NCBI GenBank assembly: GCA_029261855.1
Contig: JAJDAN010000066.1
Location: 124,001-188,000, forward strand
Length of the DNA stretch: 64,000 nucleotides
Direction: 5' to 3'
Origin: Deltaproteobacteria bacterium
GTDB lineage: Bacteria > Myxococcota_A > UBA9160 > UBA4427
Translations under genes and position numbers: made by a program
In this document: positions 1 through 64,000 of the stretch, piece after piece
How positions within the stretch are numbered: the stretch's first letter is position 1
Layout of the letters: each line of letters starts with the position of its first letter
Notes under the pieces: model-generated
Seen by the model: only the letters and a program-made list of their open reading frames with translations
Databases searched by the model: none
What the model was told of the DNA's origin: nothing

Positions 1-58
1 CTAGGTCCTCGTCGCAGCCCAGTTCCCGGACCGCCGTTACCAGTAGCCAGTGGTTCAT
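1..58 (-). CDS. N-terminus of a protein cut by the window edge
   Basis: Only the first 19 codons are visible, reading MNHWLLVTAVRELGCDEDL on the minus strand. The ATG is preceded at good spacing by a strong ribosome binding site (AAGGAGG), which makes the start convincing. The gene is divergent from the small genes at 196 onward. No family can be assigned from so few residues. Confidence 0.6.
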   Translation of the reverse strand, partial: MNHWLLVTAVRELGCDEDL

Positions 59-143
59 ATCTACCTCCTTCAAACTCCTATCGGCGCGCCGCCTCGCTGA
101 CTGAGCAGGATTTTCTCAAGCGGACGAACTCGATCGGGAAGTG

Positions 144-173
144 CTCGAACTTGTCTGCGAGTGCTGCTAGACT
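144..173 (+). promoter_or_regulatory. Promoter-like element CTCGAAC-N17-TAGACT
   Basis: CTCGAAC at 144-150 and TAGACT at 168-173 are separated by 17 bases, as expected for -35 and -10 boxes. The same pair with the same spacing recurs at 5821-5850. It lies about 22 bases before the GTG of the first plus-strand gene. Promoter activity is inferred from spacing and recurrence. Confidence 0.45.
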
Positions 174-195
174 CCGGCCCTAGAGGAGAGTTGCC

Positions 196-327
196 GTGTT
201 CCAGACTGACCCGATCTACGGTCATGTGCTCAATTCCCACCACCCAGTAGTGCGTGAGTGGCGTCTGGTCCAGACAGCGGTCTTGCTACTGCTGGTCGCG
301 CTGGCGGCCTTGGCTCTGTGGCCGTGA
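196..327 (+). CDS. Small single-pass membrane protein (43 aa)
   Basis: GTG start preceded by GAGGAGAG. The protein has a polar N-terminus (FQTDPIYGHVLNSHH) followed by one hydrophobic helix of about 20 residues near the C-terminus (roughly 24-42, rich in L, V and A). It probably sits in the inner membrane with its N-terminus out of the bilayer. The stop codon overlaps the next start as GTGA, so the two are translationally coupled. Function unknown. Confidence 0.6.
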   Translation: MFQTDPIYGHVLNSHHPVVREWRLVQTAVLLLLVALAALALWP

Positions 328-572
328 AGAGCCCCGGCCCGCGCCCCAGCACGGACTACTCGGGCCCCGTGGCCTGTCCCCAGTGCGGCCAGCGACGGCC
401 ACCTGGCTGGAGCGAGCGGCACTGCGTCCCGTGCGCGAGGACTGGGTCTATCTACCGACTCATGGGCGCCAGCGAACTCCGGTGGCGCGCCCAGCGTGAC
501 GCCGCTGCGGGATACCCTGAGGTGGCATGCCGTCGCGAGGGGATCGCAGAGACCCTGGAGACCCAGTCATGA
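324..572 (+). CDS. Zinc-ribbon protein (82 aa)
   Basis: The GTG start overlaps the upstream stop as GTGA. The protein contains two cysteine pairs, CPQC and CVPC, about 18 residues apart, which is the pattern of a small treble-clef or zinc-ribbon fold. The C-terminal half is charged and helical. The end overlaps the next gene as ATGA, placing it in one operon with the SLOG-like gene. It could bind nucleic acid, but nothing beyond the cysteines supports that. Confidence 0.65.
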   Translation: MKSPGPRPSTDYSGPVACPQCGQRRPPGWSERHCVPCARTGSIYRLMGASELRWRAQRDAAAGYPEVACRREGIAETLETQS

Positions 573-1057
573 AGCTGATTTCGGGAGGCCAAACCGGCGC
601 CGACCGTGGCGCGATCCTAGCCGCGCACGCCCTGGGCCTGCCCTACGGCGGCTGGGTCCCCAAGGGCCGGCTTGCTGAGGACCGCCAGGTGCCAGACTTC
701 CTTGACCAGCTCCAAGAGCACCCCAGCGCAGACTACCAGCACCGCACCTGGCGCAACGTACACGACGCCGACGCGACGGTGATCATTGCCAGGCAACCGC
801 TGCAGCAGGGATCCCACCTGACCTTTCGGATCGTTCGGGAGTCTGAGAAGCCACTGATCAACCTCAGCGCGGCCCACCTGCTCACGGAACCTGACGTGGT
901 TCATGTCTCACTCATGGCGTGGTTGCGCGAGGCTCAGCCTGGCGTCCTCAACGTGGCCGGGTCACGCGAAAGTAGTGTCCCAGGCCTGCAGATCGCAGTG
1001 CAGAATCTGTTTCTCCGCGTGCTCAAATCAGTGGAACAAGGGGGACTCGGTGGCTGA
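569..1057 (+). CDS. YpsA-related SLOG-family nucleotide-binding protein
   Basis: 162 aa. The N-terminus reads ISGGQTGADRGAILAAHALG, then GGWVPKGRLAED and later HRTWRNVHDADATVIIA. These are hallmarks of the circularly permuted YpsA-related SLOG family, sometimes annotated as 'putative molybdenum carrier'. SLOG proteins have a Rossmann-like fold and bind nucleotides or nucleotide-derived ligands; the GGQTG loop is the expected ligand site. Coupled to the zinc-ribbon gene upstream by ATGA and overlapping the next gene by 8 bases. The family is recurrent in phages; whether this member senses or processes a signalling nucleotide cannot be read from sequence. Confidence 0.8.
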   Translation: MKLISGGQTGADRGAILAAHALGLPYGGWVPKGRLAEDRQVPDFLDQLQEHPSADYQHRTWRNVHDADATVIIARQPLQQGSHLTFRIVRESEKPLINLSAAHLLTEPDVVHVSLMAWLREAQPGVLNVAGSRESSVPGLQIAVQNLFLRVLKSVEQGGLGG

Positions 1058-1205
1058 GCAGTTGACTGGATTCAAGGTGAAGGTGGAGGTCACCACCAAC
1101 AAGCAGACCTACCGTGAGACCTTCACGCTCGAGGGTGAGGACACGGTCGAAGACGTCCTCAACGAGGCCGAGGACTTCGCCACGGAGGTCTTGCGCAACC
1201 TATGA
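1050..1205 (+). CDS. Small acidic hypothetical protein (51 aa)
   Basis: GTG start overlaps the SLOG-like gene by 8 bases and the stop overlaps the next start as ATGA. Sequence runs VAEQLTGFKVKVEVTTNKQ, a short beta-strand-like part, followed by an acidic helix (EDTVEDVLNEAEDFATEVL). No family recognised. Its reality rests on the tight coupling at both ends. Confidence 0.55.
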   Translation: MAEQLTGFKVKVEVTTNKQTYRETFTLEGEDTVEDVLNEAEDFATEVLRNL

Positions 1206-1639
1206 CCCCAGAGGAGGAGTTGATCCAGGGCCTGCAGTGCGACGGGTCCGTGGGCGGCAAGCTGGTTGAGATCACAGCCAAGCCCGTCAAGATAACGGAA
1301 GGCCGGTTCTCCGTGGACGCGGCGATCCCACCGCTCCACCGGCCTCAGATCGAGGTTCTCTTGGAGCACCTAAGGTGTCGCGGTGAGACCGACCTAGAGG
1401 CCTGGCGCGCGTCGCTAGCGGACAAGGAGGTCCAGATCGGCCCCTACGTGAAGATCCGACTGGAGTCGTTGGTCACGTTGGGCGAGACGCGCGAGGAGGC
1501 GTCCGGCAAGTTAGGGCGACTCGCCGGCCACGCTGTGGCGCAGGTCTACCTCAAGTTCCTGCTCAGTGAGGACCCGGCACAGATCGAGGCCGCGCGGTCC
1601 ATGGAGATCGGCCAAGGGTCGACAGAGCAAGCCTGGTGA
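1202..1639 (+). CDS. Hypothetical protein (145 aa)
   Basis: ATG start in an ATGA overlap. A mixed alpha/beta soluble protein without signal peptide, membrane helix or recognisable catalytic motif. The segment RPQIEVLLEHLRCRGETDLEAW looks helical. The next gene starts inside its stop (GTGA). Probably co-expressed with the SLOG-like protein, but no role can be assigned. Confidence 0.6.
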   Translation: MTPEEELIQGLQCDGSVGGKLVEITAKPVKITEGRFSVDAAIPPLHRPQIEVLLEHLRCRGETDLEAWRASLADKEVQIGPYVKIRLESLVTLGETREEASGKLGRLAGHAVAQVYLKFLLSEDPAQIEAARSMEIGQGSTEQAW

Positions 1640-1833
1640 GCGGGCCGGTCCCGCTGAAGAAGACGCGCTGCGCCAAGTGCGGGGTGACACTCCCCAGGCC
1701 AGTCGCGGCTGAGACTCCGTTGTGTCAGGGTTGCGAAGACGGCCAGACGCACTTCTTCGGCGAGCACTACTTGGCTCCGCCGGGGTTCGTGCCCGTGGGC
1801 CACAAGAAGAACCGAGGGCGCCCGTCCTCCTGA
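1636..1833 (+). CDS. Zinc-ribbon protein (65 aa)
   Basis: GTG start overlapping the upstream stop. CAKCGVTLPRP followed about 20 residues later by CQGC forms a classic zinc ribbon; the C-terminus is basic (GHKKNRGRPSS), suggesting nucleic-acid contact. One of many such miniature zinc proteins in the window. Confidence 0.6.
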   Translation: MSGPVPLKKTRCAKCGVTLPRPVAAETPLCQGCEDGQTHFFGEHYLAPPGFVPVGHKKNRGRPSS

Positions 1834-1938
1834 GGAGATTGCCGTCAGGCGCGTCGTCTGGTGGTAGGAGAGTTTGCGATTCCTTGGAAGCCTCCTTCCG
1901 GGAGGGCGGGCGTCCTGTTTCTTAGTTATGGGATCAGC

Positions 1939-2175
1939 ATGACCGAACGCGAGGCTGCTGAGATTCGGCGTGACGCCACCATGCTGAGGTCTGCCTGGGG
2001 CTGCACCCTGGGCGAGAACCTCGTGCTGCGCCGCCAGCGCGAGCAGTTCCAGGCCCGCCTCGCCCAGGCCGAGGTCACGTCAAACCGTCTGGTCGGGTGC
2101 CTGCTTGTCGGTGCCGGCTCCGCAGGACTCACCCTGGGCGTGTTGACGGCCCTGCTGCTGGTGGGGGCTCGGTGA
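1939..2175 (+). CDS. Coiled-coil membrane protein (78 aa)
   Basis: The ATG at 1939 (MTEREAAEIRRDA) gives a protein with a charged helical N-terminal half and a C-terminal transmembrane helix (about residues 53-76, rich in L, V, G). A longer GTG start at 1861 would add 26 less typical residues. No strong ribosome binding site is visible for either. The stop overlaps the next GTG. Function unknown. Confidence 0.5.
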   Translation: MTEREAAEIRRDATMLRSAWGCTLGENLVLRRQREQFQARLAQAEVTSNRLVGCLLVGAGSAGLTLGVLTALLLVGAR

Positions 2176-2906
2176 ACGACGCTGATCTTCGAGATCTTCG
2201 CCGGCGCGCCCTGGACGACCCTGAGGCGGCCAGAAGGCTGGCCCAGGAGATAGTCCGCACCCACGGGTTCATGATCTGTCGCCGGTGCCTGGCGTTTGTT
2301 CCCGAACCCGAGGCCGACGACCACCTCAGCCGTTGTGAGGTGGTGGCGCGGGCCGAGTTGGAGCAGGCCGGGATCGAGGAACTCGTTGCGGACGCCGGGT
2401 TGCGGAAACTGCGAGCCCAGCCCTACTACGATCGGCAGTTTGCGAACGGGTACCACGGCAGCGAGAACGAGACCTTCTTCACGAACTTCACTTCCTTCAA
2501 TCAGCCCGTAGGACTGACCAAGCGCTGGGGGGTCGACACGAACTCCCCCGGACTCCAGACAGGCATGTACCTCCTCGCGACCAAGCTCGAGGTGATCCCA
2601 GATCCCTGTCACCCCGACGGCAGGAAGGTGGACGCGGACGCTCTGGACCAGTTCTTCTCGCGCTCCATGTTCATGCTCAGGAGCTCCCAAACAGAGGAGG
2701 TTGTTATCCCAGGGGTCCTGGCGCGGAGAGGGTTCCCTTTGACTGTGGGGAAGAGGCCGCTGCTGCTAGGAGAGGACAATTGGCAGGTCATGGCCAACTG
2801 GCACACTCCAGGCCCCTGGCCGTTTTGGCCAGGAGAAGAAGGAGCTACAGCCCTCGGCCTTCTGGTGGTGATCCATGGGGTGTGGGTCACCAGAGCATTC
2901 CATTGA
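2172..2906 (+). CDS. Module-containing protein related to the 10285-11148 protein
   Basis: 244 aa, GTG start in a GTGA overlap. The N-terminus carries the recurring short module (LRDLRRRALDDPEAARRLAQ), then a CRRC...C cysteine cluster (residues about 36-56). The rest resembles the 287-aa protein at 10285-11148: both contain a stretch like TN..PG......MYLL..L.VIPD and end with a G-L-L-hydrophobic-H-G-hydrophobic motif. The two therefore form a paralogous pair. The composition is compatible with a beta-rich structural protein, but that is only a guess. Confidence 0.7.
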   Translation: MNDADLRDLRRRALDDPEAARRLAQEIVRTHGFMICRRCLAFVPEPEADDHLSRCEVVARAELEQAGIEELVADAGLRKLRAQPYYDRQFANGYHGSENETFFTNFTSFNQPVGLTKRWGVDTNSPGLQTGMYLLATKLEVIPDPCHPDGRKVDADALDQFFSRSMFMLRSSQTEEVVIPGVLARRGFPLTVGKRPLLLGEDNWQVMANWHTPGPWPFWPGEEGATALGLLVVIHGVWVTRAFH

Positions 2907-2913
2907 ACGGCGA

Positions 2914-4215
2914 CTACGTCGGGTAGACCCGCCGGAAGTGCTCGTCGTTCCAGATCTCGGCGAAGCGGTCGTAGGCCACCTCGATCGTGGAGTGCGGGAA
3001 GTGGGTTTTGATCCACGCGATCGCGGGCCCAGCCAAGGCTTCTACCGTGCTCGGTCCGTTGGCCAAGATCTTCCACTGCCCTTGGGGCGGCAGGCTGTTG
3101 CCGATCCACCCGTCTCCACGGTCTCTCCAGGCGCCGTTGAGGCGATCCCAGCGCACGTTGACCACCAAGGGGTGGCGGGTCCTCTTGGCACGGGCGGACG
3201 TGAGGGTCAGGCTCGCCGTTGAGAAGTAGCCGGACTCCCGGTCGAAGGGGTCTCCTCTGAGCCAGGGCCCCACTCCAACCCCTTCCGTAGGAACCGCGCG
3301 CTCGAACCGAACGAGGTGCTTGGCCAGCGCCCCCATGGCGGCGTGGCTCACGCCGTCTCCAGACACGTTCCAGGCCTGGGTGCCGTGTTGGGTCCCCCAC
3401 ATTGCGCTCGGGTCGATCACGGGTCCTGGCACCGCCTGCAGCATGTTCAGGACTTCGGCCACGCTTGGGATTGCATTGGCCGCGGCCACGGCGGCCTCGT
3501 GGGACAACGTGCCACCCATGCGGCGCATAGCCTCACCCAACTCCCTCCCGACCATGTTGAGGGGCATGTCGAGCGTGTCGAGCGCCTCGCGCACCCCCGC
3601 GGCGAGTGTGGCCTGGTCCAACTCAGAGACCAGCGCGGAATACTCACCGAACCGAGCTGGGAGCGCCCCCTTTGGGCCAGGAAAGATCTCGAGCGGAAAG
3701 TCCCGCCTGACGTCGTAACTGCGGCGGTTGTAGAGCCAGAAGTGGAAGGGGTGGAGCGGTGGAAACAGCGGGGCGCCCTGGGAGAGCGCGACCTTGAATT
3801 CGACCCGGTGGCTCAGGGGCTTGTCTTCTCCGCGAGCGCTCGTGTGAATGCTGTGCATGCTCCAACTCATGCGCGTGTTCACGATCTCGATCGTGAAGAT
3901 CAGTCCCTGGGGACGCCCGAACTGATCGGGGGCTCGGATCGTGGCCCCGGAGTCCCCAGGGCAGACCAGACCGAACCCGGGGGACTCTTCAGGTTGCGCG
4001 CGGCTGCACCACTCGAACCGGGACTCGTCGCGCTCCTCGCGTAGGTTGCTCCTGAACTTGGCCTCTAGTTCGCGGGTGACCTGGTCGACGAACTGCGTCC
4101 CGCCGGCCTGACGCAGCGCGCGGAACCAGTTGCCGCGCGCACTGGGATCGCCTGTCGCAGCGCGCCGCTCGAGGTCGCGCAAGCGGCGATCGGTGGAGTT
4201 CATGCGAGTTCGCAT
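2914..4215 (-). CDS. Large module-containing protein of unknown function (433 aa)
   Basis: Convergent with the preceding gene. The N-terminus has the recurring module DRRLRDLERRAATGDPSARG. The body is not recognised: it has a cysteine pair around residues 74-90, a helical Ala-rich middle (EAAVAAANAIPSVAEVLNML) and a C-terminal part with FPHSTIEVAYDRFAEIWND. No signal peptide or membrane helix. An alternative ATG lies four codons downstream. It sits as a single minus gene between plus-strand blocks, so it probably has its own promoter in 4216-4272. Confidence 0.75.
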   Translation of the reverse strand: MRTRMNSTDRRLRDLERRAATGDPSARGNWFRALRQAGGTQFVDQVTRELEAKFRSNLREERDESRFEWCSRAQPEESPGFGLVCPGDSGATIRAPDQFGRPQGLIFTIEIVNTRMSWSMHSIHTSARGEDKPLSHRVEFKVALSQGAPLFPPLHPFHFWLYNRRSYDVRRDFPLEIFPGPKGALPARFGEYSALVSELDQATLAAGVREALDTLDMPLNMVGRELGEAMRRMGGTLSHEAAVAAANAIPSVAEVLNMLQAVPGPVIDPSAMWGTQHGTQAWNVSGDGVSHAAMGALAKHLVRFERAVPTEGVGVGPWLRGDPFDRESGYFSTASLTLTSARAKRTRHPLVVNVRWDRLNGAWRDRGDGWIGNSLPPQGQWKILANGPSTVEALAGPAIAWIKTHFPHSTIEVAYDRFAEIWNDEHFRRVYPT

Positions 4216-4272
4216 GCCCCATTCTCGCAGGACCCCCTGTGTTTTGCCTCACCGCTTCGCTACGTTGAAGAC

Positions 4273-4470
4273 GTGACCACGAAGCCACCCGAGAGGCCCT
4301 GCCCCACGTGTAGCGGTTCCGGTCGACTGCCTGGGGGGCGCGTGATACAAGCCCTCGGCTGTGTCCGGGACAGCCTGGTCAGCGTCCTCGTCGTGCTGGG
4401 TTTGTTCGTGCTTGTCTTACTGGCCTGGTCCACTTTGGGATCGGGGTTCTGGATCGGAGGGACTCCTTGA
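4273..4470 (+). CDS. Small zinc-motif membrane protein (65 aa)
   Basis: GTG start. N-terminal CPTCSGSG is the cysteine-rich repeat motif known from DnaJ; a single pair is seen. A transmembrane helix follows (about residues 35-54, VSVLVVLGLFVLVLLAWS). The stop overlaps the next start as TTGA. A membrane-anchored zinc knuckle of unknown role. Confidence 0.6.
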   Translation: MTTKPPERPCPTCSGSGRLPGGRVIQALGCVRDSLVSVLVVLGLFVLVLLAWSTLGSGFWIGGTP

Positions 4471-4670
4471 CCACTCCTCACCATTACCCAGAGGACCCGC
4501 TTGCGATCAAGGCGTCCACGTGGAAGCAAATTGGTCCTGGCGCCGCTTGCCGCCGTTGCAACGTCCTGATCGAGCGCGGGCACCGCTACTACCGGGACGA
4601 CGACGGCAAGTTGATCCACTACGCCTGCCGAGCTGCTGAGGACTACGAGCACGCGGCGCTGGGGTTCTGA
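4467..4670 (+). CDS. Zinc-finger-like protein (67 aa)
   Basis: TTG start in a TTGA overlap with the upstream membrane protein. CRRCNVLIERG, then RYYRDDDGKLIHYAC, gives a C-x2-C...H-x2-C arrangement like the PARP-type or LIM-like fingers common in phages. It is the last gene before a non-coding stretch with a GC hairpin, so the operon probably ends here. Confidence 0.6.
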   Translation: MTTPHHYPEDPLAIKASTWKQIGPGAACRRCNVLIERGHRYYRDDDGKLIHYACRAAEDYEHAALGF

Positions 4671-4676
4671 GGGCGC

Positions 4677-4696
4677 GGGCGGGTTGCACCCCGCCC
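4677..4696 (+). terminator. GC hairpin after the 4273-4670 gene pair
   Basis: GGGCGGG (4677-4683) and CCCGCCC (4690-4696) form a 7-bp stem with a 6-base loop. It begins 7 bases after the stop of the preceding gene. No run of T follows, so this is a weak intrinsic terminator candidate. Confidence 0.4.
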
Positions 4697-4779
4697 TACC
4701 GTTCTCTCATTCCCGTGCAAGGGAGTAGCTGCGAGTCGGGATTGCCCGCCCGTAGACTACAGCTAGACGCGCGCCTGTC

Positions 4780-4815
4780 GAGTTCGTTGACTTCAGATTC
4801 GAGTTCGACTACAAC
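4780..4815 (+). promoter_or_regulatory. Promoter candidate TTGACT-N17-TACAAC with GAGTTCGT element
   Basis: TTGACT (4787-4792) and TACAAC (4810-4815) are 17 bases apart. The -35 box overlaps the sequence GAGTTCGTTGACTTC at 4780-4794, which recurs in similar form before the gene at 11242. The MazG-like gene starts 23 bases downstream with GAGGAGAG as ribosome binding site. Confidence 0.5.
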
Positions 4816-4838
4816 CGGTCGAACAGAGGAGAGGCCAC

Positions 4839-5276
4839 ATGAGCAACGGCGAAGTCACCAACGAGCAGATTGAGGCCACGTGGGATCAGCACTCCGTCAT
4901 GCGGTTCCCAGGGCAAGACATGACCAACGAGTGCCGGCTCGCCGCCGCGTTGGTCAACGAGCGGCGGAAGCTCACCTTCGCCGCCTTGGCTGAGATCTCC
5001 CGCGCTCGCTCGGACTCCACGTTCAAGGCCCAGGACTGGTCGCCGACAGACTGGGGGTGCGCCCTCGCCGGCGAGGTCGGCGAGGCCTGCAACTTCGCCA
5101 AGAAGATCCGCCGCGGTGACGCCGGCGTCACCGCGGCGGACGTGGGCAAGGAGCTGGCTGACGTGGTGATCTACGCCGACCTCTGGGCCCAGCACCTCGG
5201 CCTCGACCTCGAGGAGTTGATCCGCAACAAGTTCAACGAGGTGTCGGTTCGTCACGGGGCTCCTGAGCGCCTGTGA
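4839..5276 (+). CDS. MazG-like nucleotide pyrophosphohydrolase
   Basis: 145 aa with the MazG-superfamily pattern in its second half: EVGEACNFAKKIRRGD, then GKELADVVIYADLWAQHLGLDLEELIRNKFNEV. The EVGE and ELADV residues supply the acidic metal ligands of an all-alpha NTP pyrophosphatase; the family hydrolyses non-canonical or regulatory nucleoside triphosphates to monophosphates plus pyrophosphate. Phages often carry such an enzyme, either to sanitise the nucleotide pool or to lower alarmone levels. The N-terminal 65 residues are an extra helical segment. First gene of a three-gene coupled operon. Confidence 0.8.
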   Translation: MSNGEVTNEQIEATWDQHSVMRFPGQDMTNECRLAAALVNERRKLTFAALAEISRARSDSTFKAQDWSPTDWGCALAGEVGEACNFAKKIRRGDAGVTAADVGKELADVVIYADLWAQHLGLDLEELIRNKFNEVSVRHGAPERL

Positions 5277-5593
5277 GCACCGCCCCCCTGCGCATGGTCC
5301 GGTCTCGCCAGCTCATGCACCAGCGCGGCGGGACCGCCTACTGGTCTGAGTCCCTGGAGTGCGGGCATAAGCTAGACGAGACGCCGGGCGACGTGCTGGA
5401 CCAACGGTTGAAGCGGGCCGCTAGATCGCGCCGTTGTGAGAAGTGCCTACGGGACGCCACGCGCGTTGTCTGTGAGCGCTGTCAGTGGCGCGGCACCCAG
5501 CAGGAGTTGGTGGGCGAGGTGACCTGCAACTGCCCCAAGTGCGGATCGACCTGGGAGGTGAGCGAGGTTCCACCGCTGGCAGGAGGAGCATGA
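5273..5593 (+). CDS. Double zinc-ribbon protein (106 aa)
   Basis: GTG start overlaps the MazG-like gene. Cysteine pairs occur as CEKC, then CERC and CNCPKC, suggesting two zinc sites; the segment around RQLMHQRGGTAYWSESLECGH forms beta strands. Overlaps the next gene by ATGA. Likely a small nucleic-acid or protein-binding adaptor; no family is recognised. Confidence 0.6.
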   Translation: MSTAPLRMVRSRQLMHQRGGTAYWSESLECGHKLDETPGDVLDQRLKRAARSRRCEKCLRDATRVVCERCQWRGTQQELVGEVTCNCPKCGSTWEVSEVPPLAGGA

Positions 5594-5847
5594 GCGACGA
5601 GGAAGACGTCGTCGAGATCCCAGCCAGTGCTGCGGAGCGCCTGGTCGCGCTCAACCCAGGGATCCCACGGTCCGTGTTGGCCTTCCTCTTCGTCAACGTG
5701 GACATGAAGCTCGGCCTCGGCGATTTGATCCAACTCCGCAGTCACCTCGACGACGAGATCAATCGGAGGGTCAAGGGCCTTAGGTTGGTGCGAATCCCGC
5801 CCGTCCCGTTCGAGCAACACCTCGAACCTGACACACCTCCCTGCTAG
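5590..5847 (+). CDS. Hypothetical acidic protein (85 aa)
   Basis: ATG start in an ATGA overlap. MSDEEDVVEIPASAAERLVA leads into a hydrophobic helical middle (SVLAFLFVNVDMKLGLGDLIQL) that is probably a soluble core rather than a membrane span. The TAG stop doubles as the start of a TAGACT promoter-like box. Function unknown. Confidence 0.55.
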   Translation: MSDEEDVVEIPASAAERLVALNPGIPRSVLAFLFVNVDMKLGLGDLIQLRSHLDDEINRRVKGLRLVRIPPVPFEQHLEPDTPPC

Positions 5848-5850
5848 ACT
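5821..5850 (+). promoter_or_regulatory. Second CTCGAAC-N17-TAGACT promoter-like element
   Basis: CTCGAAC (5821-5827) and TAGACT (5845-5850) with exactly 17 bases between, matching the element at 144-173 including the flanking CTGC before and C after the second box. It would drive the J-domain gene, with the hairpin at 5885-5917 in the leader. Confidence 0.4.
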
Positions 5851-5884
5851 CTGAGCAGAGGATTCCCCCTCTTGTTCACGCACA

Positions 5885-5917
5885 GCCGGCCAGCCAATCG
5901 TACGTTGGCTGGCCGGC
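5885..5917 (+). terminator. Perfect 13-bp stem-loop
   Basis: GCCGGCCAGCCAA (5885-5897) pairs perfectly with TTGGCTGGCCGGC (5905-5917) around a 7-base loop, followed by GTCCTTTCC. It could be an intrinsic terminator of the MazG operon. Because a promoter-like element lies just upstream, it could also be an attenuator or stabilising structure in the 5' leader of the J-domain gene. Confidence 0.6.
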
Positions 5918-5940
5918 GTCCTTTCCAGCGGACTGCGCGC

Positions 5941-6432
5941 ATGCCCGAGGTCGTCGATCACTACAAAACCCTCGGCCTTACGCGGGGCGCCACCGCCGCT
6001 GAGATCAAGCAGGCCTACCGAACCGCGGCCAAGGCTCACCACCCCGACAAGAACCCAGGGGACCCCAGCGCTGTGGTGCGGTTCAAGCTGGCTGCCGAGG
6101 CCTACGCCGTCCTGGGAGACCAGAGCAAGCGTCGCGCCTACGACCAGCGGCCAACCTGGTCCTGGGACCCACCCCCCGCTTCCGCTCGCGACACCGAAGA
6201 CGAAGGCCCGATCGGAGCGCCTCTCAAGGACTTCATTCGTGGCATGAACTCGATCTTCGGCAAGTTCGTGGACGACGTGGTGAGCGATCTAAGCCGCGAC
6301 GCGCAGCCCTCGCCGGCGGACCTCGAGGAGATTCGGCGTCGCGCCAAGGCGACCGAAGCCGCAGCCAAGGACCTGCGCAAACAGGTGAAGAAGGCGAAGA
6401 AGCGGGCGAAGAAGGCCAGGAAGGTCGACTGA
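5941..6432 (+). CDS. J-domain (DnaJ-like) protein
   Basis: 163 aa. Residues 1-65 form a complete J domain: VDHYKTLGLTRGATAAEIKQ, the HHPDKNPGD loop with the essential HPD at 34-36, and AYAVLGDQSKRRAYDQR. J domains stimulate ATP hydrolysis by Hsp70; here the host DnaK is the likely partner. There is no Gly/Phe or zinc region, so it is a class-III J protein. The C-terminus is a strongly basic coiled coil (EIRRRAKATEAAAKDLRKQ, then alternating K-K-A-K-K-R) that could bind nucleic acid or a substrate. ATG chosen at 5941 because the upstream TTG frame would run through the hairpin. Confidence 0.85.
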   Translation: MPEVVDHYKTLGLTRGATAAEIKQAYRTAAKAHHPDKNPGDPSAVVRFKLAAEAYAVLGDQSKRRAYDQRPTWSWDPPPASARDTEDEGPIGAPLKDFIRGMNSIFGKFVDDVVSDLSRDAQPSPADLEEIRRRAKATEAAAKDLRKQVKKAKKRAKKARKVD

Positions 6433-6467
6433 GTGGCAGGGCCAGGAGCCTCTGGCAGAATGGCCAC

Positions 6468-7511
6468 ATGAGCCGAGTCCACCACAACCCAGCGGAGAGT
6501 GATTTCGAGGCCTGGCGCGCCGGAAAGATCGAGGCTCTGGTTCGCGCCGCGCTCTACTTCATGGAAGAGGATCCAGCTCGGTCGCTTGAGCTGATCTCCC
6601 AGGCGCAGGCCGCACTGCAGTACCTCGACGCCATGAGGCCTGATCCAGAGCGCTTGCTCGGCAAGGCGGGCGGCGAGTTATACGTCGCGTCGCGCGACCT
6701 CAAGCTGCGGAACGAGCACGCGGCTGGGGTGTCGCTGATGTACGCGATCCGCAACTTGCAGACCTTCCAGAGCGAGTGGGTGACCCAGCGTCCCGTGCGC
6801 AAGAACTCGGACTCAGAGGTCAGACGCCTGGAGCGGCTCGCTGCGACCGGAGATCCCGAGGCCGTCCAGCGATTGGCCCAGTGGACTGCCCGGCGGACTG
6901 GGGACCCGCTCCTCGCGAGGGGGCTCGAGTTGCAGCGCACGGGCGGGCAGAACGTGGTCACCAAGCCCGCCGGCATGGCCAACCGGAGGTTGCGGGAGGG
7001 GAAGATCACCCTCCTCGACGCCGAGGTCCGCGGGCGCAAGAGCACGGTCAAGAATCTCGGGTGGTTGCTGCGGCAACTAAGGCAGCACAACTCGACCGTG
7101 TTCGTCCGCACGTTGCCGGGGGGCGCGTGCTACTTCAAAGTCGTCCTCGCGCACTTTGTCTCCAGTTCCCCAGGAAACTTCCCTGTGGGTCCAACCACCT
7201 GGGAGTGGGAGTCCACCTTCGAGACAGTCTTCAACGACTGCGACGTCCTCTGGGGGTGGCTGCACCGCCCCTTGCTCTGGGGCTCGCCGCTGGACTACGA
7301 CGGCAAGCGGGGCGTGATCCCTGAGGTCTACGGGGGGTCAAGCGCGCGGCGCCCCGCTCTGGGAGAGCCTTGGCTGCCACTGGAACTCCACGGCCCAAAA
7401 CTGGAGGAGCGCGTGGACTACGAGCACTTCCCGAAGGCGATCGAACCCCGAGTGCGGCGGTGGGTCGAGGGCGGACAGTATTACGACCCTGTGGCCAACC
7501 CGAGGTCGTAG
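6468..7511 (+). CDS. Module-containing hypothetical protein (347 aa)
   Basis: The N-terminal 110 residues are helical (FEAWRAGKIEALVRAALYFM...); the recurring module EVRRLERLAATGDPEAVQRL lies at about 117-136. The C-terminal half is beta-rich with many W and G residues (TTWEWESTFETVF, DVLWGWLHRPLLWGSPLDYD). No catalytic motif is seen. The 3' end overlaps the convergent gene at 7481-7834 by 31 bases. Confidence 0.75.
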   Translation: MSRVHHNPAESDFEAWRAGKIEALVRAALYFMEEDPARSLELISQAQAALQYLDAMRPDPERLLGKAGGELYVASRDLKLRNEHAAGVSLMYAIRNLQTFQSEWVTQRPVRKNSDSEVRRLERLAATGDPEAVQRLAQWTARRTGDPLLARGLELQRTGGQNVVTKPAGMANRRLREGKITLLDAEVRGRKSTVKNLGWLLRQLRQHNSTVFVRTLPGGACYFKVVLAHFVSSSPGNFPVGPTTWEWESTFETVFNDCDVLWGWLHRPLLWGSPLDYDGKRGVIPEVYGGSSARRPALGEPWLPLELHGPKLEERVDYEHFPKAIEPRVRRWVEGGQYYDPVANPRS

Positions 7512-7834
7512 ACACTCACCTCGACCAGGTCCGGGATTCCATTAGGAGGCTTCACTCCAGCTATGCGCCTGGCGCGGTGGCAGCTTGACTCCTCCCTCGG
7601 AAAGTCACGGCAGACCGTTGGCCGGCACCCGTAGATCGAGCACTTCACCGATTCGCCGACCTTGCCAACCAGAGCCGCGCAGCGGAAGTTCGCGTCTCGA
7701 CGCATTTCCTGTTTCTCCTGGTCGACCAGGAGGTTGCGCAGCGGGTGCGGTATGTCGTGGCCCTCACCCTGGTAGAGGTCGACTATGTAGGCCGAGCAGC
7801 AGGCGCCACAGGCCTGGCAGTCGGGCAAACTCAC
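7481..7834 (-). CDS. YkgJ-like cysteine-cluster protein
   Basis: 117 aa from a GTG that overlaps the upstream stop. CQACGACCSAY near the N-terminus and later CSIYGCRPTVCRDFP with nearby cysteines match the YkgJ/UPF0153 family, predicted to bind zinc or an iron-sulfur cluster through eight conserved cysteines. Last gene of the 7.5-11.1 kb minus operon. The biochemical role of the family is not established. Confidence 0.75.
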   Translation of the reverse strand: MSLPDCQACGACCSAYIVDLYQGEGHDIPHPLRNLLVDQEKQEMRRDANFRCAALVGKVGESVKCSIYGCRPTVCRDFPREESSCHRARRIAGVKPPNGIPDLVEVSVYDLGLATGS

Positions 7835-8037
7835 AGGTCTCCCGAGTCGCGCCACAGCTTGGCGCAGGGTGGGCACATGGCGATTGTGGGGGCCGGAGGT
7901 TTGAGTGGCTCCCCCCGCGCGTCCAACTTCACCCCGCCCACCTTCCGGTAGGCACGTGAGTCGAGCTGCATGTTCTGAGGGTCTTCCCAGAACTCCGGGT
8001 CCTGGGTCGACTGCTGGCACCAGTAGCACTTGGTCAC
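7831..8037 (-). CDS. Zinc-ribbon protein (68 aa)
   Basis: GTG start coupled to the upstream gene. CYWCQQSTQDPEF at the N-terminus and CPPC near the C-terminus give a widely split two-pair zinc ribbon. Precedes the YkgJ-like gene with a GTGA overlap. Confidence 0.6.
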   Translation of the reverse strand: MTKCYWCQQSTQDPEFWEDPQNMQLDSRAYRKVGGVKLDARGEPLKPPAPTIAMCPPCAKLWRDSGDL

Positions 8038-8249
8038 GCCGTGGCCCAGTCCGGTGGATCCGCGGGGTGGCGGTCACTGTTCAGGCTGCCCATGGCCGAG
8101 TGCTTCTTGTGTAGACCACAGACTCTGACCGCGGGGTAGCTGGGATTCCAGTACACCCAGTACTTCCCGCGGTTCCGGCAAGGTGAGAGGCCAGCCAGGA
8201 CCCAGCACAGTGGATCGCGGCCTGAAGCGCGCTTGGTGTTCAGGCTCAC
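8034..8249 (-). CDS. Hypothetical protein (71 aa)
   Basis: GTG start overlapping the upstream membrane protein. Cysteines at about 15, 25 and 46 and several aromatic residues (GKYWVYWNPSYPAVRVCGLH) suggest a small beta-rich, perhaps metal-binding fold. No family recognised. Confidence 0.5.
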   Translation of the reverse strand: MSLNTKRASGRDPLCWVLAGLSPCRNRGKYWVYWNPSYPAVRVCGLHKKHSAMGSLNSDRHPADPPDWATA

Positions 8250-8422
8250 AACGAGAACCTTGTTCTTGTCCGAGGCTTGCTGCCGCCGGTGGCCTCCGAG
8301 ATACACACCAGCGAGGTCAGCAAGAGCCACCCGTAAGACTCCCAGGCCCCATAGATCAGAACCAGCACCAGCGCCGTGTTGCTGAACAGCACCGAAAGGA
8401 AGATCCAGATCAGGCGGATCAC
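8246..8422 (-). CDS. Two-helix membrane protein (58 aa)
   Basis: GTG start in a GTGA overlap. Two hydrophobic stretches (IRLIWIFLSVLFSNTALVLV and ESYGWLLLTSLVCIS) predict a helical hairpin in the membrane with a basic tail (SKPRTRTRFSL). Holin-like in size, but with no lysis genes alongside, so the role is open. Confidence 0.55.
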   Translation of the reverse strand: MIRLIWIFLSVLFSNTALVLVLIYGAWESYGWLLLTSLVCISEATGGSKPRTRTRFSL

Positions 8423-8775
8423 TCGTCCTTGTCGCCCTTGTCCGGGGCCGGGTAGCACCCGCGGAACTCAGCCTCGGTGCCCCAGAACCCGCGGTAGGTC
8501 GCGGAGTTGTAGTCGACGCGGTCGGACACGTCGAACGGGCTCCAGCCGAACTTCTTGGCCACCGCGCGCAAACCGCGCCCTCGGTCGAAGTCCGCCAGGT
8601 CAGCCTTCCGACATGCGATCGCGTCCACCAGCGACTGGCGATACTGTTCGCACGTTTCCTGGTCCTCGCCGTACATGCCCATGGACACAGTAGTTCGTTG
8701 CTCCTCGTCAGCGAGGAGGTCGCGCAGCTCTCGGTTCGGCAAGCCGTCGTGGTGGTCCCTGGTTGGGTCGGTCAA
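8419..8775 (-). CDS. Hypothetical protein (118 aa)
   Basis: TTG start in a TTGA overlap. N-terminus is helical and charged (GLPNRELRDLLADEEQRTTV); the middle has EQYRQSLVDAIACRKADL. No motif recognised. It belongs to the middle of the 7.5-11.1 kb minus operon. Confidence 0.55.
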   Translation of the reverse strand: MTDPTRDHHDGLPNRELRDLLADEEQRTTVSMGMYGEDQETCEQYRQSLVDAIACRKADLADFDRGRGLRAVAKKFGWSPFDVSDRVDYNSATYRGFWGTEAEFRGCYPAPDKGDKDE

Positions 8776-9095
8776 AGTTCAGGCCCTTCGTTCTTGAGAG
8801 TCACGCCCAGGCCAGGACTCTCCATGGCCAGCACGCGGTCTATGGCCTCGCGCACGATCCCTAGGTGCTCAGTGGGGATCCAGATCACCTGGGAACTTGC
8901 CTCCCCCTGGTAGAGCAGGCTGACCCCTACTCGCTCCTCGACGACGGCGTAGGCCTGGCCGTCGTTCCAAAAGGTGGTGGTCCGAGTCGCGCACTCGTCG
9001 GCCTCGTTGATCTTCTTGGCCAGGGCGACGTAGATATCGTCCGCGCTCAGCAGCAACTTCTTGCCCTTCCCGCCGATCTTGCGCTTGCTGCTCAT
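8772..9095 (-). CDS. Hypothetical protein (107 aa)
   Basis: ATG start in an ATGA overlap. A basic N-terminus (SSKRKIGGKGKKLLL) precedes a helix-strand body with two predicted beta strands (QAYAVVEERVGVSLLYQ) and a terminal helix. Unknown function; coupling at both ends supports it as real. Confidence 0.55.
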   Translation of the reverse strand: MSSKRKIGGKGKKLLLSADDIYVALAKKINEADECATRTTTFWNDGQAYAVVEERVGVSLLYQGEASSQVIWIPTEHLGIVREAIDRVLAMESPGLGVTLKNEGPEL

Positions 9096-9295
9096 GACCG
9101 CCCCCTTCGGCGCCGGCCCTCTTCGTACAGCGCGTCCTGGTTCAGGCGACTGTGGAACAACTCGAGGTCGCCAGCCAGGGCAGCCTTGTGAAGGTCGCCC
9201 TTCAGTGGCTCAAGGCGCTCTGGCCGCTCTGGCGGCACCCGGCGCTCGTCCTGCTTCTTCTGGCGCTTGCGGCGCCGACGGTCTCGCTTGCTCAT
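9092..9295 (-). CDS. Very basic small protein (67 aa)
   Basis: Starts MSKRDRRRRKRQKKQDERR and ends RRRRGRS, with a short ankyrin-like helix pair between (GDLHKAALAGDLELFHSRL). The charge suggests nucleic-acid binding. ATG start, ATGA overlap with the next gene. Confidence 0.5.
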   Translation of the reverse strand: MSKRDRRRRKRQKKQDERRVPPERPERLEPLKGDLHKAALAGDLELFHSRLNQDALYEEGRRRRGRS

Positions 9296-9471
9296 TCACC
9301 CTCCACCATGACCGAGCTGAGTCGGTTGTCACCGAGCCACAGCTCGATCTCGATATCCCCTGGAGTCGACTCGCCGTCCTGCGGCCCACCGTGGCCAACG
9401 TAGCCGTCGCGGCGCCGGGCCTCAACGCGCAGGTTCCTCTTCAGGAACTCGGTCAACTCAGCCTTCTTCAC
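9292..9471 (-). CDS. Small hypothetical protein (59 aa)
   Basis: GTG start in a GTGA overlap with the 209-aa gene. The basic N-terminal helix KKAELTEFLKRNLRVEARRR is followed by a glycine-rich acidic part. No family recognised. Confidence 0.45.
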   Translation of the reverse strand: MKKAELTEFLKRNLRVEARRRDGYVGHGGPQDGESTPGDIEIELWLGDNRLSSVMVEGE

Positions 9472-10097
9472 CAGGGCACCCGCTTGCTCACGTCGGACAC
9501 CAGCGGCGCCGTGAACGGCGCAAAGCACGTTGCGCAGAAGGTCATGCGCTCGGATTCAGGAATCCTGATCGAGGCCGCCACCTTCACCTGGTGCCCGTTG
9601 GGGCACGTGACCTCTGCCACCTCGAATCCGAGTAGGGCCGAGTCTACAGGGAGCGGTTCACCGATCTCCGCGGTCACCAGGCCGGGCGGGACGTTTGGGC
9701 GTGGACGTGGGAGCGGGCTCTCGATCGCCAGGAAGACGTCGTCTGGCACGTGACCGTAGCCGCGGTCGTAGAGCAGTTGACGCTCCTCGACCGTGAGTTC
9801 GGCCAGAAGTTCGAGGATCAGCTTGGCCGCGCGGTGGGGTGATTGCCCCCCACGACAGGCGTCGTCGGGATCAGTGAGGTACTCGCGGCACCAGTTGATC
9901 GTGTTGTCCCCCACGTTGCCGTCGTCCAGCAGAACATGGAGTTGGCCGCCGGTGGCGTGATCGTCGTAGTAGTCGCGGATCAGGGCCAGCAGGTCGCGGA
10001 CGGTGATCACGATCGCGCCTAGCCCCCCACCCTTGGCCCCAGAGGCGCGCATGATCGTCTTGTCGAGCAGGGCCTCGGCGGTCTCGATTCGGCTCAC
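9468..10097 (-). CDS. Hypothetical protein with C-terminal zinc ribbon (209 aa)
   Basis: GTG start overlaps the upstream zinc protein. The helical N-terminal half (TVRDLLALIRDYYDDHATGG, AAKLILELLAELTVEERQLL) is followed by a C-terminal CPNGH...CATCFAPF region that can form a zinc ribbon. No enzymatic motif. Probably a protein- or nucleic-acid-binding adaptor. Confidence 0.6.
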   Translation of the reverse strand: MSRIETAEALLDKTIMRASGAKGGGLGAIVITVRDLLALIRDYYDDHATGGQLHVLLDDGNVGDNTINWCREYLTDPDDACRGGQSPHRAAKLILELLAELTVEERQLLYDRGYGHVPDDVFLAIESPLPRPRPNVPPGLVTAEIGEPLPVDSALLGFEVAEVTCPNGHQVKVAASIRIPESERMTFCATCFAPFTAPLVSDVSKRVPW

Positions 10098-10273
10098 CGA
10101 GACTCCACGACTACTACACGCGGCGGGTTCATGGGAAGGGCCGGGCCCGACGCGCACACAGTCCGCCCACAGTCTTCGCAGGTGGGGACTGGGGGAATGA
10201 CGCACATGTAGACCCGGGGGGTGCTGACCACCCCGCCACAAGCCCCGCAGGTTCCGTGGATCGTCTTGTTCAT
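10094..10273 (-). CDS. Zinc-ribbon protein (59 aa)
   Basis: ATG start at 10273, GTGA overlap with the next gene. CGACGG and CEDCGRTVC supply two cysteine pairs about 20 residues apart, a compact zinc ribbon. The operon's upstream gene ends 12 bases before. Confidence 0.6.
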   Translation of the reverse strand: MNKTIHGTCGACGGVVSTPRVYMCVIPPVPTCEDCGRTVCASGPALPMNPPRVVVVESR

Positions 10274-10284
10274 AGCAGTTCTTT

Positions 10285-11148
10285 CTAGCCCATTAGGCCG
10301 CGTAGGTGGATTCCGTGCAGGGCGAGCAGCAGACCACCCTTGGTGCAGGCTCCGTCGGGGATCCGCAGCAAGAATCCGAAGGTCATGAGAGGGATCAGTT
10401 CAACCGGCAGTCCCTTGATCGACACCATGCGCTCTGGGGGTCGCTCGCCAGCCGCCTCAGGATCAGCCATGACCTCGTGGGCCAGCCAGTAGCGACTGTT
10501 GAGCGTGAGGCGGCCTGGGTGCGTAGAGAGGATCGTGTCGGCCCTCGCGGACCCACCGATCCTGAACTCAAGCTCGCTCGTGTTCCAGATCTGTTGCAGG
10601 AAGCCTGGATCGGCACCCTCGTCAGGCACCAAGCTCAGCCCGTAGAGGTAGAAGTGCGTGGTCATGGGGAGGTGGCCGCCAGGAGGATCCATGTTGGTCT
10701 GGACGTCGCCCCAGCCCCGTCGCTGGCTGTTGAAATAGAAGAATGGCACGTCACGTTCGCCCTCCTGAACCTCCAGGCGCCAGTAGAGGGCCTCGGTGCG
10801 CGGTCTGGCACCCACGGGTCCTGGGTTTGGGAGGGGAACTATTCGGAGCCCCCCCGAGGGACGTGTAGCGCGTTCTGCTCTATCGCGCTCGCGCTCGCGC
10901 GAGCGAGCGCGAGCGCGCTCGCGCTGTTCCTCCTGCTGGCGCTCAAGCTCCTCGTGCTTGTCCTCAAGCAACTGGGTGTAGTCGTGTTCGTACATGTGAC
11001 GCACCCAGGCACCCTCGGGCACGTTGAGTCGGCAGTCTTCGCACTGACGCCAGGCCAACGTGCGGGCCAGCGTCGCCTTGTACCGTGCGTGCGCTTCGGG
11101 GGCCCCCTTTGTCTCACGTTCCAGTCTGCGTAGTTTTGGGTCTGTCAT
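10285..11148 (-). CDS. Module-containing protein, paralogue of the 2172-2906 protein (287 aa)
   Basis: N-terminal module variant (KLRRLERETKGAPEAHARYK), a CEDC..H..H zinc-finger-like site (about residues 36-54), then an Arg/Glu coiled coil of about 35 residues encoded by a near-palindromic GCGCTCGCGC tract (perfect inverted repeat with arms 10884-10898 and 10903-10917). The C-terminal 190 residues match the paralogue at 2172-2906 in motif order (TNMDPPGGHLPMTTHFYLYG, LVPDEG, LLLALHGIHL). First gene of the minus operon, divergent from 11242. Confidence 0.75.
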   Translation of the reverse strand: MTDPKLRRLERETKGAPEAHARYKATLARTLAWRQCEDCRLNVPEGAWVRHMYEHDYTQLLEDKHEELERQQEEQRERARARSRERERDRAERATRPSGGLRIVPLPNPGPVGARPRTEALYWRLEVQEGERDVPFFYFNSQRRGWGDVQTNMDPPGGHLPMTTHFYLYGLSLVPDEGADPGFLQQIWNTSELEFRIGGSARADTILSTHPGRLTLNSRYWLAHEVMADPEAAGERPPERMVSIKGLPVELIPLMTFGFLLRIPDGACTKGGLLLALHGIHLRGLMG

Positions 11149-11165
11149 GTGGCGCGCCCTTCAAC

Positions 11166-11228
11166 GAGTTCGTAGACTACCGCTTCACTCGGACGCCCGC
11201 TAGCGAGTATTCTGAGTTCGTCAACTTC
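11166..11228 (+). promoter_or_regulatory. Divergent promoter region with paired GAGTTCGT elements
   Basis: GAGTTCGTAGACTAC at 11166-11180 and GAGTTCGTCAACTTC at 11214-11228 are two copies of one motif 48 bases apart. Between them lie TTCACT (11184-11189) and TATTCT (11208-11213) with 18-base spacing, a plausible promoter. AGAGGAGAG precedes the ATG at 11242. Confidence 0.45.
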
Positions 11229-11241
11229 AGAGGAGAGAGAC

Positions 11242-11919
11242 ATGCACGTCACGATTTACCGCGCCGAGAACGCCTACTTCATGTTGGTCCCGGCGTCCGT
11301 GCAGTTGGAGGACGAGGAAGATCCAGGGCAGGAGATCGACGCGGGCGCGCCAGTTGCCCGGGTTTTTGACGGACTACCCGCCCCACAGAACGAGGCAGAG
11401 GCCGTCATGCAGGCCATGATCGCGTTCCAGTCCCAAGCCGGCGGGCCGCCGCCCGGCTTCTCGTCCGGCCCTGGGTTCACCATGCCCGGCTACAGCCCTC
11501 CGAAGCCGCCGTCGCTGCTAGTCTTCCCCAACAAGAGCGGCATGCTTGAGACGCTGGCCGGCGTGCTAGAGGACCTCGAGTCTTCGGACGACGATTCCGC
11601 ACCGCGCGTGGTTGGGTTTGGTGATAGCCCGCAAGGCGTCCGCGACTGCAACGAGTCGATCAAGATCGACCTCACCACCGACGAGGGGTTCCTGGTCCTC
11701 CACAAGGCCCCCCAGCCGAGCGAGGGGTTGGCCGAGGCGCTCGCCGGTCCCGCGGGCCACGGCGAGGAGTGGAAGGGGCCGCCGCCCTGGGTCGGCATGG
11801 TGGCGACTACCCTGGAGCAGCACTTCAACAGGACCCCGGTCACCACCGTCTATGGGTTCACCACCCCCGAGGACGTGGTGAGGTTTGTGGGTGAGACCCT
11901 CACGTTGGATCGGGCGTGA
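11242..11919 (+). CDS. Hypothetical protein (225 aa)
   Basis: First gene of the 11.2-14.4 kb operon, with a strong ribosome binding site. It begins with short beta strands (HVTIYRAENAYFMLVPASV), has a Pro/Gly-rich linker at about 72-95 (GGPPPGFSSGPGFTMPGY), then an alpha/beta C-terminal part ending in a helix (EDVVRFVGETLTL). No motif recognised. Confidence 0.65.
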   Translation: MHVTIYRAENAYFMLVPASVQLEDEEDPGQEIDAGAPVARVFDGLPAPQNEAEAVMQAMIAFQSQAGGPPPGFSSGPGFTMPGYSPPKPPSLLVFPNKSGMLETLAGVLEDLESSDDDSAPRVVGFGDSPQGVRDCNESIKIDLTTDEGFLVLHKAPQPSEGLAEALAGPAGHGEEWKGPPPWVGMVATTLEQHFNRTPVTTVYGFTTPEDVVRFVGETLTLDRA

Positions 11920-12644
11920 AGGTCTACAACATGCGCGGCCTGACCGAGATCAGGAACCTCACCCCGCACGCGATCACGATTGCCATGCGCGAGGACAACC
12001 CCCTGGAGTTGGCCAGCGAAGGCGTGGCCAGGGTCGAGGAGACGTTCGAGAAGGGCTACTACTTCGCCGGCGGCCTCGAGGTCCAGCGAGTCAACCGCGG
12101 TAAGGTCGTTGGCCTCCCCGACGTGCGGGCCGGCGTGCTGCTCGTTGTCTCGCGCGTGGTGCTCGACTGGTTCCACCACAACGACAACGTGGGAGGGGAC
12201 GGAGTCACGGGCCGCGGGGCTCACGACCTCGTCGCACCAGGCAAGCTCACTCGCAACTCCGAGGGCCAGATCGTGGGCTGTGAAGGCCTGATCTGCAACA
12301 CGAACCTCGATCTGATCGAGGGGTTCTTGCAGCGCGACGTGGTGATCACGGACAAGCACTCCCTCGTGATCGACGAGGCGTCTGGGTTGCTGGCCGTCTC
12401 GCACAGTCCCTGTGCCTGGGACAACGCGCTGCACAAGGCCACGCTGATCTTGCGCGATTTGCCGTCCGGTGCGTCGGGGCGTGAACTCGACCAGGCCGAG
12501 CAGAAGATCCTCGCCCTGGGCAGCGAGGCGCTGCGGATCCAACCGATCGGTGTTTACCCGCGCAAGCGCGCGGATCACCTCGGCAGGTGGCCCGCCGAGG
12601 ACCCAGACCCCGTCCAGGCCGAGGCCCCCGCCCAGGCCGAGTAA
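11916..12644 (+). CDS. Conserved phage-type protein (242 aa)
   Basis: GTG start overlaps the upstream gene. It shows the order NLTPHAITI near the N-terminus, V-A-R-V-E about 30 residues later, GLPDVRAGVLLVVSRVV, and GQIVGCEGL. I know this pattern from a widespread phage family of unknown function in which LPxxxxGxxxIVS is conserved. The C-terminal 75 residues (helical, then Pro/Ala-rich) are an addition to the usual domain. No enzymatic role can be stated. Confidence 0.65.
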   Translation: MKVYNMRGLTEIRNLTPHAITIAMREDNPLELASEGVARVEETFEKGYYFAGGLEVQRVNRGKVVGLPDVRAGVLLVVSRVVLDWFHHNDNVGGDGVTGRGAHDLVAPGKLTRNSEGQIVGCEGLICNTNLDLIEGFLQRDVVITDKHSLVIDEASGLLAVSHSPCAWDNALHKATLILRDLPSGASGRELDQAEQKILALGSEALRIQPIGVYPRKRADHLGRWPAEDPDPVQAEAPAQAE

Positions 12645-12671
12645 CCCAACCACCACAGAGAAGAGGAACAC

Positions 12672-13358
12672 GTGGAAGACATTGGCAAGCGCGTCCAGCA
12701 AGAGGTCGAGGCCCGACTGGGTGGCATTCTGGCCGACGAGGAACTGGCTGGGTTGGTGGACGCCGCCCTTCCCAAGGTCCGCAAGAGGCTGGAGCAAAAC
12801 GTCGAGGACCGAATCTACAACCTCTCCAAGGACACGATCGCGCCCTACCTCGACAACTGGCGAGGCACAGAGAACTACGAGAAGTTCGGCGAGACCCTCA
12901 CCGCTACGCTCGTCGAGCGCGTCCTGGCCTGCTACCAGGAGGACTCGATCGCGATCGCCGAGGGCAAGGAGCCGCCCTACGGAGCCATGAGCGGCGGTAA
13001 GCCGGTCAGCACCCTGGTCAAGGTCGTGGAGGAGGGGTTCCTCAAGCGTTTGGCCCAGGCCGTCTCGGATCGTCTGGAGGCCCTGGAGGAAGACGGGCGA
13101 CTTGATCTCAAGCAGACCGCGGACTCGGTGGTGGCCAAGTTGCTGCCGAAGGCCGCTGCCACCTTCATGGCGTCCGGCGCCACCTCCTTGCTCCGCGGGT
13201 TCGCCTCCGCCGTGCAAAACAGCCAGGTCTTCCACATGTCCGGTATGGGTGTCGACGGCGGAAACTGCCCGAGTTGCTGCACCCAACTCAAGCGCTGCCC
13301 GAAGTGCAACCAGCTTCGGCCTGCCTTCACCGACTGCTGCGGTGAGTACCTCTCGTGA
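12672..13358 (+). CDS. Helical protein with C-terminal zinc cluster (228 aa)
   Basis: GTG start with AGAAGAGG upstream. About 185 residues of amphipathic helices (VEARLGGILADEELAGLVDA, VRKRLEQNVEDRIYNLSKD) suggest a coiled or scaffold-like protein. The C-terminus carries CPSCCTQLKRCPKCNQ...DCCGEY, a dense zinc-binding cluster. Overlaps the next gene as GTGA. Confidence 0.6.
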   Translation: MEDIGKRVQQEVEARLGGILADEELAGLVDAALPKVRKRLEQNVEDRIYNLSKDTIAPYLDNWRGTENYEKFGETLTATLVERVLACYQEDSIAIAEGKEPPYGAMSGGKPVSTLVKVVEEGFLKRLAQAVSDRLEALEEDGRLDLKQTADSVVAKLLPKAAATFMASGATSLLRGFASAVQNSQVFHMSGMGVDGGNCPSCCTQLKRCPKCNQLRPAFTDCCGEYLS

Positions 13359-13807
13359 CTGACGAGCCCTCGTCGGTCACGACGACCTTCCAGCAACTCG
13401 ACAAACTGTCTTCCGACATGGTGGCGGCGGCTCGCATGGCTCAGATCCACGGCCAAGGCGTGCACTGGGCTGTGGTGGGGTGTTGGCGACGAGCGCTCGG
13501 TCGAATCAAGGCCCAGTTGGAGGTCGAGGGGTGTGAGCCCCTGGCCTTCGACGCGCCCAAGGCGGATCCGGTGGACTTTGGCCCCGGCCTGGTCGAGGCG
13601 CTCCAGACCGCACCCCAGTCCCCAGACGAGAGCGACGCCTACACCGCAGGTCAGCCCCAGTGCCCGCAGTTCGGGTGCGGGGCCGAGATCGACGTGGTGG
13701 ACGAGTTCGACGGCGCCGAGCTGTCGTGTCCGTCGTGCGGGCTGTCTTGCTGGGTGGTGGTGAGCACGGACGGGTCTTGGAATCTGCACCCGGGGGAGGA
13801 CGAGTAG
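13355..13807 (+). CDS. Zinc-ribbon protein (150 aa)
   Basis: GTG start in a GTGA overlap. The N-terminal helical half (TTFQQLDKLSSDMVAAARMA) is followed by CPQFGCGAEIDVVDEFDGAE, then LSCPSCGLSCWVVV, a typical ribbon with two pairs of metal ligands. Paired with the upstream gene, which also ends in a zinc cluster. Confidence 0.6.
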   Translation: MTDEPSSVTTTFQQLDKLSSDMVAAARMAQIHGQGVHWAVVGCWRRALGRIKAQLEVEGCEPLAFDAPKADPVDFGPGLVEALQTAPQSPDESDAYTAGQPQCPQFGCGAEIDVVDEFDGAELSCPSCGLSCWVVVSTDGSWNLHPGEDE

Positions 13808-13809
13808 CA

Positions 13810-14076
13810 ATGCGTCTCGATCTCGCCCTCGCGTCCCTGCGCCAAGCCGTCGAGAGCCACCCCAAGATCAGCCAGCTCGTACTTGAGATCGAGGGTCGAC
13901 TCGAGACCCTGCACGCGATCGTGCAGGGTCCGTCTCCAGAAGAGGCCCTGGTCGCCAGCACCGCGCTCACTTTGCTGACCTATGACGTGCAGAGGGCTCG
14001 TCGTAAGTCGGCGGCACCGCCCCATGATTTTGAGCCCCACTACCCCGAGTGCTCCAAGGACGGGCCACGAGCATGA
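13810..14076 (+). CDS. Small helical protein (88 aa)
   Basis: ATG start two bases after the preceding stop and an ATGA overlap with the next gene. Mostly amphipathic helix (RLDLALASLRQAVESHPKIS, EALVASTALTLLTYDVQRAR). No recognised family. Confidence 0.55.
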   Translation: MRLDLALASLRQAVESHPKISQLVLEIEGRLETLHAIVQGPSPEEALVASTALTLLTYDVQRARRKSAAPPHDFEPHYPECSKDGPRA

Positions 14077-14411
14077 CGCAGTTTCACAAGGACAGCGAAG
14101 GCTACACGAAGGACCTCGACGACGAGGCCACCTACGGGCCTGACCACTGGTTCCCTCAGCACTACAACGACCTCGACGCGGAGGGAATGCACAAGGCGCT
14201 CACGACCGCGGTCGGATACTCCCTCTTCTACATGTTGTGCTGGAACCCGGACTGGCTCAAGCTAGCCGACGGAGGCCAGTACAAGCGCGTGCTGGCGTTC
14301 GGACGCGACCTGTGCGAGCGGATCAAGGAGAACCCAGATCTCAGGAAGGACCGGACGTGGCTGCGCAAGCAGCTCTACTTGATCTTGGACGAGACTGAGA
14401 ACCAGTGCTGA
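14073..14411 (+). CDS. Hypothetical protein (112 aa)
   Basis: ATG in an ATGA overlap. An acidic N-terminus (HKDSEGYTKDLDDEATYGPD) is followed by an aromatic helix (SLFYMLCWNPDWLKLADG) and a basic helical end. Last gene of the plus operon, facing the minus genes that end at 14418. Confidence 0.55.
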   Translation: MTQFHKDSEGYTKDLDDEATYGPDHWFPQHYNDLDAEGMHKALTTAVGYSLFYMLCWNPDWLKLADGGQYKRVLAFGRDLCERIKENPDLRKDRTWLRKQLYLILDETENQC

Positions 14412-14417
14412 GCAACG

Positions 14418-14783
14418 CTAGTCGTCGTCCGGGTCGCCCTCGAGCTTCCACTCTTCGCACCCTGGCCTGAGCACACCGATCACGCCGTGGCAGTCCAGGC
14501 AGATCGTGGCCATGACGTTGGGGTCGTCCTCGGACGGGACGCCCATGACCGTCTTGTGCGGACATGGCCCTGGGTTGTGGTGAACGAAGATCTGGCTGCG
14601 GGCGACCTTGTATTTCTTGCCGCGGCGGAGGGACTCGGGCTTCCAGTTCCCGCCGTAGTGACGCTGGTCGAGGAAGGCCCGCACCTCGTCTTCGGTGCAG
14701 TCCGGGTCCGCGTAGACGAACCCAGGGCCACCGAAGAAGGACGAGAAGATCCAACGCTGCGCCTGGACACGACCGGCTCCCAC
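14418..14783 (-). CDS. Hypothetical protein with zinc-type cysteines (121 aa)
   Basis: GTG start overlaps the upstream TAG (TAGTG). Contains CPHKT and CLDCHG as potential metal ligands. The N-terminal half is beta-like with aromatic residues (RWIFSSFFGGPGFVYADPDC). A second GTG five codons in is an alternative start. Function unknown. Confidence 0.55.
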   Translation of the reverse strand: MGAGRVQAQRWIFSSFFGGPGFVYADPDCTEDEVRAFLDQRHYGGNWKPESLRRGKKYKVARSQIFVHHNPGPCPHKTVMGVPSEDDPNVMATICLDCHGVIGVLRPGCEEWKLEGDPDDD

Positions 14784-15238
14784 TAGCGCGCCGTGACCAG
14801 CGGGGACAGGCCGCGCCTGGTGTTCCTGGTGCGCACGAGCTTCTCCCTGCGCAGTTTGTTGACCACGTGTTTGATCACCTCGCGGTCTATGCCGAAGTCC
14901 AGGGCAATGCGGAACATGGTCACCCCCTCGCCTGGCAAGTGGGCGAGGATCCGACGCGCGAGGTGACCGTCGTGACGCGCCGCCTTGGCGCCGTGCCTCA
15001 AGATCCGGGCCACCTCGTCGTCCGCCTCCTCGAGCTGGGCCGTGACGCTGGCCACGTAGGAGTTGAGGGTGACGTGCTCTATGCAGTAGGGCTTGCGCTC
15101 CTGGGTCGTCACCGTACAGCCAGGAGCGCTGCACTCGGTGCTCTGGTTCCGGCGAATGGTCCGCATGGACCTTGGCCCCTCGACCGAGTAGGCGAACTTG
15201 TCCAGGGTCCTGACTGCACCGAACTCAACTGCTGCCAC
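14783..15238 (-). CDS. Winged-helix DNA-binding protein with zinc site
   Basis: 151 aa. N-terminal CSAPGCTV...YCIEH suggests a zinc finger (about residues 36-54). The C-terminal 60 residues read as a helix-turn-helix: LARRILAHLPGEGVTMFRIA, then LDFGIDREVIKHVVNKLRRE followed by a wing (LVRTRNTRRG). It is a likely transcription regulator for the local genes. GTG start with GAGGTG upstream. Confidence 0.6.
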   Translation of the reverse strand: MAAVEFGAVRTLDKFAYSVEGPRSMRTIRRNQSTECSAPGCTVTTQERKPYCIEHVTLNSYVASVTAQLEEADDEVARILRHGAKAARHDGHLARRILAHLPGEGVTMFRIALDFGIDREVIKHVVNKLRREKLVRTRNTRRGLSPLVTAR

Positions 15239-15259
15239 TGCTCACCTCTTGGCGAGATC

Positions 15260-15601
15260 CTACACTTCACCGTCGTCGAGTTCCACGCCTTCCGTGTCGA
15301 GTTCGTCTTCTTCCTCGGCCTCTTGGAGTTCGCGCAGTTCTTCGTCGGCCATGAAGGTCAGCAACTCGATCGCCTCTTTGTCCTCGCCGTCGTAGAGGTA
15401 GAGGCTGGCCAGCATGATCCCTTGGGCCTGGACGCCGGTGAACGGGTCGAGCAGCGCGAGTTCTTTGAAGAACTCGCGCAGGAGGTCGCCGCGCTCCTCG
15501 AGGAGGTTGTCGTCCTCGTACTTGGGCAGCGTCCTGATCGTCTTGATCGCGCGGCGGAACAAGCGGCAGAAGTAGTAGGCGTCTGGAATCTCGCTGGCCA
15601 C
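15260..15601 (-). CDS. Acidic helical protein (113 aa)
   Basis: GTG start. Helical throughout with a strongly acidic C-terminus (EELRELQEAEEEDELDTEGV). The segment LASLYLYDGEDKEAIELLTFM resembles a single TPR-like hairpin. First gene of the short minus operon with the winged-helix gene. Confidence 0.5.
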   Translation of the reverse strand: MASEIPDAYYFCRLFRRAIKTIRTLPKYEDDNLLEERGDLLREFFKELALLDPFTGVQAQGIMLASLYLYDGEDKEAIELLTFMADEELRELQEAEEEDELDTEGVELDDGEV

Positions 15602-15658
15602 GTCTTCACCCTAGCCCAACTTGCTCGACGGCGCCGTGGCCTGCGGTAGGCTGGGGAT

Positions 15659-16243
15659 ATGGCCAAGCACAACAACCCAGCCAAGACCAAGACCAAGAAC
15701 GTCCACCTCCTCGCCCTGGCCATGTTCGGCTGGGGCTTCGTGAAGGCCGTCGCGTTCGCCATGTCGGACAAGGGCCACAGCGCGCACTGCCCCATGTGCG
15801 TCGAGTCGCGCTACATGCACCTCGTCGACCCCGCGGCCACGTTCAAGTCGGTGGTCTCGGGGCCCTTCATGGAGGAGCTGAGCTTTCGCAGGAACTACCC
15901 CCAGCTCATGACGAAGGTCGCTGGGTGGACGGGCCGCCCGTTGCCGCCCGAGGGTTCCTTCGAGGACGCCGCTGACCTCCTGTTCGGATCTGGGCACATG
16001 CTCCCAGGCCACGGACCCCTGCTCAACGCGGCGCGTGTCATGGAGGCGGGTCTGGCGGGCGCGCTGGTCTACCGCCCCGCGTTCAACGCGGCAGGTCTCG
16101 CCGGCGCCACGCTGGTCCACGGTGCCCACAACCTCGGCACCAGGATCGGCGGCCTGTTGGCGATTGAGCGCAAGTTCAAGCGCCCAAGCGTCGCGCCAAC
16201 TCCCAGCCAGCCTGGTTGGCCACGAGGTCTGCGGCCACGTTGA
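15659..16243 (+). CDS. CPBP-type intramembrane metalloprotease-like protein
   Basis: 194 aa, ATG with GGGG upstream. GPFMEELSFRRNY carries the EE-x3-R motif of CPBP (CAAX protease and bacteriocin processing) proteins; GSGHMLPGHG and LVHGAHNLG supply the His and H-x3-N motifs in the correct order. These residues bind the catalytic zinc inside the membrane. The hydrophobic segments are shorter than in typical CPBP proteins, so the fold may be reduced. Members process prenylated or bacteriocin-like peptides and some act in phage defence; the role in a phage genome is open. Its end overlaps the convergent gene at 16176. Confidence 0.6.
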   Translation: MAKHNNPAKTKTKNVHLLALAMFGWGFVKAVAFAMSDKGHSAHCPMCVESRYMHLVDPAATFKSVVSGPFMEELSFRRNYPQLMTKVAGWTGRPLPPEGSFEDAADLLFGSGHMLPGHGPLLNAARVMEAGLAGALVYRPAFNAAGLAGATLVHGAHNLGTRIGGLLAIERKFKRPSVAPTPSQPGWPRGLRPR

Positions 16244-16517
16244 GCGGCGTCTCTGGCGTCCCCCAGAGCAGGTCAGGGCGGTAGTGGCGCACGCCGGCCT
16301 CGACGGCCTCGTTGGCCAGGCCTAAGAGGGCGAGCTGCCCTGGCCCGACGCCCACGCGCTGCGCGATCGCACCCCACAGGAGGTGCTGCAGCGTCCAGGG
16401 GTCCACGGCGCGCCCCTCCCACCCGAACTTCCAGCGACGCCAAGGGCCGTCCAAGGCGTGTAGCGCCGCGACGTAGGCTCCGTAGAGGGCGACGTAGCGC
16501 CAGTTGATCTGGTTCAT
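16176..16517 (-). CDS. Membrane-associated phage protein (113 aa)
   Basis: ATG start. Sequence order WRYVALYGAYVAALHALDG, then DPWTLQHLLWGAIAQRVG, GLANEAVEAGVRHYRPDL and ETPLNVAADLVANQAGW. This resembles small integral membrane phage proteins with conserved His, E and N-x3-D residues (VanZ-like in style). Two to three hydrophobic helices are likely. Overlaps the CPBP-like gene tail to tail by 68 bases. Confidence 0.55.
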   Translation of the reverse strand: MNQINWRYVALYGAYVAALHALDGPWRRWKFGWEGRAVDPWTLQHLLWGAIAQRVGVGPGQLALLGLANEAVEAGVRHYRPDLLWGTPETPLNVAADLVANQAGWELARRLGA

Positions 16518-16561
16518 GATCCAGGCCTCATGATCCAGCCTACCTCGGCCAACGGCGCCAG

Positions 16562-16634
16562 GGGCCCAGAGAGGGTTAGGCTAGCCGGTGATCAACGAGG
16601 GACCTGCCCCTCGAGTCCCGCCCTCTCTGGGTCC
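16562..16634. ncRNA. Structured non-coding element upstream of 16176-16517
   Basis: CCCAGAGAGGG (16565-16575) pairs perfectly with CCCTCTCTGGG (16621-16631), extended by three more pairs to 16562 and 16634. Inside lies a second stem CGAGGG/CCCTCG (16596-16601 and 16608-16613) with a 6-base loop. It sits in the 195-base gap 16518-16712, in the 5' leader of the minus gene. It is not a canonical tRNA: no TTC loop or 7-bp acceptor. It could be a cis-regulatory RNA. Confidence 0.4.
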
Positions 16635-16712
16635 TGGGTCGAGAGCGAGGGTGACACAGGGACGGCCTGGGGGCTGTACGAAGTACTGTGTAGGTGCGGG
16701 CTGTAGGACTGG

Positions 16713-17123
16713 CTAAGTCGTGCTTCGCAAAGCAGATTCGCACATAGAGCAGCGTCGCGAGCCGCGCTCAAGTGGCTCGGCCAGGCGAAGTTGGTGCCGC
16801 AATGTAGCCGGCTCTATGGCCTTCGCCGTTTTGCACGCCGCAGTCGCCAGTTCGGCGCCGCCCTCCAGGGACCAGGCGTGGTATTTGACGGGAAGCAACT
16901 CGAACCTGGGGCCGGTGACGTGCCGGATACCCTGCGCCGCGGGCCCCCACACGAGCCCCGCCTGCAACACCCAGCACCTAGCTGCTGCAGCTAGGTGCTT
17001 CACGCTTTGCGCGCCGCGCCTCAACCAGATCTCCTCCAACTGGCCCTGAATCTCGATAAGCACTTCGTCAGGCTGAGATTTTAGGCTGCGGAGGAACTGT
17101 CGAAACACGCGATCGGTGGTCAT
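16713..17123 (-). CDS. Hypothetical protein (136 aa)
   Basis: ATG start at 17123. A helical N-terminus (RVFRQFLRSLKSQPDEVLIE) and an Ala-rich middle (LAAAARCWVLQAGLVWGPAA), with two cysteines near the end (CSMCES). Less GC-biased wording than its neighbours. A divergent 377-base non-coding block lies upstream. Unknown function. Confidence 0.5.
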   Translation of the reverse strand: MTTDRVFRQFLRSLKSQPDEVLIEIQGQLEEIWLRRGAQSVKHLAAAARCWVLQAGLVWGPAAQGIRHVTGPRFELLPVKYHAWSLEGGAELATAACKTAKAIEPATLRHQLRLAEPLERGSRRCSMCESALRSTT

Positions 17124-17146
17124 TTTGCTGGCCTTAGGTTCAGAAA

Positions 17147-17180
17147 GGTGCGCAAGGTGCGCAAGGTGCGCAAGGTGCGC
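17147..17180 (+). repeat. Tandem 9-bp repeats GGTGCGCAA
   Basis: Three perfect head-to-tail copies of GGTGCGCAA (17147-17173) and a fourth partial copy (17174-17180). They open the 17124-17500 block, the longest stretch without a convincing gene. Iteron-like; may be a replication or partition site, or simply slippage. Confidence 0.6.
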
Positions 17181-17287
17181 GTGACACGCTGTCGCAAATA
17201 CGTGCGACCTAACCCACTGGAAATGAGTTCGTTAGGTGAGCAACGCAGACCATGCAGACTCCTTGTACTTCCTGTGCCAGACCTCTT

Positions 17288-17370
17288 CTGGCAATTGCCA
17301 GGTGCGGCGTGGCGGTTGCCCTAGGCACATGCCCTGTCCTAGGACAGGACAACGAAACTGTCCTAGGACA
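17288..17370. promoter_or_regulatory. Cluster of perfect palindromes
   Basis: CTGGCAATTGCCAG (17288-17301) and two copies of TGTCCTAGGACA (17335-17346 and 17359-17370), all perfect palindromes. The last two have centres 24 bp apart, close to integral helical turns. This pattern fits operators for a dimeric repressor or an origin region. The rest of 17124-17500 shows no convincing gene; the plus-strand frame from 17252 runs over a real minus gene. Confidence 0.5.
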
Positions 17371-17500
17371 ACCCGCGCAACCCAGTCACGCGGACTCGAT
17401 TAGGTTCGCAGAGGAAGCAGAAAAGCAGGCGTTGTCACCCCGTTCTGCTCGTTCTGTCCGGCGGTTTGTCCACCCTGCCCACGGTGCGGGACGCAACTAC

Positions 17501-17830
17501 TCACTCAACGCACGCCTTCAGGTAAGGGCACTCCTCCTCGTGCCAGTCCAGGGACGGCAGGAATTGCCTGTCCCTGGCCGCGGCTCTTCGGCCCTTCTCA
17601 CACGAGCACCACTTCTTGGCTAGCTTGGAGATCAACCCCAAGAGGAAGCCCTCATGCCTGTTGGCCTCGGCCTCGGACTCGATCAGATTCGTCATGCGGT
17701 CGACCGCGTCGTTGACTAGGTCGGTCGAGTGCTCGAGTGCGAGCAATGTAGCGAACCTTCCTAGGTCCCTCCTGGCCGCCTGCAGCTCGTTCTCCCTGTC
17801 CTGGGTCCAGGTGTCTTCGGGACCGCTCAT
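17501..17830 (-). CDS. Helical protein with C-terminal cysteines (109 aa)
   Basis: ATG in an ATGA overlap with the upstream gene. A long amphipathic helix (QDRENELQAARRDLGRFATL) is followed by WCSCEKGRRAAARD and a C...C pair at the end. Last gene of the long 29.7-to-17.5 kb minus run. Confidence 0.55.
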   Translation of the reverse strand: MSGPEDTWTQDRENELQAARRDLGRFATLLALEHSTDLVNDAVDRMTNLIESEAEANRHEGFLLGLISKLAKKWCSCEKGRRAAARDRQFLPSLDWHEEECPYLKACVE

Positions 17831-18174
17831 TTGCCCTCCCCGCGGTTCGCACCCGCGCGCTTCCCGGCCACGTGGACGCAGAACAGGACAGCCGCGAAAG
17901 CCACGCAGAGCGCCAACCCCAGCCCGGCCACAAACCCACCGAACCCACCTAGCAAGAATCCGATTCCCGCTGCGGTGAGTGGGAGTCCCACCAGGAGAAA
18001 CAGGAGCACCAGGCACCCTGCAGAGGATTCGTAGTCCGGGTCCGTGGCGGCGGGTACCTCGGGGGTCTCGGGCGCTGGCGACCTCGCAGGAGGCGTGCTG
18101 TTGAGCGCTGGGTCCACCATGCGGCGTACGCCGTGTTCGTCGTAGAACCAACCGTCCGAACCGCGGTACTTCAT
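17827..18174 (-). CDS. Membrane protein with two helices (115 aa)
   Basis: ATG start (MKYRGSDGWFYDEHGVRRMV). A soluble N-terminal part of about 50 residues containing an SPOR/PH-like short YRGSDGWFYDE motif is followed by two transmembrane helices (GCLVLLFLLVGLPLTAAGIG and FVAGLGLALCVAFAAVLFCV). ATGA overlaps at both ends. Confidence 0.6.
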   Translation of the reverse strand: MKYRGSDGWFYDEHGVRRMVDPALNSTPPARSPAPETPEVPAATDPDYESSAGCLVLLFLLVGLPLTAAGIGFLLGGFGGFVAGLGLALCVAFAAVLFCVHVAGKRAGANRGEGK

Positions 18175-18527
18175 GCAGCGCCCGCCTTCGGCACGCGCTG
18201 CAAGGCGGTTCGCAACACCTTCATGGCCGTCTCCACGTCGCCCACGCTCACGATCAGGAACCCGAAGTCGCCGCGCAGTTCCTCGGTCCATTGGGTGGGG
18301 CCGTCGGTCGTCACCAGGTACCACTCACGCCAGGCCCCGCCGTTAGCCAGGAGTTGTCCACGCTCTCGACTCAGAGTGCGGGGGATACAGTTCGTGTCTG
18401 GGTCGCTGTCGAAGAACACGACCACAGTTGACTGGATCGTGGCTGTGTCTAGTTGCTGGTCGTAGAGGGTGACCAGGCCTCGCTGGGCGAGGTAGACCAG
18501 CGACTCGAAATCCCCGGCTCTGCCCAT
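18171..18527 (-). CDS. Hypothetical protein (118 aa)
   Basis: ATG start overlapping the upstream stop by one base. Alpha/beta composition with strands STVVVFFDSD and REWYLVTTDG and a C-terminal helix (VETAMKVLRTALQRV). No recognised motif. Confidence 0.55.
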   Translation of the reverse strand: MGRAGDFESLVYLAQRGLVTLYDQQLDTATIQSTVVVFFDSDPDTNCIPRTLSRERGQLLANGGAWREWYLVTTDGPTQWTEELRGDFGFLIVSVGDVETAMKVLRTALQRVPKAGAA

Positions 18528-18754
18528 TACTCGTCCTCACCGTGGTTGGCTGCGCACTGGCCCTTCTTCGCGCCGGCCCGCTTGGCGTCGCCGCAGTGGT
18601 GGCGCGCGAGGTGGTAGTCGCAGAGGTTCCGACTGCAGTACTTGCAGTAGTCGTGCAGGCTCATGTTGCCAGTGCCCGGTGGGGAGGCGGGGCAGCGGCC
18701 CGTGAAGTTCGTGGCCGAGCGCCGCGCGGGGGCTTCGCACTCGCGCGCGCTCAT
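18527..18754 (-). CDS. Zinc-finger protein (75 aa)
   Basis: ATG in an ATGA overlap. YCKYCSRNLCDYHLARHHCG is a Cys/His-rich core like B-box or AN1-type fingers, following a flexible N-terminus. Ends KGQCAANHGEDE. Likely a structural zinc fold. Confidence 0.55.
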   Translation of the reverse strand: MSARECEAPARRSATNFTGRCPASPPGTGNMSLHDYCKYCSRNLCDYHLARHHCGDAKRAGAKKGQCAANHGEDE

Positions 18755-18999
18755 AGGTTCTCCGCCGCCCACCGCTCCGCCTCGGGCCCCGCGGTCCACT
18801 CCTCGCTCTCGGTGAGGTCGAGCAGCCAGTCCGGGAGTTCGTCCTGGTCCTCGTGCTCTTCGACCCAGTCGCGGAGTTGGCCGAAGAAGGCGTCGAGTTC
18901 GGTCTTCTCGGCCCGCACGTTGTCCTTGCGGTTCTTGTCGATCCGCGCGAAGACGGCGTCCGCGCACTGCTCGGCGCGCGTCCTGCTGACGTTGCTCAT
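18751..18999 (-). CDS. Acidic helical protein (82 aa)
   Basis: ATG start just after the stop of the 19001 gene. Helical with many E, D and W residues (WVEEHEDQDELPDWLLDLTE). No family. Conserved gene order with zinc proteins on both sides. Confidence 0.5.
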   Translation of the reverse strand: MSNVSRTRAEQCADAVFARIDKNRKDNVRAEKTELDAFFGQLRDWVEEHEDQDELPDWLLDLTESEEWTAGPEAERWAAENL

Positions 19000-19000
19000 G

Positions 19001-19273
19001 TCACCACTTCAACTTCCCGCCGCCCGTGTACTTGTTCGGGCTCCAGTTCTTGTCCTTGGTTCTCACCGTGGCCTTGACCTTGACCGTGGCCTGGACCAAG
19101 GTGTCGCACTTCGGGCAGCGCACGAGGTCGCCGGCGATCCCGATCAGGACCTTGGCCGGCGCGGTCTCCAGCAAGTAGGAGTTGCAGCCCGGCACCGACT
19201 TGCTCTGGAACTCGACGAACCCAGGGCAGGTCTGCATGGGGCACGAGGCGGTGACGGTGTGGAAGACGCCCAT
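19001..19273 (-). CDS. Zinc-ribbon protein (90 aa)
   Basis: ATG at 19273. CPMQTC near the N-terminus and CPKC in the middle form a split zinc ribbon within a beta-rich frame (LVQATVKVKATVRTKD). The lysine-rich C-terminus may contact nucleic acid. Confidence 0.6.
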   Translation of the reverse strand: MGVFHTVTASCPMQTCPGFVEFQSKSVPGCNSYLLETAPAKVLIGIAGDLVRCPKCDTLVQATVKVKATVRTKDKNWSPNKYTGGGKLKW

Positions 19274-19275
19274 GG

Positions 19276-19722
19276 CTAGTCCTCCCCCTTGGTCTTCGGC
19301 ACCACGCGCTCGGCAAGGCGTCTCGTGCAGTCCTTGCAGTCGTCAGGATTCGTTGATCCAGGCAGCACCGACAACGGCCCGGTGGAGACCCACTCCCCAC
19401 AGAGCGATCTTGTCTGGTGGAAGTAGTGGGATTTCTTGGAGGGCACGTGCCAACCCCACCCTGCGTCTGGCGCCACACTCTCCGGCTCGGGTTCCCCGCC
19501 GTCCTCCGCCAACGCCCACTTGGGGTACGTGTGATTCACCTCCGCCCTGAGGCGCTCGGACCCGTTGGCTTGGTTGACCGACAGGATCAACCGCGCCCGG
19601 CCAGTCTTCGGCCAGGTGATCTCCTGCAAAGAGATCACGTAGTCGCCCCTGTGGCCGAACCTGATGTACGCCCTGCCACCCGGGGGGAGGGTGAGGTCGG
19701 CGACGACGTGGTCATTGCTCAC
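19276..19722 (-). CDS. Protein with HYF...CG...CxxC phage domain (148 aa)
   Basis: GTG start in a GTGA overlap. The N-terminal 75 residues are beta-rich (GRAYIRFGHRGDYVISLQEI). The C-terminus reads KKSHYFHQTRSLCGEW and later DDCKDCTRRL, a zinc-binding pattern seen in many phage small proteins of the form H-Y-F...S-L-C-G...C-x2-C. No catalytic site visible. Confidence 0.6.
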   Translation of the reverse strand: MSNDHVVADLTLPPGGRAYIRFGHRGDYVISLQEITWPKTGRARLILSVNQANGSERLRAEVNHTYPKWALAEDGGEPEPESVAPDAGWGWHVPSKKSHYFHQTRSLCGEWVSTGPLSVLPGSTNPDDCKDCTRRLAERVVPKTKGED

Positions 19723-20012
19723 AGGTCGAACCCTCCGTAGTCGCGCACCGCCTGCGCGGCGGTGTCTCGGTCGTGTTGAGTTCCATTCGAGTCCAGGCCA
19801 CCCAGGCACGCCACCACGGGGCCCGGCGCCAAGACCTCGATCGTGAGGTCGAGGTGTGAGCCGCTGGCCTGCTGGGCGCAGCGCCTGGTCTCGATCTTGG
19901 TCCCGCGCGGGAGTTGGATCCGCAACACGGTCCCACCGACGCCCTGGACCCAGATCGTGCGGCCACCCTCCTCGAACTCCAAGAGGTTGACGTTGATCTC
20001 GACACGGCTCAT
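19719..20012 (-). CDS. Beta-rich hypothetical protein (97 aa)
   Basis: ATG preceded by the strong site GGAGGAGAGGAGC. Alternating hydrophobic strands (VEINVNLLEFEEGGRTIWVQ, DLTIEVLAPGPVVACLGG) suggest a small beta sandwich. Unknown function. Confidence 0.55.
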   Translation of the reverse strand: MSRVEINVNLLEFEEGGRTIWVQGVGGTVLRIQLPRGTKIETRRCAQQASGSHLDLTIEVLAPGPVVACLGGLDSNGTQHDRDTAAQAVRDYGGFDL

Positions 20013-20275
20013 GTGGGTCGCTCCTCTCCTCCAGCGTCATGATTAGAAACAACCTCAAGGTTGTACGCGTAGGTGGAGAACCGGTCTCCAGCAGTGACCT
20101 GTACACCGACTCGTGGCACGCACTGGTACCCTCCTCGCGTCCAGATCACGACGCCTGTGGTGCCCTTGCGGACGGTTTTCCTCTTGTCGTCTCCGCTCTC
20201 TGGGTATTTCCACCGCGGGAACCCGCTTATGACCCGGACGGTTTGTCCGACTACGGGGTACTGGCCCCCGCTCAC
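20009..20275 (-). CDS. SH3-like small protein (88 aa)
   Basis: GTG start in a GTGA overlap. The sequence YPVVGQTVRVISGFPRW, then KGTTGVVIWTRGGYQCVPRV, matches the strand pattern of KOW/SH3-like barrels (V-G-x-x-V-R-V, then K-G-x-x-G-x-V). Similar barrels occur at 24941-26675. Probable binding module. Confidence 0.5.
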   Translation of the reverse strand: MSGGQYPVVGQTVRVISGFPRWKYPESGDDKRKTVRKGTTGVVIWTRGGYQCVPRVGVQVTAGDRFSTYAYNLEVVSNHDAGGEERPT

Positions 20276-21222
20276 GACCCCTCCCCCTCACCCCGCGCCA
20301 CCCGCAGCAGTTCGTCGCGCTGCGAGCGCAGCGACTGCTCAGACTCCGACGCCTCCTCCAGCTCGCGCTGAGTCCAGGCGCCGCGGATCGCCACGCACAG
20401 CATGCCGCGGATCCGCCGGAGTTGGTGCAGCGGCACGTCCATGCCCTCCGCAATGCTCGCGGTCCACGACGACCGCTTGCCGCGCGGGAACTGGGTGGGG
20501 GACAGTTGGTGCCACACGTCGTCGAGTTCGTTGACCGCCTTGGTGAAGCGCGCCATGAGCACGTCGAGCTGCTCCGGGGTGAGTTCGGTGGTCTCGTCGT
20601 CGTCTGGGACTGGCGCCTGAGCGCGACCGGTCATGGTGTCCACTACCTCTCTGGTGCGCTTCAGGCCCTGCTGGACCTCCAGTGCCTTCATGGCGGCCTT
20701 CTGGTCCCGCAAGGCGTCACGCTGTTCGTTCAGCGCTTGAGTCTGTTCGATCAGGGCCTGGCCCTGCACTGTGAGTGCCTCGGCCTGGTCGCGCAGACTG
20801 ACGGCCAGGCCAGGGTCGTCTTGCTCCACTAGGTGCTGTCCGCTGCGAGCCGAGGCCCTGTACTCCCTCATGACCTGCTCACGCAACTCCTTCAGCTTGT
20901 CCGCCTTGTCGCGCAATGCCGAGCCTAGCTCGAAGTCCTGGTGGCGGGCGATCGCGTCCTCCTTGGCCTGCTCTAGGTTCTGGATCGCAGCTCGAAGGAC
21001 GTCGAGCATGCGACCTTGAGGACCCGCCAGATCAAACACGGCCTGGACCAGCACCGCGCCGTCGCCCAACAGCACCGCGGCCTCCGAGTGTCGCGTGGTC
21101 CTGCCGTCGACCCAGGCCGTGCGCGAGCCGTCGATCTGGACGCCGTCACGCTGCTCGGCGAACTCCCAGATCGCCTGGGCGAGTTCGGCTCCGGTGAGCT
21201 TGAGTTTCTGGGGTTGACTCAC
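20272..21222 (-). CDS. UVR-motif coiled-coil protein (316 aa)
   Basis: GTG start coupled to the upstream gene. Residues about 75-125 read LEQAKEDAIARHQDFELGSA then LRDKADKLKELREQV, which matches the UVR motif by which UvrB and UvrC, and the Clp adaptors McsA/ClpC, dimerise or dock. A long coiled coil follows (QAEALTVQGQALIEQTQALN...). The C-terminal 100 residues are helical and acidic. A role as a docking or adaptor protein for host UvrB/UvrC or ClpC-type partners is inference from the motif alone. Confidence 0.6.
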   Translation of the reverse strand: MSQPQKLKLTGAELAQAIWEFAEQRDGVQIDGSRTAWVDGRTTRHSEAAVLLGDGAVLVQAVFDLAGPQGRMLDVLRAAIQNLEQAKEDAIARHQDFELGSALRDKADKLKELREQVMREYRASARSGQHLVEQDDPGLAVSLRDQAEALTVQGQALIEQTQALNEQRDALRDQKAAMKALEVQQGLKRTREVVDTMTGRAQAPVPDDDETTELTPEQLDVLMARFTKAVNELDDVWHQLSPTQFPRGKRSSWTASIAEGMDVPLHQLRRIRGMLCVAIRGAWTQRELEEASESEQSLRSQRDELLRVARGEGEGS

Positions 21223-21656
21223 TTCACGTCCTCCACGTAGACCTTGCGGTCGTGTCGCCCGGCGTGATCCCGCGCCTCGCGCAGGATCTGCCTCTTGGTC
21301 CCGAACCCTCCAGGCGACGTCTTGCGCCACTCAGGTCGCGTCATGCCACCGGCGTTAGGCACCAGGACCTCGCGGCGGTCGAGCATGCTCAGGGTCCAGA
21401 CTGGAGGCAGGGCGTTGGGCGCCTCCTCCAGGCGCTGGACAAGGACCGCCTCAGGCACCCAGGGCCCGCCGTTCTGGACCTTCTTGACGGGCGCAGGTTC
21501 ACCGTGCTTGCGCACGATCTCCTCGCACAGCTTGATCATGTCGGCCTTGGCCACGGCCTCGCAGCCGTCGAGTTCCACGCGCTCGTCGAGGGCGTCTGCG
21601 CAGTCCACGAGATCGGCCAGGGTGTTCTCGAAGCGGCAGTAGCTCATGTTGCTCAT
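21219..21656 (-). CDS. Conserved phage protein MSYCRFENT family (145 aa)
   Basis: Begins MSNMSYCRFENTLADLVDCADAL, a signature I recognise from a small-protein family in many phages (MSYCRFENTxxDLxDC); function undetermined. The C-terminal 70 residues are a distinct basic alpha/beta extension (SPGGFGTKRQILREARDHAG). ATG start, GTGA overlap downstream. Confidence 0.65.
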   Translation of the reverse strand: MSNMSYCRFENTLADLVDCADALDERVELDGCEAVAKADMIKLCEEIVRKHGEPAPVKKVQNGGPWVPEAVLVQRLEEAPNALPPVWTLSMLDRREVLVPNAGGMTRPEWRKTSPGGFGTKRQILREARDHAGRHDRKVYVEDVK

Positions 21657-21931
21657 AGGAGTTTGTCCAGTTCCACGCGGCGCCGGGAATGCAGAGCGCG
21701 GGCCTCGACGAGTTGTTTCTCAAGTTCCTCAATGGTCTTCTTGGCGGTCAGGACCTGCTCCAGCAGGACTCCAGGATCCTGCTGGCACGAGGCGGAGCAG
21801 ACGATCTCGCGGCCTCTCAGGCAGAGGTGCGCCCCGCAGAGCCACCTCCCACACCGCACGCACTTCTCACGTACCATGCCCCCGTCTGAGTGCGGGGTAG
21901 GGACCGCTGATTGGCAATGGTCGTTGCTCAT
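21653..21931 (-). CDS. Zinc-finger plus coiled-coil protein (92 aa)
   Basis: ATG in an ATGA overlap. CVRCGRWLCGAHLCLRGREI then CSASC resembles a B-box or FYVE-like zinc site; a coiled coil follows (TIEELEKQLVEARALHSRRR). Possibly an oligomeric adaptor. Confidence 0.55.
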   Translation of the reverse strand: MSNDHCQSAVPTPHSDGGMVREKCVRCGRWLCGAHLCLRGREIVCSASCQQDPGVLLEQVLTAKKTIEELEKQLVEARALHSRRRVELDKLL

Positions 21932-22383
21932 GACTTCACGTTCCACTCGTTCAGCGGGCAGTCCGAGTCGGTGTGGCCCTCGGCGTTGGACCCCCAGCAC
22001 GTGCACTCGTCCTCGTTGCTCTCGTTGCCGTCTGGGTTCAGCGGGTCGTAGAGGGTGACCGTGTTGGTGGTGGTGGGAGTGGTGACGCGCAGCAACTGGT
22101 CGTCGTCGACCACGGGAGCTGCTCCAGGCTCGAACCCAGAGCAGCCGCACTGCCCGTCGCTGCAGTCACAGCACCAGGCGTCTTCGTAGCCCGTGACCCG
22201 ATCGTCAGCCTCCAGGCGGTCTTCGATCCGCTGGGACTCGCCCTGGGCCACAGCGAAGAAGCGGCGCTCTCCAGGCTCCCAGCCGATCACGGGGTAGTCC
22301 TGGCTGAGTTGACCGCGGTAGCTGCCCTCGGTCACGGTGACGAGGTAGCCGGGTTGCCAGGTTGTGTGGTGGGGGGTGGTCAC
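21928..22383 (-). CDS. Cysteine-rich hypothetical protein (151 aa)
   Basis: GTG start. N-terminal beta part (QPGYLVTVTEGSYRGQLSQD, SH3-like in style), a Cys cluster CCDCSDGQCGC in the middle, and a C-terminal CTCWG...DCPLNEW segment. Several metal ligands are likely. Function unknown. Confidence 0.55.
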   Translation of the reverse strand: MTTPHHTTWQPGYLVTVTEGSYRGQLSQDYPVIGWEPGERRFFAVAQGESQRIEDRLEADDRVTGYEDAWCCDCSDGQCGCSGFEPGAAPVVDDDQLLRVTTPTTTNTVTLYDPLNPDGNESNEDECTCWGSNAEGHTDSDCPLNEWNVKS

Positions 22384-22385
22384 GC

Positions 22386-22862
22386 CTATCCCTTCCTGTC
22401 CACGATCTTGCCCATGGCCTCAGCCGCGGCCTCGTCCTCCTCGTCGTGGCCAGGCAACCGGAGCCCGCGCCAGGTCCCACCCCGCAACTTGGAGGGCAGC
22501 GTCTCGCTCTCCTCACAGGTGTGGCATAGGTGAGTGCCTGTAGGCTTCCCGTGCTTGGTCAAGCGCGCCGTGGCCGCGGGGGCGCCACAAGCCTTGCAGT
22601 GCGGCCAGGAGGCTGGCCCGCGCTGGGCTACGGCCTCAGCCAGCACGCGCTGGCGCACCTCGGCGCCCATGACGCCCGAGGTGTAGATCCAGCCACGGTA
22701 GGCCGGGCTGGCGCGCAGGGTCTCCTCGAGCCACTGCTTGGGTGCCTTGGCCGGCAGGTCGAGGCCCAGCAGGTAGCCGAGGTGCAGCAGGTGCGGCTTG
22801 GTCATGGGGCGCCCTTCGTAGAGCGCCTCCGTCAACTCCATGGTCTCTTTCCACTCACCCAT
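22386..22862 (-). CDS. Zinc-ribbon protein with helical N-terminus (158 aa)
   Basis: ATG start. Helical first 90 residues (KPHLLHLGYLLGLDLPAKAP), then CKACGAPAATARLTKHGKPT followed by HLCHTCEES, a canonical zinc ribbon (about residues 88-117). The C-terminus is acidic and helical. Confidence 0.6.
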   Translation of the reverse strand: MGEWKETMELTEALYEGRPMTKPHLLHLGYLLGLDLPAKAPKQWLEETLRASPAYRGWIYTSGVMGAEVRQRVLAEAVAQRGPASWPHCKACGAPAATARLTKHGKPTGTHLCHTCEESETLPSKLRGGTWRGLRLPGHDEEDEAAAEAMGKIVDRKG

Positions 22863-22865
22863 GAT

Positions 22866-23432
22866 CTACCTCACCCTCAAGTGAACGTGCGGGCCGTCGT
22901 GTCCGTTGGGGAGGTTGCAGTTCCGGCCTGGGCCTGCCTTGGTGGGGGTCCCGCAGAAGCGAGACTCGACCTCCGCTTCCTCCTCGACCTCGACTTCGAC
23001 CTCCTCGTCGGTGTCGAAGTCCTCGATCCCCAGGAACGTGCGGACCGCCTCCCAGTGCTCGGGGCCGATCTCGGGCTTGAGGTCGATCAGTTCGGGGTTC
23101 TTGCACCGCGGCGCGCCGGTCGCCCACAGGCAGTGGGTCTGGTCGACCAGATACTGGTACCAGTCCCCGCTGAGCCCGGCGTCCGAGTCGCCGGTGTCGA
23201 GCATGCGCTCCACCAGCTCGCAGACCGCGTTGGTCCAGTCCTCGCGCTCCGAAACCCAGCGGCAGTCGCCGTCGTTGTAGAGCAGCCAGGGGCCCGCGTA
23301 GACGAGATCTCCCCTGGCCTGTCGGTCGTCGAGCCAGGTCTCGAACTTGTCGAGCAGGCCCAACGTCTTGGTCACGGCCTCGCGCCCAGCCGCGATCGCT
23401 TCGGTGTGCGTGCCCACGGTGCGGCCTACCAC
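22866..23432 (-). CDS. Hypothetical protein (188 aa)
   Basis: GTG start. Alpha/beta body with many Trp residues (VYAGPWLLYNDGDCRWVSER), an acidic tract encoded by GAG/GAC runs (DTDEEVEVEVEEEAEVE) and a C-terminal CG...C...H...H element (FCGTPTKAGPGRNCNLPNGH) known from phage zinc knuckles. No enzymatic motif. Confidence 0.6.
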   Translation of the reverse strand: MVGRTVGTHTEAIAAGREAVTKTLGLLDKFETWLDDRQARGDLVYAGPWLLYNDGDCRWVSEREDWTNAVCELVERMLDTGDSDAGLSGDWYQYLVDQTHCLWATGAPRCKNPELIDLKPEIGPEHWEAVRTFLGIEDFDTDEEVEVEVEEEAEVESRFCGTPTKAGPGRNCNLPNGHDGPHVHLRVR

Positions 23433-23911
23433 GTGTAGTGCTCTGCGCCGTCGAGGAGTGGTGCGTCCTGATCGAATCGCACCCAGGTGCAGCCTCGATC
23501 ACGGGCTGCCCTGAACACGTCGAGCATGCCCTGACTGGCCTCAGGCGGGTCGCAGTCGACCCCCAGCGGGTCGACGTGCACTTGCCACCCGTACTCCCAG
23601 GAGAGGTATGCCAGCAGAGGGTGTCCACCGCCCCCGAACTGGTCAGCCTCGGCCTTGGTGACGTGCGCGGTCGAGACCACGAGCACGCGATCCTCGTGGC
23701 GATCCTCCACCCACCGAGTCCGCAACCGCGTCTCCCCCTGGCCGTCCTTGAGCGCCACCGGCGTGGAGCCTCCGACGACCGAGTTCGAGAAGCGCCGGAG
23801 CAGCGCCCCAAGCACGTCCGGGTGTTCGTTGCGTGGGTCGCTGAGATCGACCTCGATCAGCAACTTGCGCGTGCGGGTTGGCGGCGACGTGGTAGGTTCA
23901 GTCCTGGTCAT
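23426..23911 (-). CDS. Hypothetical protein (161 aa)
   Basis: ATG start. Alpha/beta: a first strand LLIEVDLSDPRNE, GVDCDPPEASQGMLDVFRAA, and terminal strand CTWVRFDQDAPLL. Overlaps the next gene by 7 bases. No recognised family. Confidence 0.55.
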   Translation of the reverse strand: MTRTEPTTSPPTRTRKLLIEVDLSDPRNEHPDVLGALLRRFSNSVVGGSTPVALKDGQGETRLRTRWVEDRHEDRVLVVSTAHVTKAEADQFGGGGHPLLAYLSWEYGWQVHVDPLGVDCDPPEASQGMLDVFRAARDRGCTWVRFDQDAPLLDGAEHYTW

Positions 23912-23944
23912 ACTTCAACTCCTAAATTAGCGGTTGTGTGATCT

Positions 23945-23966
23945 GGCCCCGGGTGACGCCGGGGCC
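23945..23966. terminator. GC hairpin with T-rich tail
   Basis: GGCCCCGG (23945-23952) pairs with CCGGGGCC (23959-23966) around GTGACG; TCTTCTT follows on the plus strand. It lies between two minus genes, so it could terminate leftward transcription from the Ala-rich gene only weakly, or stop rightward antisense transcription. Confidence 0.45.
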
Positions 23967-23997
23967 TCTTCTTGTACTACACCGAGCGCTGCGCGAA

Positions 23998-24033
23998 GCA
24001 GTGCGGCTCGTGTCGCCTCTTGCGGTAGAGGCG
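23998..24033 (-). pseudogene. Duplicated fragment of the 24687-24944 gene
   Basis: 36 bases here match 24720-24755 with one mismatch. In the minus frame they read RLYRKRRHEPHC, as in the C-terminal part of the 85-aa zinc protein (RLYRERRHEPHC). The frame closes at a TAG at 23977-23979. There is no start, so this is a leftover of a partial duplication beyond the Ala-rich gene. Confidence 0.5.
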
Positions 24034-24049
24034 GTCCTTTGAGGCTGGC

Positions 24050-24686
<637 letters not shown>

Positions 24687-24697
<11 letters not shown>

Positions 24698-24944
24698 TGG
24701 GTGCGCCTTCGCGACCTGGGCAGTGCGGCTCGTGTCGCCTCTCGCGGTAGAGGCGCTCCTCCCAGTCGGAGATCGAGTCAGGGCAGCCACACCCGTAGTG
24801 GTCGGGTGGGCAGTCGAAGCAGCGACTGGCGTGAGGTGGCGGGCGACGCTTGGCGGGCGTGTTGACCGTGGCCGCGCCCCGCCGCATGAACCGACGGCAG
24901 CAGAGGCACTTCAGGCGGGAGTCGCGCTTGACGTAGGTCTTCAT
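24687..24944 (-). CDS. Zinc-cluster protein (85 aa)
   Basis: ATG start. CLCCRRFMRRG, then CFDCPPDHYGCGCP and a late HC, give at least six metal ligands. A very basic N-terminus (KTYVKRDSRLK). A 36-base part of its 3' end is duplicated at 23998. Confidence 0.6.
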
Positions 24945-25387
24945 GCTTGCCTCTGACCCCGGCCCCGGAGCCGCTTGCTGCGAGCCGCCCGCGCCGTGCG
25001 CTTCGCGGTTTCCACGGCCTGCATGGAGACCGTTTTGCAGTCGTCGGAGCTTCCCCAGGTGGGCGGATCATGCGTCTCGTTGACAAACAGTTTGATCCCC
25101 ACCCGCCGCCGCCTGGCACGATCCTGGCCACGCCAGAACACCTGGCCCACGACGCCATTCAGGCGGACCCAGGTACCGAGTCGCGCAATCCCGTCAGGGA
25201 ACGCCGGGCGCCCCTCCTCGATCAGGTCGGCCCGTGCACCAGACTCCTGCACCACCTCCTCCACAACCCCCATGGCCAGGCTGGTCGAGTCGCCGTCAAG
25301 GAGGCGCAGGAGCAGGGCGTGAGCCAACTTGGGGTCGTCGTCAGACAAGCCGGCGAGGGCGTCAAGGATCTCGGTCGTGGTGATCAC
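24941..25387 (-). CDS. SH3-like VFW-domain protein (148 aa)
   Basis: GTG start coupled to the 361-aa gene. Helical N-terminal half (LTHALLLRLLDGDSTSLAM-like), then LGTWVRLNGVVGQVFWRGQD followed by RVGIKLFVNE and PPTWGSSDDCKTVS. The same order occurs in the C-terminus of the adjacent 361-aa protein, so the domain was duplicated. The G-x-V-F-W...R-V-G-x-K pattern suggests a KOW/SH3-like barrel. Basic C-terminal tail. Confidence 0.6.
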   Translation of the reverse strand: MITTTEILDALAGLSDDDPKLAHALLLRLLDGDSTSLAMGVVEEVVQESGARADLIEEGRPAFPDGIARLGTWVRLNGVVGQVFWRGQDRARRRRVGIKLFVNETHDPPTWGSSDDCKTVSMQAVETAKRTARAARSKRLRGRGQRQA

Positions 25388-26469
25388 GCCGTCACCCCAG
25401 CCTTCTTCGCCCCACGCCGGCGCGTCTTCTCGGCCTTGATCTCGTCCTCCGACACCGCCTCGCAGTCGGCGGCCAGCCCCCAGGTCGGCTCCTCGTCGCG
25501 CGAGGTCATGGCGAACTTGAGGCCCACGCGAGCCCGACCGGTCCGCTTGTCGGGGCCGACCCAGAACACCCGTCCGATCGTGTCTCCCAACCGCGCCCAG
25601 TCGCCGCGGCTAGGGCCGGCAGCCCCGAACACGTCTCTGATCACCGGAGCGTCAGCCCGCACGGCGAGGTCCTTCTTGTTGACCACGGCCTCCACCTGCA
25701 ACACACCCTGGTCCACACCGTGGTGGCGCTCCCAGACGTCCATGGGGATCGGGTCGCAGTTGGTGGACGTGGTGAAGAACGTGGCGCCGTCCTCGCAGCG
25801 CAGGCCGTAGGCGGTGCTGCCCGCCTCGGCCCTGACCCAGAACACGACCCCCACGGTGCCCACCGGCACCCGCTCAGCCGCCCGTGGAGCTGGCAGACCA
25901 CCCTTGGCGGTCTTGAACTTGGCACGAGCCCTGGAGTTGGAGTAGCAGAGTCTCGCGCCCTTGCCGATCCCTTCGAGCGCGGCCTGGTAGCGGTTGAGCG
26001 CGTCGGCAGCGAGGCGGTGCGCGTCGTGCAGGGGTTCGGTGAGGGGGTCGTAGATCTTGTTGGCGGCCCTATCGGCCAACTTCCACTTGGCCTCGTCAGG
26101 GCGGAAGTAGGTGAAGTCCCGCCGGTCACGGTCCCCCTCGCGGACCTGGTGGCTGCAGGGGTACTCGGTGTCGAAGTGCCGGACCCAGCCTGACTCCTTG
26201 CACTGGCTGCAGATCCAGTCCGCAGCGGACCCGTAGAGCTTCCGGTAGAGGAGGGAGCGGTAGTGCTCGCGCTTCTTGTCCATACGCCTGACCGCAGCTC
26301 GCGCGGTCTCGACGGCGGCCTGCGCGGACTCGTAGTCCGCGATCCACTGGTCGCGGAGGTTGATCCCCAGGCGGGTGCTCAGCGTCTGGACCCGCGCCAC
26401 GGTGTCGCGGTTCTTGGGATCGCGGGCGAGGTCATGGAGGGCCTGTTGCAGGCGCTGCTCGGTGCTCAC
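25384..26469 (-). CDS. Protein with two SH3-like VFW domains (361 aa)
   Basis: GTG start. Residues 1-95 are helical (coiled-coil-like VETARAAVRRMDKKREHYRS), followed by CSQCKESG...CSH (zinc site, about 98-117). Two barrel-like copies follow: VGTVGVVFWVRAEAGSTAYG near 215 and LGDTIGRVFWVGPDKRTGRA near 300, the latter continuing ARVGLKF and EEPTWGLAADCEAVS like the neighbour. Tandem domains suggest binding to a repetitive partner. No enzymatic residues. Confidence 0.65.
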   Translation of the reverse strand: MSTEQRLQQALHDLARDPKNRDTVARVQTLSTRLGINLRDQWIADYESAQAAVETARAAVRRMDKKREHYRSLLYRKLYGSAADWICSQCKESGWVRHFDTEYPCSHQVREGDRDRRDFTYFRPDEAKWKLADRAANKIYDPLTEPLHDAHRLAADALNRYQAALEGIGKGARLCYSNSRARAKFKTAKGGLPAPRAAERVPVGTVGVVFWVRAEAGSTAYGLRCEDGATFFTTSTNCDPIPMDVWERHHGVDQGVLQVEAVVNKKDLAVRADAPVIRDVFGAAGPSRGDWARLGDTIGRVFWVGPDKRTGRARVGLKFAMTSRDEEPTWGLAADCEAVSEDEIKAEKTRRRGAKKAGVTA

Positions 26470-26675
26470 TGGTCCACCTCACCCAATCCCTCAACAACCG
26501 CGACGCAGTCCCTGGGCTTGAGATAGAGCAGTCCACGGGTGGGACTCTGGACCTTCACCGTCTTGGGTCGGCTGTTTTGGATCCCGACGACCCGCACGCG
26601 ACCGACTCTTGTCTCTAGGCAGGTCAGGTAGGCGCCGCGCTGCCTCACCGCGGCCTCGATCTGCTTGATTGTCAC
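26466..26675 (-). CDS. Small beta-barrel-like protein (69 aa)
   Basis: GTG start overlapping the preceding TAG as TAGTG. VGRVRVVGIQNSRPKTVKVQ then GLLYLKPRDCVAVV gives five short strands, similar in style to the neighbouring SH3-like domains. Function unknown. Confidence 0.5.
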   Translation of the reverse strand: MTIKQIEAAVRQRGAYLTCLETRVGRVRVVGIQNSRPKTVKVQSPTRGLLYLKPRDCVAVVEGLGEVDQ

Positions 26676-26749
26676 TACTTCACCTCGTTCATGAGGTGCG
26701 TGAGAGGTGTTACCGGGACTCGCTTGTCGTGGCTGCGCGGGGCAGGCAT
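26675..26749 (-). CDS. 24-residue leader-like ORF
   Basis: ATG preceded by AAGGAGG at ideal spacing; reads MPAPRSHDKRVPVTPLTHLM and ends NEVK. It is the first ORF after a strong promoter and is coupled to the next gene by TAGTG. It may be a real micro-protein or a translated leader that controls the operon. Confidence 0.5.
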   Translation of the reverse strand: MPAPRSHDKRVPVTPLTHLMNEVK

Positions 26750-26775
26750 GCGGGCCTCCTTGTGGTCTGGGTATC

Positions 26776-26803
26776 AGTATAGTAGCGCCGTGCTACTACG
26801 CAA
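26776..26803 (-). promoter_or_regulatory. Promoter with embedded operator for the 26749-leftward operon
   Basis: On the minus strand TTGCGT (26803-26798) and TATACT (26781-26776) are 16 bases apart. A 7-bp inverted repeat TAGTAGC (26780-26786) and GCTACTA (26792-26798) spans precisely the spacer, the expected position for a repressor operator. The start of transcription would fall about 20 bases before the strong ribosome binding site. Confidence 0.65.
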
Positions 26804-26811
26804 CCCTCTCT

Positions 26812-27006
26812 TTAAGTTCGTCGTGTTAAGGGGTTTACCGAGCGCCTCTTGGGCCGAATCTCGTGGCAGACCTCGCCGTTCGCGCGAGCCGCGCGGGTGC
26901 AGGCGTCACAGAGGGCGACCAGCGCTCCTCCGTCGCTTGCGCTGAGCTGCTGGGTGGTGCGCGCCTTGCGCTCGGGGTGGTTGGTGCAGGGGGTCCTACT
27001 GGCCAC
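26812..27006 (-). CDS. Zinc-finger protein (64 aa)
   Basis: GTG start overlapping the integrase end by 11 bases. CTNHPERKARTTQQLSASDG and later CDACTRA form a C-x2-H...C-x2-C site typical of small phage zinc proteins. Ends with a basic tail (RPKRRSVNPLTRRT). It probably shares the integrase mRNA. Confidence 0.55.
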   Translation of the reverse strand: MASRTPCTNHPERKARTTQQLSASDGGALVALCDACTRAARANGEVCHEIRPKRRSVNPLTRRT

Positions 27007-28018
27007 CGGGTGGCTCCTGACCGTCCTCTAGTCGCCGGTGAGTCTGCCTGGCCAGCTTGGCAGCCAAGTCCCCGGCCACGTCTCGCCGCGCGTCGTCGTA
27101 GATCATGACGGTCTTGGGGTCGCGGTGGCGCGAGAACTTCATGGTGTCGGCCACGTTGCCGTCCGACAGCTCTAGTGCCTCGGTGATCGCGGCGTGGCGC
27201 AGGCCGTGGGGCCAGACCTTCAGGCCGGCGTCCTGGCCCAGGCGCCGGACGATCTTGTAGAGCCCGCTTCCGGTGAGTCGCTCGAGCCCCGCGGCCTGGG
27301 CGCCAGGGTCGAGGCGCAGGAACAAGGGCCCCTCGCGCACGCCGCGGATCATGAGCCACTCGGTGATCGAGTCCCCCACCTCCGACGGCAATGTGACCCA
27401 CTCACGCTCGTGACGCGACTTCCCCAGGATCGAGAGGCGACCGCCGGTGAGGTCCACATGGTCGAGGTCGAGGGCCACCACTTCCTCTCGCCGCAGCGCG
27501 AGGTGGTAGAGCAGGCCCAGCATGGCGCAGTTTCGAGGGCCGCGGCCTGAGGGGTCGCGCTGGGCCTCGTAGAACAGCGCGTCGACCCCAGCTCGACCAG
27601 GCCCCGTGGTCTCCCTGTAGGGGTTGGAGGGGACGCTGCGGAGGTTGAGGAGCCACGTCACGACGCCGGTGTCGTGCGCTGCCTTCACCACCGAGCGCAA
27701 GGCGGCCAGTCGCCGGTTCACGGTGGCTGCGGCGTACTGGTCCATGAGCCAGGCCTTGTACTGGCCCGCCAGCCGGCGGGCGTCAGTCCCGCTCCCCGAC
27801 AGCAGCAGTCCCACCGCGGCGCTGGGGTCAGCCAGCTCGAGGTGGTGCGCTCCGTTGAGCCAGCGAGTGAACACGCGCAGGTCCTTGCGGTAACTGCGGA
27901 TCGTCGTCGGCTTCTTGCCCTCCATGAGCGCCGCGATCACGTCCTGGGGCGTGGGGGCGCCGACCAACTTCCTGATCGCTGGGACCTCGTCGTCTGGGAC
28001 GGCGGGGAGATCGCTCAC
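26996..28018 (-). CDS. Tyrosine recombinase / integrase
   Basis: 340 aa, GTG start. An N-terminal SAM-like core-binding domain (about 30-120: TIRSYRKDLRVFTRWLNGAH, AAATVNRRLAALRSVVKAAH) precedes a C-terminal catalytic domain. Catalytic residues are visible in order: Arg176 in LALRREEVVALDLDHVDL, Lys200 in GKSRHE, H271-x2-R274 in WPHGLRHAAITEAL, His298 in FSRHRDP and Tyr307 in VMIYDD. The enzyme should cut and rejoin DNA at a specific site, for integration, resolution of genome dimers, or cassette inversion. No attachment site could be recognised nearby. It is embedded in an operon rather than standing at an element edge. Confidence 0.88.
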   Translation of the reverse strand: MSDLPAVPDDEVPAIRKLVGAPTPQDVIAALMEGKKPTTIRSYRKDLRVFTRWLNGAHHLELADPSAAVGLLLSGSGTDARRLAGQYKAWLMDQYAAATVNRRLAALRSVVKAAHDTGVVTWLLNLRSVPSNPYRETTGPGRAGVDALFYEAQRDPSGRGPRNCAMLGLLYHLALRREEVVALDLDHVDLTGGRLSILGKSRHEREWVTLPSEVGDSITEWLMIRGVREGPLFLRLDPGAQAAGLERLTGSGLYKIVRRLGQDAGLKVWPHGLRHAAITEALELSDGNVADTMKFSRHRDPKTVMIYDDARRDVAGDLAAKLARQTHRRLEDGQEPPGGQ

Positions 28019-28689
28019 CAGGGCCCGCCGCGCTCAACAGCCTTCCGGGCTCGAGGCCCGTGGAAGGCCTTGGCCACCTTGCCGGCCTTGGTGCGACACG
28101 AGGCGAAGCGCTTGACTGCACACGAGGGACAAGCGTAGTTCAGTGGGTGGCGGGGGTCCGTGACCTTGGACCTGCGCTTGGGGGGCGCCGGCGTCGGTCC
28201 GAACTTGCAGCCTGGGCAGACCTTCCCGGTGGTCACGCCGCCTGGCGCGTAGTCGTAGGCCCTAGCGCACCCCTGGCAGCAGAGGCACGTCGCACAGACC
28301 GGGCCCTTGAAGGTGGCCTCGTTGCAGTCGGCGGCGCAGTCGGTGTGGGTGTGCTCCGTGACCAAGACCCAACCGTCGGGGCGGATCTGCCCTGTGCTTG
28401 GATCGTAGGCCTTGTCAGCCAAGATCTGCCAGGCCAACCCCTGCAGCGTAGATTTGAGCGAAGCGTGGTGAGTGGCACCGCCCACCGTCAACGCCCCTTC
28501 GTCGCGACCCAGGGTCTCGTCGAACACGAGCCAGGAAGCCCACCCCCAGCCTATGAGGTGGTCGCCGCCGGTTGGGTCGCGCGTGAAGGTGTAGCGCTCG
28601 TCCTTGCTCTTGTAGTGTCCGACGTCGACCTTGCGCAGTGGGCGTAGGTTGGTGCGAACGAACTCGGCTGCGCGAGCGGTCGGGTTCAC
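28015..28689 (-). CDS. Multi-zinc-finger protein (224 aa)
   Basis: GTG start in a GTGA overlap. The N-terminal 80 residues are alpha/beta (VGHYKSKDERYTFTRDPTGG, GWGWASWLVFDETLG). The C-terminal half is Cys-rich: CAADCNEATF, CATCLCCQGCARAY, CPGCKFG and CPSCAVKRFASC. At least two zinc ribbons are likely. Upstream partner of the integrase in the same operon. Confidence 0.6.
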   Translation of the reverse strand: MNPTARAAEFVRTNLRPLRKVDVGHYKSKDERYTFTRDPTGGDHLIGWGWASWLVFDETLGRDEGALTVGGATHHASLKSTLQGLAWQILADKAYDPSTGQIRPDGWVLVTEHTHTDCAADCNEATFKGPVCATCLCCQGCARAYDYAPGGVTTGKVCPGCKFGPTPAPPKRRSKVTDPRHPLNYACPSCAVKRFASCRTKAGKVAKAFHGPRARKAVERGGPW

Positions 28690-29183
28690 GGCCCCTCGTA
28701 GTGGGCGCGGTGGGCACTGCAGTAGGTCACGCCTGGGAGTTGCAGGTTGCCGCACAGGGCCCAGAAGCAGGCGTCCTTGGGGGCGACCTGGTCCTCGCGC
28801 GCCGTGCAGACGTCGAAGCGGCGACCACTCACCAGCGCCGGATCTGGGAACGACACCGCGAACATGTACTCGTCGGGGCCAGACCGGGCCACCACAAACC
28901 CCTCAGCCCCCTTGGGAACCTCAAGGCCCTCGCTGGTCTTCACGGGGACCTGGAACAGCACGGTGGAGTTGAGGACTAGGCCGGGGGGCGTGGTGTCGAC
29001 GACGTGGGTGTCGTCGCGCGGCGTCCCGCAAATGAACTCGACGCCGGCGCGTATGTGGTCCGCCTTCTCCTGCTCGGACAGTTCCTTCCAAGGGCGCCGA
29101 TCGTGCTTGATCTTGTAGAGCTGGTCCCCAATGCGGAGGCCAGGCTCACCGTCGACCTCTGCTGGTTCTGCGTGTTCACCCAC
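28686..29183 (-). CDS. Hypothetical protein (165 aa)
   Basis: GTG start. Mixed alpha/beta; WKELSEQEKADHIRAGVEFI helix, beta strands PGLVLNSTVLFQVPVKTSEG and EGFVVARSGPDEYMFAVSFP, and a C-terminal C...C...H pattern (CFWALCGNLQLPGVTYCSAH) that can bind zinc. Unknown function. Confidence 0.55.
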   Translation of the reverse strand: MGEHAEPAEVDGEPGLRIGDQLYKIKHDRRPWKELSEQEKADHIRAGVEFICGTPRDDTHVVDTTPPGLVLNSTVLFQVPVKTSEGLEVPKGAEGFVVARSGPDEYMFAVSFPDPALVSGRRFDVCTAREDQVAPKDACFWALCGNLQLPGVTYCSAHRAHYEGP

Positions 29184-29409
29184 CGGTCAACCCCCTTAGC
29201 AGCAGGCCGTCGAGCAGTGCCTGCGTGTAGTAGCCCATGCGAGGGCGGAACCCGCCGTCTTCGAGCTTGATCTTGAAGTCTTCGAGCGTCTGGATCACCA
29301 CCGGGCGCCCGCCAACGAAGACGTCCAGGCCCACCTGCCACCGTCGAACTGGCCGCGGCGCCCAGGCCACGATCGACGCCGCGGCTGCCTTGAGGTCGTC
29401 GAAGGTCAC
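29176..29409 (-). CDS. Hypothetical protein (77 aa)
   Basis: GTG start in a GTGA overlap with the STAS-like gene. Helix then strands (WQVGLDVFVGGRPVVIQTLE, DFKIKLEDGGF). No motif recognised. Confidence 0.5.
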   Translation of the reverse strand: MTFDDLKAAAASIVAWAPRPVRRWQVGLDVFVGGRPVVIQTLEDFKIKLEDGGFRPRMGYYTQALLDGLLLRGLTGG

Positions 29410-29723
29410 GGCGTCTCTTCGCCGGCGGCCTGCTTCATGACCAGTTCGATCCAGTCCACGCGCTCAGGGATCTCGGGGGAGTAGAACGTGATCCGGCCCA
29501 GGACCGAGGGCCCGAGGCGGCGCACCAACCCACCGAACGCCTCCTCGGCGAACGACGGCGGCAGTCCCATGAGGCCGGCTAGGTTGACCACCAGGCCGTC
29601 CTTGGCCGCGGCGAGCCTGGGGATCAGGTGATCCTCACGCAGTTCCTCGCCGGAGTGGTCGCCGTGCGCTCGCAGGCGACCGCCTGGGTACTTGGTGAAC
29701 TCTCGGGCTAGGACAAATTCCAT
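29406..29723 (-). CDS. STAS-like DUF4325 protein (105 aa)
   Basis: ATG with AGGAGA upstream. The sequence KYPGGRLRAHGDHSGEELRE, then GLVVNLAGLMGLPPSFAEEA, and FGGLVRRLG fits the STAS-like DUF4325 family (P-G-x-R...S-G-E-x-x-R...V-D-hydrophobic-x-G...E-A-F-G-x-L). Such proteins resemble anti-anti-sigma factors and are often found near histidine-kinase-like ATPases; none is visible here. It is the gene nearest the leader-distal end of the CRISPR array. Confidence 0.65.
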   Translation of the reverse strand: MEFVLAREFTKYPGGRLRAHGDHSGEELREDHLIPRLAAAKDGLVVNLAGLMGLPPSFAEEAFGGLVRRLGPSVLGRITFYSPEIPERVDWIELVMKQAAGEETP

Positions 29724-29800
29724 GGGGTCTCCTGGGCATGCGAGGTCTCCACGGGCCGCGCGTTCGGTCCCTCGCGCTGGGTTCGAGGGCACGGTACCCG

Positions 29801-29917
29801 CTGCAGGTAGGTCACGACAATTGTTATTATCGTGACCTACCGGGAAAAGCCATAAGTCTAGTGTTTTCATAGACTTATGAGGATTCCTGTGATAACGTGG
29901 TAGTGACCTACCTGCAG
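29801..29917. repeat. Nested inverted repeats at the distal end of the CRISPR array
   Basis: CTGCAGGTAGGTCAC (29801-29815) and its exact complement GTGACCTACCTGCAG (29903-29917) flank 87 bases. A third copy of GTGACCTACC at 29832-29841 makes a 12-bp hairpin with 29806-29817. A separate perfect 10-bp hairpin (CATAAGTCTA/TAGACTTATG) lies at 29851-29879. The stretch is AT-rich against its surroundings. Possible roles: terminator of the array transcript, protein-binding site, or remnant of a mobile element. Confidence 0.6.
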
Positions 29918-29955
29918 CTTGTCTCGGGCGATCAAGGGGACACCCCCACGCTCGC

Positions 29956-31497
29956 GTCGAGGATCCCAAACCTCCTCGCAGGCATTCATGTGCAACCCCT
30001 CCTTCGTGTCGAGGAGCCTAAGCCTCCCCGCAGGCATTCCGTCGAGGATCTCCAGCCTCCTCACAGGCATAAGCGCCAGAGGGATTCGTCGAGGGGCACC
30101 GGCCCCCTCGCAGGCATTCACACACGCCCCTCGTGCACGCTTCGTGCGACGCGGAGGCTTCGTCGAGGATCCTCAGCCCCCCGCAGGCATTCATATTGCC
30201 CCCATGAACTGCACGACTGGTCGGTCGCGTCGAGGATCTCCAGCCCCCTCGCAGGCATTCAGCACTACACATTCGAGCCGTCGAGGAACCTCAGCCCCCT
30301 CGCAGGCATTCACACTCTGGACGGGTCGAGGATCCTCAGCCCCCTCGCAGGCATTCACACACCCAGGACCTCGCCCTAAGGACGTGGACTCTCCGGTCGA
30401 GGATCCTCAGCCCCCCCCGCAAGCATTCACACTGCTCAACAACTCCGGAGTGAGGCTGAGCTGCGGCGAGTCGAGGATCCTCAGCCTCCCCGCAGGCATT
30501 CACACAGGCAAGTAGCCGTCGGGGCTCATGGCCCAGGGGCGGTCGAGGATCCTCAGCCTCCCCGCAGGCATTCACACCGCGCTCTCGATCAGGCGGACGT
30601 TGGACTCCACCTCGTCGAGGATCCTCAGCCTCCCCGCAGGCCTCGTCGAGGATCCTCAGCCTCCCCGCAGGCATTCACACGCGGGGGCACCGCCCCCTGC
30701 AACCGCGTGCCTTGGGGTCGAGGAACCTCAGCCTCCCCGCAGGCATTCACACTCAGAACCGCTCGCCCTCAGCGCGGTCGCCGAGGCTGTCGAGGAACTT
30801 CAGCCTCCCCGCAGGCATTCACACGTGCAGGAGGCCGTGGCCAATTTCCGCCTGGATCCTCCGCCCCAGTCGAGGAACCTCAGCCCCCCTCGCAGGCATT
30901 CACACGAGGCCCGTCACCGATCACCCCTGGCTCCTCGTCCTACAGGTGTCGAGGAACCTCAGCCCCCTCGCAGGCATTCACACGGGAGGTACCCGATCCA
31001 GATCACGGGCCCGAGAACGTTTTGTCGAGGAGCCTCAGCCCCCTCGCAGGCATTCACACCTCAGAACCGCTCGCCGCCGAGGGTGTTGGGGTCCTCGTCG
31101 AGGAACCTCAGCCCCCTCGCAGGCATTCACACCTCGTCATGGCCGAGCGGCTGTCGTACTGCCTGTACGTCATGTCGAGGAACTTCAGCCCCCTCGCAGG
31201 CATTCACACATGCGGTCACGCCGGACCGCCTCGCCCCACAGCTCAGCGTGGTCGAGAAACCTCAGCCCCCTCGCAGGCATTCACACGTCTGCTCACTCAT
31301 GCTCGCCCCGCAGGTCGAGGAACCTCAGCCCCCTCGCAGGCATTCACACCGGCCAAACGGGAGGCGGGAGGTCCCCCTGTGCCTCGTCGAGGAACCTCAG
31401 CCCCCTCGCAGGCATTCACACTTGTAGTCGCCAACAGCAGGAACGGCCTGGTCCAGACGCAGTCGAGGAACCTCAGCCCCCTCGCAGGCATTCACAC
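29956..31497 (-). CRISPR. CRISPR array, 24 repeat units
   Basis: The 36-bp repeat reads on the plus strand GTCGAGGAACCTCAG at its start and GCAGGCATTCACAC at its end. Unit starts: 29956, 30008, 30041, 30088, 30162, 30229, 30280, 30325, 30396, 30470, 30542, 30614, 30645, 30717, 30789, 30869, 30948, 31024, 31097, 31174, 31251, 31314, 31386, 31462. The units nearest the Cas12 gene (31097 onward) are almost identical; those on the left are degenerate. The leader is therefore on the right and transcription is on the minus strand, like cas12. In that sense the repeat ends GAC and can form the stem CGAGG/CCTCG. Spacers are 35-44 bp near the leader, but some distal ones are 9-16 bp and two are missing (30041 and 30645 units). 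Confidence 0.97.
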
Positions 31498-31635
31498 TGC
31501 AGCGCTCACAACCCGCAACCAAACTTGCGGTTGTGCGTTTCAATTCGAGCGCTGCGTCTCGATCTCCGAATTGACAAACAACGACACGGGCTCCTGGTCG
31601 TAAACCCATGGCCATTCTGACGCGAGCCCTGCCAG
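31498..31635 (-). promoter_or_regulatory. CRISPR leader region with two stem-loops
   Basis: The 138 bases between the first repeat and the Cas12 stop hold an 11-bp hairpin with one bulge (arms 31507-31518 and 31525-31535) that abuts the array, and a 7-bp hairpin CAATTCG/CGAATTG (31541-31547 and 31567-31573). Position and orientation fit the leader. The structures could also belong to a small RNA, as type V-C uses a scoutRNA; no anti-repeat longer than a few bases was seen. Confidence 0.55.
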
Positions 31636-33879
31636 CTACTCCGCGGCCACCGGCTCGCTCGACTGCCGGTCGAACACCGACGTGGCGCCGGTAATCGCAC
31701 GCAACGCCTCAGCTCGGCGCTGGGCACGGTTGGGTGGCGCGTTGCGGTTGAGACTGAAGATCTCGTCCGGCGACACTGGAGGGCGAGTCCACGTGGGCTG
31801 AGGGCCACCGCCGTCTCGCAGGAGGTTCCGGGCCGCGTTGACGTCCTGGTCCCACTCGAGATCGCACGAGGGGCAGCGGTGGCACAACTCGCTGTGGTCG
31901 TCCCAGTCCTTGTCCACGGCCTGGCAGGCATGGCAGCGCATGGTGGTGAACTCAGGCTTGACCATGACCAACTCCCGGTCACGAACTCGGTTCTTCAGCG
32001 CGTCGCGGAGGTAGGAGAGGGCAGCCCAGCCGTTGTAGAGACGGAGGACCCGGTCCGCGGCCACTCGCACCGGGTCGTTGCCGGTGTACGGACGAAAGAA
32101 CTTCGAGAGGTTGAGGTCCTCGATCACGACCTGGGCGTAGCGCTTGGTGAGGTAGGCCGCGAGACGACGGTAGAGATCCTTGCGACTGCCCTGGAGTTGG
32201 CTCCAGAGGTGGTCCTGATACTCGTGGAGGTGCCGCTCGCGGTGGACCCAGTCCATGATCTTCTTGGGGGCCTTGCAGCCGGCCTTGATCCCGCGCTGGA
32301 TATGCCGAATCACGCGCTGGGCCCCAGAGGTGTGGTTGATCGACCGATCCTTCTCGTGTGGGTTGGGGCGCCCGTCCCACCACCGCTTGGTCCACTTCAG
32401 GATCTCGGGGACCGCTCGGTTCTTGCAGCGGTCGCGGTAGGCCTGGATACGCCTGACGCGGAAGGCCTCCTCCAGCCACCAAGCCGGAAGCGCGACCTCC
32501 CCCTCGTGCCCGTCGGAGCCGGCCCACACTGCCACGCGCAGCCGGCGGTCCTCCATGAGCTTCCAACCGAGGTCGAGCGCCACCGATCCCGTGGTGGCGA
32601 GGTCGGACTTGTTCCAGCTCGGGGCCTCGAGGACGAAGTGGAGGGTCCACACGTCGCGCAGGCCGCGCTCACGGCGGATCAGGTAGATCCACTTGATCTT
32701 GGCCTGAGGCGGAATGGGCCGGTGGTAGACGAACTGCACCTCAGCCCAGACCCCCCTGTTGCTCTTCTTCAGCCCCCCTTGCTGGTTCTCGCGCAACTCG
32801 GACCCCACGCGCAGGCGCAGGTGCCCTTGCAGTCGACGCTCGCCGGCCTTGGACCCAGCCACGGCGCCAGGACGCCTGGAGAACTTCAACTGGGCCTGCC
32901 CATGTGGACTCCAGTCCGCCACGGTCAACTCGTTGATCGTGGCGCCCCCTTGGATCTGGACGGCGAACTTGTCCTTGCGCTGGTGCCAGGGCCTGAACCC
33001 AGGCGCAGACCCCTCGGCCATGCTTTGGGAGGCGGCGCCGACCTGCGCCAGGACCCCCCACCCCATGTCGATCACACGGGTGTCGCCGTCCTCGGGAGCG
33101 AACCTCTCGACGTAGCGGTCGACAGTCTCCCACCGTGCTGCGCGCTGCTTGGAGGTGGTGTCGTCCCAGATCTTCTGGCTGGCCTCGATCCAACGCTCAG
33201 ACTCGTAGAGCTTGACGCTCAGCTTCTGACGCTCCTCCTGCAGTGCCGCGAGCTTGGCGTAGAGACCCGTGGGCTTCTTCTCGTCGACCCCTTTCTCAGG
33301 ATCCGCCTTGCGGCCTTTCATGCCGATCTTGTCGGCGTCCTTCTTGTTGCCGGCCTTGGCGTCCGCGCGTCGCTGCTTGACCCCGGCGTTGTACTCGGGG
33401 GTGCGCTTGCTCTTCGGCAGTGGCTTCCCGCCGTAGATCGCCTGGTTCCTGGCGGCGATCGCGACCTTGAGGGTGGCGATCTCGCCCAGGAGGCCGGTGG
33501 CTGGCTTGGCCTGGATCGCCTTCTCCTCGTCCGCCTTGACCGCGCGCTCGCCGACCTTCTCCTCGATAGCGACCAGGGCCGGTGAGAGCTTGAACTTGAG
33601 AGCGCGGAGAGCCGTCCGCCGACTGCGGTCGATCTCCACCATGCTGTTCCGGTAGTTGTGAGCCAGCCAGAACTGCTCACGAAGCAGTGCGAGGTCACGG
33701 CCCCTGGGAGTGAGAGCGCCGTACTGGAACGTGATTCCCTCCCCCTTCATGCGAGCTGGCTTGCCGCCCTCTCGCTCGAAGCGGGCCTTGGCGGCCTCGC
33801 TCCTGGAGAGCTTCGGCTTCTCCTGCTTCTTGGGGCGCTTGGCCTTCTTGGCCTTCTTGGCCGTCGTCTTGGTCGTCAT
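31636..33879 (-). CDS. Cas12 type V CRISPR effector, Cas12m/Cas12c-like
   Basis: 747 aa from the ATG at 33879, preceded by GCAGAGGAGAGTCT. A longer frame to 34053 is rejected because it overlaps the zinc gene. A basic N-terminus (MTTKTTAKKAKKAKRPKK) leads into residues 49-83 (ITFQYGALTP, REQFWLAHNYRNSMVEI), which strongly resemble the start of Cas12m proteins. RuvC-I is VALDLGWKLM with Asp436, followed as in Cas12c/m by RLRVAVW. RuvC-II is VVIEDLNLSKF with Glu587. A TnpB-type zinc ribbon has C649/C652 and C669/C672. RuvC-III is DQDVNAARNLL with Asp679. All three catalytic acids are present, unlike some Cas12m proteins with altered sites. It should process or bind crRNA and recognise DNA; whether it cuts DNA or only blocks transcription cannot be read. 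No Cas1, Cas2 or Cas4 lies in the window. Phage-borne Cas-mu is another possible assignment. Confidence 0.93.
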   Translation of the reverse strand: MTTKTTAKKAKKAKRPKKQEKPKLSRSEAAKARFEREGGKPARMKGEGITFQYGALTPRGRDLALLREQFWLAHNYRNSMVEIDRSRRTALRALKFKLSPALVAIEEKVGERAVKADEEKAIQAKPATGLLGEIATLKVAIAARNQAIYGGKPLPKSKRTPEYNAGVKQRRADAKAGNKKDADKIGMKGRKADPEKGVDEKKPTGLYAKLAALQEERQKLSVKLYESERWIEASQKIWDDTTSKQRAARWETVDRYVERFAPEDGDTRVIDMGWGVLAQVGAASQSMAEGSAPGFRPWHQRKDKFAVQIQGGATINELTVADWSPHGQAQLKFSRRPGAVAGSKAGERRLQGHLRLRVGSELRENQQGGLKKSNRGVWAEVQFVYHRPIPPQAKIKWIYLIRRERGLRDVWTLHFVLEAPSWNKSDLATTGSVALDLGWKLMEDRRLRVAVWAGSDGHEGEVALPAWWLEEAFRVRRIQAYRDRCKNRAVPEILKWTKRWWDGRPNPHEKDRSINHTSGAQRVIRHIQRGIKAGCKAPKKIMDWVHRERHLHEYQDHLWSQLQGSRKDLYRRLAAYLTKRYAQVVIEDLNLSKFFRPYTGNDPVRVAADRVLRLYNGWAALSYLRDALKNRVRDRELVMVKPEFTTMRCHACQAVDKDWDDHSELCHRCPSCDLEWDQDVNAARNLLRDGGGPQPTWTRPPVSPDEIFSLNRNAPPNRAQRRAEALRAITGATSVFDRQSSEPVAAE

Positions 33880-33912
33880 AGACTCTCCTCTGCCTTGTGG
33901 TGGAGGGACTCT

Positions 33913-33953
33913 AGAGGAACCCGACGAACTAATAAAGAGGAACCCGACGAACT
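33913..33953 (-). repeat. Two 18-bp direct repeats upstream of cas12
   Basis: AGTTCGTCGGGTTCCTCT occurs twice on the minus strand (33930-33913 and 33953-33936), 23 bp apart with an AT-rich TTATT between. They end about 34 bases before the cas12 ATG, a position suited to promoter control. GGTTCCTC within the unit also occurs in the 3' part of the CRISPR repeat. Confidence 0.75.
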
Positions 33954-34099
33954 CAACAGGTGTAGCCGCCGCTGGGGTTGCGGCACTTCTCGCAGACCGG
34001 GCTCCCGTTGTCCGTTCCGTGACCACCCGGCGCGAACTTGATCCGCGCTCCACAACGCACGCAGCGCGCCTTCCTGGGTTTCTTCTTCTTCTTGGTCAT
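33953..34099 (-). CDS. Zinc-ribbon protein (48 aa)
   Basis: ATG start MTKKKKKPRKARCVRCGARI. CVRC and CEKC define a rubredoxin-like ribbon in a basic protein. Its stop overlaps the repeats upstream of cas12. It may be co-transcribed with cas12, but the repeats suggest a separate control point. Confidence 0.6.
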   Translation of the reverse strand: MTKKKKKPRKARCVRCGARIKFAPGGHGTDNGSPVCEKCRNPSGGYTC

Positions 34100-34128
34100 G
34101 CAGTCGCCTTCTACTCGCGCAAGCAATC

Positions 34129-34866
34129 TCACTGCAGTGCCCACTTGATCACCACCGCACGCACGGCGGCGCGGTAGGGGGCTAGCGCGCGTTCATTGTG
34201 CTGCATGACCGGGATCGCGATCGCAGCCTGCGCGTGGCGCAGCAGGTCAGTGTTCTGGTGTGCGTAGCACGAGAGCGGGACCCACTTGAACACAGAGACG
34301 CGATCGGAGGCCTTCCTCCAGGCCTCCATACGTGCAGGCGTCGGGTCGTCGCACCAGGCCTGTCCGGCAGTGAGCGCTGCGCGAGAGTCCTCGATTAGAA
34401 CCGCGGACCCAGGACCAACCTCCAGCACTTCCCACTCAGCCTGCCGAATCCACGCCACGGCCAGCACGATCGCAAGAACCAGACGGTCTTCAGGGCCGAC
34501 CTCTTTGATCAGCACCTTGGACACGACCTCTGCCCACGTCTGCACCGACGGCCAGCTCCACCCGCGGCCTTCTGGGATCTTGGTCTCGTTAGGGAACACC
34601 CGATTGTGCTGAGTCGGGTTCCAGACTGCGTCCGGGTTCGCGCGAGCCGACTCGCTGGCCACGCGGCCCATGCCCGACCTCACGCCTTCAGGCCAGCCCG
34701 CAGCGATCCTGCTAGCCTCGTCTCCGCAGTAGGCCGCCAGCTCCAGACGCGCGGCGCGGAGATCGCCAGTGCGGCCCCGCTCGATCAGGCACCTTGCCTG
34801 ATCGTTGACGGTGCCGCCTGGGGCTGAGGCTGCGCGCTTGAGGAACTGGAGGCGGGCGTCGCTCAC
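34129..34866 (-). CDS. Module-containing protein (245 aa)
   Basis: GTG start in a GTGA overlap. The N-terminus shows both parts of the recurring module: DARLQFLKRAASAPGGT, then RGRTGDLRAARLELAAYCGD followed by EASRIA. The remainder is helical (LVLAIVLAVAWIRQAEWEVL, ALAPYRAAVRAVVIKWALQ). Closest to the archetype of this family in the window. No catalytic motif. Confidence 0.65.
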   Translation of the reverse strand: MSDARLQFLKRAASAPGGTVNDQARCLIERGRTGDLRAARLELAAYCGDEASRIAAGWPEGVRSGMGRVASESARANPDAVWNPTQHNRVFPNETKIPEGRGWSWPSVQTWAEVVSKVLIKEVGPEDRLVLAIVLAVAWIRQAEWEVLEVGPGSAVLIEDSRAALTAGQAWCDDPTPARMEAWRKASDRVSVFKWVPLSCYAHQNTDLLRHAQAAIAIPVMQHNERALAPYRAAVRAVVIKWALQ

Positions 34867-35135
34867 TCCGGCTTGGCCTGGAGTTGCTTGGCCTCGAACT
34901 TCAGCACGCAGTCTGGGCAGGTGTCCTCACGGGTGCCGCGCCTGACCATAAGCCCAGCCCCGGTGTAGTTGACCGCGCGGAAGAAGTCCTGGGTCGTCTC
35001 GCGAACCAAAGACGCGCCGCAATAAGCCAGAGCCGGGTAACTGCCCCAGTGCGGGGTGGGCGGAAGCCCCAATTTGACTGCGGTTCTGGGGCTCACTGGA
35101 TCGGACAGGTGCTGCTTCATGAGGTGGTCACTCAC
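34863..35135 (-). CDS. Hypothetical protein with CxxC (90 aa)
   Basis: GTG start; overlaps the next gene as GTGA. Reads HWGSYPALAYCGASLVRETT in the middle and CPDCVLKFEAKQLQAKPE at the end. The W-x-P...CG...C-x2-C arrangement is a phage zinc pattern. Function unknown. Confidence 0.55.
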   Translation of the reverse strand: MSDHLMKQHLSDPVSPRTAVKLGLPPTPHWGSYPALAYCGASLVRETTQDFFRAVNYTGAGLMVRRGTREDTCPDCVLKFEAKQLQAKPE

Positions 35136-35152
35136 TGCTTGGCCTCCGGGTC

Positions 35153-35377
35153 CTAGAAAGAACAAGGGCACGCGCGGGGGTGAAGGGCCGTGTTGCCAGG
35201 AAGCAGGGGGTCGGCCCACCTCCACCCGCGCCCCCCGCACTCGTCGCATGCTGGGTCTGGAGCCCACCCCTCTTCGATCCACTTGGCAATTTCGCCGACT
35301 ACCCAGGCGCGCTGGCACAACACGTCGATCAGGTCGCGTCTAGCAGCGCAGGTAGCGCAGTCGTATTCGTGGCTCAT
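35153..35377 (-). CDS. Zinc-cluster protein (74 aa)
   Basis: ATG in an ATGA overlap. CATCAARRDLIDVLCQRAWV, then CDECGGRGWRWADP and CPC near the end supply several ligands; CDECGGRG resembles a single DnaJ-type zinc knuckle. Confidence 0.55.
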   Translation of the reverse strand: MSHEYDCATCAARRDLIDVLCQRAWVVGEIAKWIEEGWAPDPACDECGGRGWRWADPLLPGNTALHPRACPCSF

Positions 35378-35724
35378 TTCTCACCCGGCAGTGTGTCCTC
35401 GAACAACTCGTGCTGCGGGCCTACCGTCTCCACGTTGCAGTCCACCCTGCCGAGCGACGCCGCGAGTCGCAGGGGGAGGTCGTTGCCTGGGCCGAGTTGG
35501 TGAACCAGCCACCCCACGCACGCGACCTCTGCGCCGGGGTCGCTCTCGTGGCAGGCCATGAGCCGCAACGGACCGCCCAATCCACGCAGGCTCGCCGGTT
35601 CAGCGATCGTGTCCTTGAGCGCTCGGTGCGCGTCTTCGGTGTAGCCGTCAGGGATCTGGTGGGGGTCGGTCGAGACCTTCCAGGGGCACTTGGCGCACTG
35701 GCGACGAGGGGCGCGAGCGGTCAT
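35374..35724 (-). CDS. DUF6283-like phage protein (116 aa)
   Basis: ATG start. CAKCPWKVSTDPHQIPDGYT, then MACHESDPGAEVACVGWLVH and QLGPGNDLPLRLAAS match the DUF6283 family (C-x2-C-P-W-R/K...I-P-x-G-Y...M-A-C-H...C-x-G-W) common in actinophages and other phages. The conserved Cys and His suggest a metal site; function is not established. Confidence 0.7.
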   Translation of the reverse strand: MTARAPRRQCAKCPWKVSTDPHQIPDGYTEDAHRALKDTIAEPASLRGLGGPLRLMACHESDPGAEVACVGWLVHQLGPGNDLPLRLAASLGRVDCNVETVGPQHELFEDTLPGEK

Positions 35725-35948
35725 ACGCTCGCCAAGACCGAGCGAGCTGGGCTGCCCGGCGCCCAGGACTCGCTCTGATCGGTGCGGGAGGCCAGGGGCC
35801 CGCTGGTGCTCGGGGTGCCAGGCATGTAGAGCCTGAGAGTGTCCGAACTGCCTCGTGAAGAACTAGGAGTCTCGCTGGCCGCCGACGAGCACCGCACCCG
35901 GACGTGCGGTGAGGTCGACGAGATCAGGTCAGTGGCTGGGTGGATCAT
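35721..35948 (-). CDS. Ser/Thr-rich small protein (75 aa)
   Basis: ATG start with overlaps at both ends (ATGA), the only frame that fills the gap. Composition is Ser/Pro-rich (SSTSPHVRVRCSSAASETPS) and looks unstructured. It might be a real disordered protein; codon use gives little help. Confidence 0.4.
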   Translation of the reverse strand: MIHPATDLISSTSPHVRVRCSSAASETPSSSRGSSDTLRLYMPGTPSTSGPLASRTDQSESWAPGSPARSVLASV

Positions 35949-36448
35949 AGCCGCCCGCCCTCAAGGCACGGGCACTCCATACGCTCGCCCTTGAGGCCCT
36001 CGGGGCAGACGCACGAGTCAGGCGCTGACCCGCAATCGTCGCAGTAGACCTTGGACCCTCCACAGCGCACGCAGAGCGCTGTGAGTTTGATCATGGTCGT
36101 GAATCTCGACCGCGGGTCGATCCCGGCCTCGCTGATCGAGACGACCGCCAGGAACGAAGAGACCAACTTGCTGTCGACCACGGCCTGGCCGTCGGAGATC
36201 GTGGGCACGCGGTAGGGAGCGACAGGGACCCAGGGCGCACCCGAGGCCGGGACGGTCCACCCCCAGTAGTCGAGTCGGCCAAGCGGCCTGGCCGGCGCCG
36301 CCACCGCAGCGAACTCAGGATCTTGCGCCAGTAAAACCGTGGCGTTGTAACGCGTGTTGTCACGGTCCCCGTGGACCCCGAACTCTATGGCCAGATCACC
36401 GGTCTGGCGCCGGAGGCCCATGCTGCGAATCACGGCGTCTGCGCTCAT
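35945..36448 (-). CDS. Zinc-binding hypothetical protein (167 aa)
   Basis: ATG in an ATGA overlap. A beta-rich N-terminal 110 residues, then CVRCGGSKVYCDDCGSAPDS followed by CVCPEG and CPC: a dense cluster for two zinc ions. It lies directly downstream of an XRE regulator gene. Confidence 0.55.
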   Translation of the reverse strand: MSADAVIRSMGLRRQTGDLAIEFGVHGDRDNTRYNATVLLAQDPEFAAVAAPARPLGRLDYWGWTVPASGAPWVPVAPYRVPTISDGQAVVDSKLVSSFLAVVSISEAGIDPRSRFTTMIKLTALCVRCGGSKVYCDDCGSAPDSCVCPEGLKGERMECPCLEGGRL

Positions 36449-36738
36449 TCGGTCTCCACCTTGGTCAGGACGTACTCGCTAAGCGTGATCACCAGCTCGC
36501 CGTAGAACCACCCCACACTGCGTTGGGTGGCAACGGCCAGCGCCTGGAGCAAGTAGGGCGGGGCAAACTGGGCCCCGTTCTCGATCTCACGCACCCAGCT
36601 CGGTGAGCGGTCCATGATCGCGGCGAGCTTGCGCTGGCTGAGACCGAGCCCGCGCCGAGCGCGGGCCACCCGCGAACCGATCACGGCGCGGAGGCTGTCG
36701 ACTTCTCGCTTGGGGAGGGGGTCGAGGGGCGCGGTCAC
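36445..36738 (-). CDS. XRE-family helix-turn-helix regulator (97 aa)
   Basis: GTG start overlapping the nuclease-like gene. Residues about 13-70 form a Cro/C1-type HTH: RAVIGSRVARARRGLGLSQR, KLAAIMDRSPSWVREIENGA, then QFAPPYLLQALAVA. The recognition helix is SPSWVREIENG. The C-terminal 25 residues (VGWFYGELVITLSEYVLTKV) may dimerise. It is a probable repressor of its own operon or of the neighbouring nuclease gene. Confidence 0.82.
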   Translation of the reverse strand: MTAPLDPLPKREVDSLRAVIGSRVARARRGLGLSQRKLAAIMDRSPSWVREIENGAQFAPPYLLQALAVATQRSVGWFYGELVITLSEYVLTKVETE

Positions 36739-37454
36739 AGCGAGCCCCCTTCGCCCTGAGGCTCGCTCTGGGAGGAAAGGATCTCTCTTAGGGCCGCTTG
36801 TATTAAGTCGAACGGAGCATGTCCAAGGCAACCAAGGGGCACTGGGTAACCAACCCGTTCAGCAGTTTCACGGGCAATGCGAGCCCACCGCTCCATGGCC
36901 TGGCGCCATGGACGCAAGACCTCACGGAGGTTTGTTAAGGGGGCCTCAATCTCAAAAGTGGCCTGGGGTCCAAAGGCAGTGGTTGTGAACCTTCCAGAGC
37001 GATCGTTTTCCCAACTCTGTAGGAAGGCCGCGCCCTTCGCCCACGCAAATCGTTCAACGTGGATCTCGGGGGACTTCAAATCGTGAACAACAAGAACAAG
37101 CGACGGTCGTGGCAACGTGCGGAATGCGGATTGATCCTTATCACCCGTGCGGAATGAAAAGGCGCTCATATATTCGGAGGCTTGCTGCAGGCCCCTGATC
37201 AGTTGACCCAGCCCTTGATCTGGAGCCTTGAGTTCAAATCCCACGGAACCACCAGAAAGAAGCCACCACAGCCTGGTCTTGCTAGGCGGGCGCCCGAGAA
37301 TATCTATCCTTAGTTTGGGCCCATGTCTTCTAGGGCGGCATTCAACCTCTTGGTGGACACTCCACCCAGCCCTGGCGAGGTCTTCGGTCAGAGCCTGCTG
37401 CATATCAGACTCTTTGATCTTTGGGACAGGAGGAGTGTCCTCAATGTGACTCAC
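36735..37454 (-). CDS. Putative PD-(D/E)XK-fold nuclease (239 aa)
   Basis: GTG start. Residues about 15-95 read QQALTEDLARAGWSVHQEVE, LRIDILGRPP, VGFELKAPDQGLGQLIRGLQ and QASEYM. This is the order of the restriction-endonuclease-like fold: an N-terminal helix with Glu, Asp of motif II, E-x-K of motif III, then a helix with Q. The active residues would be Asp in RIDILG and Glu/Lys in FELK. The rest is alpha/beta without further motif. Coupled to an XRE regulator, an arrangement also seen in restriction-like modules; no matching methyltransferase is adjacent. Confidence 0.6.
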   Translation of the reverse strand: MSHIEDTPPVPKIKESDMQQALTEDLARAGWSVHQEVECRPRRHGPKLRIDILGRPPSKTRLWWLLSGGSVGFELKAPDQGLGQLIRGLQQASEYMSAFSFRTGDKDQSAFRTLPRPSLVLVVHDLKSPEIHVERFAWAKGAAFLQSWENDRSGRFTTTAFGPQATFEIEAPLTNLREVLRPWRQAMERWARIARETAERVGYPVPLGCLGHAPFDLIQAALREILSSQSEPQGEGGSL

Positions 37455-37987
37455 GGGAGCCGCCCCAGCCCAGACAGCAGCCTAAGCACGGTGAACCGAA
37501 AGGCGCAGGCTCGGCAGAAGAGGAATGGGTGTGCCCAGCCGCCGGTGATCGAGGGGTAAGCGTAGAACCCGTAGAAGGCGTAGGGCGTATCCCAGACGGC
37601 AGGAGAGTCCAACAGCCCAGTCGGATACCCGTCGGCCCCGAAGATCATGATTGAGGTGAGCCCCGCCAGTTCCTCCACGCCTTTGGAGGTGGAGGTGAAG
37701 CTAGCCGCACTTCTTGGATCCCCTTCATGACCGAAGCAAGCAGCGCTGAGCGGTTGAACCGACCGAAGTTGACGCTGGGCCAACCCCACCTCGAACTCGT
37801 AGCGATACACCGTGGCCCACAACTTCGCAGACCGCAGGGACTCCTTTACGCATTCGATCCCAGGGCGCCCGGCTCGGTGCCACGTCGCGATCAGACGATC
37901 TCCCTCGGCCTTCGGTGGGCCGTTGGGACCCGGCAGGGCCCAGGCGGCCCTGAACTCCCGAACAGCAACCTGCAGCTCAGTGTCCAC
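37451..37987 (-). CDS. Hypothetical protein (178 aa)
   Basis: GTG start overlapping the preceding TAG. Helical N-terminus (LQVAVREFRAAWALPGPNGP), then an alpha/beta body with ELAGLTSIMIFGADGYPTGL and many aromatics (YAFYGFYAYPSITGGWAHPF). The C-terminal region is hydrophobic and may touch the membrane. Unknown. Confidence 0.55.
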   Translation of the reverse strand: MDTELQVAVREFRAAWALPGPNGPPKAEGDRLIATWHRAGRPGIECVKESLRSAKLWATVYRYEFEVGLAQRQLRSVQPLSAACFGHEGDPRSAASFTSTSKGVEELAGLTSIMIFGADGYPTGLLDSPAVWDTPYAFYGFYAYPSITGGWAHPFLFCRACAFRFTVLRLLSGLGRLP

Positions 37988-38214
37988 TAGAGCTTCACCA
38001 ACCTGCCGTCGCACAGCCTGCGCAAGAAGCGCACGGCGCCCGCGCCGATCGGGCCGCCGTGCTGGTGCTGCGCGTAGGTCTTCCCGCACTCGCAGACCAA
38101 CACGCCGCTCGATCGCCGCCAGGGCTCCTTGTCGTGGCAGGCGCACAGACAGGCCTTGTTGGTGAAGGGGCACGTGCAGTCTTCGGCGCGGACCTCGCAC
38201 TCGTCGCAGTTCAT
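37987..38214 (-). CDS. Cysteine-rich zinc protein (75 aa)
   Basis: ATG in an ATGA overlap. MNCDECEVRAEDCTCPFTNK, then ACLCACHDK and CECGKTYAQHQHGG: at least nine cysteines and several histidines. Similar to other Cys-rich phage miniatures. Confidence 0.6.
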   Translation of the reverse strand: MNCDECEVRAEDCTCPFTNKACLCACHDKEPWRRSSGVLVCECGKTYAQHQHGGPIGAGAVRFLRRLCDGRLVKL

Positions 38215-38429
38215 TCGTTCTCGTTCTCGTCGTCTGGGTAGCGCACGGCCTGAATGCGCGCGTAGACCTGGTTCGTGAGCTGGCACACAGCCCGTAACGC
38301 AGTCCTATGCTCCGTCTCGTCGGTCCCCTTGTAGGTCACCTTGCGGAGCAGTTCGTTGGCCTCGATCAACCGGGTGTGGTCGTAGACCAGGCTGACCAAC
38401 TCGTCGAGTTCCTCCTGGTCGTCGCTCAC
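38211..38429 (-). CDS. Small helical protein (72 aa)
   Basis: GTG start in a GTGA overlap. Two amphipathic helices (EELDELVSLVYDHTRLIEAN, HRTALRAVCQLTNQVYARIQ) and an acidic tail. No family recognised. Confidence 0.5.
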   Translation of the reverse strand: MSDDQEELDELVSLVYDHTRLIEANELLRKVTYKGTDETEHRTALRAVCQLTNQVYARIQAVRYPDDENENE

Positions 38430-38665
38430 CAGGGACCCTCTTCGTCTGAGTCGAACTTCACTGAACGATCGCGCTCGCCCTCGGTGGCCAACTGAGACCG
38501 GATCCGATCCTTGGCGGCGCGTGTCTTGGGGTTGCCGTACAAGGTCTTCCAGCACTGGTCGCAGAACGTGGTGTTGGAGGCGCCGGCGCAGCCCTTGGTC
38601 TGGCACTTGGGTGGCGTGAGCTGGATCTGGTGCTCGGGGCTGCGTTTCTTCGGCTTCTTGGTCAC
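38426..38665 (-). CDS. Zinc-ribbon protein (79 aa)
   Basis: GTG start in a GTGA overlap. A basic N-terminus (TKKPKKRSPEHQI) then CQTKGCAGASNTTFCDQCWK, a C-x4-C...C-x2-C zinc pattern. Acidic tail. Confidence 0.55.
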   Translation of the reverse strand: MTKKPKKRSPEHQIQLTPPKCQTKGCAGASNTTFCDQCWKTLYGNPKTRAAKDRIRSQLATEGERDRSVKFDSDEEGPW

Positions 38666-38880
38666 CCCACACCCTTCCGCACGATCTTGAGGGCCGTGGC
38701 CTGGCGAAGGGGCACCGCCTTGATCCACAGTTCACCCGAGGCCTCCAACGGGCGACGCCAGAGCACAGGCTCGCCTGGTGCCGCGGGCGCGAGCGGCACC
38801 CACTTGTGGGCCAAGAGGAAGTCAGCCTCCGCGGCCAAGAGCCGGGCCGCGGCCTCCTTGGGTGAGTAGACGCCGCTCAC
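38662..38880 (-). CDS. Hypothetical protein (72 aa)
   Basis: GTG start. SPKEAAARLLAAEADFLLAH forms an amphipathic helix, followed by beta strands with Trp (GELWIKAVPLRQATALKIVR). Unknown; coupling on both sides. Confidence 0.5.
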   Translation of the reverse strand: MSGVYSPKEAAARLLAAEADFLLAHKWVPLAPAAPGEPVLWRRPLEASGELWIKAVPLRQATALKIVRKGVG

Positions 38881-39290
38881 GAGGCGGCGTCCAAACCCAA
38901 CTGTGCCCGCGCCTCGTCCCAGCCGACTGGGTGCGTGTTGCGGGAGTCGACCAAGGCGCGGTCGAGGTCTTCAAGATCAGCCGCGTCCTCAGCGGCCTCG
39001 ACGACGCCCCGCACGCACTCGCCGGCGTGCCGCCAACCGCCCTCGGCGTCGGGTTCGCGAGTCACCCCCAGCACGTCAAGACTCACCCCGCAGCGTGAAC
39101 AGACCCGGCGCCTGGGCGAGTGCTCACCGTTGGACATGCGGCACTGGGCGCGGCGCAAGATCACCAGGGCGGCCTCGAGGTAGCCCTCGTCCACCCGGTA
39201 ACCAGCCTCCCCGGCCACGGTTCGGGCCTCGCGCACCGCGGTGGCCGCGGTGTCGATCAAGGCGCGTATTGTGTTGACGTACTCGCTCAC
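38877..39290 (-). CDS. Hypothetical protein with cysteine pair (137 aa)
   Basis: GTG start. Helical N-terminus (VNTIRALIDTAATAVREART), then CRMSNGEHSPRRRVCSRCGV in the middle with a later CVRG, a possible zinc site. Acidic helical end (VVEAAEDAADLEDLDRALVD). Confidence 0.55.
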   Translation of the reverse strand: MSEYVNTIRALIDTAATAVREARTVAGEAGYRVDEGYLEAALVILRRAQCRMSNGEHSPRRRVCSRCGVSLDVLGVTREPDAEGGWRHAGECVRGVVEAAEDAADLEDLDRALVDSRNTHPVGWDEARAQLGLDAAS

Positions 39291-39766
39291 AACGGTCCCT
39301 CTCCGTCTACGTCCTTGCCACCGATCAGTTTCATGGCCAAGGCGACGTCCTTGAGTTCCTCGGGCCCAGCCTTGTCGGGCTTGCCCCACCAGCGGTTCCA
39401 GGCCTCGACCGCGTTGCGGACCAGTCCCTCGTGCTTCAGCCAAGGGTCGGCCTCCATGTGAACCAACCAGGGTGTGCCTGGCTTGCGCGTGAGCAGCACG
39501 CCCAAGGGCGGCGTGTCTTGGCTGCGGCAGTTAGCCTGGGCCTGGTGCGCCAGATCGCGCACGTTGGCATAGTTCAGACCGTAACTCTCGTTTGCAAGCA
39601 CTAGAGCATGCGGCAGCGTCTTCGCGAACAACAGGCCGGTGGTTGGGTGCAGGTAGGCCTCGAACCCTCGTGACGCAAGAAGGTCTAAAGCGCTGCGCTG
39701 CCCGCGTAGTTCTTTCACGGCTTTCTCCATAAGCCGCGCTCGGTCTGGCTCACTTCGATCCTCCAT
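39287..39766 (-). CDS. Hypothetical protein (159 aa)
   Basis: ATG start overlapping the upstream gene by 17 bases. Alpha/beta composition (RGFEAYLHPTTGLLFAKTLP, PLGVLLTRKPGTPWLVHMEA). The tail contains NRWWGKPDKAGPEELKDVAL. Codon usage is less GC-rich than the operon average. Unknown function. Confidence 0.55.
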   Translation of the reverse strand: MEDRSEPDRARLMEKAVKELRGQRSALDLLASRGFEAYLHPTTGLLFAKTLPHALVLANESYGLNYANVRDLAHQAQANCRSQDTPPLGVLLTRKPGTPWLVHMEADPWLKHEGLVRNAVEAWNRWWGKPDKAGPEELKDVALAMKLIGGKDVDGEGPL

Positions 39767-40226
39767 AGGGCAGCAGTTTAGGCATGGTCTTGCCGTCCGC
39801 ATAAGCGGCCTCGATCTGTGGAATCAAGTTCTCGCCAACGGTTCCTCGGCCACCCGGAAGCACGAGGTGAGCGAGAAACTCCTCCTCGAAGGTTGTGATC
39901 CCCAACTCGACAGCCTCCAGCTTGGCCTTGATCACAAGCGCCAGTGCACGCCAGCTCGACCGGCATGTCTGCTCCCACGCCTTCTCTGCCTGGGCTGGCT
40001 TCCGATCACGGCCCGAGGGCGTGGTGGTGAACTGAGCGTCCGTGCGTTGAGGGAGCGTGAGATTGAAGCGCACGTACTTGCCGCGCATGCGAAACCCCAC
40101 CGTGGCCCGCTCGTTCTCCCACCCCTGGGCGAACGAGTCGGCGCCGTAGCGGCCCACCAGGGCCTCGATCTCGGCCTTGCTTTTGGCGACCGATACGCTG
40201 GTGCTCTCTGCGTAACGCCGACTCAC
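39750..40226 (-). CDS. Conserved phage protein (158 aa)
   Basis: ATG start. Pattern STSVSVAKSKAEIEALVGRY, FRMRGKYVRFNLTLP, SWRALALVIKAKLEAVELGI and TFEEEFLAHLVLPGGRGTVG is a well-known phage family: V-P-V...S...E-I-x-x-L-L...W-R-A-L-x-L-x-I-K-A-K-L-E-A-V...I-x-T-F-x-x-E-F-L-A. It recurs across unrelated phages, with no assigned function. Confidence 0.75.
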   Translation of the reverse strand: MSRRYAESTSVSVAKSKAEIEALVGRYGADSFAQGWENERATVGFRMRGKYVRFNLTLPQRTDAQFTTTPSGRDRKPAQAEKAWEQTCRSSWRALALVIKAKLEAVELGITTFEEEFLAHLVLPGGRGTVGENLIPQIEAAYADGKTMPKLLPYGGSK

Positions 40227-40522
40227 TGAGCGCCTTCATTGAGCCACTGGTGCTCTGGGTCAGGGACAAACATGAGAGCCGACCTCCCGGTCGAGTTGCC
40301 CTCATGAGCCATGACGAGCCAACCGGTTGGGGTTCGGGAGCGAGTCAGGGAATTGTGGGGTGCCACCGACTCGATCCGCTCCCAGGCAACAGGCACAACT
40401 TGCCCAGGTGAGGATTTCGCCGCGCGTTCCGCCGCGCGAGCCTCCCACTCGGCAGTCGTCGGCGGGCAACCGGCCAAGACCAGCACCGCCATGCAGAGCC
40501 ACGTTCTCAAGTTGGCGCTCAC
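40223..40522 (-). CDS. Lipoprotein (99 aa)
   Basis: GTG start in a GTGA overlap. SANLRTWLCMAVLVLAGC is a type-II signal peptide with lipobox LAGC, so the mature protein starts at Cys and is lipid-anchored. The mature part is polar (PPTTAEWEARAAERAAKSSP). It lies directly after a membrane protein, as o-spanin and i-spanin genes do; no endolysin is near, so a spanin role is speculative. Confidence 0.65.
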   Translation of the reverse strand: MSANLRTWLCMAVLVLAGCPPTTAEWEARAAERAAKSSPGQVVPVAWERIESVAPHNSLTRSRTPTGWLVMAHEGNSTGRSALMFVPDPEHQWLNEGAQ

Positions 40523-40752
40523 TGGTTTCTCCACAGGTCGCGCTCGGCCTGTTCGGCCTTCAATCGAGATCGAATCACAGCCACGCCGTCTGGGTGGTCA
40601 CGAATCTTCTTCTCCCAGGCCTCGTTGGCTATGGACATGCCAGCAAAGAGGCCAAGCAGGAAGACAACAGCGACGCCCACGATCACACCCAGAATCAGCG
40701 TGCCTGGCTCGATCGAGATCATGCCGCGCTGGCCATTTTCACTCACCGGCAC
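40519..40752 (-). CDS. Single-pass membrane protein (77 aa)
   Basis: N-terminal transmembrane helix (PGTLILGVIVGVAVVFLLGL) followed by a charged helical domain (WEKKIRDHPDGVAVIRSRLK, AEQAERDLWRNQ). Topology resembles a short i-spanin or an anchored coiled coil. Alternative GTG two codons in. Confidence 0.55.
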   Translation of the reverse strand: MPVSENGQRGMISIEPGTLILGVIVGVAVVFLLGLFAGMSIANEAWEKKIRDHPDGVAVIRSRLKAEQAERDLWRNQ

Positions 40753-41116
40753 CTAGAACCTCCTCTGCGCAGGCCTGCAGGATTTCCTGGCAGCCAAAAG
40801 GGGCGTCGTCTCGCGACGCAACCCACCCGCGAGCCACGGCCCGCACTCGCTCTACCTCAGCCTCAGCGCGCCGCGTGCGATCACGCAGTGCCCGCACGCC
40901 GTCTACCAACGCCTCGACCTCTACGACCTTCTGGCGCAACTCCTCCTCCACCACACGGGCGCGGCCCCGGAGATTAGTTACAGCCGCGGCAACTCGCAGA
41001 GCAAGCTGTTTGGTCTCCGCAGCCTTGACGCGGTCAGCGCGGATCCCGGCGTCGAGCTGATCAAGGAGCCCAATCAGACCACCGAGGTTGAAGTCACGTT
41101 CGTCTGCCACACCCAC
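40739..41116 (-). CDS. Coiled-coil protein (125 aa)
   Basis: GTG start. Continuous heptad-like helix (VVEEELRQKVVEVEALVDGV, LRDRTRRAEAEVERVRAVAR) with a short C-terminal Cys-containing part. Lies between the helicase and the membrane/lipoprotein pair; likely an oligomeric structural or regulatory protein. Confidence 0.55.
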   Translation of the reverse strand: MGVADERDFNLGGLIGLLDQLDAGIRADRVKAAETKQLALRVAAAVTNLRGRARVVEEELRQKVVEVEALVDGVRALRDRTRRAEAEVERVRAVARGWVASRDDAPFGCQEILQACAEEVLGAGE

Positions 41117-41120
41117 CCCC

Positions 41121-43034
41121 CTAGAACCAGTCCACGAATCGAACCGGCTTGCGGACCCAGTTCAACGAGCGCATAGCCCGCGTCATGCAGACGTACTCGA
41201 TATTGAGTTCCTGGTGCGCCTGCCAGCCGACCGCGAACGGGAACGGCATGAGATCGGGGCGCAGCACGTAGACGTCTGGCGCCTCCAGCCCCTTGGCCTT
41301 GTGGACAGTGCTGAGCACCACGCAGTCGTCGCCCTGGGCCGAGTGCTTGAGCAGGTCCTTGGCGCGCTTGCGCACGCCCGACACGGTGACCTGCTCCTCG
41401 GCCAGGATCTTGAGCAGGTCGAACGTGTCGTTGGCCATGGTCGCCGTCTCGTCGCGTTCGGCGTCAAGGTGCTTCTTGACCAGCGCGTAGGTGTGCCCCT
41501 CGGCGCGCTGGAGCAGTTCGGCGATCGAGGTCTTCTTATCGGTCTCGCAGGAGTTGATCAGCCCCTCGATATCGTCGTGGACCTTCTCACCGAATCCGCG
41601 CAGGGAAGTGCGAATTCCGGCGCGCAGGAGCTGGAAGTAGGCTTCGAGCAACGGCGCGTTGGTGCGACAGAGCACCATGGACCCCGGCTCAATCCCTTCC
41701 CACCAGTCGTCGAGCGTGCTGAGGTCCTGCACGACGCCGGCGGGGGCGTTGGGGGCCACCTCGATATCGGTGACGTGCCCCTTGGCCTGGACGGCGCGCA
41801 CGACCTCGACAGGGCACCGGTAGCAGACGCTGAGCGGAAGCCGCACGACGCCTCGGGGGGTCCCGGCCAGCAGTTCTTGGATCCGGTCCATGATCCCCAC
41901 GCCGGCGCCGCGGAATCCGTACATGGCCTGGTGAGGGTCGCCGACGAACACGAAGCGCCCGCGCTGGCCGCCGCACTTGCTGAGCAGGGAGAGCTGGGCC
42001 TCGTTTACGTCCTGGGCCTCGTCCACGAACACCGCGTCGTAGACGGGCGGCTGGAGGTCCCAGCAGTGCGGGAGCCAGAGCTGGTCGTTGTAGTCGATCA
42101 CGCCCAGCTCGTAGGCAGCGCGGTTCATGGACCACAGCACGCGCTCGACCGCGGCGAACAAGACCTCGGGCGCAGCCAGGCCCTCGATTGGCTCAAGCGA
42201 GACCTCGAAGTGCGTGCAGAGGTGCTGGTGATCAGCGCTCAAGGTCACCCTGCGGAGATCGACCAGCTTGCGCAAGGGGACCAACAGCGCCTTGTTACGC
42301 TCCATGATCCTTAGGCACTCGTCGACCAGCGCGTCCAAGGTGAAGTCCTGGGGGACGGGTTCGCCTGGCATGAGAAAGGCGAATACTCGGCGCCACCCCT
42401 CAAGATCGTTCGGCGCTGGGACCGTCCCGAACCCGCCTTCGTTTTCGAGGTCGGTGGGCTTGCAGGGGTAGAGCGTGCGACAGAACCGCCAGGCCTTCCG
42501 ACCGTCGAGTTCCTGAGGGGCGAGACCGGTCTTGTCCTGCAGGAACCGCACCAGCACCCGGTGCCCGACGGAGTTGAGGGTCTGGATCTGCGTGCCCGCG
42601 GGCAAACTGCGCACGGTGCGGGCCTGCATGGTCTCGCGCACGTGCCGGTTGAAGCAGGAGAACAGCACCCGCGGCGGGCGGCCTAGGTAGGCCGCCATGT
42701 CGCTCCAGGTTGTCGCCAACAACCAGGCGATAGAGGTCGTCTTCCCCGATCCGGCCACGGCGTCCACGATCAGGTTCGTAGGGGTGTCGAGCCAGGCTGT
42801 CTTGAGCGCGAGTTGGTAGTCGCTGGCCGCGAAGTCGTCCCAGTCGCTAAGCCCACGATCGGGGTCAGGTGCGCACTCAATGTGGTAGACGTCCCACCAC
42901 ACGCCGTCGCCGAAGTCCTTGGGCCGACCAGGCACAGTGACGCCCTCGCCCGCGCGGACCGTACGATCTTCGTGCTCGCACGTCTTCCCGCGGCACTTGG
43001 ACTCGTAGGAGTTGGTCTTGCGCTGAGGGATCAC
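41121..43034 (-). CDS. UvrD/Rep-like superfamily 1 helicase with N-terminal zinc finger
   Basis: 637 aa, GTG start coupled to the upstream gene. Residues 1-55 form a PARP-like zinc finger (CRGKTCEHEDRTVRAGEGVT ... WDVYHIEC), often seen in phage enzymes. Helicase motifs follow in order: motif I AGSGKTTS (95-99 GSGKT), motif II VDEAQD (338-342), motif III GDPHQAMYGFRGA (365-377), motif V VVLSTVHKAKGLE, motif VI YVCMTRA. This is the UvrD/PcrA/AddA group, translocating 3'-5' on single-stranded DNA by ATP hydrolysis. At this length the accessory 1B/2B regions are reduced. No nuclease domain is attached. A role in replication or recombination of the phage genome is likely. Confidence 0.92.
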   Translation of the reverse strand: MIPQRKTNSYESKCRGKTCEHEDRTVRAGEGVTVPGRPKDFGDGVWWDVYHIECAPDPDRGLSDWDDFAASDYQLALKTAWLDTPTNLIVDAVAGSGKTTSIAWLLATTWSDMAAYLGRPPRVLFSCFNRHVRETMQARTVRSLPAGTQIQTLNSVGHRVLVRFLQDKTGLAPQELDGRKAWRFCRTLYPCKPTDLENEGGFGTVPAPNDLEGWRRVFAFLMPGEPVPQDFTLDALVDECLRIMERNKALLVPLRKLVDLRRVTLSADHQHLCTHFEVSLEPIEGLAAPEVLFAAVERVLWSMNRAAYELGVIDYNDQLWLPHCWDLQPPVYDAVFVDEAQDVNEAQLSLLSKCGGQRGRFVFVGDPHQAMYGFRGAGVGIMDRIQELLAGTPRGVVRLPLSVCYRCPVEVVRAVQAKGHVTDIEVAPNAPAGVVQDLSTLDDWWEGIEPGSMVLCRTNAPLLEAYFQLLRAGIRTSLRGFGEKVHDDIEGLINSCETDKKTSIAELLQRAEGHTYALVKKHLDAERDETATMANDTFDLLKILAEEQVTVSGVRKRAKDLLKHSAQGDDCVVLSTVHKAKGLEAPDVYVLRPDLMPFPFAVGWQAHQELNIEYVCMTRAMRSLNWVRKPVRFVDWF

Positions 43035-43561
43035 GGGGCCTGTTCTGTGGAGTCGCAGAGCGTGCTTGGCAAGTAGCTCGGTCCATGGGCCACGCACTTC
43101 ACCAGGCAGTGGTGCGGCCCGTTGGTCTCGGTGCCGTCAGGGTCGAACCAGGCGAAGTCTAGCTTGTCGTCTTCTGGGTCAACTCGCGCGCCGTTCGGCC
43201 CGCGAATGTAGACGCACAAGAAGCACAGGCCGTGGGCGTCTGACCAGTCCACGCAGGCCCACCGGAGCCGGTTGCTGTCTTCGTAGACACGGCCCAGGCG
43301 CATGAAGTGCTCGGACTCCCACTCGATCATGCCCTTGGTGCCGAAGCTGAGCCCTCTCAGGCGCTCTAGGGTTACAGGCTCCCACACCACGCCCGAGTCA
43401 AGTTCTCGGAAGCAGTGCTCGCAGCACTCGACAGGCAGAGACTGCACTCCGGCGGTGGCGTTATGCGGAAACGCGCTTGGGATCCAGGCCTGCAGACGGA
43501 GGCCGTGGGCTCGGCAGCGTGGACAGGACCCACGCGGCAGTTCCTCCATAGACTCGCTCAC
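43031..43561 (-). CDS. Zinc-binding hypothetical protein (176 aa)
   Basis: GTG start in a GTGA overlap. CPRCRAHGLRLQ and CCEHCFRELD at the N-terminus make a zinc site. The C-terminal half is beta-rich (WACVDWSDAHGLCFLCVYIR, KLDFAWFDPDG). It resembles the adjacent 249-aa gene in its C-x2-C-F start and Trp-rich end; the two may be distant paralogues. Confidence 0.6.
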   Translation of the reverse strand: MSESMEELPRGSCPRCRAHGLRLQAWIPSAFPHNATAGVQSLPVECCEHCFRELDSGVVWEPVTLERLRGLSFGTKGMIEWESEHFMRLGRVYEDSNRLRWACVDWSDAHGLCFLCVYIRGPNGARVDPEDDKLDFAWFDPDGTETNGPHHCLVKCVAHGPSYLPSTLCDSTEQAP

Positions 43562-44307
43562 TCTCCCACCGCCGCCGAGCCAGCTCGCGCCATGAGCGTC
43601 CGCAGGTACTCGATCAACTTCTCGCGTCCCCAGGCGTGCACCAAGGACTGCGCCTGGGTGACCTCCTCGTCCTTGAACAACTCGGTGCCGTCGACCGCGA
43701 TCTCGAAGTGACTCCAGTTGATCTCGAACACCCGTTTGCGGGCGCCCACCTTGATCGGGCCATGGTCCGTCATGAGCAGGAACCAAGGCGACGGACTGCG
43801 ACGCGAGTAGCCGTTGGGGAGCAGGCGCAACTCGCTGTAGGTCAGGCCAGCCTCCTCGAAGACCGTAGTGAAGAAGTCGATCTCACCGGCCACGCACTTC
43901 ATGTCCCAGCACGACTGGTGGAAGCTCCCCTTGTTGCAATCCCAGAAGTGATCCTTGTGGTTGGACCGAGTCCACCCCTCGAAGCAGTGGGGGCAGACCT
44001 CGGCAGGTGGGATCCCGCCCGCGGACATGCTCCAGGGACGCCCTTTGTCCACGGCCTGGTGTTCCTCGCGATCAAAGACCGCCGGAGGAGTAGCCCCGAA
44101 CGTGTAGTAGTCCGGCGCGTTCTCGTTCGTGACCAAGGTGTTGCCGCAGCGGTCGAAGACGTAGTGCGCCCAGACGCACCACCACGCCAGGTTCTCGCTA
44201 CGGTTGTAGGCCTCCCTGCGCGCCTTGGAGAGATCTCTTAGGCCGGCGAGTCCGCGCTGCTCACAGGCCACGATCCCCTCACGTGTGTCGTACCAGCGAT
44301 CCGTCAT
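43558..44307 (-). CDS. Zinc-binding hypothetical protein (249 aa)
   Basis: ATG start with GAGAGGATCGG upstream. Middle CPHCFEGWTRSNHKDHFWDC then SFHQSCWDMKC supplies several Cys/His ligands. The C-terminal part is alpha/beta (DHGPIKVGARKRVFEINWSH). First gene of the minus operon that contains the helicase, divergent from the RHH regulator gene. Confidence 0.6.
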   Translation of the reverse strand: MTDRWYDTREGIVACEQRGLAGLRDLSKARREAYNRSENLAWWCVWAHYVFDRCGNTLVTNENAPDYYTFGATPPAVFDREEHQAVDKGRPWSMSAGGIPPAEVCPHCFEGWTRSNHKDHFWDCNKGSFHQSCWDMKCVAGEIDFFTTVFEEAGLTYSELRLLPNGYSRRSPSPWFLLMTDHGPIKVGARKRVFEINWSHFEIAVDGTELFKDEEVTQAQSLVHAWGREKLIEYLRTLMARAGSAAVGE

Positions 44308-44376
44308 TTCCGATCCTCTCCACCGGTTCCGTGGGACCTGTTCTACACTACGCAGGCGACATGATCCGTTTACGGG

Positions 44377-44406
44377 TTGCACGTCGTCCCTTCGTGGTGG
44401 TATACA
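44377..44406 (+). promoter_or_regulatory. Promoter for the RHH operon
   Basis: TTGCAC (44377-44382) and TATACA (44401-44406) are 18 bases apart. Transcription would start close to 44413, at the ATG itself, so the first mRNA may be leaderless. The 105-base gap 44308-44412 is shared with the divergent minus operon. Confidence 0.55.
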
Positions 44407-44412
44407 CTGTTC

Positions 44413-44652
44413 ATGGCGAAGAAGCGAGCGAACTCCAAGAACCTGGGGGCGGCCCCAAGTGCGTCCTCGCGGCGCGCCAAGGACGTCGTGATCAGTTTCC
44501 GCTGCGATCCTGAGTTCGCAGCTCGGATCGAGCGCTACGCGATCTACCTCAAGGGCACGATCCCAGCAGTCAACTGGACGAAGTCGACCGCGGCCATGCA
44601 CGCGATCTCGCTGCAGATCAAAGAGACTGAAGCTCGAGGAGAGTTCAAATGA
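44413..44652 (+). CDS. Ribbon-helix-helix DNA-binding protein (79 aa)
   Basis: ATG at 44413. A basic arm (AKKRANSKNLGAAPSASSRR) precedes the fold: strand KDVVISFRCD, helix PEFAARIERYAIYLKG, helix NWTKSTAAMHAISLQIKETE. This is the CopG/Arc-like arrangement, which binds DNA as a dimer through the beta ribbon. As first gene after a likely leaderless promoter it probably autoregulates the operon and perhaps the divergent one. Confidence 0.65.
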   Translation: MAKKRANSKNLGAAPSASSRRAKDVVISFRCDPEFAARIERYAIYLKGTIPAVNWTKSTAAMHAISLQIKETEARGEFK

Positions 44653-45173
44653 AACGACCAGGACGACGTAGGAGGCAGCTAGGCGAGGCGACCCTGCAGG
44701 CGAATGCCCAGGTGAAGGCCGAGGTCATGAGGCGCATGTACTGCAAGAGGGAGGAGCGCGAGGACGTGGTCAAGGAGGGCGGTGTCCGCAAGGAGCCTCT
44801 CTACGACGACGATATCGTCTGGGAGAGCGCCGAAGAGGAAGACGAAGAGGAAGACGAAGAGGAGGAGGACGACGAGGAGGAGGAGGAAACCGAGCACCAG
44901 CTCGCGATCCGCCGCACGTGTCCCTGCGTTGAGTACCTCGACCGCCTCGACCTCGGCGCCCCCGACTGCCTCCTCTGTCTAGGCGAGCACTACGTGACCA
45001 AGTGGGTCGCGGCTGACCAGGACGAGAACGGAAACTACGTGGCCCCGCACGCTGAAGTCGCCGAGGCCTTCAAGGTCCTGAAGGCCTACCGCACTCTGCT
45101 GGAGGCCGGCTACACGTTGGAGCCCTTGCCGCCCGCTCCATTCAACGACACTGACCCCGACAACGAGCGCTAG
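44649..45173 (+). CDS. Acidic hypothetical protein with cysteine cluster (174 aa)
   Basis: ATG in an ATGA overlap. Basic N-terminus (KRPGRRRRQLGEATLQ), then an uninterrupted acidic tract of about 20 Glu/Asp (residues 60-82), then CPCVEYLDRLDLGAPDCLLC as a zinc site. The repeat-rich acidic tract may be a nucleic-acid mimic or flexible linker. Helical end. Confidence 0.55.
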   Translation: MKRPGRRRRQLGEATLQANAQVKAEVMRRMYCKREEREDVVKEGGVRKEPLYDDDIVWESAEEEDEEEDEEEEDDEEEEETEHQLAIRRTCPCVEYLDRLDLGAPDCLLCLGEHYVTKWVAADQDENGNYVAPHAEVAEAFKVLKAYRTLLEAGYTLEPLPPAPFNDTDPDNER

Positions 45174-45176
45174 CCC

Positions 45177-45509
45177 ATGCCCAGCCTGACCGACCCCTGC
45201 CCCCACCCCCACAACACCTCGGACGGTCACCATGACGTCCGCTTCCAAGGTGGCCGCGAGATCTGCGAGGACTGCGGCGCCACCTCTGACGGCCAGGGCG
45301 CTGAGTCCGGCGCGCACGGATCCCTGGTGGACCAGGCCAAGCACGACCTCAAGTGCGGCATGGCTGAGGCCGCGCGTGCGGGCCACCTCGATCTCGCGCT
45401 GCGCTGTGAGGTTGCCCTGCTAGCGCTGGGGGGCAGCGCCGAGACTCCGGCCTTGGAGTCAGCGCGCAGTCTGCTGCAGCCCGCGTCAGGCCGACTGAGG
45501 AAAGCGTGA
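45177..45509 (+). CDS. Zinc-binding hypothetical protein (110 aa)
   Basis: ATG start. CPHPHNTSDGHHDVRFQGGR then ICEDCGA is a Cys/His zinc site. The C-terminal part is helical and Ala-rich (MAEAARAGHLDLALRCEVAL). Overlaps the next gene as GTGA. Confidence 0.55.
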   Translation: MPSLTDPCPHPHNTSDGHHDVRFQGGREICEDCGATSDGQGAESGAHGSLVDQAKHDLKCGMAEAARAGHLDLALRCEVALLALGGSAETPALESARSLLQPASGRLRKA

Positions 45510-45892
45510 GACGCCGCGCCCTCAAGCGCATGTTCAAGCGCATGCGCGAGACCAAGAACCACGCCGCGTTCCGAGACGGTCACAAGACCGGATCGAGGAA
45601 GTTGCGCCGTCGAGGCCGCGCCCTCCGGCGTCTACGGCGCCGGAGTCGAGACTGGAAGTGGATCAAGATCCTCCTCGACACCCCCGAAGACCAGCGGGGC
45701 AAGGTGCTAGCTGACCTGCGGGCAACGGCACAGGCTGAGAATAACCGCATGCAGAAACTCCTCAGTGGGACCCTGAGGCTCAAGCAGTATCTCGCGTCAG
45801 AGCAAGGCCTCTCCTGGTGTGAGGACACGGTGAGCCTTCTGGCTGGCGTGGTGGGCACCTGGGGTGAACACGCTACGGCGAAGCGCGCATGA
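45506..45892 (+). CDS. Basic helical protein (128 aa)
   Basis: GTG start. The first 50 residues are highly basic (RRRALKRMFKRMRETKNHAA, RRRGRALRRLRRRSRDWKW); the rest is helical. It probably binds nucleic acid electrostatically. Confidence 0.55.
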   Translation: MRRRALKRMFKRMRETKNHAAFRDGHKTGSRKLRRRGRALRRLRRRSRDWKWIKILLDTPEDQRGKVLADLRATAQAENNRMQKLLSGTLRLKQYLASEQGLSWCEDTVSLLAGVVGTWGEHATAKRA

Positions 45893-46398
45893 CCGAGCCT
45901 CTCCCAGTCGAACTCCGTTTGCTCGCCGACCGCTCGCGACAAAAGACCCTGCACGGCGTCACGCTCTACCAGCGGCACCTCCAAGACATTCCGCCCGAGC
46001 GCCTCTCACAGCTCGTGGACCAGGAGTGGCTCACCAAGCGCGTCGTGGCGTTCGACCGCAGCGGTGACGAGGAACTAGAGATCGAGCAGGACCCGGACGA
46101 CGGAACCTGGTGGGACGACAACGGCCAGCAGGTTCACGCGGGGCGGCTTCAGATCCACTACCTCACCACGCCCAAGACGGCTACAGCCTGCGACCGCGAC
46201 CCGCAGCTCGCTAGGTCTCGAATCACGAATGAGATCCTGCGCCTGTCGGTAGAACTGGGCAACCTCCAGGGCGAGTCGATTCACGCCGGCCTGACCAACG
46301 AGGCCCTGCGCCTCGAACTGGCCTTCGGGGCGCTCAGATCCACGTTGCCGGACACGCTCCTCAAGACCTACGTGAAGCAACTTCAGAGAAGGGGGTGA
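45889..46398 (+). CDS. Hypothetical protein (169 aa)
   Basis: ATG in an ATGA overlap. An alpha/beta N-terminal half (LVDQEWLTKRVVAFDRSGDE, GRLQIHYLTTPKTA) and a helical C-terminal half (ITNEILRLSVELGNLQGESI, EALRLELAFGALRSTLPDTL). No family recognised. Confidence 0.55.
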   Translation: MTEPLPVELRLLADRSRQKTLHGVTLYQRHLQDIPPERLSQLVDQEWLTKRVVAFDRSGDEELEIEQDPDDGTWWDDNGQQVHAGRLQIHYLTTPKTATACDRDPQLARSRITNEILRLSVELGNLQGESIHAGLTNEALRLELAFGALRSTLPDTLLKTYVKQLQRRG

Positions 46399-46402
46399 GC
46401 CA

Positions 46403-47488
46403 ATGGAGAAGGTGATTCAAGTCTGGCAGACCAGCGTCGCAGACTGTGCTGCTGACCGACTGGTCTATGTCGGGGACCTGTCCTTCGAGAAGCACAAGAA
46501 CCGCAGGCTGGAGGAGTTTCACGACCCGATCCGTGAGAACTGGGGTGTGGGCGCCTATGAACTGCGCTACCCCAAGGTCGGCGGTGGGTGGTCGAGTGGG
46601 TACGTCACCTACGTCGGCGAAGCCAAGGTGATCGAGGTCTGGCGACTGCGGCGCTCTGGCGAGAGCGAGTTGCCGTCTCGTGTCTTCGAGCACGAGCTGC
46701 CGTCTCGTGTCTTCGAGCACCGGGTCTACGTTCTGCTCGGCGACCTCCCCTACCACGAGCACAACGGCGGCCTAGCCAAGCTGCATGCCCCGATCCGCGA
46801 ACGCTGGGGTGGCGGCGACTACGCCGTGCGCTATCCCAAGAGGAATAGCGACGGGTGGTCCAAGGGCTACACGTTCACGGTGGCGGGCGAGCACGAGCCC
46901 TGTGTGCCCAAGCATGAACTGGTCGCCTATATCGACGACCACCCAGACAGCACCGGCGGGACTTACTACGTCGACCGCCGACCCAAGGCCAAGGAGGTCC
47001 AGGAGGTGGGATCGGCCCAGGCCGATACTGGTTCGGCCTGTGACCTAGAGCCCAACCGCAAGCCTGGCGAGCCTTGCGTGCTCTGCAAGGCCAGGCCAGT
47101 GCGAAAGTGCGACTGCCTGAAGCCCAGACCCGTTGTGGCCGCGGTCTCGATCAAGGCCGAGGCTGCGGTGGCCACCTACCTGAATGTCCCGAGCGCGCTC
47201 CCGCCTGGCTGGGACGCGCTGCGCCGCACCCGGTCGCAGTTGCGCCGGACGCTGGACTTCGTCCGCTCAGACGGCGTCCGCTTGTTCAGGGACAGCGCGG
47301 GGGCGTGGCGGCTGGAGCGTGGTGACATGCAGATCGGTGTCCCCTACGCTTTCGACCGCAGGGACGCCACGGCCCTGGCCTGGGTGGACGAGCACTTCCC
47401 ACTGGCGGACACACCCAGCGACACCGAGCGACGCGCGCAACTCCGCAAGGCCTCCCTGCGCGCCCTGGAGCGAGGTGAAGGCCTGTGA
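46403..47488 (+). CDS. Protein with duplicated domain (361 aa)
   Basis: ATG start. Two related units are visible: DPIRENWGVGAYELRYPKVG then WSSGY (about residues 41-70) and APIRERWGGGDYAVRYPKRN then WSKGY (about 130-157), so the N-terminal half is an internal duplication. Between them the nine residues ELPSRVFEH occur twice in tandem. A cysteine cluster (CVLCKARPVRKCDC) and a C-terminal DUF-like domain follow. The G-x-Y-x-x-R-Y-P unit suggests a small beta fold. Function unknown. Confidence 0.6.
   Translation: MEKVIQVWQTSVADCAADRLVYVGDLSFEKHKNRRLEEFHDPIRENWGVGAYELRYPKVGGGWSSGYVTYVGEAKVIEVWRLRRSGESELPSRVFEHELPSRVFEHRVYVLLGDLPYHEHNGGLAKLHAPIRERWGGGDYAVRYPKRNSDGWSKGYTFTVAGEHEPCVPKHELVAYIDDHPDSTGGTYYVDRRPKAKEVQEVGSAQADTGSACDLEPNRKPGEPCVLCKARPVRKCDCLKPRPVVAAVSIKAEAAVATYLNVPSALPPGWDALRRTRSQLRRTLDFVRSDGVRLFRDSAGAWRLERGDMQIGVPYAFDRRDATALAWVDEHFPLADTPSDTERRAQLRKASLRALERGEGL
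46667..46720 (+). repeat. 27-bp tandem duplication inside a gene
   Basis: Units 46667-46693 and 46694-46720 differ by one base and encode ELPSRVFEH twice in frame. The near identity indicates a recent slippage event. Confidence 0.85.
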
Positions 47489-47524
47489 CCTACTGCTACA
47501 CCAACTCCAAGGAGGACTAAGCAC

Positions 47525-47755
47525 ATGTTCTACGTCGTTCACGGCTACTCGAGCCCAGACCACTGCACCAGAGACGGGGATACGCCAGTCCTGTCCCTCA
47601 CCAAGTGCAAAGGCGAGGCCGAGGTCATGTCGCTGCACGCCGGATTCCAAGAAGAGATCCACGACGACTGTTCCTACGTCACGTTCGTCGTGATCGAGGG
47701 CGTCGAGCGCCAGATCGAGCCGGTAGAGACGGTCACGGAGTACAAACTCAAGTGA
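47525..47755 (+). CDS. Hypothetical protein (76 aa)
   Basis: ATG with AAGGAGG 9 bases upstream. Beta-rich small protein (FYVVHGYSSPDHCTRDGDTP, SYVTFVVIEGVERQIEPVET). No family recognised. Overlaps the next gene as GTGA. Confidence 0.55.
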   Translation: MFYVVHGYSSPDHCTRDGDTPVLSLTKCKGEAEVMSLHAGFQEEIHDDCSYVTFVVIEGVERQIEPVETVTEYKLK

Positions 47756-48516
47756 GCACCACCGAAGACCCACTGAACCCAATCCCGTGCCGGACATGCC
47801 ATGCCCCAAATGGCCACAGCAACCGCGACGTGGCTGCAGCTTGCCGAGGGGCCACCGAACCCGCCTGGGCAGAGCCGCTCCGCACCGAACTGCGGGCCCT
47901 AGTCGACGCCCCATGGACACCGGCCAGCCTGAAGAAGGTCAGCGACTTCGCGCTGAAGATCAAGGGCCTGGTCGCGCTCAGCACCGGAGCCCCCGACCCC
48001 AAACCGAGAGGGCTCGGAGCCCCCTGGCTAGGCCTCAACCCCTCAAGCGAGGACGACGACGCCCCGGCCATGGCCGACACGTTTACGCCGGTCCTCACCA
48101 ACCCCGGAGTCGGCGCTGAGACCTTCGGCGCCAAGGTGATCCGCGAGGCGCTCGCCGTCGCGGCGCAACTCAAGGGGCAGGAGGGCGTCCCTGGACTGGT
48201 GCGGGCTCTACGAGACGCCAAGGAGGCCGGGCTTGCCGAGGTGATCCCCAAACTCCAGGCCCGACTGGACGAGTTGCTTGGCGCAGACGAACCGCGGCAG
48301 ACTCCGCCCCTGCTCATGACACCGCTCCAGGAGGCTCTCGAGATCTTCAGTCGCTACTGCCCCGGGGCGAACCCCCCACTCCAGGGCGAGCACGACGAGT
48401 TGTACATGTGCGTGGACCCAGCCAGGGTCCCCGCAATCGACAGAGACCGACTGAACGAACTGGGGTGGGAGGCCGACGACGATCTCCACTCCTTCATGAG
48501 GCACACCAGCGCATGA
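47752..48516 (+). CDS. Hypothetical protein (254 aa)
   Basis: GTG start. Begins with a C-x2-C-H zinc-like site (CRTCHAPNGH), then helices (LKKVSDFALKIKGLVALSTG, KVIREALAVAAQLKGQEGVP) and a C-terminal segment with FSRYCPGANPPLQGEHDELY. Possibly a helical scaffold; no motif. Confidence 0.55.
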   Translation: MSTTEDPLNPIPCRTCHAPNGHSNRDVAAACRGATEPAWAEPLRTELRALVDAPWTPASLKKVSDFALKIKGLVALSTGAPDPKPRGLGAPWLGLNPSSEDDDAPAMADTFTPVLTNPGVGAETFGAKVIREALAVAAQLKGQEGVPGLVRALRDAKEAGLAEVIPKLQARLDELLGADEPRQTPPLLMTPLQEALEIFSRYCPGANPPLQGEHDELYMCVDPARVPAIDRDRLNELGWEADDDLHSFMRHTSA

Positions 48517-48779
48517 GCAAACGAATCACCCACCAGGAGTGCGTCCGCCTCAACCTCGCCCAGATCCAAGTGTCTGGTCTGGATCACATTCTCGAACGTC
48601 ACGCAGGGCGGCTCACGCGCTGCGTGGAGTGTGACGCCTACGACTTCTCCCACGAGGCGGACTGCAAGTTGGCCGAGGAGGTGGAGGAACTCTACGCCTC
48701 AGCCAAGGACTCGGGGGCCAAGAAGATCGGAGGCGACCTCCTGGGCCCGCTGATCTACCTCACAGGGCCAGTCTCATGA
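48513..48779 (+). CDS. Hypothetical protein (88 aa)
   Basis: ATG in an ATGA overlap. Contains CVECDAYDFSHEADC, a possible Cys/His zinc site. Helical elsewhere (ECVRLNLAQIQVSGLDHILE). Unknown. Confidence 0.55.
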   Translation: MSKRITHQECVRLNLAQIQVSGLDHILERHAGRLTRCVECDAYDFSHEADCKLAEEVEELYASAKDSGAKKIGGDLLGPLIYLTGPVS

Positions 48780-49606
48780 GGTGGTTCATTCCGTCGATCC
48801 ACGGCGATTATCGGCTCGAGCCTGACGGAGAGCGCAACTGCGTGCTCACGGTGACCAGTCCCACGCCCGCCGAGAAGGAGGTGGTCACCAAATTCCTGGC
48901 CCAGGCCAACACGCGGGGCTGGACCGACCGCAAGCGCCTCTCCACACGAACGTCCGTGAGCCTGATCAGACTCAAGGCCAGCGTGGCGGACGCCGGTCCC
49001 CTGCTGGTAGCCGCTGGCGCAGCACCCGTGATCGGAGCCCTGACCGTGCTGACGTTCAAGGACGGGGGCGTGGTGGCCGACGAGGATCCCGAGCGCGTGG
49101 CCGACGTGGCCCAGGACCCGAAGGACCCAGCCAAGGACGCCGTCACGGTGAAGCGCCCCACCCCCTGCTGCCCCCGGTGTATTCCAGGGGCAATCGCACC
49201 AGCCAACGAGGTGCTGCAGGCCTTCATGACGCCAGCCCAGCACTCCTCATGGGCTGACGACCGCTCCCTGGTCGTCGAGGGCGGCTACAGCGGCCACCGC
49301 TACGTCCTCTCTCACCGCAACTCGCCGCGCGCCGTCGACCAGACCAAGATCTGCTACGACGAGACGGACGGCAAGATCCTGCACTTCCACGACTGGGCGG
49401 TGCCGCCTGAGGAGGAGGTGTTGGCTAGCATGCTGATCCTGCAGTACCGCGAGGACTGGCTGCGCAACGAGGCGACCTGCGCCTACAGCCCAGGGTGCAC
49501 CGACGTCTACAAGAACCCGTTTGGCGGGCTCCTCGACGGTGTGGCGGACGCTCAGTTCACCGCGGGGTTTGGCCAGGCACTTCAGCAACTCATGGGAGGG
49601 AACTAA
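48776..49606 (+). CDS. Large-phage-type conserved protein (276 aa)
   Basis: ATG in an ATGA overlap. The C-terminal 130 residues (CCPRCIPGAIAPANEVLQAF, SGHRYVLSHRNSPRAVDQTK, ICYDETDGKILHFHDWAVPP, EEEVLASMLILQ) are a pattern I associate with proteins of large phages, with R-Y-x-x-x-H-R...H-F-H-D-W-x-V-P-P-x-E-E-x-L-A. The N-terminal 100 residues are a separate alpha/beta domain with a hydrophobic stretch. Function not known. Confidence 0.6.
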   Translation: MRWFIPSIHGDYRLEPDGERNCVLTVTSPTPAEKEVVTKFLAQANTRGWTDRKRLSTRTSVSLIRLKASVADAGPLLVAAGAAPVIGALTVLTFKDGGVVADEDPERVADVAQDPKDPAKDAVTVKRPTPCCPRCIPGAIAPANEVLQAFMTPAQHSSWADDRSLVVEGGYSGHRYVLSHRNSPRAVDQTKICYDETDGKILHFHDWAVPPEEEVLASMLILQYREDWLRNEATCAYSPGCTDVYKNPFGGLLDGVADAQFTAGFGQALQQLMGGN

Positions 49607-49608
49607 TC

Positions 49609-50535
49609 ATGCCGCGAATCGTCGAACACCGCATGACCAGCAAAGAGTTCCTTGAGGTCCTACTGGCTGGACTGAAGGCTACCGGGCGCGCAGAGCCCGA
49701 CGTGCACACCATGGACCTCAGGATCGACTTCAGCGCCACGAACAACCACTTCCCCGTGTTCGTGGACTACGAACAGATCGACTTCGATAGGTCCCGAAGG
49801 AAGGCTGGGCCGCGGGGTGCCGAGCCCACTTCAAACACGGGGGACTGGGTCCCCCGTGAGGTGACCTTCGACGAGTTCACGGCCAACTTCGATCCCGCGC
49901 TCGTCCAAGAAGCCAAGGAGGAGGCCCAACGCTGCCGGGACGAAACGACCAACGTCTTGCGCGGGACGCTCGGCTGTGACGGGTGTGGGGGGGCCCAAAT
50001 CCACCGCGTGAGTCAGGCGCAACCAGCGATCTTCCGGTGTCGAGACTGCAACCACGTAGGAAGGGCCGGCTTTGCCGGCAGCCGCCTGAACCAGCCGGCC
50101 AGAGACCCGGTGATCTCGTGGGAGAACTGCCAGGTCCCTGGGTGCCTCCTGTATGCCCCGCCAGGGGTACTGCGTTGCGAGACGCACCAGGCCATGGCGG
50201 ACGAGGCCGTCGGCTTTGCGATCCTCAAGGACGTCGAACCCTCTCCCCTCGAGGCCGTGACCAGCGCAGACCGCACTCGCCGCGGTCGCGCCTGGGAGGG
50301 TCTCAGCCCCACAGGGACTCCGGCGGGCGGGATCTGCTGCCAGGACGCGAACGGTGACCTCTGCGGCTTCCACGACCCCACGAACTACTGCGCTCGCTGC
50401 TGGCGACAATTCGGCGACCGCATGGTGCGTGTGGAGGTGGGCGACATGTCGACTACTCCTTCCTGGCACGGACCCCGCTACACCCACGCGCTCGGTGCCG
50501 GCGTCTGCCGCGAGATCGAGATCGCCGGTGACTGA
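49609..50535 (+). CDS. Zinc-binding hypothetical protein (308 aa)
   Basis: ATG start with GGGAGG upstream. Residues about 125-150 contain CDGCGGAQIHRVSQAQPAIF and CRDCNH, a zinc ribbon; CQVPGCLLYAPPGVLRCETH and CQDANGDLCGFHDPTNYCAR with a following C supply two more zinc sites. The N-terminal domain is helical (EFLEVLLAGLKATGRAEPDV). Multi-finger adaptor of unknown target. Confidence 0.6.
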   Translation: MPRIVEHRMTSKEFLEVLLAGLKATGRAEPDVHTMDLRIDFSATNNHFPVFVDYEQIDFDRSRRKAGPRGAEPTSNTGDWVPREVTFDEFTANFDPALVQEAKEEAQRCRDETTNVLRGTLGCDGCGGAQIHRVSQAQPAIFRCRDCNHVGRAGFAGSRLNQPARDPVISWENCQVPGCLLYAPPGVLRCETHQAMADEAVGFAILKDVEPSPLEAVTSADRTRRGRAWEGLSPTGTPAGGICCQDANGDLCGFHDPTNYCARCWRQFGDRMVRVEVGDMSTTPSWHGPRYTHALGAGVCREIEIAGD

Positions 50536-51100
50536 GGCTCGGCTTCCACCCGAAGTGACGGCCAGGGCCAGCAATCCAGAGGAGGGCCTGCTCACCAAGC
50601 AGGTCGCGCTCCCGGTCGGGATCTGGAACGACGTTCTGGAGCTGGGACGCACGTCTGGGCTCGACTACCGGGACGCTCTGGTCGAGCTGGTGGACCTCGG
50701 GGTGCAGGCCCAGTCCGAGGGTCTCCTGAAGCCCAGGCTGCTCTCGATCGACCACGTGGTCTGGAGCAAGGTCGCAGGGGTGAAGCAGGAGGGTGAGTCC
50801 GACGACCAGGCCCTGCTGCGCCTGGTGGATCTCGGCGCACAGGTCAAGACCGCACGGCTCAACGGCCAGGCCCCGCCGCCCCGTGAGCCCGACGGAATCA
50901 AAGTGCTGGTAACACTGTTCAACGAGAAGAAGAACGAGGACGTGTCGCGCCTGGGCGTCCTCTACTGCACGCAGGTTCCCAGTCCAGGCGACGTGTTCAC
51001 CATGAAGGCCACGGCCAGGGCGCTCACGGTGTTGCACCGCTCGTGGATCTTCACTGGCGAGCGACAGATCGCGTTCTTGCGCGTGAAGGAGGTGAAGTGA
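50528..51100 (+). CDS. Hypothetical protein (190 aa)
   Basis: GTG start overlapping by 8 bases. Two similar helical segments (WNDVLELGRTSGLDYRDALV then ELVDLGVQAQ, and DDQALLRLVDLGAQVKTARL) indicate an internal repeat. The C-terminal part is alpha/beta (GIKVLVTLFNEKKNEDVSRL). Unknown. Confidence 0.55.
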   Translation: MTEARLPPEVTARASNPEEGLLTKQVALPVGIWNDVLELGRTSGLDYRDALVELVDLGVQAQSEGLLKPRLLSIDHVVWSKVAGVKQEGESDDQALLRLVDLGAQVKTARLNGQAPPPREPDGIKVLVTLFNEKKNEDVSRLGVLYCTQVPSPGDVFTMKATARALTVLHRSWIFTGERQIAFLRVKEVK

Positions 51101-51354
51101 GCGACGCCGACAAGGTCTTGGAGGTCATGAGCACGGGCTGCTCACCGGTCGAGTTCACCTACACCAACCACCGCTATGAGACCAGCGTGCGCCGGGTGCA
51201 GCCGATCTCCGTCTACTTCGGCGCCACGGCGTTCTACACCAAGCCCCAGTGGTTGCTTGAAGCCTGGGACTTGGACAAGGAGGCGTTCCGCGACTTCGCG
51301 CTCGCCAGGATCCAGACCGACCGCCAGAAGGAGGCCGAACATGGACAAGCGTGA
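51097..51354 (+). CDS. WYL-like small protein (85 aa)
   Basis: GTG start. VEFTYTNHRYETSVRRVQPI, VYFGATAFYTKPQWLLEAWD and DKEAFRDFALARI match small phage proteins with the WYL-type order (I-x-Y-x-N...R-x-V-x-P...W-L-L-x-A-x-D...R-x-F-A-L-x-x-I). WYL domains bind nucleic acid or ligand in regulators of CRISPR and DNA damage responses; here the domain stands alone. Confidence 0.65.
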   Translation: MSDADKVLEVMSTGCSPVEFTYTNHRYETSVRRVQPISVYFGATAFYTKPQWLLEAWDLDKEAFRDFALARIQTDRQKEAEHGQA

Positions 51355-51928
51355 ACGCGAGGCCTGGCGTGCCTGGGAGGCCGATCCAACCGACGAGAAC
51401 GCCCAGCGCTGGGCGCAGCTCGCCGGGCGCCGCGTGGCACGCAAGAAGAACGAGGTCCCGCTGCGCACCATGGACCTCACCCCGGAGTTGTCCGAGGTGT
51501 TGGCTAAGGCCGCGGACTCCTTCCTCGACCGCAAGCTGAAGAAGACGTTGGCCGGCGACTTCGCTGGTCTGACCGAGTGCCACTTCTACTTGCTCAAGAT
51601 CCCGCCGAAGGCCATGCGCCTGGTGAAGGAGTGGTACGACAAGGTGGGCATGACGCTGGAGCTAGGTTCCGAGGAGGTCGCCGAGACCGACTACAAGGCC
51701 ATGGCGGACCACGACAACCACTGGAAGCGTGAAGCGGAGACCGCGGCCAGGGAGAGGGATCGCCTTGAGATCAAGGTCCAAGCCCTGAACCGCGCCCTGG
51801 GGTCACTGGAACGCGACCGTGAGAAACTGTTTCAGTTCGACGGCTTGCAGGCGAGCTACAACATGCTCAAGGCCGAGAACGATCGCCTGTGCACGTTGAT
51901 TCGTCAGAAGCAACCGGGCGGTAAGTAG
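51341..51928 (+). CDS. Coiled-coil protein (195 aa)
   Basis: ATG start. A charged N-terminus, a central helix-rich domain, then a long C-terminal coiled coil (HWKREAETAARERDRLEIKV, EKLFQFDGLQASYNMLKAEN). Last gene of the 44.4-51.9 kb plus operon. Confidence 0.55.
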   Translation: MDKREREAWRAWEADPTDENAQRWAQLAGRRVARKKNEVPLRTMDLTPELSEVLAKAADSFLDRKLKKTLAGDFAGLTECHFYLLKIPPKAMRLVKEWYDKVGMTLELGSEEVAETDYKAMADHDNHWKREAETAARERDRLEIKVQALNRALGSLERDREKLFQFDGLQASYNMLKAENDRLCTLIRQKQPGGK

Positions 51929-51930
51929 GC

Positions 51931-52434
51931 CTAGAGCCCGAACAGCCCGCCGGACTTCCCTTGCCGAGCCCGCAGAGCACGCAGACTCAACACGATCCCC
52001 AAGACACCGCCGACCACCCCGATTGTCACTCCAGCCTTCTCCCAAAATGACGGCCCCGCTGCAGGTTGGTCGACCTTCCACGGCAGCGTGGTCACCTCGG
52101 GCGTCTCGCTTGCAGCCTGACCTAGGTTCACCGGCGCGTCATAGACCTCGGGGGTCATGAAATCGAACTCGGTGGCCTGGGACCCTCGCTCGCAGGCGTA
52201 GCCCATGGTGTCGAGGCACTGGGATCGCGGGAGCGGGAGATCTCCAGTCGCGGTCGCGAACCGCGAGAACTGGCCGCCACGAGGCGATACCGTACGGCCT
52301 CCGTAGTTGCGCATGATCCGCTGGGCACGTTGCTCGGGGGACATGAGGGGGTTGCCGGCGGCCAGGGCGGCCTCAAGTTGGCTGGGCGGCCCCGCGAGCA
52401 TGCTTGCGTTGAGGGAGTTGTAGTCGAGGTGCAT
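51931..52434 (-). CDS. Protein with C-terminal membrane helix (167 aa)
   Basis: ATG start. A soluble N-terminal part with ALAAGNPLMSPEQRAQRIMR, a cysteine pair (C...C at about 73 and 80), and a C-terminal hydrophobic segment (GVTIGVVGGVLGIVLSLRAL) with a basic tail. Lies at the end of the 64-to-51.9 kb minus operon. Confidence 0.55.
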   Translation of the reverse strand: MHLDYNSLNASMLAGPPSQLEAALAAGNPLMSPEQRAQRIMRNYGGRTVSPRGGQFSRFATATGDLPLPRSQCLDTMGYACERGSQATEFDFMTPEVYDAPVNLGQAASETPEVTTLPWKVDQPAAGPSFWEKAGVTIGVVGGVLGIVLSLRALRARQGKSGGLFGL

Positions 52435-52435
52435 G

Positions 52436-53410
52436 CTAGAACCTGATTCCAGCGCCTCCGGGGGCGCTGAGGTAGAGGGCGGCTTGCTGCTGGGCCGGAG
52501 TAGCTCGAGTGCTGCGCTGCAGGGCCGCTCGCTGGGCAGCGTTGGTGGGGATCTGGGTGACCCCGGTCGTCCTGGGGTCTATCCACTGCATTGGGGTACG
52601 GCTCCCAGTATCCTGCCGATCTAGCCAGTAGAGGGCAGATCGCTGGGGCGCTGGAGCAGGGCGAGGAGCAGGTGTCGCTGGGGCGCGATACACGCCAGGG
52701 CCCAAGACCTGCTGCTGGATCGGCGTGAGCTGCGGGGCCGCCTGGAGGGGCGGTGGGGCAGTGACCCACCCCCGGCCAAGCACTGGAGCGGGCGCGGTCC
52801 AGACTGGTGGCGCGGGCGCTGGCTGGAAGCGAGGCTGAGGCGCTGCCGCCTGCTGCAAGGCTCTGGCTTGCTGCTGTGCGGCCAGGGCTATGGACCGACT
52901 CGCTCGGGCCTTGTCCTGTAGTTCGCGAGCCCTCCGCTGAAGGCGCGCGGCGATCTCGCGCCCAGCCTCAACGCGCTGGCGCACCTCACGGGGAGTAGTT
53001 CGAGTGCCGGTGTCCTCTGAGATCTCACTCGCCCGCCCTCGGGACCAGGTGATCTCGGCCTGGGACTGCAGAAGGTTCTGCTGGCGCTGCGACAGCGCCA
53101 GAGCCTGCTGCTCCGCCGTGGGGTCACCCGAGCGGCTCACGATCAGGGCCTCCCGCCGCGCCTGGGTACAGACCTTGTCCCGCGCCGCCCGCGTCATGAT
53201 CCGGCTGTAGGTCGGCTCGGGCGGAATGTCCGAGCCGGACGCCTGGATCGGTGTCCAGCCCACGTTCCACAACCCGGATTCCAGGGCCTCACACACGTAC
53301 TTCGCGCCGTGCTGGGCGACCCGGTCGTCTATGAACCCAGGCGAGACGGTGATCCCGCCGCCAGGACCGCCGCGCAGTTCGCCGAGGTCGTTCATGCTGA
53401 GCAAGCCCAT
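52436..53410 (-). CDS. Gln/Ala/Pro-rich protein (324 aa)
   Basis: ATG start. N-terminal 75 residues are ordered (VAQHGAKYVCEALESGLWNV). The middle is a long Gln/Ala/Arg helix (ARLQRRARELQDKARASRSI, ALAAQQQARALQQAAAPQ) and the end is Pro/Ala-rich and low complexity. Such composition fits a virion-associated or fibrous protein. The strong compositional bias makes other assignments unsafe. Confidence 0.55.
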   Translation of the reverse strand: MGLLSMNDLGELRGGPGGGITVSPGFIDDRVAQHGAKYVCEALESGLWNVGWTPIQASGSDIPPEPTYSRIMTRAARDKVCTQARREALIVSRSGDPTAEQQALALSQRQQNLLQSQAEITWSRGRASEISEDTGTRTTPREVRQRVEAGREIAARLQRRARELQDKARASRSIALAAQQQARALQQAAAPQPRFQPAPAPPVWTAPAPVLGRGWVTAPPPLQAAPQLTPIQQQVLGPGVYRAPATPAPRPAPAPQRSALYWLDRQDTGSRTPMQWIDPRTTGVTQIPTNAAQRAALQRSTRATPAQQQAALYLSAPGGAGIRF

Positions 53411-53413
53411 GCG

Positions 53414-55510
53414 TCACGCGTCCTTGTAGAACCCAAAGGCCCAGCTCGCGAGGGACTCCATGCCCCACCCGTGCCGAGCAAGGAAAGTTCGGAAGCCTTC
53501 TTGAAACTCATGGAGATCCGGGTGGTAGTCGTCGAGATCGCGGTTCAGCCCACCCTCGGCGGTCATGACCACCGGCATTTCGTTTCCCCACCGCTCGCCG
53601 CGCTCGCGCCACTCGGCCTGGGTGTAGAACGTGGGGCCGCCGGACTCGTAGGGGCGCCGCCCCCACTTCTCAGGCCACTGGTCCAGCCAGAAGCGGATCG
53701 CGGGCTCGAGTTCGTCTGCGTTGAGGGGCAACCCAGCGCGGACCTTCTCGATCACCAGGCGCTCGCGGTCAGGTCCGCGCTCTGCGGCTCGCAGTCGTTC
53801 GTCTGCGGGGTTGGTGGCCGCGGGCGGCGTCCCGAAGGCCACTATGGCGCGCTTGTACTGCCTGGCGATCCGCTCACCAGCTTCACTGACCGTGCGCGTC
53901 GTGAACTCCTGCGAAGCCAGATCGTCGCCCTCCTGGTCCATGATCCCCACGTACCAAGTCAGACTCCCGGTCGGGACCTGGTGCCAGGGGGTGCCGTGCA
54001 TGACCGCCCCTGGGTAGCTGACCGCCGCGGGGTGGAGGTCGCCCGGCCAGGCCAATATGCGGTCGGGGGCCTGAACGAAGGTCTGGCACTCGAAGTCCAT
54101 GGACACTATGAACTCGACGCTTGGGTTGAGCATGGTGCCCAGGGCCGCACACATGCCGCCGGTCTGCCAGACGTTGAAGGCATGGACGCCACGCACCCGG
54201 AGGTCGTCCCGGAGTTGCTGCAGCATGGCCACGTCGTCGCGCTCGAGGTAGACCGGAATCCCACACTGATCACACCGGGCGTTGGCTCCCTCGCCGGCGC
54301 CAGCGGCCCACTGCTGGGGGTGGTCCCGAGGGTCGCAGTCCAGACACAGGACGCGGCCCGAAGGAGTGAAGACGCCGTGGACCGCCATGGGGATCTGGTG
54401 AGAGGGAGGGACCTTGCCAGTGGTCCTGATCCGATCCGCGCGCAGTCGAGCTGGCGCACTGGGGTCACCGAGAGCCGCAGCGCGCTCGAGCCGACGCAGG
54501 CGATCGTCCGAGGGATTGGCCCACGCTTGGCGCCCAGGCGTCACAGGGGGCACCGGGCGCCACTGCAGGCCGGTCCTTGTGAAGAGGCTGGTGGCCGGCA
54601 CCGTGTAGACCTCACCCTCTGGAAACTGCACCGTCCAGTAGCGGTAGTCCTTGGGTTGCGTGGGTTTCAGGATCTGGACTGGGATCCGCTCGTCGCCGAA
54701 GAAGGCGCGGAGAGGGAGATTCCCAGCTCGGTGGCGCCGCGGAGGGTTCTGACTCGCACGCATGGCCTCGGCCACGGTGTCTTCATTGGCAACGCCCAGG
54801 GCCCAGTCGATCAGACGCTGGGACTGCCAGGGGCTGAGGTGGTAATACTCGGTCGTTACAACGCCCCAACCAAGCGCCTGGTCCGCCCTAGTCGTGGAGT
54901 TCACAAGCGCGGCCTGAGTTCGTTCGGGAGGGCCGAAGGGAGCGTGGCCCTGGAACACCCCGTTGAGGTGATCGCGACACGCTTGCATGAGCCAGTGCAC
55001 TGCGTCGTTGGCGTCAGCAAGCGATTGGACTGACGTAATCGCGACCCGCCGGACCGCCTCGAAGACGGTCCGCGCTCGACCGCTCTCGGCAGACATGTCG
55101 GCGTCTGTGTAAATGATCCAGGCCCTGACTGTGTGGATCACCCCACGCAGTCCGCTTAGGTCTCCACCAAGCAACTCAGGTGGGAGTTGATCCGCCACAG
55201 CGTTGACTGCGCGCTCAGCGCAGTCCGCGGCCCACAGCGTCGTCTCGCCGAATCCCATGGCGTCCCAGGCGCTCGCGATCAACTGATCGCGCCTCGAGTT
55301 CAGCGGGGCCTCGACTACCAACCGAGCCGCCGGGTCCCCGGCCTGGGCCGCGAGCGCGACTCGCTCCCTGGACAACTCGCCAGCCCGCATGCGGTCGACC
55401 AGGACCCGCGCGCCGATCGCAGGGCCGCCCAACGGAACGTCGCGCTCGCGACGGCGGGCCTGGGGGTCAGGGTTTCGGCGCCGGCGGCGCTTGGTGGCAG
55501 CGGGGGTCAT
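53414..55510 (-). CDS. Mosaic protein with three copies of the recurring module (698 aa)
   Basis: ATG at 55510 (MTPAATKRRRRRNPDPQARR) with GGGAG upstream. Three modules each begin after an NP dipeptide: NPDPQARRRERDVPLGG with GELSRERVALAAQAGDPAAR, NPSDDRLRRLERAAALGDPS with RLRADRIRTTGK near 350, and NPADERLRAAERGPDRERLV with GLPLNADELEPAIRFW near 600. Each module is followed by a different domain; the middle part has a CLDC...CDQC zinc site and the last an acidic aromatic domain (YHPDLHEFQEGFRTFLARHG). It looks like three ancestral genes fused head to tail. A structural role is possible, unproven. Confidence 0.65.
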   Translation of the reverse strand: MTPAATKRRRRRNPDPQARRRERDVPLGGPAIGARVLVDRMRAGELSRERVALAAQAGDPAARLVVEAPLNSRRDQLIASAWDAMGFGETTLWAADCAERAVNAVADQLPPELLGGDLSGLRGVIHTVRAWIIYTDADMSAESGRARTVFEAVRRVAITSVQSLADANDAVHWLMQACRDHLNGVFQGHAPFGPPERTQAALVNSTTRADQALGWGVVTTEYYHLSPWQSQRLIDWALGVANEDTVAEAMRASQNPPRRHRAGNLPLRAFFGDERIPVQILKPTQPKDYRYWTVQFPEGEVYTVPATSLFTRTGLQWRPVPPVTPGRQAWANPSDDRLRRLERAAALGDPSAPARLRADRIRTTGKVPPSHQIPMAVHGVFTPSGRVLCLDCDPRDHPQQWAAGAGEGANARCDQCGIPVYLERDDVAMLQQLRDDLRVRGVHAFNVWQTGGMCAALGTMLNPSVEFIVSMDFECQTFVQAPDRILAWPGDLHPAAVSYPGAVMHGTPWHQVPTGSLTWYVGIMDQEGDDLASQEFTTRTVSEAGERIARQYKRAIVAFGTPPAATNPADERLRAAERGPDRERLVIEKVRAGLPLNADELEPAIRFWLDQWPEKWGRRPYESGGPTFYTQAEWRERGERWGNEMPVVMTAEGGLNRDLDDYHPDLHEFQEGFRTFLARHGWGMESLASWAFGFYKDA

Positions 55511-55547
55511 ACGCAGGCGCTCCCGGCGCCTACCAGCCACCGCCGCC

Positions 55548-55925
55548 TCAGCCCAAGCCTGCAATTGGGCAGCACCAGCCCATGCCCTCCAGCGCGCCTG
55601 ACGTCACGAAGATCCCGCGCCGCTCTTGGCTCAGGGCCTTGTCCTGGGTCCCGCGCAGCCACTCTCGGGCCTGGGCGTCGCTCAGCGCGGCCTGAGCCCG
55701 ACGAATGAGAACGTCATTCCCGGTGCGGTAGGCGGCCTGAACACCGGCAATCCGCGACAGGACCTCGTCGTTGCGCAGGGGGAGGTCGCGGAACCCACGC
55801 ATGCGGGTCTCACCTGCGATCAAGGTCGCGAAGGGCACGTTCGCGCCCCTGCGACGCAGTTCGGGCCCGTAGTCCGGTCCCAGGGCCACCGGGACCGACA
55901 GCAGTTCGTCCATAGTCAGGGCCAT
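55548..55925 (-). CDS. Hypothetical protein (125 aa)
   Basis: ATG with CAGGAGATC upstream. Helical (NDEVLSRIAGVQAAYRTGND, LIRRAQAALSDAQAREWLRG) with an N-terminal MALTMDELLSVPVALGPDYG. The composition suggests a structural or assembly protein; no family. Confidence 0.55.
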   Translation of the reverse strand: MALTMDELLSVPVALGPDYGPELRRRGANVPFATLIAGETRMRGFRDLPLRNDEVLSRIAGVQAAYRTGNDVLIRRAQAALSDAQAREWLRGTQDKALSQERRGIFVTSGALEGMGWCCPIAGLG

Positions 55926-55988
55926 GAGGATCTCCTGGGTCCATTCTGACAGGAGATCCCAACCCTGCCACATAGTTGCCGGCAGCCA

Positions 55989-56180
55989 CTACTTACGGCT
56001 GTGCCAGCCCCGCAGCGCGGAGGCCGCGAACAGCAGCCCCGCCACCCCAAGCACAAGCACCACCGTCTCAGACGAGAGCGGGCCGTCTGCTGGGACGGTC
56101 CCCACGAACACGGTCACTGCGATCAGCGCCGCGGCTGCGAACAGGACCCCGTCCTCGACCTTCCGGTCGAGGTTAGGCAC
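55989..56180 (-). CDS. Two-helix membrane protein next to the patatin gene (63 aa)
   Basis: GTG start overlapping the patatin-like gene by 8 bases. Two transmembrane segments (GVLFAAAALIAVTVFVGTVP, TVVLVLGVAGLLFAASALRG) with short polar ends, a holin-like design. Direct coupling with a phospholipase suggests the two act together at the membrane. Confidence 0.6.
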   Translation of the reverse strand: MPNLDRKVEDGVLFAAAALIAVTVFVGTVPADGPLSSETVVLVLGVAGLLFAASALRGWHSRK

Positions 56181-57099
56181 GTGCGCTGGCCTCGGCCAGC
56201 CCCCAGTTCTCCTTGATCCACGCCACGGTGCCGTCGAGCGACTGCAAGCCGGCGACCTCAGCCAGCTCGTCAAGGCGCCCTACGTCCTTGAGGTCGATCG
56301 CCGAGGCCAACTTGGGCTGGAGGCGGTGGTAGCGCCCGTTGATCGCCTCTCGGGCCCGGAAATCGCTGGCCTTGACGCCACCGTCCATGAGCACGTTGAG
56401 CAGGAGCGGGATCACGTCGAGCGCGCCCGCGTCCCACATGCCGTCCTTGCTAGGCGGAACGTGAGGCGGCTCGCCAGTCCCGATTGAGAGGCAGGTGATC
56501 TTGAGTCGGTCGTCGTGCTTGAAGCTGGCCGTGCCACCGCGCGCCCGACGCATGACTCGCAACTCAGACGCGATCGCGCAGTCGCTGGGGTTGTTGGCGA
56601 ACAGGCCGCCGTCCAGAGACCACTTCCAAGACGGCCAGTAGGTCGGCGCCGCGGACGTCATGCGGGCCACGTCACGCACCAGGACACCCTCGTCGTCTCG
56701 CTCGTAGAACTTGGTGTTCCAGGTCCGCATGTCGAAGACGGGGATCAGAACCTCGCGCTTGAGGTCCTCCATGCGGAGGTCGCCGAACACGTCGGTCAGG
56801 ACCTTGTAGATATCCTCGTGCGCGAAGTCCGCTCGCCACAGCTCGTCGGGCGTGAGGCGGTCGAGCAGCCCGCGAGACTTGAAGATATCCTTCCCGCGCG
56901 TGCGGTAGAGATCAAGGAGGTCACTGAGCGGGAAACCCGCGGCCAAGAACAAGACGTTGATCCCACCAATCGAAGCACCGGCCAGTCGCGTGGGGTGTGT
57001 GGTGAACCCTGGGACGCGAGTTTCTAGGCGATTGAACAGCAGGGCCTGGAGGTAGCCACGAATGCCACCACCGTCTGCGGAGAGTATGTCTGCGTTCAT
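56173..57099 (-). CDS. Patatin-like phospholipase (308 aa)
   Basis: ATG start in an ATGA overlap. The N-terminus reads ILSADGGGIRGYLQALLFNR, giving the oxyanion-hole motif GGGIRG. GASIGG holds the nucleophile Ser43, and SLDGGLFANNP the catalytic Asp163, so the Ser-Asp dyad of patatin/cPLA2-type hydrolases is complete. The enzyme should remove fatty acyl chains from phospholipids at the membrane. It resembles the CapV phospholipases of CBASS defence in layout, but no cyclase gene is beside it. Its partner could be the two-helix protein at 55989. Possible roles are lysis, virion entry or superinfection exclusion. Confidence 0.88.
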   Translation of the reverse strand: MNADILSADGGGIRGYLQALLFNRLETRVPGFTTHPTRLAGASIGGINVLFLAAGFPLSDLLDLYRTRGKDIFKSRGLLDRLTPDELWRADFAHEDIYKVLTDVFGDLRMEDLKREVLIPVFDMRTWNTKFYERDDEGVLVRDVARMTSAAPTYWPSWKWSLDGGLFANNPSDCAIASELRVMRRARGGTASFKHDDRLKITCLSIGTGEPPHVPPSKDGMWDAGALDVIPLLLNVLMDGGVKASDFRAREAINGRYHRLQPKLASAIDLKDVGRLDELAEVAGLQSLDGTVAWIKENWGLAEASARA

Positions 57100-58052
57100 G
57101 CGGGGGTCCTCAAGAGCCAGTCGATCAGGGACTGAGTGTAGACGTCGCGCAGGACCTGGTCAGAGCCGCTGACCGGCCCTGGCATGGTAGCGGCCATAGA
57201 CGCAGCCGTATCCACGACCACCTGGAACACAGGCTCTAGTTCGGGCAACCAGTCCGCGTAGTCGACTGCGTCCACCAACAAAGAACGGCAGTCCCAGACA
57301 ACCATAGCGACGCGGCTCCACACCCCAGCGGGCGTCAACCACCAAGACGAATGCTGCCCAGGCATACCGCGGGGAGGATCGGCAGCGTCGCTCATGAGCC
57401 TTGCGAATCGCGGCATGACGTGCCCCGCGAACTCGGCCATGAGGCCCTCACCGCCGAAGTCGTGATCCACAAGGTCTTCACCGAGCCGGACGAGATCGGG
57501 TGCTGGAGAGTGGGCCGCAGGGCCCAACCCCTCGCCGGCCTGTGCCATGTCCTCGAAGGTGTGCAGCCAGCACAAGGGTGCCTCGATACGAGGGTCCTCA
57601 CCGCCGAAAAGGTCCTCGTGGTCTGGCGCATTGAGGGCCCTTGAGAGCAACGGTCGATAGACCATGTCGGCCATGAACCGCACGCAGGCCACGCCGACAA
57701 CTCGTGCGATCTGGGCCTGCCCTTGCCACTCACCCGGCCCGAGGCCAGGCGCTTGAGCCCCCGGCGTAGGACCCTGTGGGCGACCTCTAGCCTCCAAGGT
57801 CAGAGAGGCCCACTCGAGCGGCCACGCACGTTCTGGCTTGCCAGAGATCAACTCGGCGATCTGCGCGGGAGGGAACACGAGGCTAGCCGGTTCGTAGCCC
57901 AGGTAGGCCAGCAGCAACACGTGCCAGCGCGGGAGATCGCCAGCTCGCATGCGCTGGACTAGAACCTGCGCCGCAGCCTCGACGGTGCCCTCCTGCACAG
58001 AACGTCGTTCTGCCCGTCGCCGCCGCGGGTCGGTGTTGCGCCTGGTCCTCAC
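57096..58052 (-). CDS. Module-containing protein (318 aa)
   Basis: GTG start. Residues 20-55 carry the second half of the recurring module (QRMRAGDLPRWHVLLLAYLG then YEPASLVFP), preceded by a basic N-terminus (RTRRNTDPRRRRAERRSVQE). The body is helical and aromatic (RVVGVACVRFMADMVYRPLL, DQVLRDVYTQSLIDWLL). Coupled to the patatin gene as ATGA. No catalytic motif seen. Confidence 0.65.
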   Translation of the reverse strand: MRTRRNTDPRRRRAERRSVQEGTVEAAAQVLVQRMRAGDLPRWHVLLLAYLGYEPASLVFPPAQIAELISGKPERAWPLEWASLTLEARGRPQGPTPGAQAPGLGPGEWQGQAQIARVVGVACVRFMADMVYRPLLSRALNAPDHEDLFGGEDPRIEAPLCWLHTFEDMAQAGEGLGPAAHSPAPDLVRLGEDLVDHDFGGEGLMAEFAGHVMPRFARLMSDAADPPRGMPGQHSSWWLTPAGVWSRVAMVVWDCRSLLVDAVDYADWLPELEPVFQVVVDTAASMAATMPGPVSGSDQVLRDVYTQSLIDWLLRTPA

Positions 58053-58056
58053 CCAC

Positions 58057-58512
58057 CTATTCTGCGGTGAGTTCGGGTCCCTGCAACTCGGCGACGGCGT
58101 CTTGCTCAGACGCCGTGAGCTTGGCCTCGTCCATGGCGCGCAACTGGACCCAGCCAGCCTCGGTGATCCGGTAGGGGCCAGAGTCGGCCCTGGAGTCGAG
58201 GGTGGGACTGCGACCCTCCTCGAGCGCCGCCAGGCGCTGAGTGAGCCCAAAGATCCGCCGCTCCACCGACTGAGGAGTGGTCTCCGGCTTGTCCAAGAAG
58301 CCAGCGCGCAGCAGGGCGCTCAGAGCGTCGTCCAACTCACGCTCCTCCCGGTGCGTCCAGGAGAGGCCGGCGCGCTTGTCGGTGTTGAGGGGCCGCAAGA
58401 CAGCCACCAGATCACCACGAGCTAACCACACCGGTCGCTTCAACCCCTGCGTGGTGTCGGCTTTGGCCGCCAACTCCAAGATCCAGGCTTCCAACTCGCT
58501 CAGGCTCTCCAC
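58057..58512 (-). CDS. Probable winged-helix protein (151 aa)
   Basis: GTG start. LEAWILELAAKADTTQGLKR, ELDDALSALLRAGFLDKPET and YRITEAGWVQLRAMDE give the helix-helix-helix-wing signature of a MarR-like winged helix (the final Y-x-I-T-x-x-G). May bind DNA or act as a dimerisation module. Confidence 0.55.
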   Translation of the reverse strand: MESLSELEAWILELAAKADTTQGLKRPVWLARGDLVAVLRPLNTDKRAGLSWTHREERELDDALSALLRAGFLDKPETTPQSVERRIFGLTQRLAALEEGRSPTLDSRADSGPYRITEAGWVQLRAMDEAKLTASEQDAVAELQGPELTAE

Positions 58513-58521
58513 TGGCGCCTC

Positions 58522-58815
58522 CTAGGTTGCGGGCTCTAGGTCATTCTCGCCGATCAAGACCGCCCCGCGACCGTCTTGTGAGATCAGCGAGTAGAAGATC
58601 TGGTCCTTGGTGGACGGCGGATTGATCTGAATGGCCCACCAGTTCTCAGGCACCACGAAGGCGTCGCGCGCTGCGTGGAAGTCCACGTAGATCGCGTCGA
58701 TCACCCACACGAACCCAGGGTGACGTGGAGACTTGAGTCTGACTCCGAACCCGAAGCGAGGGGTTCGGGCTGGGGGTGGACCGCCGCGGGTGCTAGCCTT
58801 CCAGTCGTCGCTCAT
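58522..58815 (-). CDS. Hypothetical protein (97 aa)
   Basis: ATG in an ATGA overlap. Basic N-terminus then beta strands (GFVWVIDAIYVDFHAARDAF) and a C-terminal alpha/beta end (QIFYSLISQDGRGAVLIGEN), SH3-like in style. No family. Confidence 0.55.
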   Translation of the reverse strand: MSDDWKASTRGGPPPARTPRFGFGVRLKSPRHPGFVWVIDAIYVDFHAARDAFVVPENWWAIQINPPSTKDQIFYSLISQDGRGAVLIGENDLEPAT

Positions 58816-59168
58816 GTGCCAACCTCCACGAGCGCTTTCCTCGCGTATTCGATCACGTCTAGGTTGTCGCTCGTCAAACCCCACTGGGCCACGACCTGCA
58901 ACTCGTCCGTGAGGGTGTGCGTCTCAAGAAGCCAGATCAGCAAGTTGAACTCGTAGTCGTCGTCACGATCAATGACCTGCTGTATGTCTTCTACGAGGTG
59001 CTTCCGCAAGTACTGACCAAGCCCGTGGTGCGCCTGTTTGCCAAACACAGACGCGAACACGGCACGCCCGGTTGCTATGACCGGAATCCTCTGTGCGGTG
59101 CAAGCCAGACTGACCGCGCCTTGCACAATCTGCCGCCAGGGGGACAACGAGGGCTCGGGGAGGCTCAC
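58812..59168 (-). CDS. Hypothetical protein (118 aa)
   Basis: GTG start. Helical (VSLACTAQRIPVIATGRAVF, YLRKHLVEDIQQVIDRDDDY, WLLETHTLTDELQVVAQWGL). No motif recognised. Coupled to the DUF115-like gene as GTGA. Confidence 0.5.
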   Translation of the reverse strand: MSLPEPSLSPWRQIVQGAVSLACTAQRIPVIATGRAVFASVFGKQAHHGLGQYLRKHLVEDIQQVIDRDDDYEFNLLIWLLETHTLTDELQVVAQWGLTSDNLDVIEYARKALVEVGT

Positions 59169-59929
59169 GTCACATGCTCGCTGCTGTGCTTGAACTCGGT
59201 GGGCGCACGGGGGGCGGGTAAGGCGTCGCGCACCCTGTGAACCGCGGTCAGGAGATCCTCGTACTCCAAGATCTTGTTCGCACGCGAGTCAGGCGTGGAG
59301 CTGACCACCGCAAACCCAGCGGCCTCGAACTGCGGCTTGAGAGATTCCAGGCGCTTGAGATCAGCCGCGTAGGTCGCGCGCGAGTACTTCACCTGCTCGA
59401 GGGTGAGATCAGTGGTCCAGGCATACTGCTCGCCGGCTTGGAGGTCCATGGAGAACCCGCAGCCGACGAGGTGGACACGAGCGAACCCCAGGCGGTGTGC
59501 AAGCTGGAGCGCGATCGGGAAGGTCGACTTCCACCAGGAGAGGTCACGCGCTGGGCTCAAGAAGTCGTCCAGGGCCGCGTTCTCGTTTGCCCCGAAGAAC
59601 AGGAACCCAGGCAGGTCCCGCAGCTTGGTCTCAGAGTCAGCTAGCGTCTCGTCGCGCCTGGAGATCATGGAGAACTTGATCGTCTCGGGCAGGGAGAGGA
59701 GTCTCGGCGAGAAGCAGCTCGGCTTGTCCGTGCCAACCCACAGGGTCGGCCTAGGGAAGATCGCCGGCACGTTGTTCATGGCCAGCGTGATCACGCCTGG
59801 AAGCCCCAGCATGTGCGTGGCCCGCCGCAGGCTAGGGTGACCGCCGAGCAAGAACAGCGTCTGGCCTCGGTAGAACCCGTTGAGGTCCACTGCGATCCGG
59901 GTGCCGCTTGGCGTGTAGCGATAGAACAT
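59165..59929 (-). CDS. DUF115/MptE-like Rossmann protein (254 aa)
   Basis: ATG start. TLFLLGGHPSLRRATHMLGL, TLAMNNVPAIFPRPTLWVGT and DKPSCFSPRLL match the N-terminal Rossmann-like pattern of DUF115/6-hydroxymethylpterin diphosphokinase MptE-like proteins and flagellin glycosylation (MAF) proteins (G-x-P-S-L...N...D). HRLGFARVHLVGCGFSMD is the second Rossmann strand-turn. These enzymes transfer nucleotide-linked groups, often to glycans. Its neighbours are a methyltransferase-glycosyltransferase fusion and another methyltransferase, consistent with surface or virion glycosylation. Confidence 0.65.
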   Translation of the reverse strand: MFYRYTPSGTRIAVDLNGFYRGQTLFLLGGHPSLRRATHMLGLPGVITLAMNNVPAIFPRPTLWVGTDKPSCFSPRLLSLPETIKFSMISRRDETLADSETKLRDLPGFLFFGANENAALDDFLSPARDLSWWKSTFPIALQLAHRLGFARVHLVGCGFSMDLQAGEQYAWTTDLTLEQVKYSRATYAADLKRLESLKPQFEAAGFAVVSSTPDSRANKILEYEDLLTAVHRVRDALPAPRAPTEFKHSSEHVT

Positions 59930-59931
59930 GC

Positions 59932-61707
59932 TCAGGACCCCAGCACGCCGCGCATGAGGTACGGGTAGAGATCACGCTGAAGCCTGGGGAATCCCACGTT
60001 GTCGCGCGCCCACTCCCTGCCCGCGCGAGCAATCGCCTGGATCTGAACCAGCGCCCCACAGGAAGCCTTGGCGCACAACGCCTCAAGTTGTTGCGTTAGG
60101 TCCTGCAGATCGTCGAAGAGGAAGCCGGTCTCGCCGTGGATCACGTGCTCTGGAATCGCGCCGGCACGGTGAGCCATGACCAGACACCCCGCGGCCTGGG
60201 CCTCGGTCACAGTGCGGCACCACGTCTCTTGCTGGCCGCTCCAGATCACGGCAACGTGCGCACGGGCCAGGTGAGCCGGCATGCTGCCTAGAGCCCCGTC
60301 CGGTGCCTTGATCCACATGCGGGACCCAGCGGCTTGACCGTTCAGGCGATCCATGAGTCCCTGCAGTTCAGGCCCGGCCTTCCCAGCTCCGGTGTAGACG
60401 AACTGGTTGCCCCCGGAATACTGGTAGTCGAGCCAGCGCCGCTCGGCGATCGCAAGGTATGGCGCTAGATCGGTGCAAGGCGGCGTCAAGATCGTGTTCC
60501 ACTCGTCAAGATTCTTGACCGCCTCGTACTTCTCACGTACGAACTTGCTCACGAACACGTCGAGATCGGCGGCGACCATGGGGTGGGTCGCAGTGTGGTG
60601 CCACGCGATCACGAAGCGCCGGCCTGCGCCGGAGAGCCAGGCGTAGGGGTGGTCAAGCGCGGGCTTCCCTGTGCCGAGCTGGGTGCCCGAGGTGGAGTGC
60701 AGAACCACCACGCTGGGGTCGATCTCGTCGAGGACCTCTGGAGTGAGCCGCGGGGCGTAGCACGTGGTCAGACGATCGCTCACAGCGTTTCGCCAGTCGG
60801 GATCCCCGCTGGGGTCGTTCACACACAGGGCGTGGTGGGTGAACTCTGGGAAGGCGCCGGCGAGGTCATAGACGAAGTTTCCGGTTCCACCACAGCGCTG
60901 CACGTTATGGACGTGGAGCATGACCTTCGACGGCGGGCGAAGGTCCTCGACGACCAGTGGAGGCTCTGGCTTGATCAGTTCAGCGACGTCATGCTTCGCA
61001 AGGCGCGGGGCACCCACCAGCAACTCCTCCGCCGTGCCCGACCAGGCATGGGGGCGAGAGGGCTCTGCAGAGAGCGAGGCTGGCTCCTTCCACCGGCCAG
61101 GAATGAAGAACAGCGCGACGGCTCGCTCGCCAACGTGGCTGATCTTGCGCAACTTGAGACCGGGGCCCTTGAAGCGGGCGCTAATCTCGGTCTGGTGCCA
61201 CATGGACTGGTGTCGCTCGTGGGGGTTCTCGTCCACGATCTTGTTGCCCAACCAGCCCTCTCCGATAGGGATCGAGAGGATCAAGGACTGCTTGGTGATC
61301 TGGAGCAACTCCTCAAGGACCGTCCAACCCTCTTCCTTGGTGAGGTGCTCGATCACGTCCCCGCAGATCACCACGTCGTAGAAAGGACGGGGGATCGGCG
61401 CCTCAGGGAGGTCGGGGGACCCGCCCGCGTTCCGCCACAGCAGCCACTCCTGCACCGTCGAATGGAACACGGTGTTGTAGACCGTGTCGATCCAAGGAAG
61501 CCTGGTGTAGGGCTCCCAGGCCTCGACTCCGTCAATCGTGATCTGCCAACTCTCGGGGTGAACCCGGTCGTTCCAGGCCTCGAGATACTCGCGGGCCAGG
61601 AAGCCCCACTTTCCGTAGCCTACGCCCACGTCGAGGATCGACGTGGGTTGAAGGGACTGAAGGTGCTCGATCGCGTTGGGAATGTGCGTGGGGGTGCTAC
61701 TTGGCAT
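59932..61707 (-). CDS. Methyltransferase-glycosyltransferase fusion (591 aa)
   Basis: ATG at 61707, overlapping the upstream gene by 11 bases. Residues 1-190 form a class-I SAM methyltransferase: SILDVGVGYGKWGFLAREYL with the glycine-rich SAM loop (26-35) and DVVICGDVIEHLTKEEGWTV with an acidic post-II motif. Residues about 230-591 look like a GT4-type glycosyltransferase (two Rossmann halves): PYAWLSGAGRRFVIAWHHTA, NQFVYTGAGKAGPELQGLMD, then the C-terminal VTEAQAAGCLVMAHRAGAIP with E-x7-E-like acidic residue for the donor nucleotide. One protein could both methylate and extend a glycan. Likely acts on sugar attached to virion or host surface. Confidence 0.78.
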   Translation of the reverse strand: MPSSTPTHIPNAIEHLQSLQPTSILDVGVGYGKWGFLAREYLEAWNDRVHPESWQITIDGVEAWEPYTRLPWIDTVYNTVFHSTVQEWLLWRNAGGSPDLPEAPIPRPFYDVVICGDVIEHLTKEEGWTVLEELLQITKQSLILSIPIGEGWLGNKIVDENPHERHQSMWHQTEISARFKGPGLKLRKISHVGERAVALFFIPGRWKEPASLSAEPSRPHAWSGTAEELLVGAPRLAKHDVAELIKPEPPLVVEDLRPPSKVMLHVHNVQRCGGTGNFVYDLAGAFPEFTHHALCVNDPSGDPDWRNAVSDRLTTCYAPRLTPEVLDEIDPSVVVLHSTSGTQLGTGKPALDHPYAWLSGAGRRFVIAWHHTATHPMVAADLDVFVSKFVREKYEAVKNLDEWNTILTPPCTDLAPYLAIAERRWLDYQYSGGNQFVYTGAGKAGPELQGLMDRLNGQAAGSRMWIKAPDGALGSMPAHLARAHVAVIWSGQQETWCRTVTEAQAAGCLVMAHRAGAIPEHVIHGETGFLFDDLQDLTQQLEALCAKASCGALVQIQAIARAGREWARDNVGFPRLQRDLYPYLMRGVLGS

Positions 61708-62191
61708 AGCCCAACGCAATCCCAAGCCACGCACGGAACCCCTCGTAGACCAGGAGGTCTTCGGTCACTAGGCGCCCCCCAACCCAGAACTGACCGTCGG
61801 GGTCGATCTTGAGGATCTCGTCACCGTTCGGGCCGCAGAACCGGAACGATCCGTGGCGGTCACGAAGTCCCTTGCCGACCGTGAAACTCACGTCGCCGCC
61901 AGGCGCCGAAGGCATGATCGGGATACCAGGCGGCGAGGTCTCAATCGGCACGCCTCCACCGCCCTCCAGGGCGGTGGAGTGATCTTCGTGAGCAGCGGGC
62001 ATGGCCGACTCCCTCTTCAAGGCCTCGCAGCCTTCTGGTGTAGCGCGGATCGTCGTCCCCACCAACACGGCCCACTGCTTGGCGAGCAGGAATTTCTGGA
62101 CCGACCGAGGGATTTGATTGGCCCGCACGAGGTATGGGCCACAGACCTTCTCTAAGTACCCGACCAGGGAAGGTGAAAGAGACTGGGTCAT
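61697..62191 (-). CDS. Hypothetical protein (164 aa)
   Basis: ATG start. Helical N-terminus (SPSLVGYLEKVCGPYLVRAN), a Gly-rich linker (STALEGGGGVPIETSPPGIP), and a C-terminal domain FRFCGPNGDEILKIDPDGQF then WVGGRLVTEDLLVYEGFRAW. The latter is a beta pattern (G-x-E-I-L-x-I-x-x-D-G-x-x-x-V-x-G...V-Y-x-x-F-R-x-W-L) known from phage proteins of unknown function. Confidence 0.6.
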   Translation of the reverse strand: MTQSLSPSLVGYLEKVCGPYLVRANQIPRSVQKFLLAKQWAVLVGTTIRATPEGCEALKRESAMPAAHEDHSTALEGGGGVPIETSPPGIPIMPSAPGGDVSFTVGKGLRDRHGSFRFCGPNGDEILKIDPDGQFWVGGRLVTEDLLVYEGFRAWLGIALGYAK

Positions 62192-62754
62192 GGAGTATCT
62201 CGATCCGCACGCAACACCGTGAACTCCGTATTGGGGTAGCGAACACAGGGCCGCGTGCCGACGATCCTAGTCGTTGCTCCGACAGAATGGAAGAGTTCGT
62301 CGTACTCAACGAACTCACGGTTGGAGACCGGCGGGTTGCCGCCGCGCCTCCACTTGCGGCCTAGGATCTCAACGACGTAGATTACCGGCGCGGCGTCGAC
62401 CAGGGACTGCAGCACGCGCGTGATCGCCACGTCGGAGACGTGCAGCAGGACGGTGTAGGCCAAGGCCGCGTCTGCCTTGGGCAAGTTGCCTCCGGGCTCG
62501 ATCCGCACGAACGTCTTGGCTGGGTGCGCCGCCGAAGACACCGTCAGAGCGATCGGGCTCACGTCCGTGCCAATGTACTGCGCGTCGGTGAAGGCTGGCG
62601 CCAGCCGCCCTGAGCCCGAGCCGAACTCGAGCACGCGGTCGAAGCCAGAGAAGAGACCACGTAGGTAGGGGATCGGTGACTCCCCCTCCGGCCACGGGCA
62701 ACCTGGCGGCGTGTGGTGCGCCAGGCCGTCAGGCGTAGACCAGAAGTCGGTCAA
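62188..62754 (-). CDS. SAM-dependent methyltransferase (188 aa)
   Basis: TTG start in a TTGA overlap. Residues about 27-80 show motif I VLEFGSGSGRLAPAF, then YIGTDVSPIALTV as motif II, and ADAALAYTVLLHVSD as post-II. This is a compact class-I methyltransferase. The substrate is unknown; the neighbouring glycosyltransferases suggest a sugar or small molecule, but nucleic-acid modification cannot be excluded. Confidence 0.75.
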   Translation of the reverse strand: MTDFWSTPDGLAHHTPPGCPWPEGESPIPYLRGLFSGFDRVLEFGSGSGRLAPAFTDAQYIGTDVSPIALTVSSAAHPAKTFVRIEPGGNLPKADAALAYTVLLHVSDVAITRVLQSLVDAAPVIYVVEILGRKWRRGGNPPVSNREFVEYDELFHSVGATTRIVGTRPCVRYPNTEFTVLRADRDTP

Positions 62755-63104
62755 AACGGCTCCGCCCCCACGTCGAGCAGCGGCCTTGTCTGGCCGGCTA
62801 GTTTGTGGCCGCAATCGTTCAGGAACTCAACTTGGCCGTCCCTCACAAACGTGTGGCAGAGCGGCTGGTGGATCTCGCCGGTGTCCTCGTGCTTGCCCTC
62901 GTAGACCAATAGACTTGGCGAGAACGTCGGTCGCTCGAGGTCTCCGTTGAACTCCCAGACGGGGCCTGGGACCGGAGGGCCGGGGTAGGTCTTGGTCCAG
63001 GGCTCCGTGTAGACCATGTGGTAGCCCTCGCAGCCCTCACAGAAGAAGCTGTAGCCGACGAGCTTCCCGGCCTGGGAGGATACGGGCTGGACCTTGGCGG
63101 TCAA
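62751..63104 (-). CDS. DUF6527-like phage protein (117 aa)
   Basis: TTG start. FFCEGCEGYHMVYTEP, VWEFNGDLERPTFSPSLLVY and CHTFVRDGQVEFLNDCGHKL then AGQTRPLL match the DUF6527 family (C-P-x-C...W-x-F-N-G-d...P-T-F-x-P-S-L-L...C-H-x-F-V-x-x-G-x-I...D-x-x-H-x-L-A-G). Probably a zinc protein; no established function. Confidence 0.72.
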   Translation of the reverse strand: MTAKVQPVSSQAGKLVGYSFFCEGCEGYHMVYTEPWTKTYPGPPVPGPVWEFNGDLERPTFSPSLLVYEGKHEDTGEIHQPLCHTFVRDGQVEFLNDCGHKLAGQTRPLLDVGAEPF

Positions 63105-63105
63105 G

Positions 63106-64000
63106 CTAGTACCCAGTGATCAGCGGTCTGGAGATCGGCAGGCGACGCGGAGGGTTCTTCAGGAGATCGCGCTTAGCGATCGACTGCCCAGCAGATCTCC
63201 TGGCGATCGTAGTGATCTTCCTGGCCGATAGGTCGTCGCCCTTCGCGGCGGCGGCTTGGAGGTGCTTGTCCGTGAGCGTGTTCCAGGTGAGTGCGCTGGG
63301 CGTGCGCCGGAAGCCAAGCACGTCGGTGAAGGCCGGGATCTTCTGGGTGAGCGGGTGCAGAGCCATGTCGTGCCCTAGCTGGCCCTTCTTGTCGCGCTGG
63401 ACCTCGCCGCCCTTCTGCTGCCCACTGTCCGGCGCTGCGCGCACGTAGGCCTTGGCCTGGGCAATCAAGGCCGCTACCCGCGCCTTGGACATGAGCGGGC
63501 CCGCCGCCGGAATATAGGTCTCACCTGGCTCCACGAACCTGGCGATCTCTGGGTGGGCGCCGAGGGTGCCCTTGACCACGGTCACGCGCTTCTTGCCCTG
63601 GCGCAAGACGCCGCCGACTATGAACACCGCAGCGGAGGGGGGCAGCCTGTCGACGTTTCCCAAGGCGAAGTCGGTCCAGTCGAACCGACGGTTGAGTCCG
63701 CCATGAGGACGTGCCCGTGTACTGTGCCGACCGTGCTTGGCTACCTGCTCCATGAAGATCGCGCGCTCGAGGAGGCCTGGGTGGTCCACGGCCAACTGCA
63801 CGATCTCCTCTGGCCTCATGGCTCCGCAGTAGAAGCAGGAACTCTTCCTCACAGGCGCACCGAAGGCTCGGTGGATCTCGGCTTGGCACCGGGCACGATC
63901 CCAACCCCATTCGATCAGGGGGTACCAGGCCCGAAACAGCGCGCCCTCCTTCTCCTCGTCGGCGGCTGAGTAGGTGGAGTGGCCCTCCAGGCGGTCGGCC
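63106..64000 (-). CDS. PAPS-reductase-like (adenine nucleotide alpha hydrolase) protein, N-terminus outside window
   Basis: The frame stays open through 64000, so this is a 3' part of about 297 residues; the GTG at 63852 is an internal codon. YPLIEWGWDRARCQAEIHRA then FGAPVRKSSCFYCGAMRPEE is the C-terminal pattern of phage PAPS-reductase-like proteins (Y-P-L-x-x-W-G-W...C...G-x-P-V-x-K-S-x-C-x-x-C-P). These relate to enzymes that activate a group with ATP (PP-loop), as in sulfur metabolism or DndC-type DNA modification. The P-loop itself would lie outside the window. The tail is basic and Ala-rich. Confidence 0.68.
   Translation of the reverse strand, partial: ADRLEGHSTYSAADEEKEGALFRAWYPLIEWGWDRARCQAEIHRAFGAPVRKSSCFYCGAMRPEEIVQLAVDHPGLLERAIFMEQVAKHGRHSTRARPHGGLNRRFDWTDFALGNVDRLPPSAAVFIVGGVLRQGKKRVTVVKGTLGAHPEIARFVEPGETYIPAAGPLMSKARVAALIAQAKAYVRAAPDSGQQKGGEVQRDKKGQLGHDMALHPLTQKIPAFTDVLGFRRTPSALTWNTLTDKHLQAAAAKGDDLSARKITTIARRSAGQSIAKRDLLKNPPRRLPISRPLITGY

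Follow-up and report, generated by a model that had tools for sequence, protein, structure and literature searches.

Two spacers of one CRISPR array share 15 bases and, on the complementary strand, both read as the last codons of a gene, which raises the question of where this common end comes from and whether it is what the guides recognize. The array lies in a window of 64 kb, by which we mean the whole stretch of DNA analyzed, and the features concerned are the following:

29956..31497, crRNA on the minus strand: CRISPR array of 24 repeat units, with a degenerate trailer at the low-coordinate end.
31498..31635, minus strand: presumed leader, reaching from the effector stop codon to the first repeat and adjoining intact repeats.
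31636..33879, minus strand: gene for a Cas12m/Cas12u1-like effector of 747 aa with a RuvC D-E-D site and a zinc ribbon.
31060..31096, minus strand: spacer 6, counted from the leader, GAGGACCCCAACACCCTCGGCGGCGAGCGGTTCTGAG, translating as EDPNTLGGERF-stop.
31061..31075, minus strand: shared 15-mer GGCGAGCGGTTCTGA in spacer 6, spacer positions 22-36, PAM-distal.
30753..30788, minus strand: spacer 10, counted from the leader, AGCCTCGGCGACCGCGCTGAGGGCGAGCGGTTCTGA, translating as SLGDRAEGERF-stop.
30753..30767, minus strand: shared 15-mer GGCGAGCGGTTCTGA in spacer 10, spacer positions 22-36, PAM-distal.

The contig that carries the system, C66, has a length of 190,544 bp (190.5 kb) and a perfect 71-nt terminal repeat, and therefore probably represents a circular element. 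Densely packed short genes of unknown function are found on it together with replication genes of phage type, an integrase, ParB and proteins homologous to those of phages, but as neither a terminase nor a capsid gene was found on it, 'phage-like' is as far as the label can be taken. Also encoded on C66, at 22719-24350 on the minus strand, is a 543-aa open reading frame in which a LAGLIDADG-like domain is fused to a Mom-like DNA-modification domain. The effector itself is homologous to Cas12u1 in PADLOC (E 1.2e-62) and to the Cas12m entry 23vw of the PDB (E 1.5e-36), and possesses the RuvC domain and zinc ribbon that characterize type V-M effectors. Its D-E-D motifs read DLGW, VVIEDLN and WDQDVNAA, and in an alignment with the Cas12m proteins of Virus Rctr197k and Meiothermus silvanus the invariant DLGW/E/DQD residues and the zinc-finger cysteines are intact. 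Cas1 is not encoded anywhere in the MAG, and the effector is accordingly unaccompanied by adaptation genes, as in type V-M. Judged by these sequence features, the array and its effector are a divergent, larger member of type V-M (Cas12m); a pattern search built from this single sequence retrieved no relatives of the effector from IMG/VR or the GTDB contigs.

The repeats of the array are 36 nt long, GTCGAGGAACCTCAGCCCCCTCGCAGGCATTCACAC or, in the minus-strand form, GTGTGAATGCCTGCGAGGGGGCTGAGGTTCCTCGAC, and as they degenerate toward position 29956 the leader end is assigned to the effector side. Units near the trailer are shortened, and at 30614-30644 lies a truncated repeat that has no spacer and is repeated exactly, over 31 nt, in the adjacent next unit, which testifies to a rearrangement inside the array. 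The order of effector followed by array is also found in Rctr197k and M. silvanus. The solved crRNA scaffold of Cas12m2 consists of a stem, a pseudoknot and A(-2)C(-1) (PMC10442227), and the minus-strand repeat likewise combines a stem and a pseudoknot with an A(-2)C(-1) ending, as expected of a V-M crRNA. Across the repeat variants, 100% of the cells in the stem (9-12/19-22) and the pseudoknot (14-18/30-34) are paired on the minus strand, versus 87.7% at the same positions on the plus strand, and a crRNA from the plus strand was rejected on these counts. The five pseudoknot pairs occupy identical columns in the repeats of Rctr197k and M. silvanus, where three of the five are altered on both sides with respect to our array, in a compensatory manner. 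Pairing counts, covariation in the pseudoknot and the fit to the Cas12m2 scaffold together indicate that the guide strand is very probably the minus strand, and the shared bases consequently fall on guide positions 22-36, at the PAM-distal end.

This placement bears directly on what the guides read. In the solved Cas12m complex the guide pairs over 17 bp (PMC10442227), and a guide readout of 18 bp has been described for Cas12m (PMC11013384). The predicted reading portions of spacers 6 and 10, positions 1-17, are unrelated to each other. Since the shared bases are PAM-distal and lie past the 17-18 bp that known Cas12m proteins use, they are probably not themselves the recognized part, by analogy with those proteins. 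Should the larger effector behave alike, the shared part would be incidental for recognition, although not for the origin of the spacers.

The preliminary description had given the boundaries of both spacers and their common TCAGAACCGCTCGCC exactly, and its minus-strand readings SLGDRAEGERF-stop and EDPNTLGGERF-stop were reproduced by translation. Throughout the 64 kb window and the 6.96 Mb genome TCAGAACCGCTCGCC occurs only at 30753-30767 and 31061-31075, and the longest word common to any other pair among the 17 full-length spacers has 9 nt. That chance accounts for the match is very improbable. The G+C content of 66% does make common words more frequent, but a 15-mer common to two of 17 spacers arose in just 10 of 20000 trials with shuffled spacers and in 21 of 20000 with fragments drawn at random from the same contig, corresponding to a chance probability of about 0.0005-0.001, and the two copies moreover keep the same register relative to the repeat. 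Measured to the last base of the stop codon, both spacers have the same start distance, 36 nt, and spacer 6 carries one additional base between the shared block and the repeat. Past the 15 nt the similarity fails: in the unshared portions 6 of 21 positions are identical, which is the chance level, and the peptides SLGDRAE (spacer 10) and EDPNTLG (spacer 6) are unrelated.

In order to assess the reading as gene ends, each spacer's 21 bases outside the shared block were scored alone for coding frame with the codon usage of C66. In both cases the best coding frame is the one that runs into the TGA, with coding-score p values against random sequence of 0.019 and 0.0026 for the two spacers, and the same behavior is shown by 53% of real gene ends versus 15% of random sequence. 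Because the unshared halves score as coding in the stop frame, two real gene ends are favored over a random chimera. The proposal that the two spacers derive from the ends of two related genes is thus plausible in its first part, given these coding halves and a sharing beyond chance, and the gene-end reading of spacers 6 and 10 is moderately supported by sequence; the relatedness of the genes, in contrast, finds no counterpart upstream of GERF, where the two are unlike. Note that the agreement in codon choice over GGC GAG CGG TTC TGA would, judged from the codon usage of C66, have a probability of a few per cent if the choices were independent. The identity at the DNA level exceeds what conservation of the protein would need, and a DNA segment shared in recent times, or an element acting at the DNA level, therefore likely lies behind these codons.

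A search for targets gave no accepted protospacer and hence no flanks in which to look for a 5' T- or C-rich PAM. The suggested repeated targeting of one conserved gene in different rivals would call for protospacers in homologous gene ends, of which the collections below yielded none. With the whole array as the query, matches in phage records had E values of 0.5 or worse and were taken as chance, and matches in plasmid records were at 0.4 or worse, save for one to the repeat itself, a near-exact 26-nt match in a Pseudomonas aeruginosa plasmid gene (NZ_CP017294.1, 242152-242177; E 0.04) that is probably due to chance. IMG/VR, queried with patterns for the shared end and for codon-degenerate spacers 6, 7, 10 and 12, contained no protospacer, nor did the genome_contigs collection in a pattern search for spacer 6 or the MAG itself. 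Among 91 class-level genomes there were two weak matches (28/36 and 27/36), both dismissed as fortuitous after inspection.

A gene end of the kind in question does exist elsewhere. In IMG/VR, two phages of ~250 kb that are related to each other have a gene without a known function that ends in GGCGAGCGGTTCTGAG, with the identical 16 bases, and homologs in the Streptomyces phages Satis, Kradal, EhyElimayoE, Quantum and Frankenweenie match through the gene end, which in the two that were read, Satis and Frankenweenie, is WDGKRF-stop. The small gene (L046 1724-2479, minus strand; L047 11170-12090; Satis gene 304) belongs to high-GC phages of ~186-260 kb, and in this family IDWDG[E/K]RF-stop is followed by a conserved GGTGCGTTCG and a terminator-like hairpin, kept as DNA. 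As a target the SATIS_304 family was rejected: it has DIDWD ahead of GERF and neither SLGDRAE nor EDPNTLG, the end is the sole one of its type in Satis, and C66 has no homolog. Out of three independent occurrences, a single match of the GGCGAGCGGTTCTGAG type does not stand out clearly from chance, and the family serves only as a precedent that such ends exist in large high-GC phages.

The main rival explanation places the event inside the array, where illegitimate recombination or a template switch would have copied the 15 bases from one spacer into the other, overwriting its 3' half and the beginning of the adjoining repeat, so that only one spacer keeps its natural end. The shared block does abut the repeat, apart from the extra base in spacer 6, its junction is sharp, and the array bears other traces of rearrangement in the spacerless truncated repeat and the shortened trailer units. 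Such copying would, however, require a non-homologous junction plus a 1-nt indel, the repeat after spacer 6 is of a different subtype from the one after spacer 10, and both unshared halves code in the frame of the shared end, which a random chimera would achieve about once in six; we regard it as unlikely. A second rival, also unlikely and slightly more so, holds that the 15 bases belong to an element conserved as DNA where two genes meet, such as the translation start of a conserved gene lying downstream or the stretch leading into a terminator; shuffling of phage modules would then have made the upstream genes unrelated, and the downstream gene or the junction would be the common target. Full DNA identity over four codons and the stop next to unrelated upstream sequence is what such an element would produce, and the Satis-like family keeps its 3' end, GCCGGTGCGTTCG and a hairpin at the DNA level. 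Yet in Satis the element is present at a single gene, no protospacer turned up in the collections searched, and the spacers end at the TGA or one base past it, so that anything downstream is invisible.

Several other spacers of the array are of note here. Spacer 3 (31287-31313) resembles a gene start, GGGGCGAGCATGAGTGAGCAG, as does spacer 15 (30361-30395) on the opposite strand, CTAAGGACGTGGAC, and spacer 11 (30681-30716) contains a terminator-like GGGGGC-GGT-GCCCCC hairpin. Spacers 3 and 15 may indicate that gene boundaries are straddled by several spacers of the array. The broader proposal that the array mostly takes its spacers at such boundaries, with stops in spacers 6 and 10 and starts in 3 and 15, and that both guides of the GERF pair sit at one and the same conserved gene end in large phages that compete, appears quite improbable to us.

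We consequently lean, with modest confidence, toward reading spacers 6 and 10 as 3' gene ends that were captured in two separate events by an ordinary type V-M array of a mobile element. This reading is supported by the sharing beyond chance, the halves that code in the stop frame, the equal start distance of 36 nt and the existence of GERF-stop gene ends with 16 identical bases in phages of ~250 kb. It is weakened by the abrupt break in identity from 15/15 to 6/21, unusual for simple homologous genes, by the lack of a protospacer in any searched collection, by a MAG without the cas1 to make new spacers, and by the residues ahead of GERF in the phage gene that was found, which differ from both spacers. 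In the mechanism that we propose, a V-M-like (Cas12m) system without cas1/cas2 on a circular-looking, phage-like element of 190.5 kb would transcribe its array on the minus strand, starting at the effector side. Spacers 6 and 10 would each represent the 3' end of a gene, the two genes having their last 15 bases (GERF-stop) in common and being either divergent relatives or joined onto one common end segment. The two crRNAs would then recognize different sequences, and the GERF-stop bases would fall PAM-distally, in the part that does not pair. Cas12m binds without cleavage (PMC10442227, PMC11013384), and tested members with a D-E-D site did not cleave (PMC11013384); by analogy with these characterized proteins, the D-E-D members included, the present effector may bind its target and block transcription instead of cutting.

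At present, the locus records a divergent and larger Cas12m on an element of ~190 kb, and the assignment of the crRNA strand tells which end of a spacer matters. If targets were found, the pair would reveal the aim of a phage-borne, binding-only Cas12m system and tell whether arrays on such elements sample one gene repeatedly. Spacers at gene boundaries, if real, would be well matched to an effector that only binds and thereby blocks transcription.

Among known systems, the V-M (formerly V-U1) Cas12m proteins of M. silvanus, Gordonia otitidis and Mycolicibacterium mucogenicum are homologous to the effector over the WED, RuvC and zinc ribbon regions. They share with it the D-E-D site, the absence of cas1/cas2 and a 36-nt repeat with an AC end and identical pseudoknot columns, and in M. 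silvanus the array is likewise downstream of the effector gene. The effector described here is larger, however, with 747 aa versus about 540-610 aa owing to extra N-terminal and REC segments, the identity is only about 30%, and the system resides on a phage-like element of 190 kb. Among phage records, Virus Rctr197k (KX853510) with its type V-U-like array comes nearest; its effector is about 28-31% identical. This virus of ~200 kb has the array directly downstream of the effector, a degenerate trailer and the same pseudoknot, but a different repeat sequence and different spacers, and its cleanly parsed spacers show no such shared end; a second annotated CRISPR (L022 463-717) is found beside another gene annotated as transposase-like. 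New V-U variants have also been reported from huge phages (Al-Shayeb et al. 2020; PMC7162821), and our system resembles these in that a large phage-like genome carries an effector and an array but no acquisition genes.
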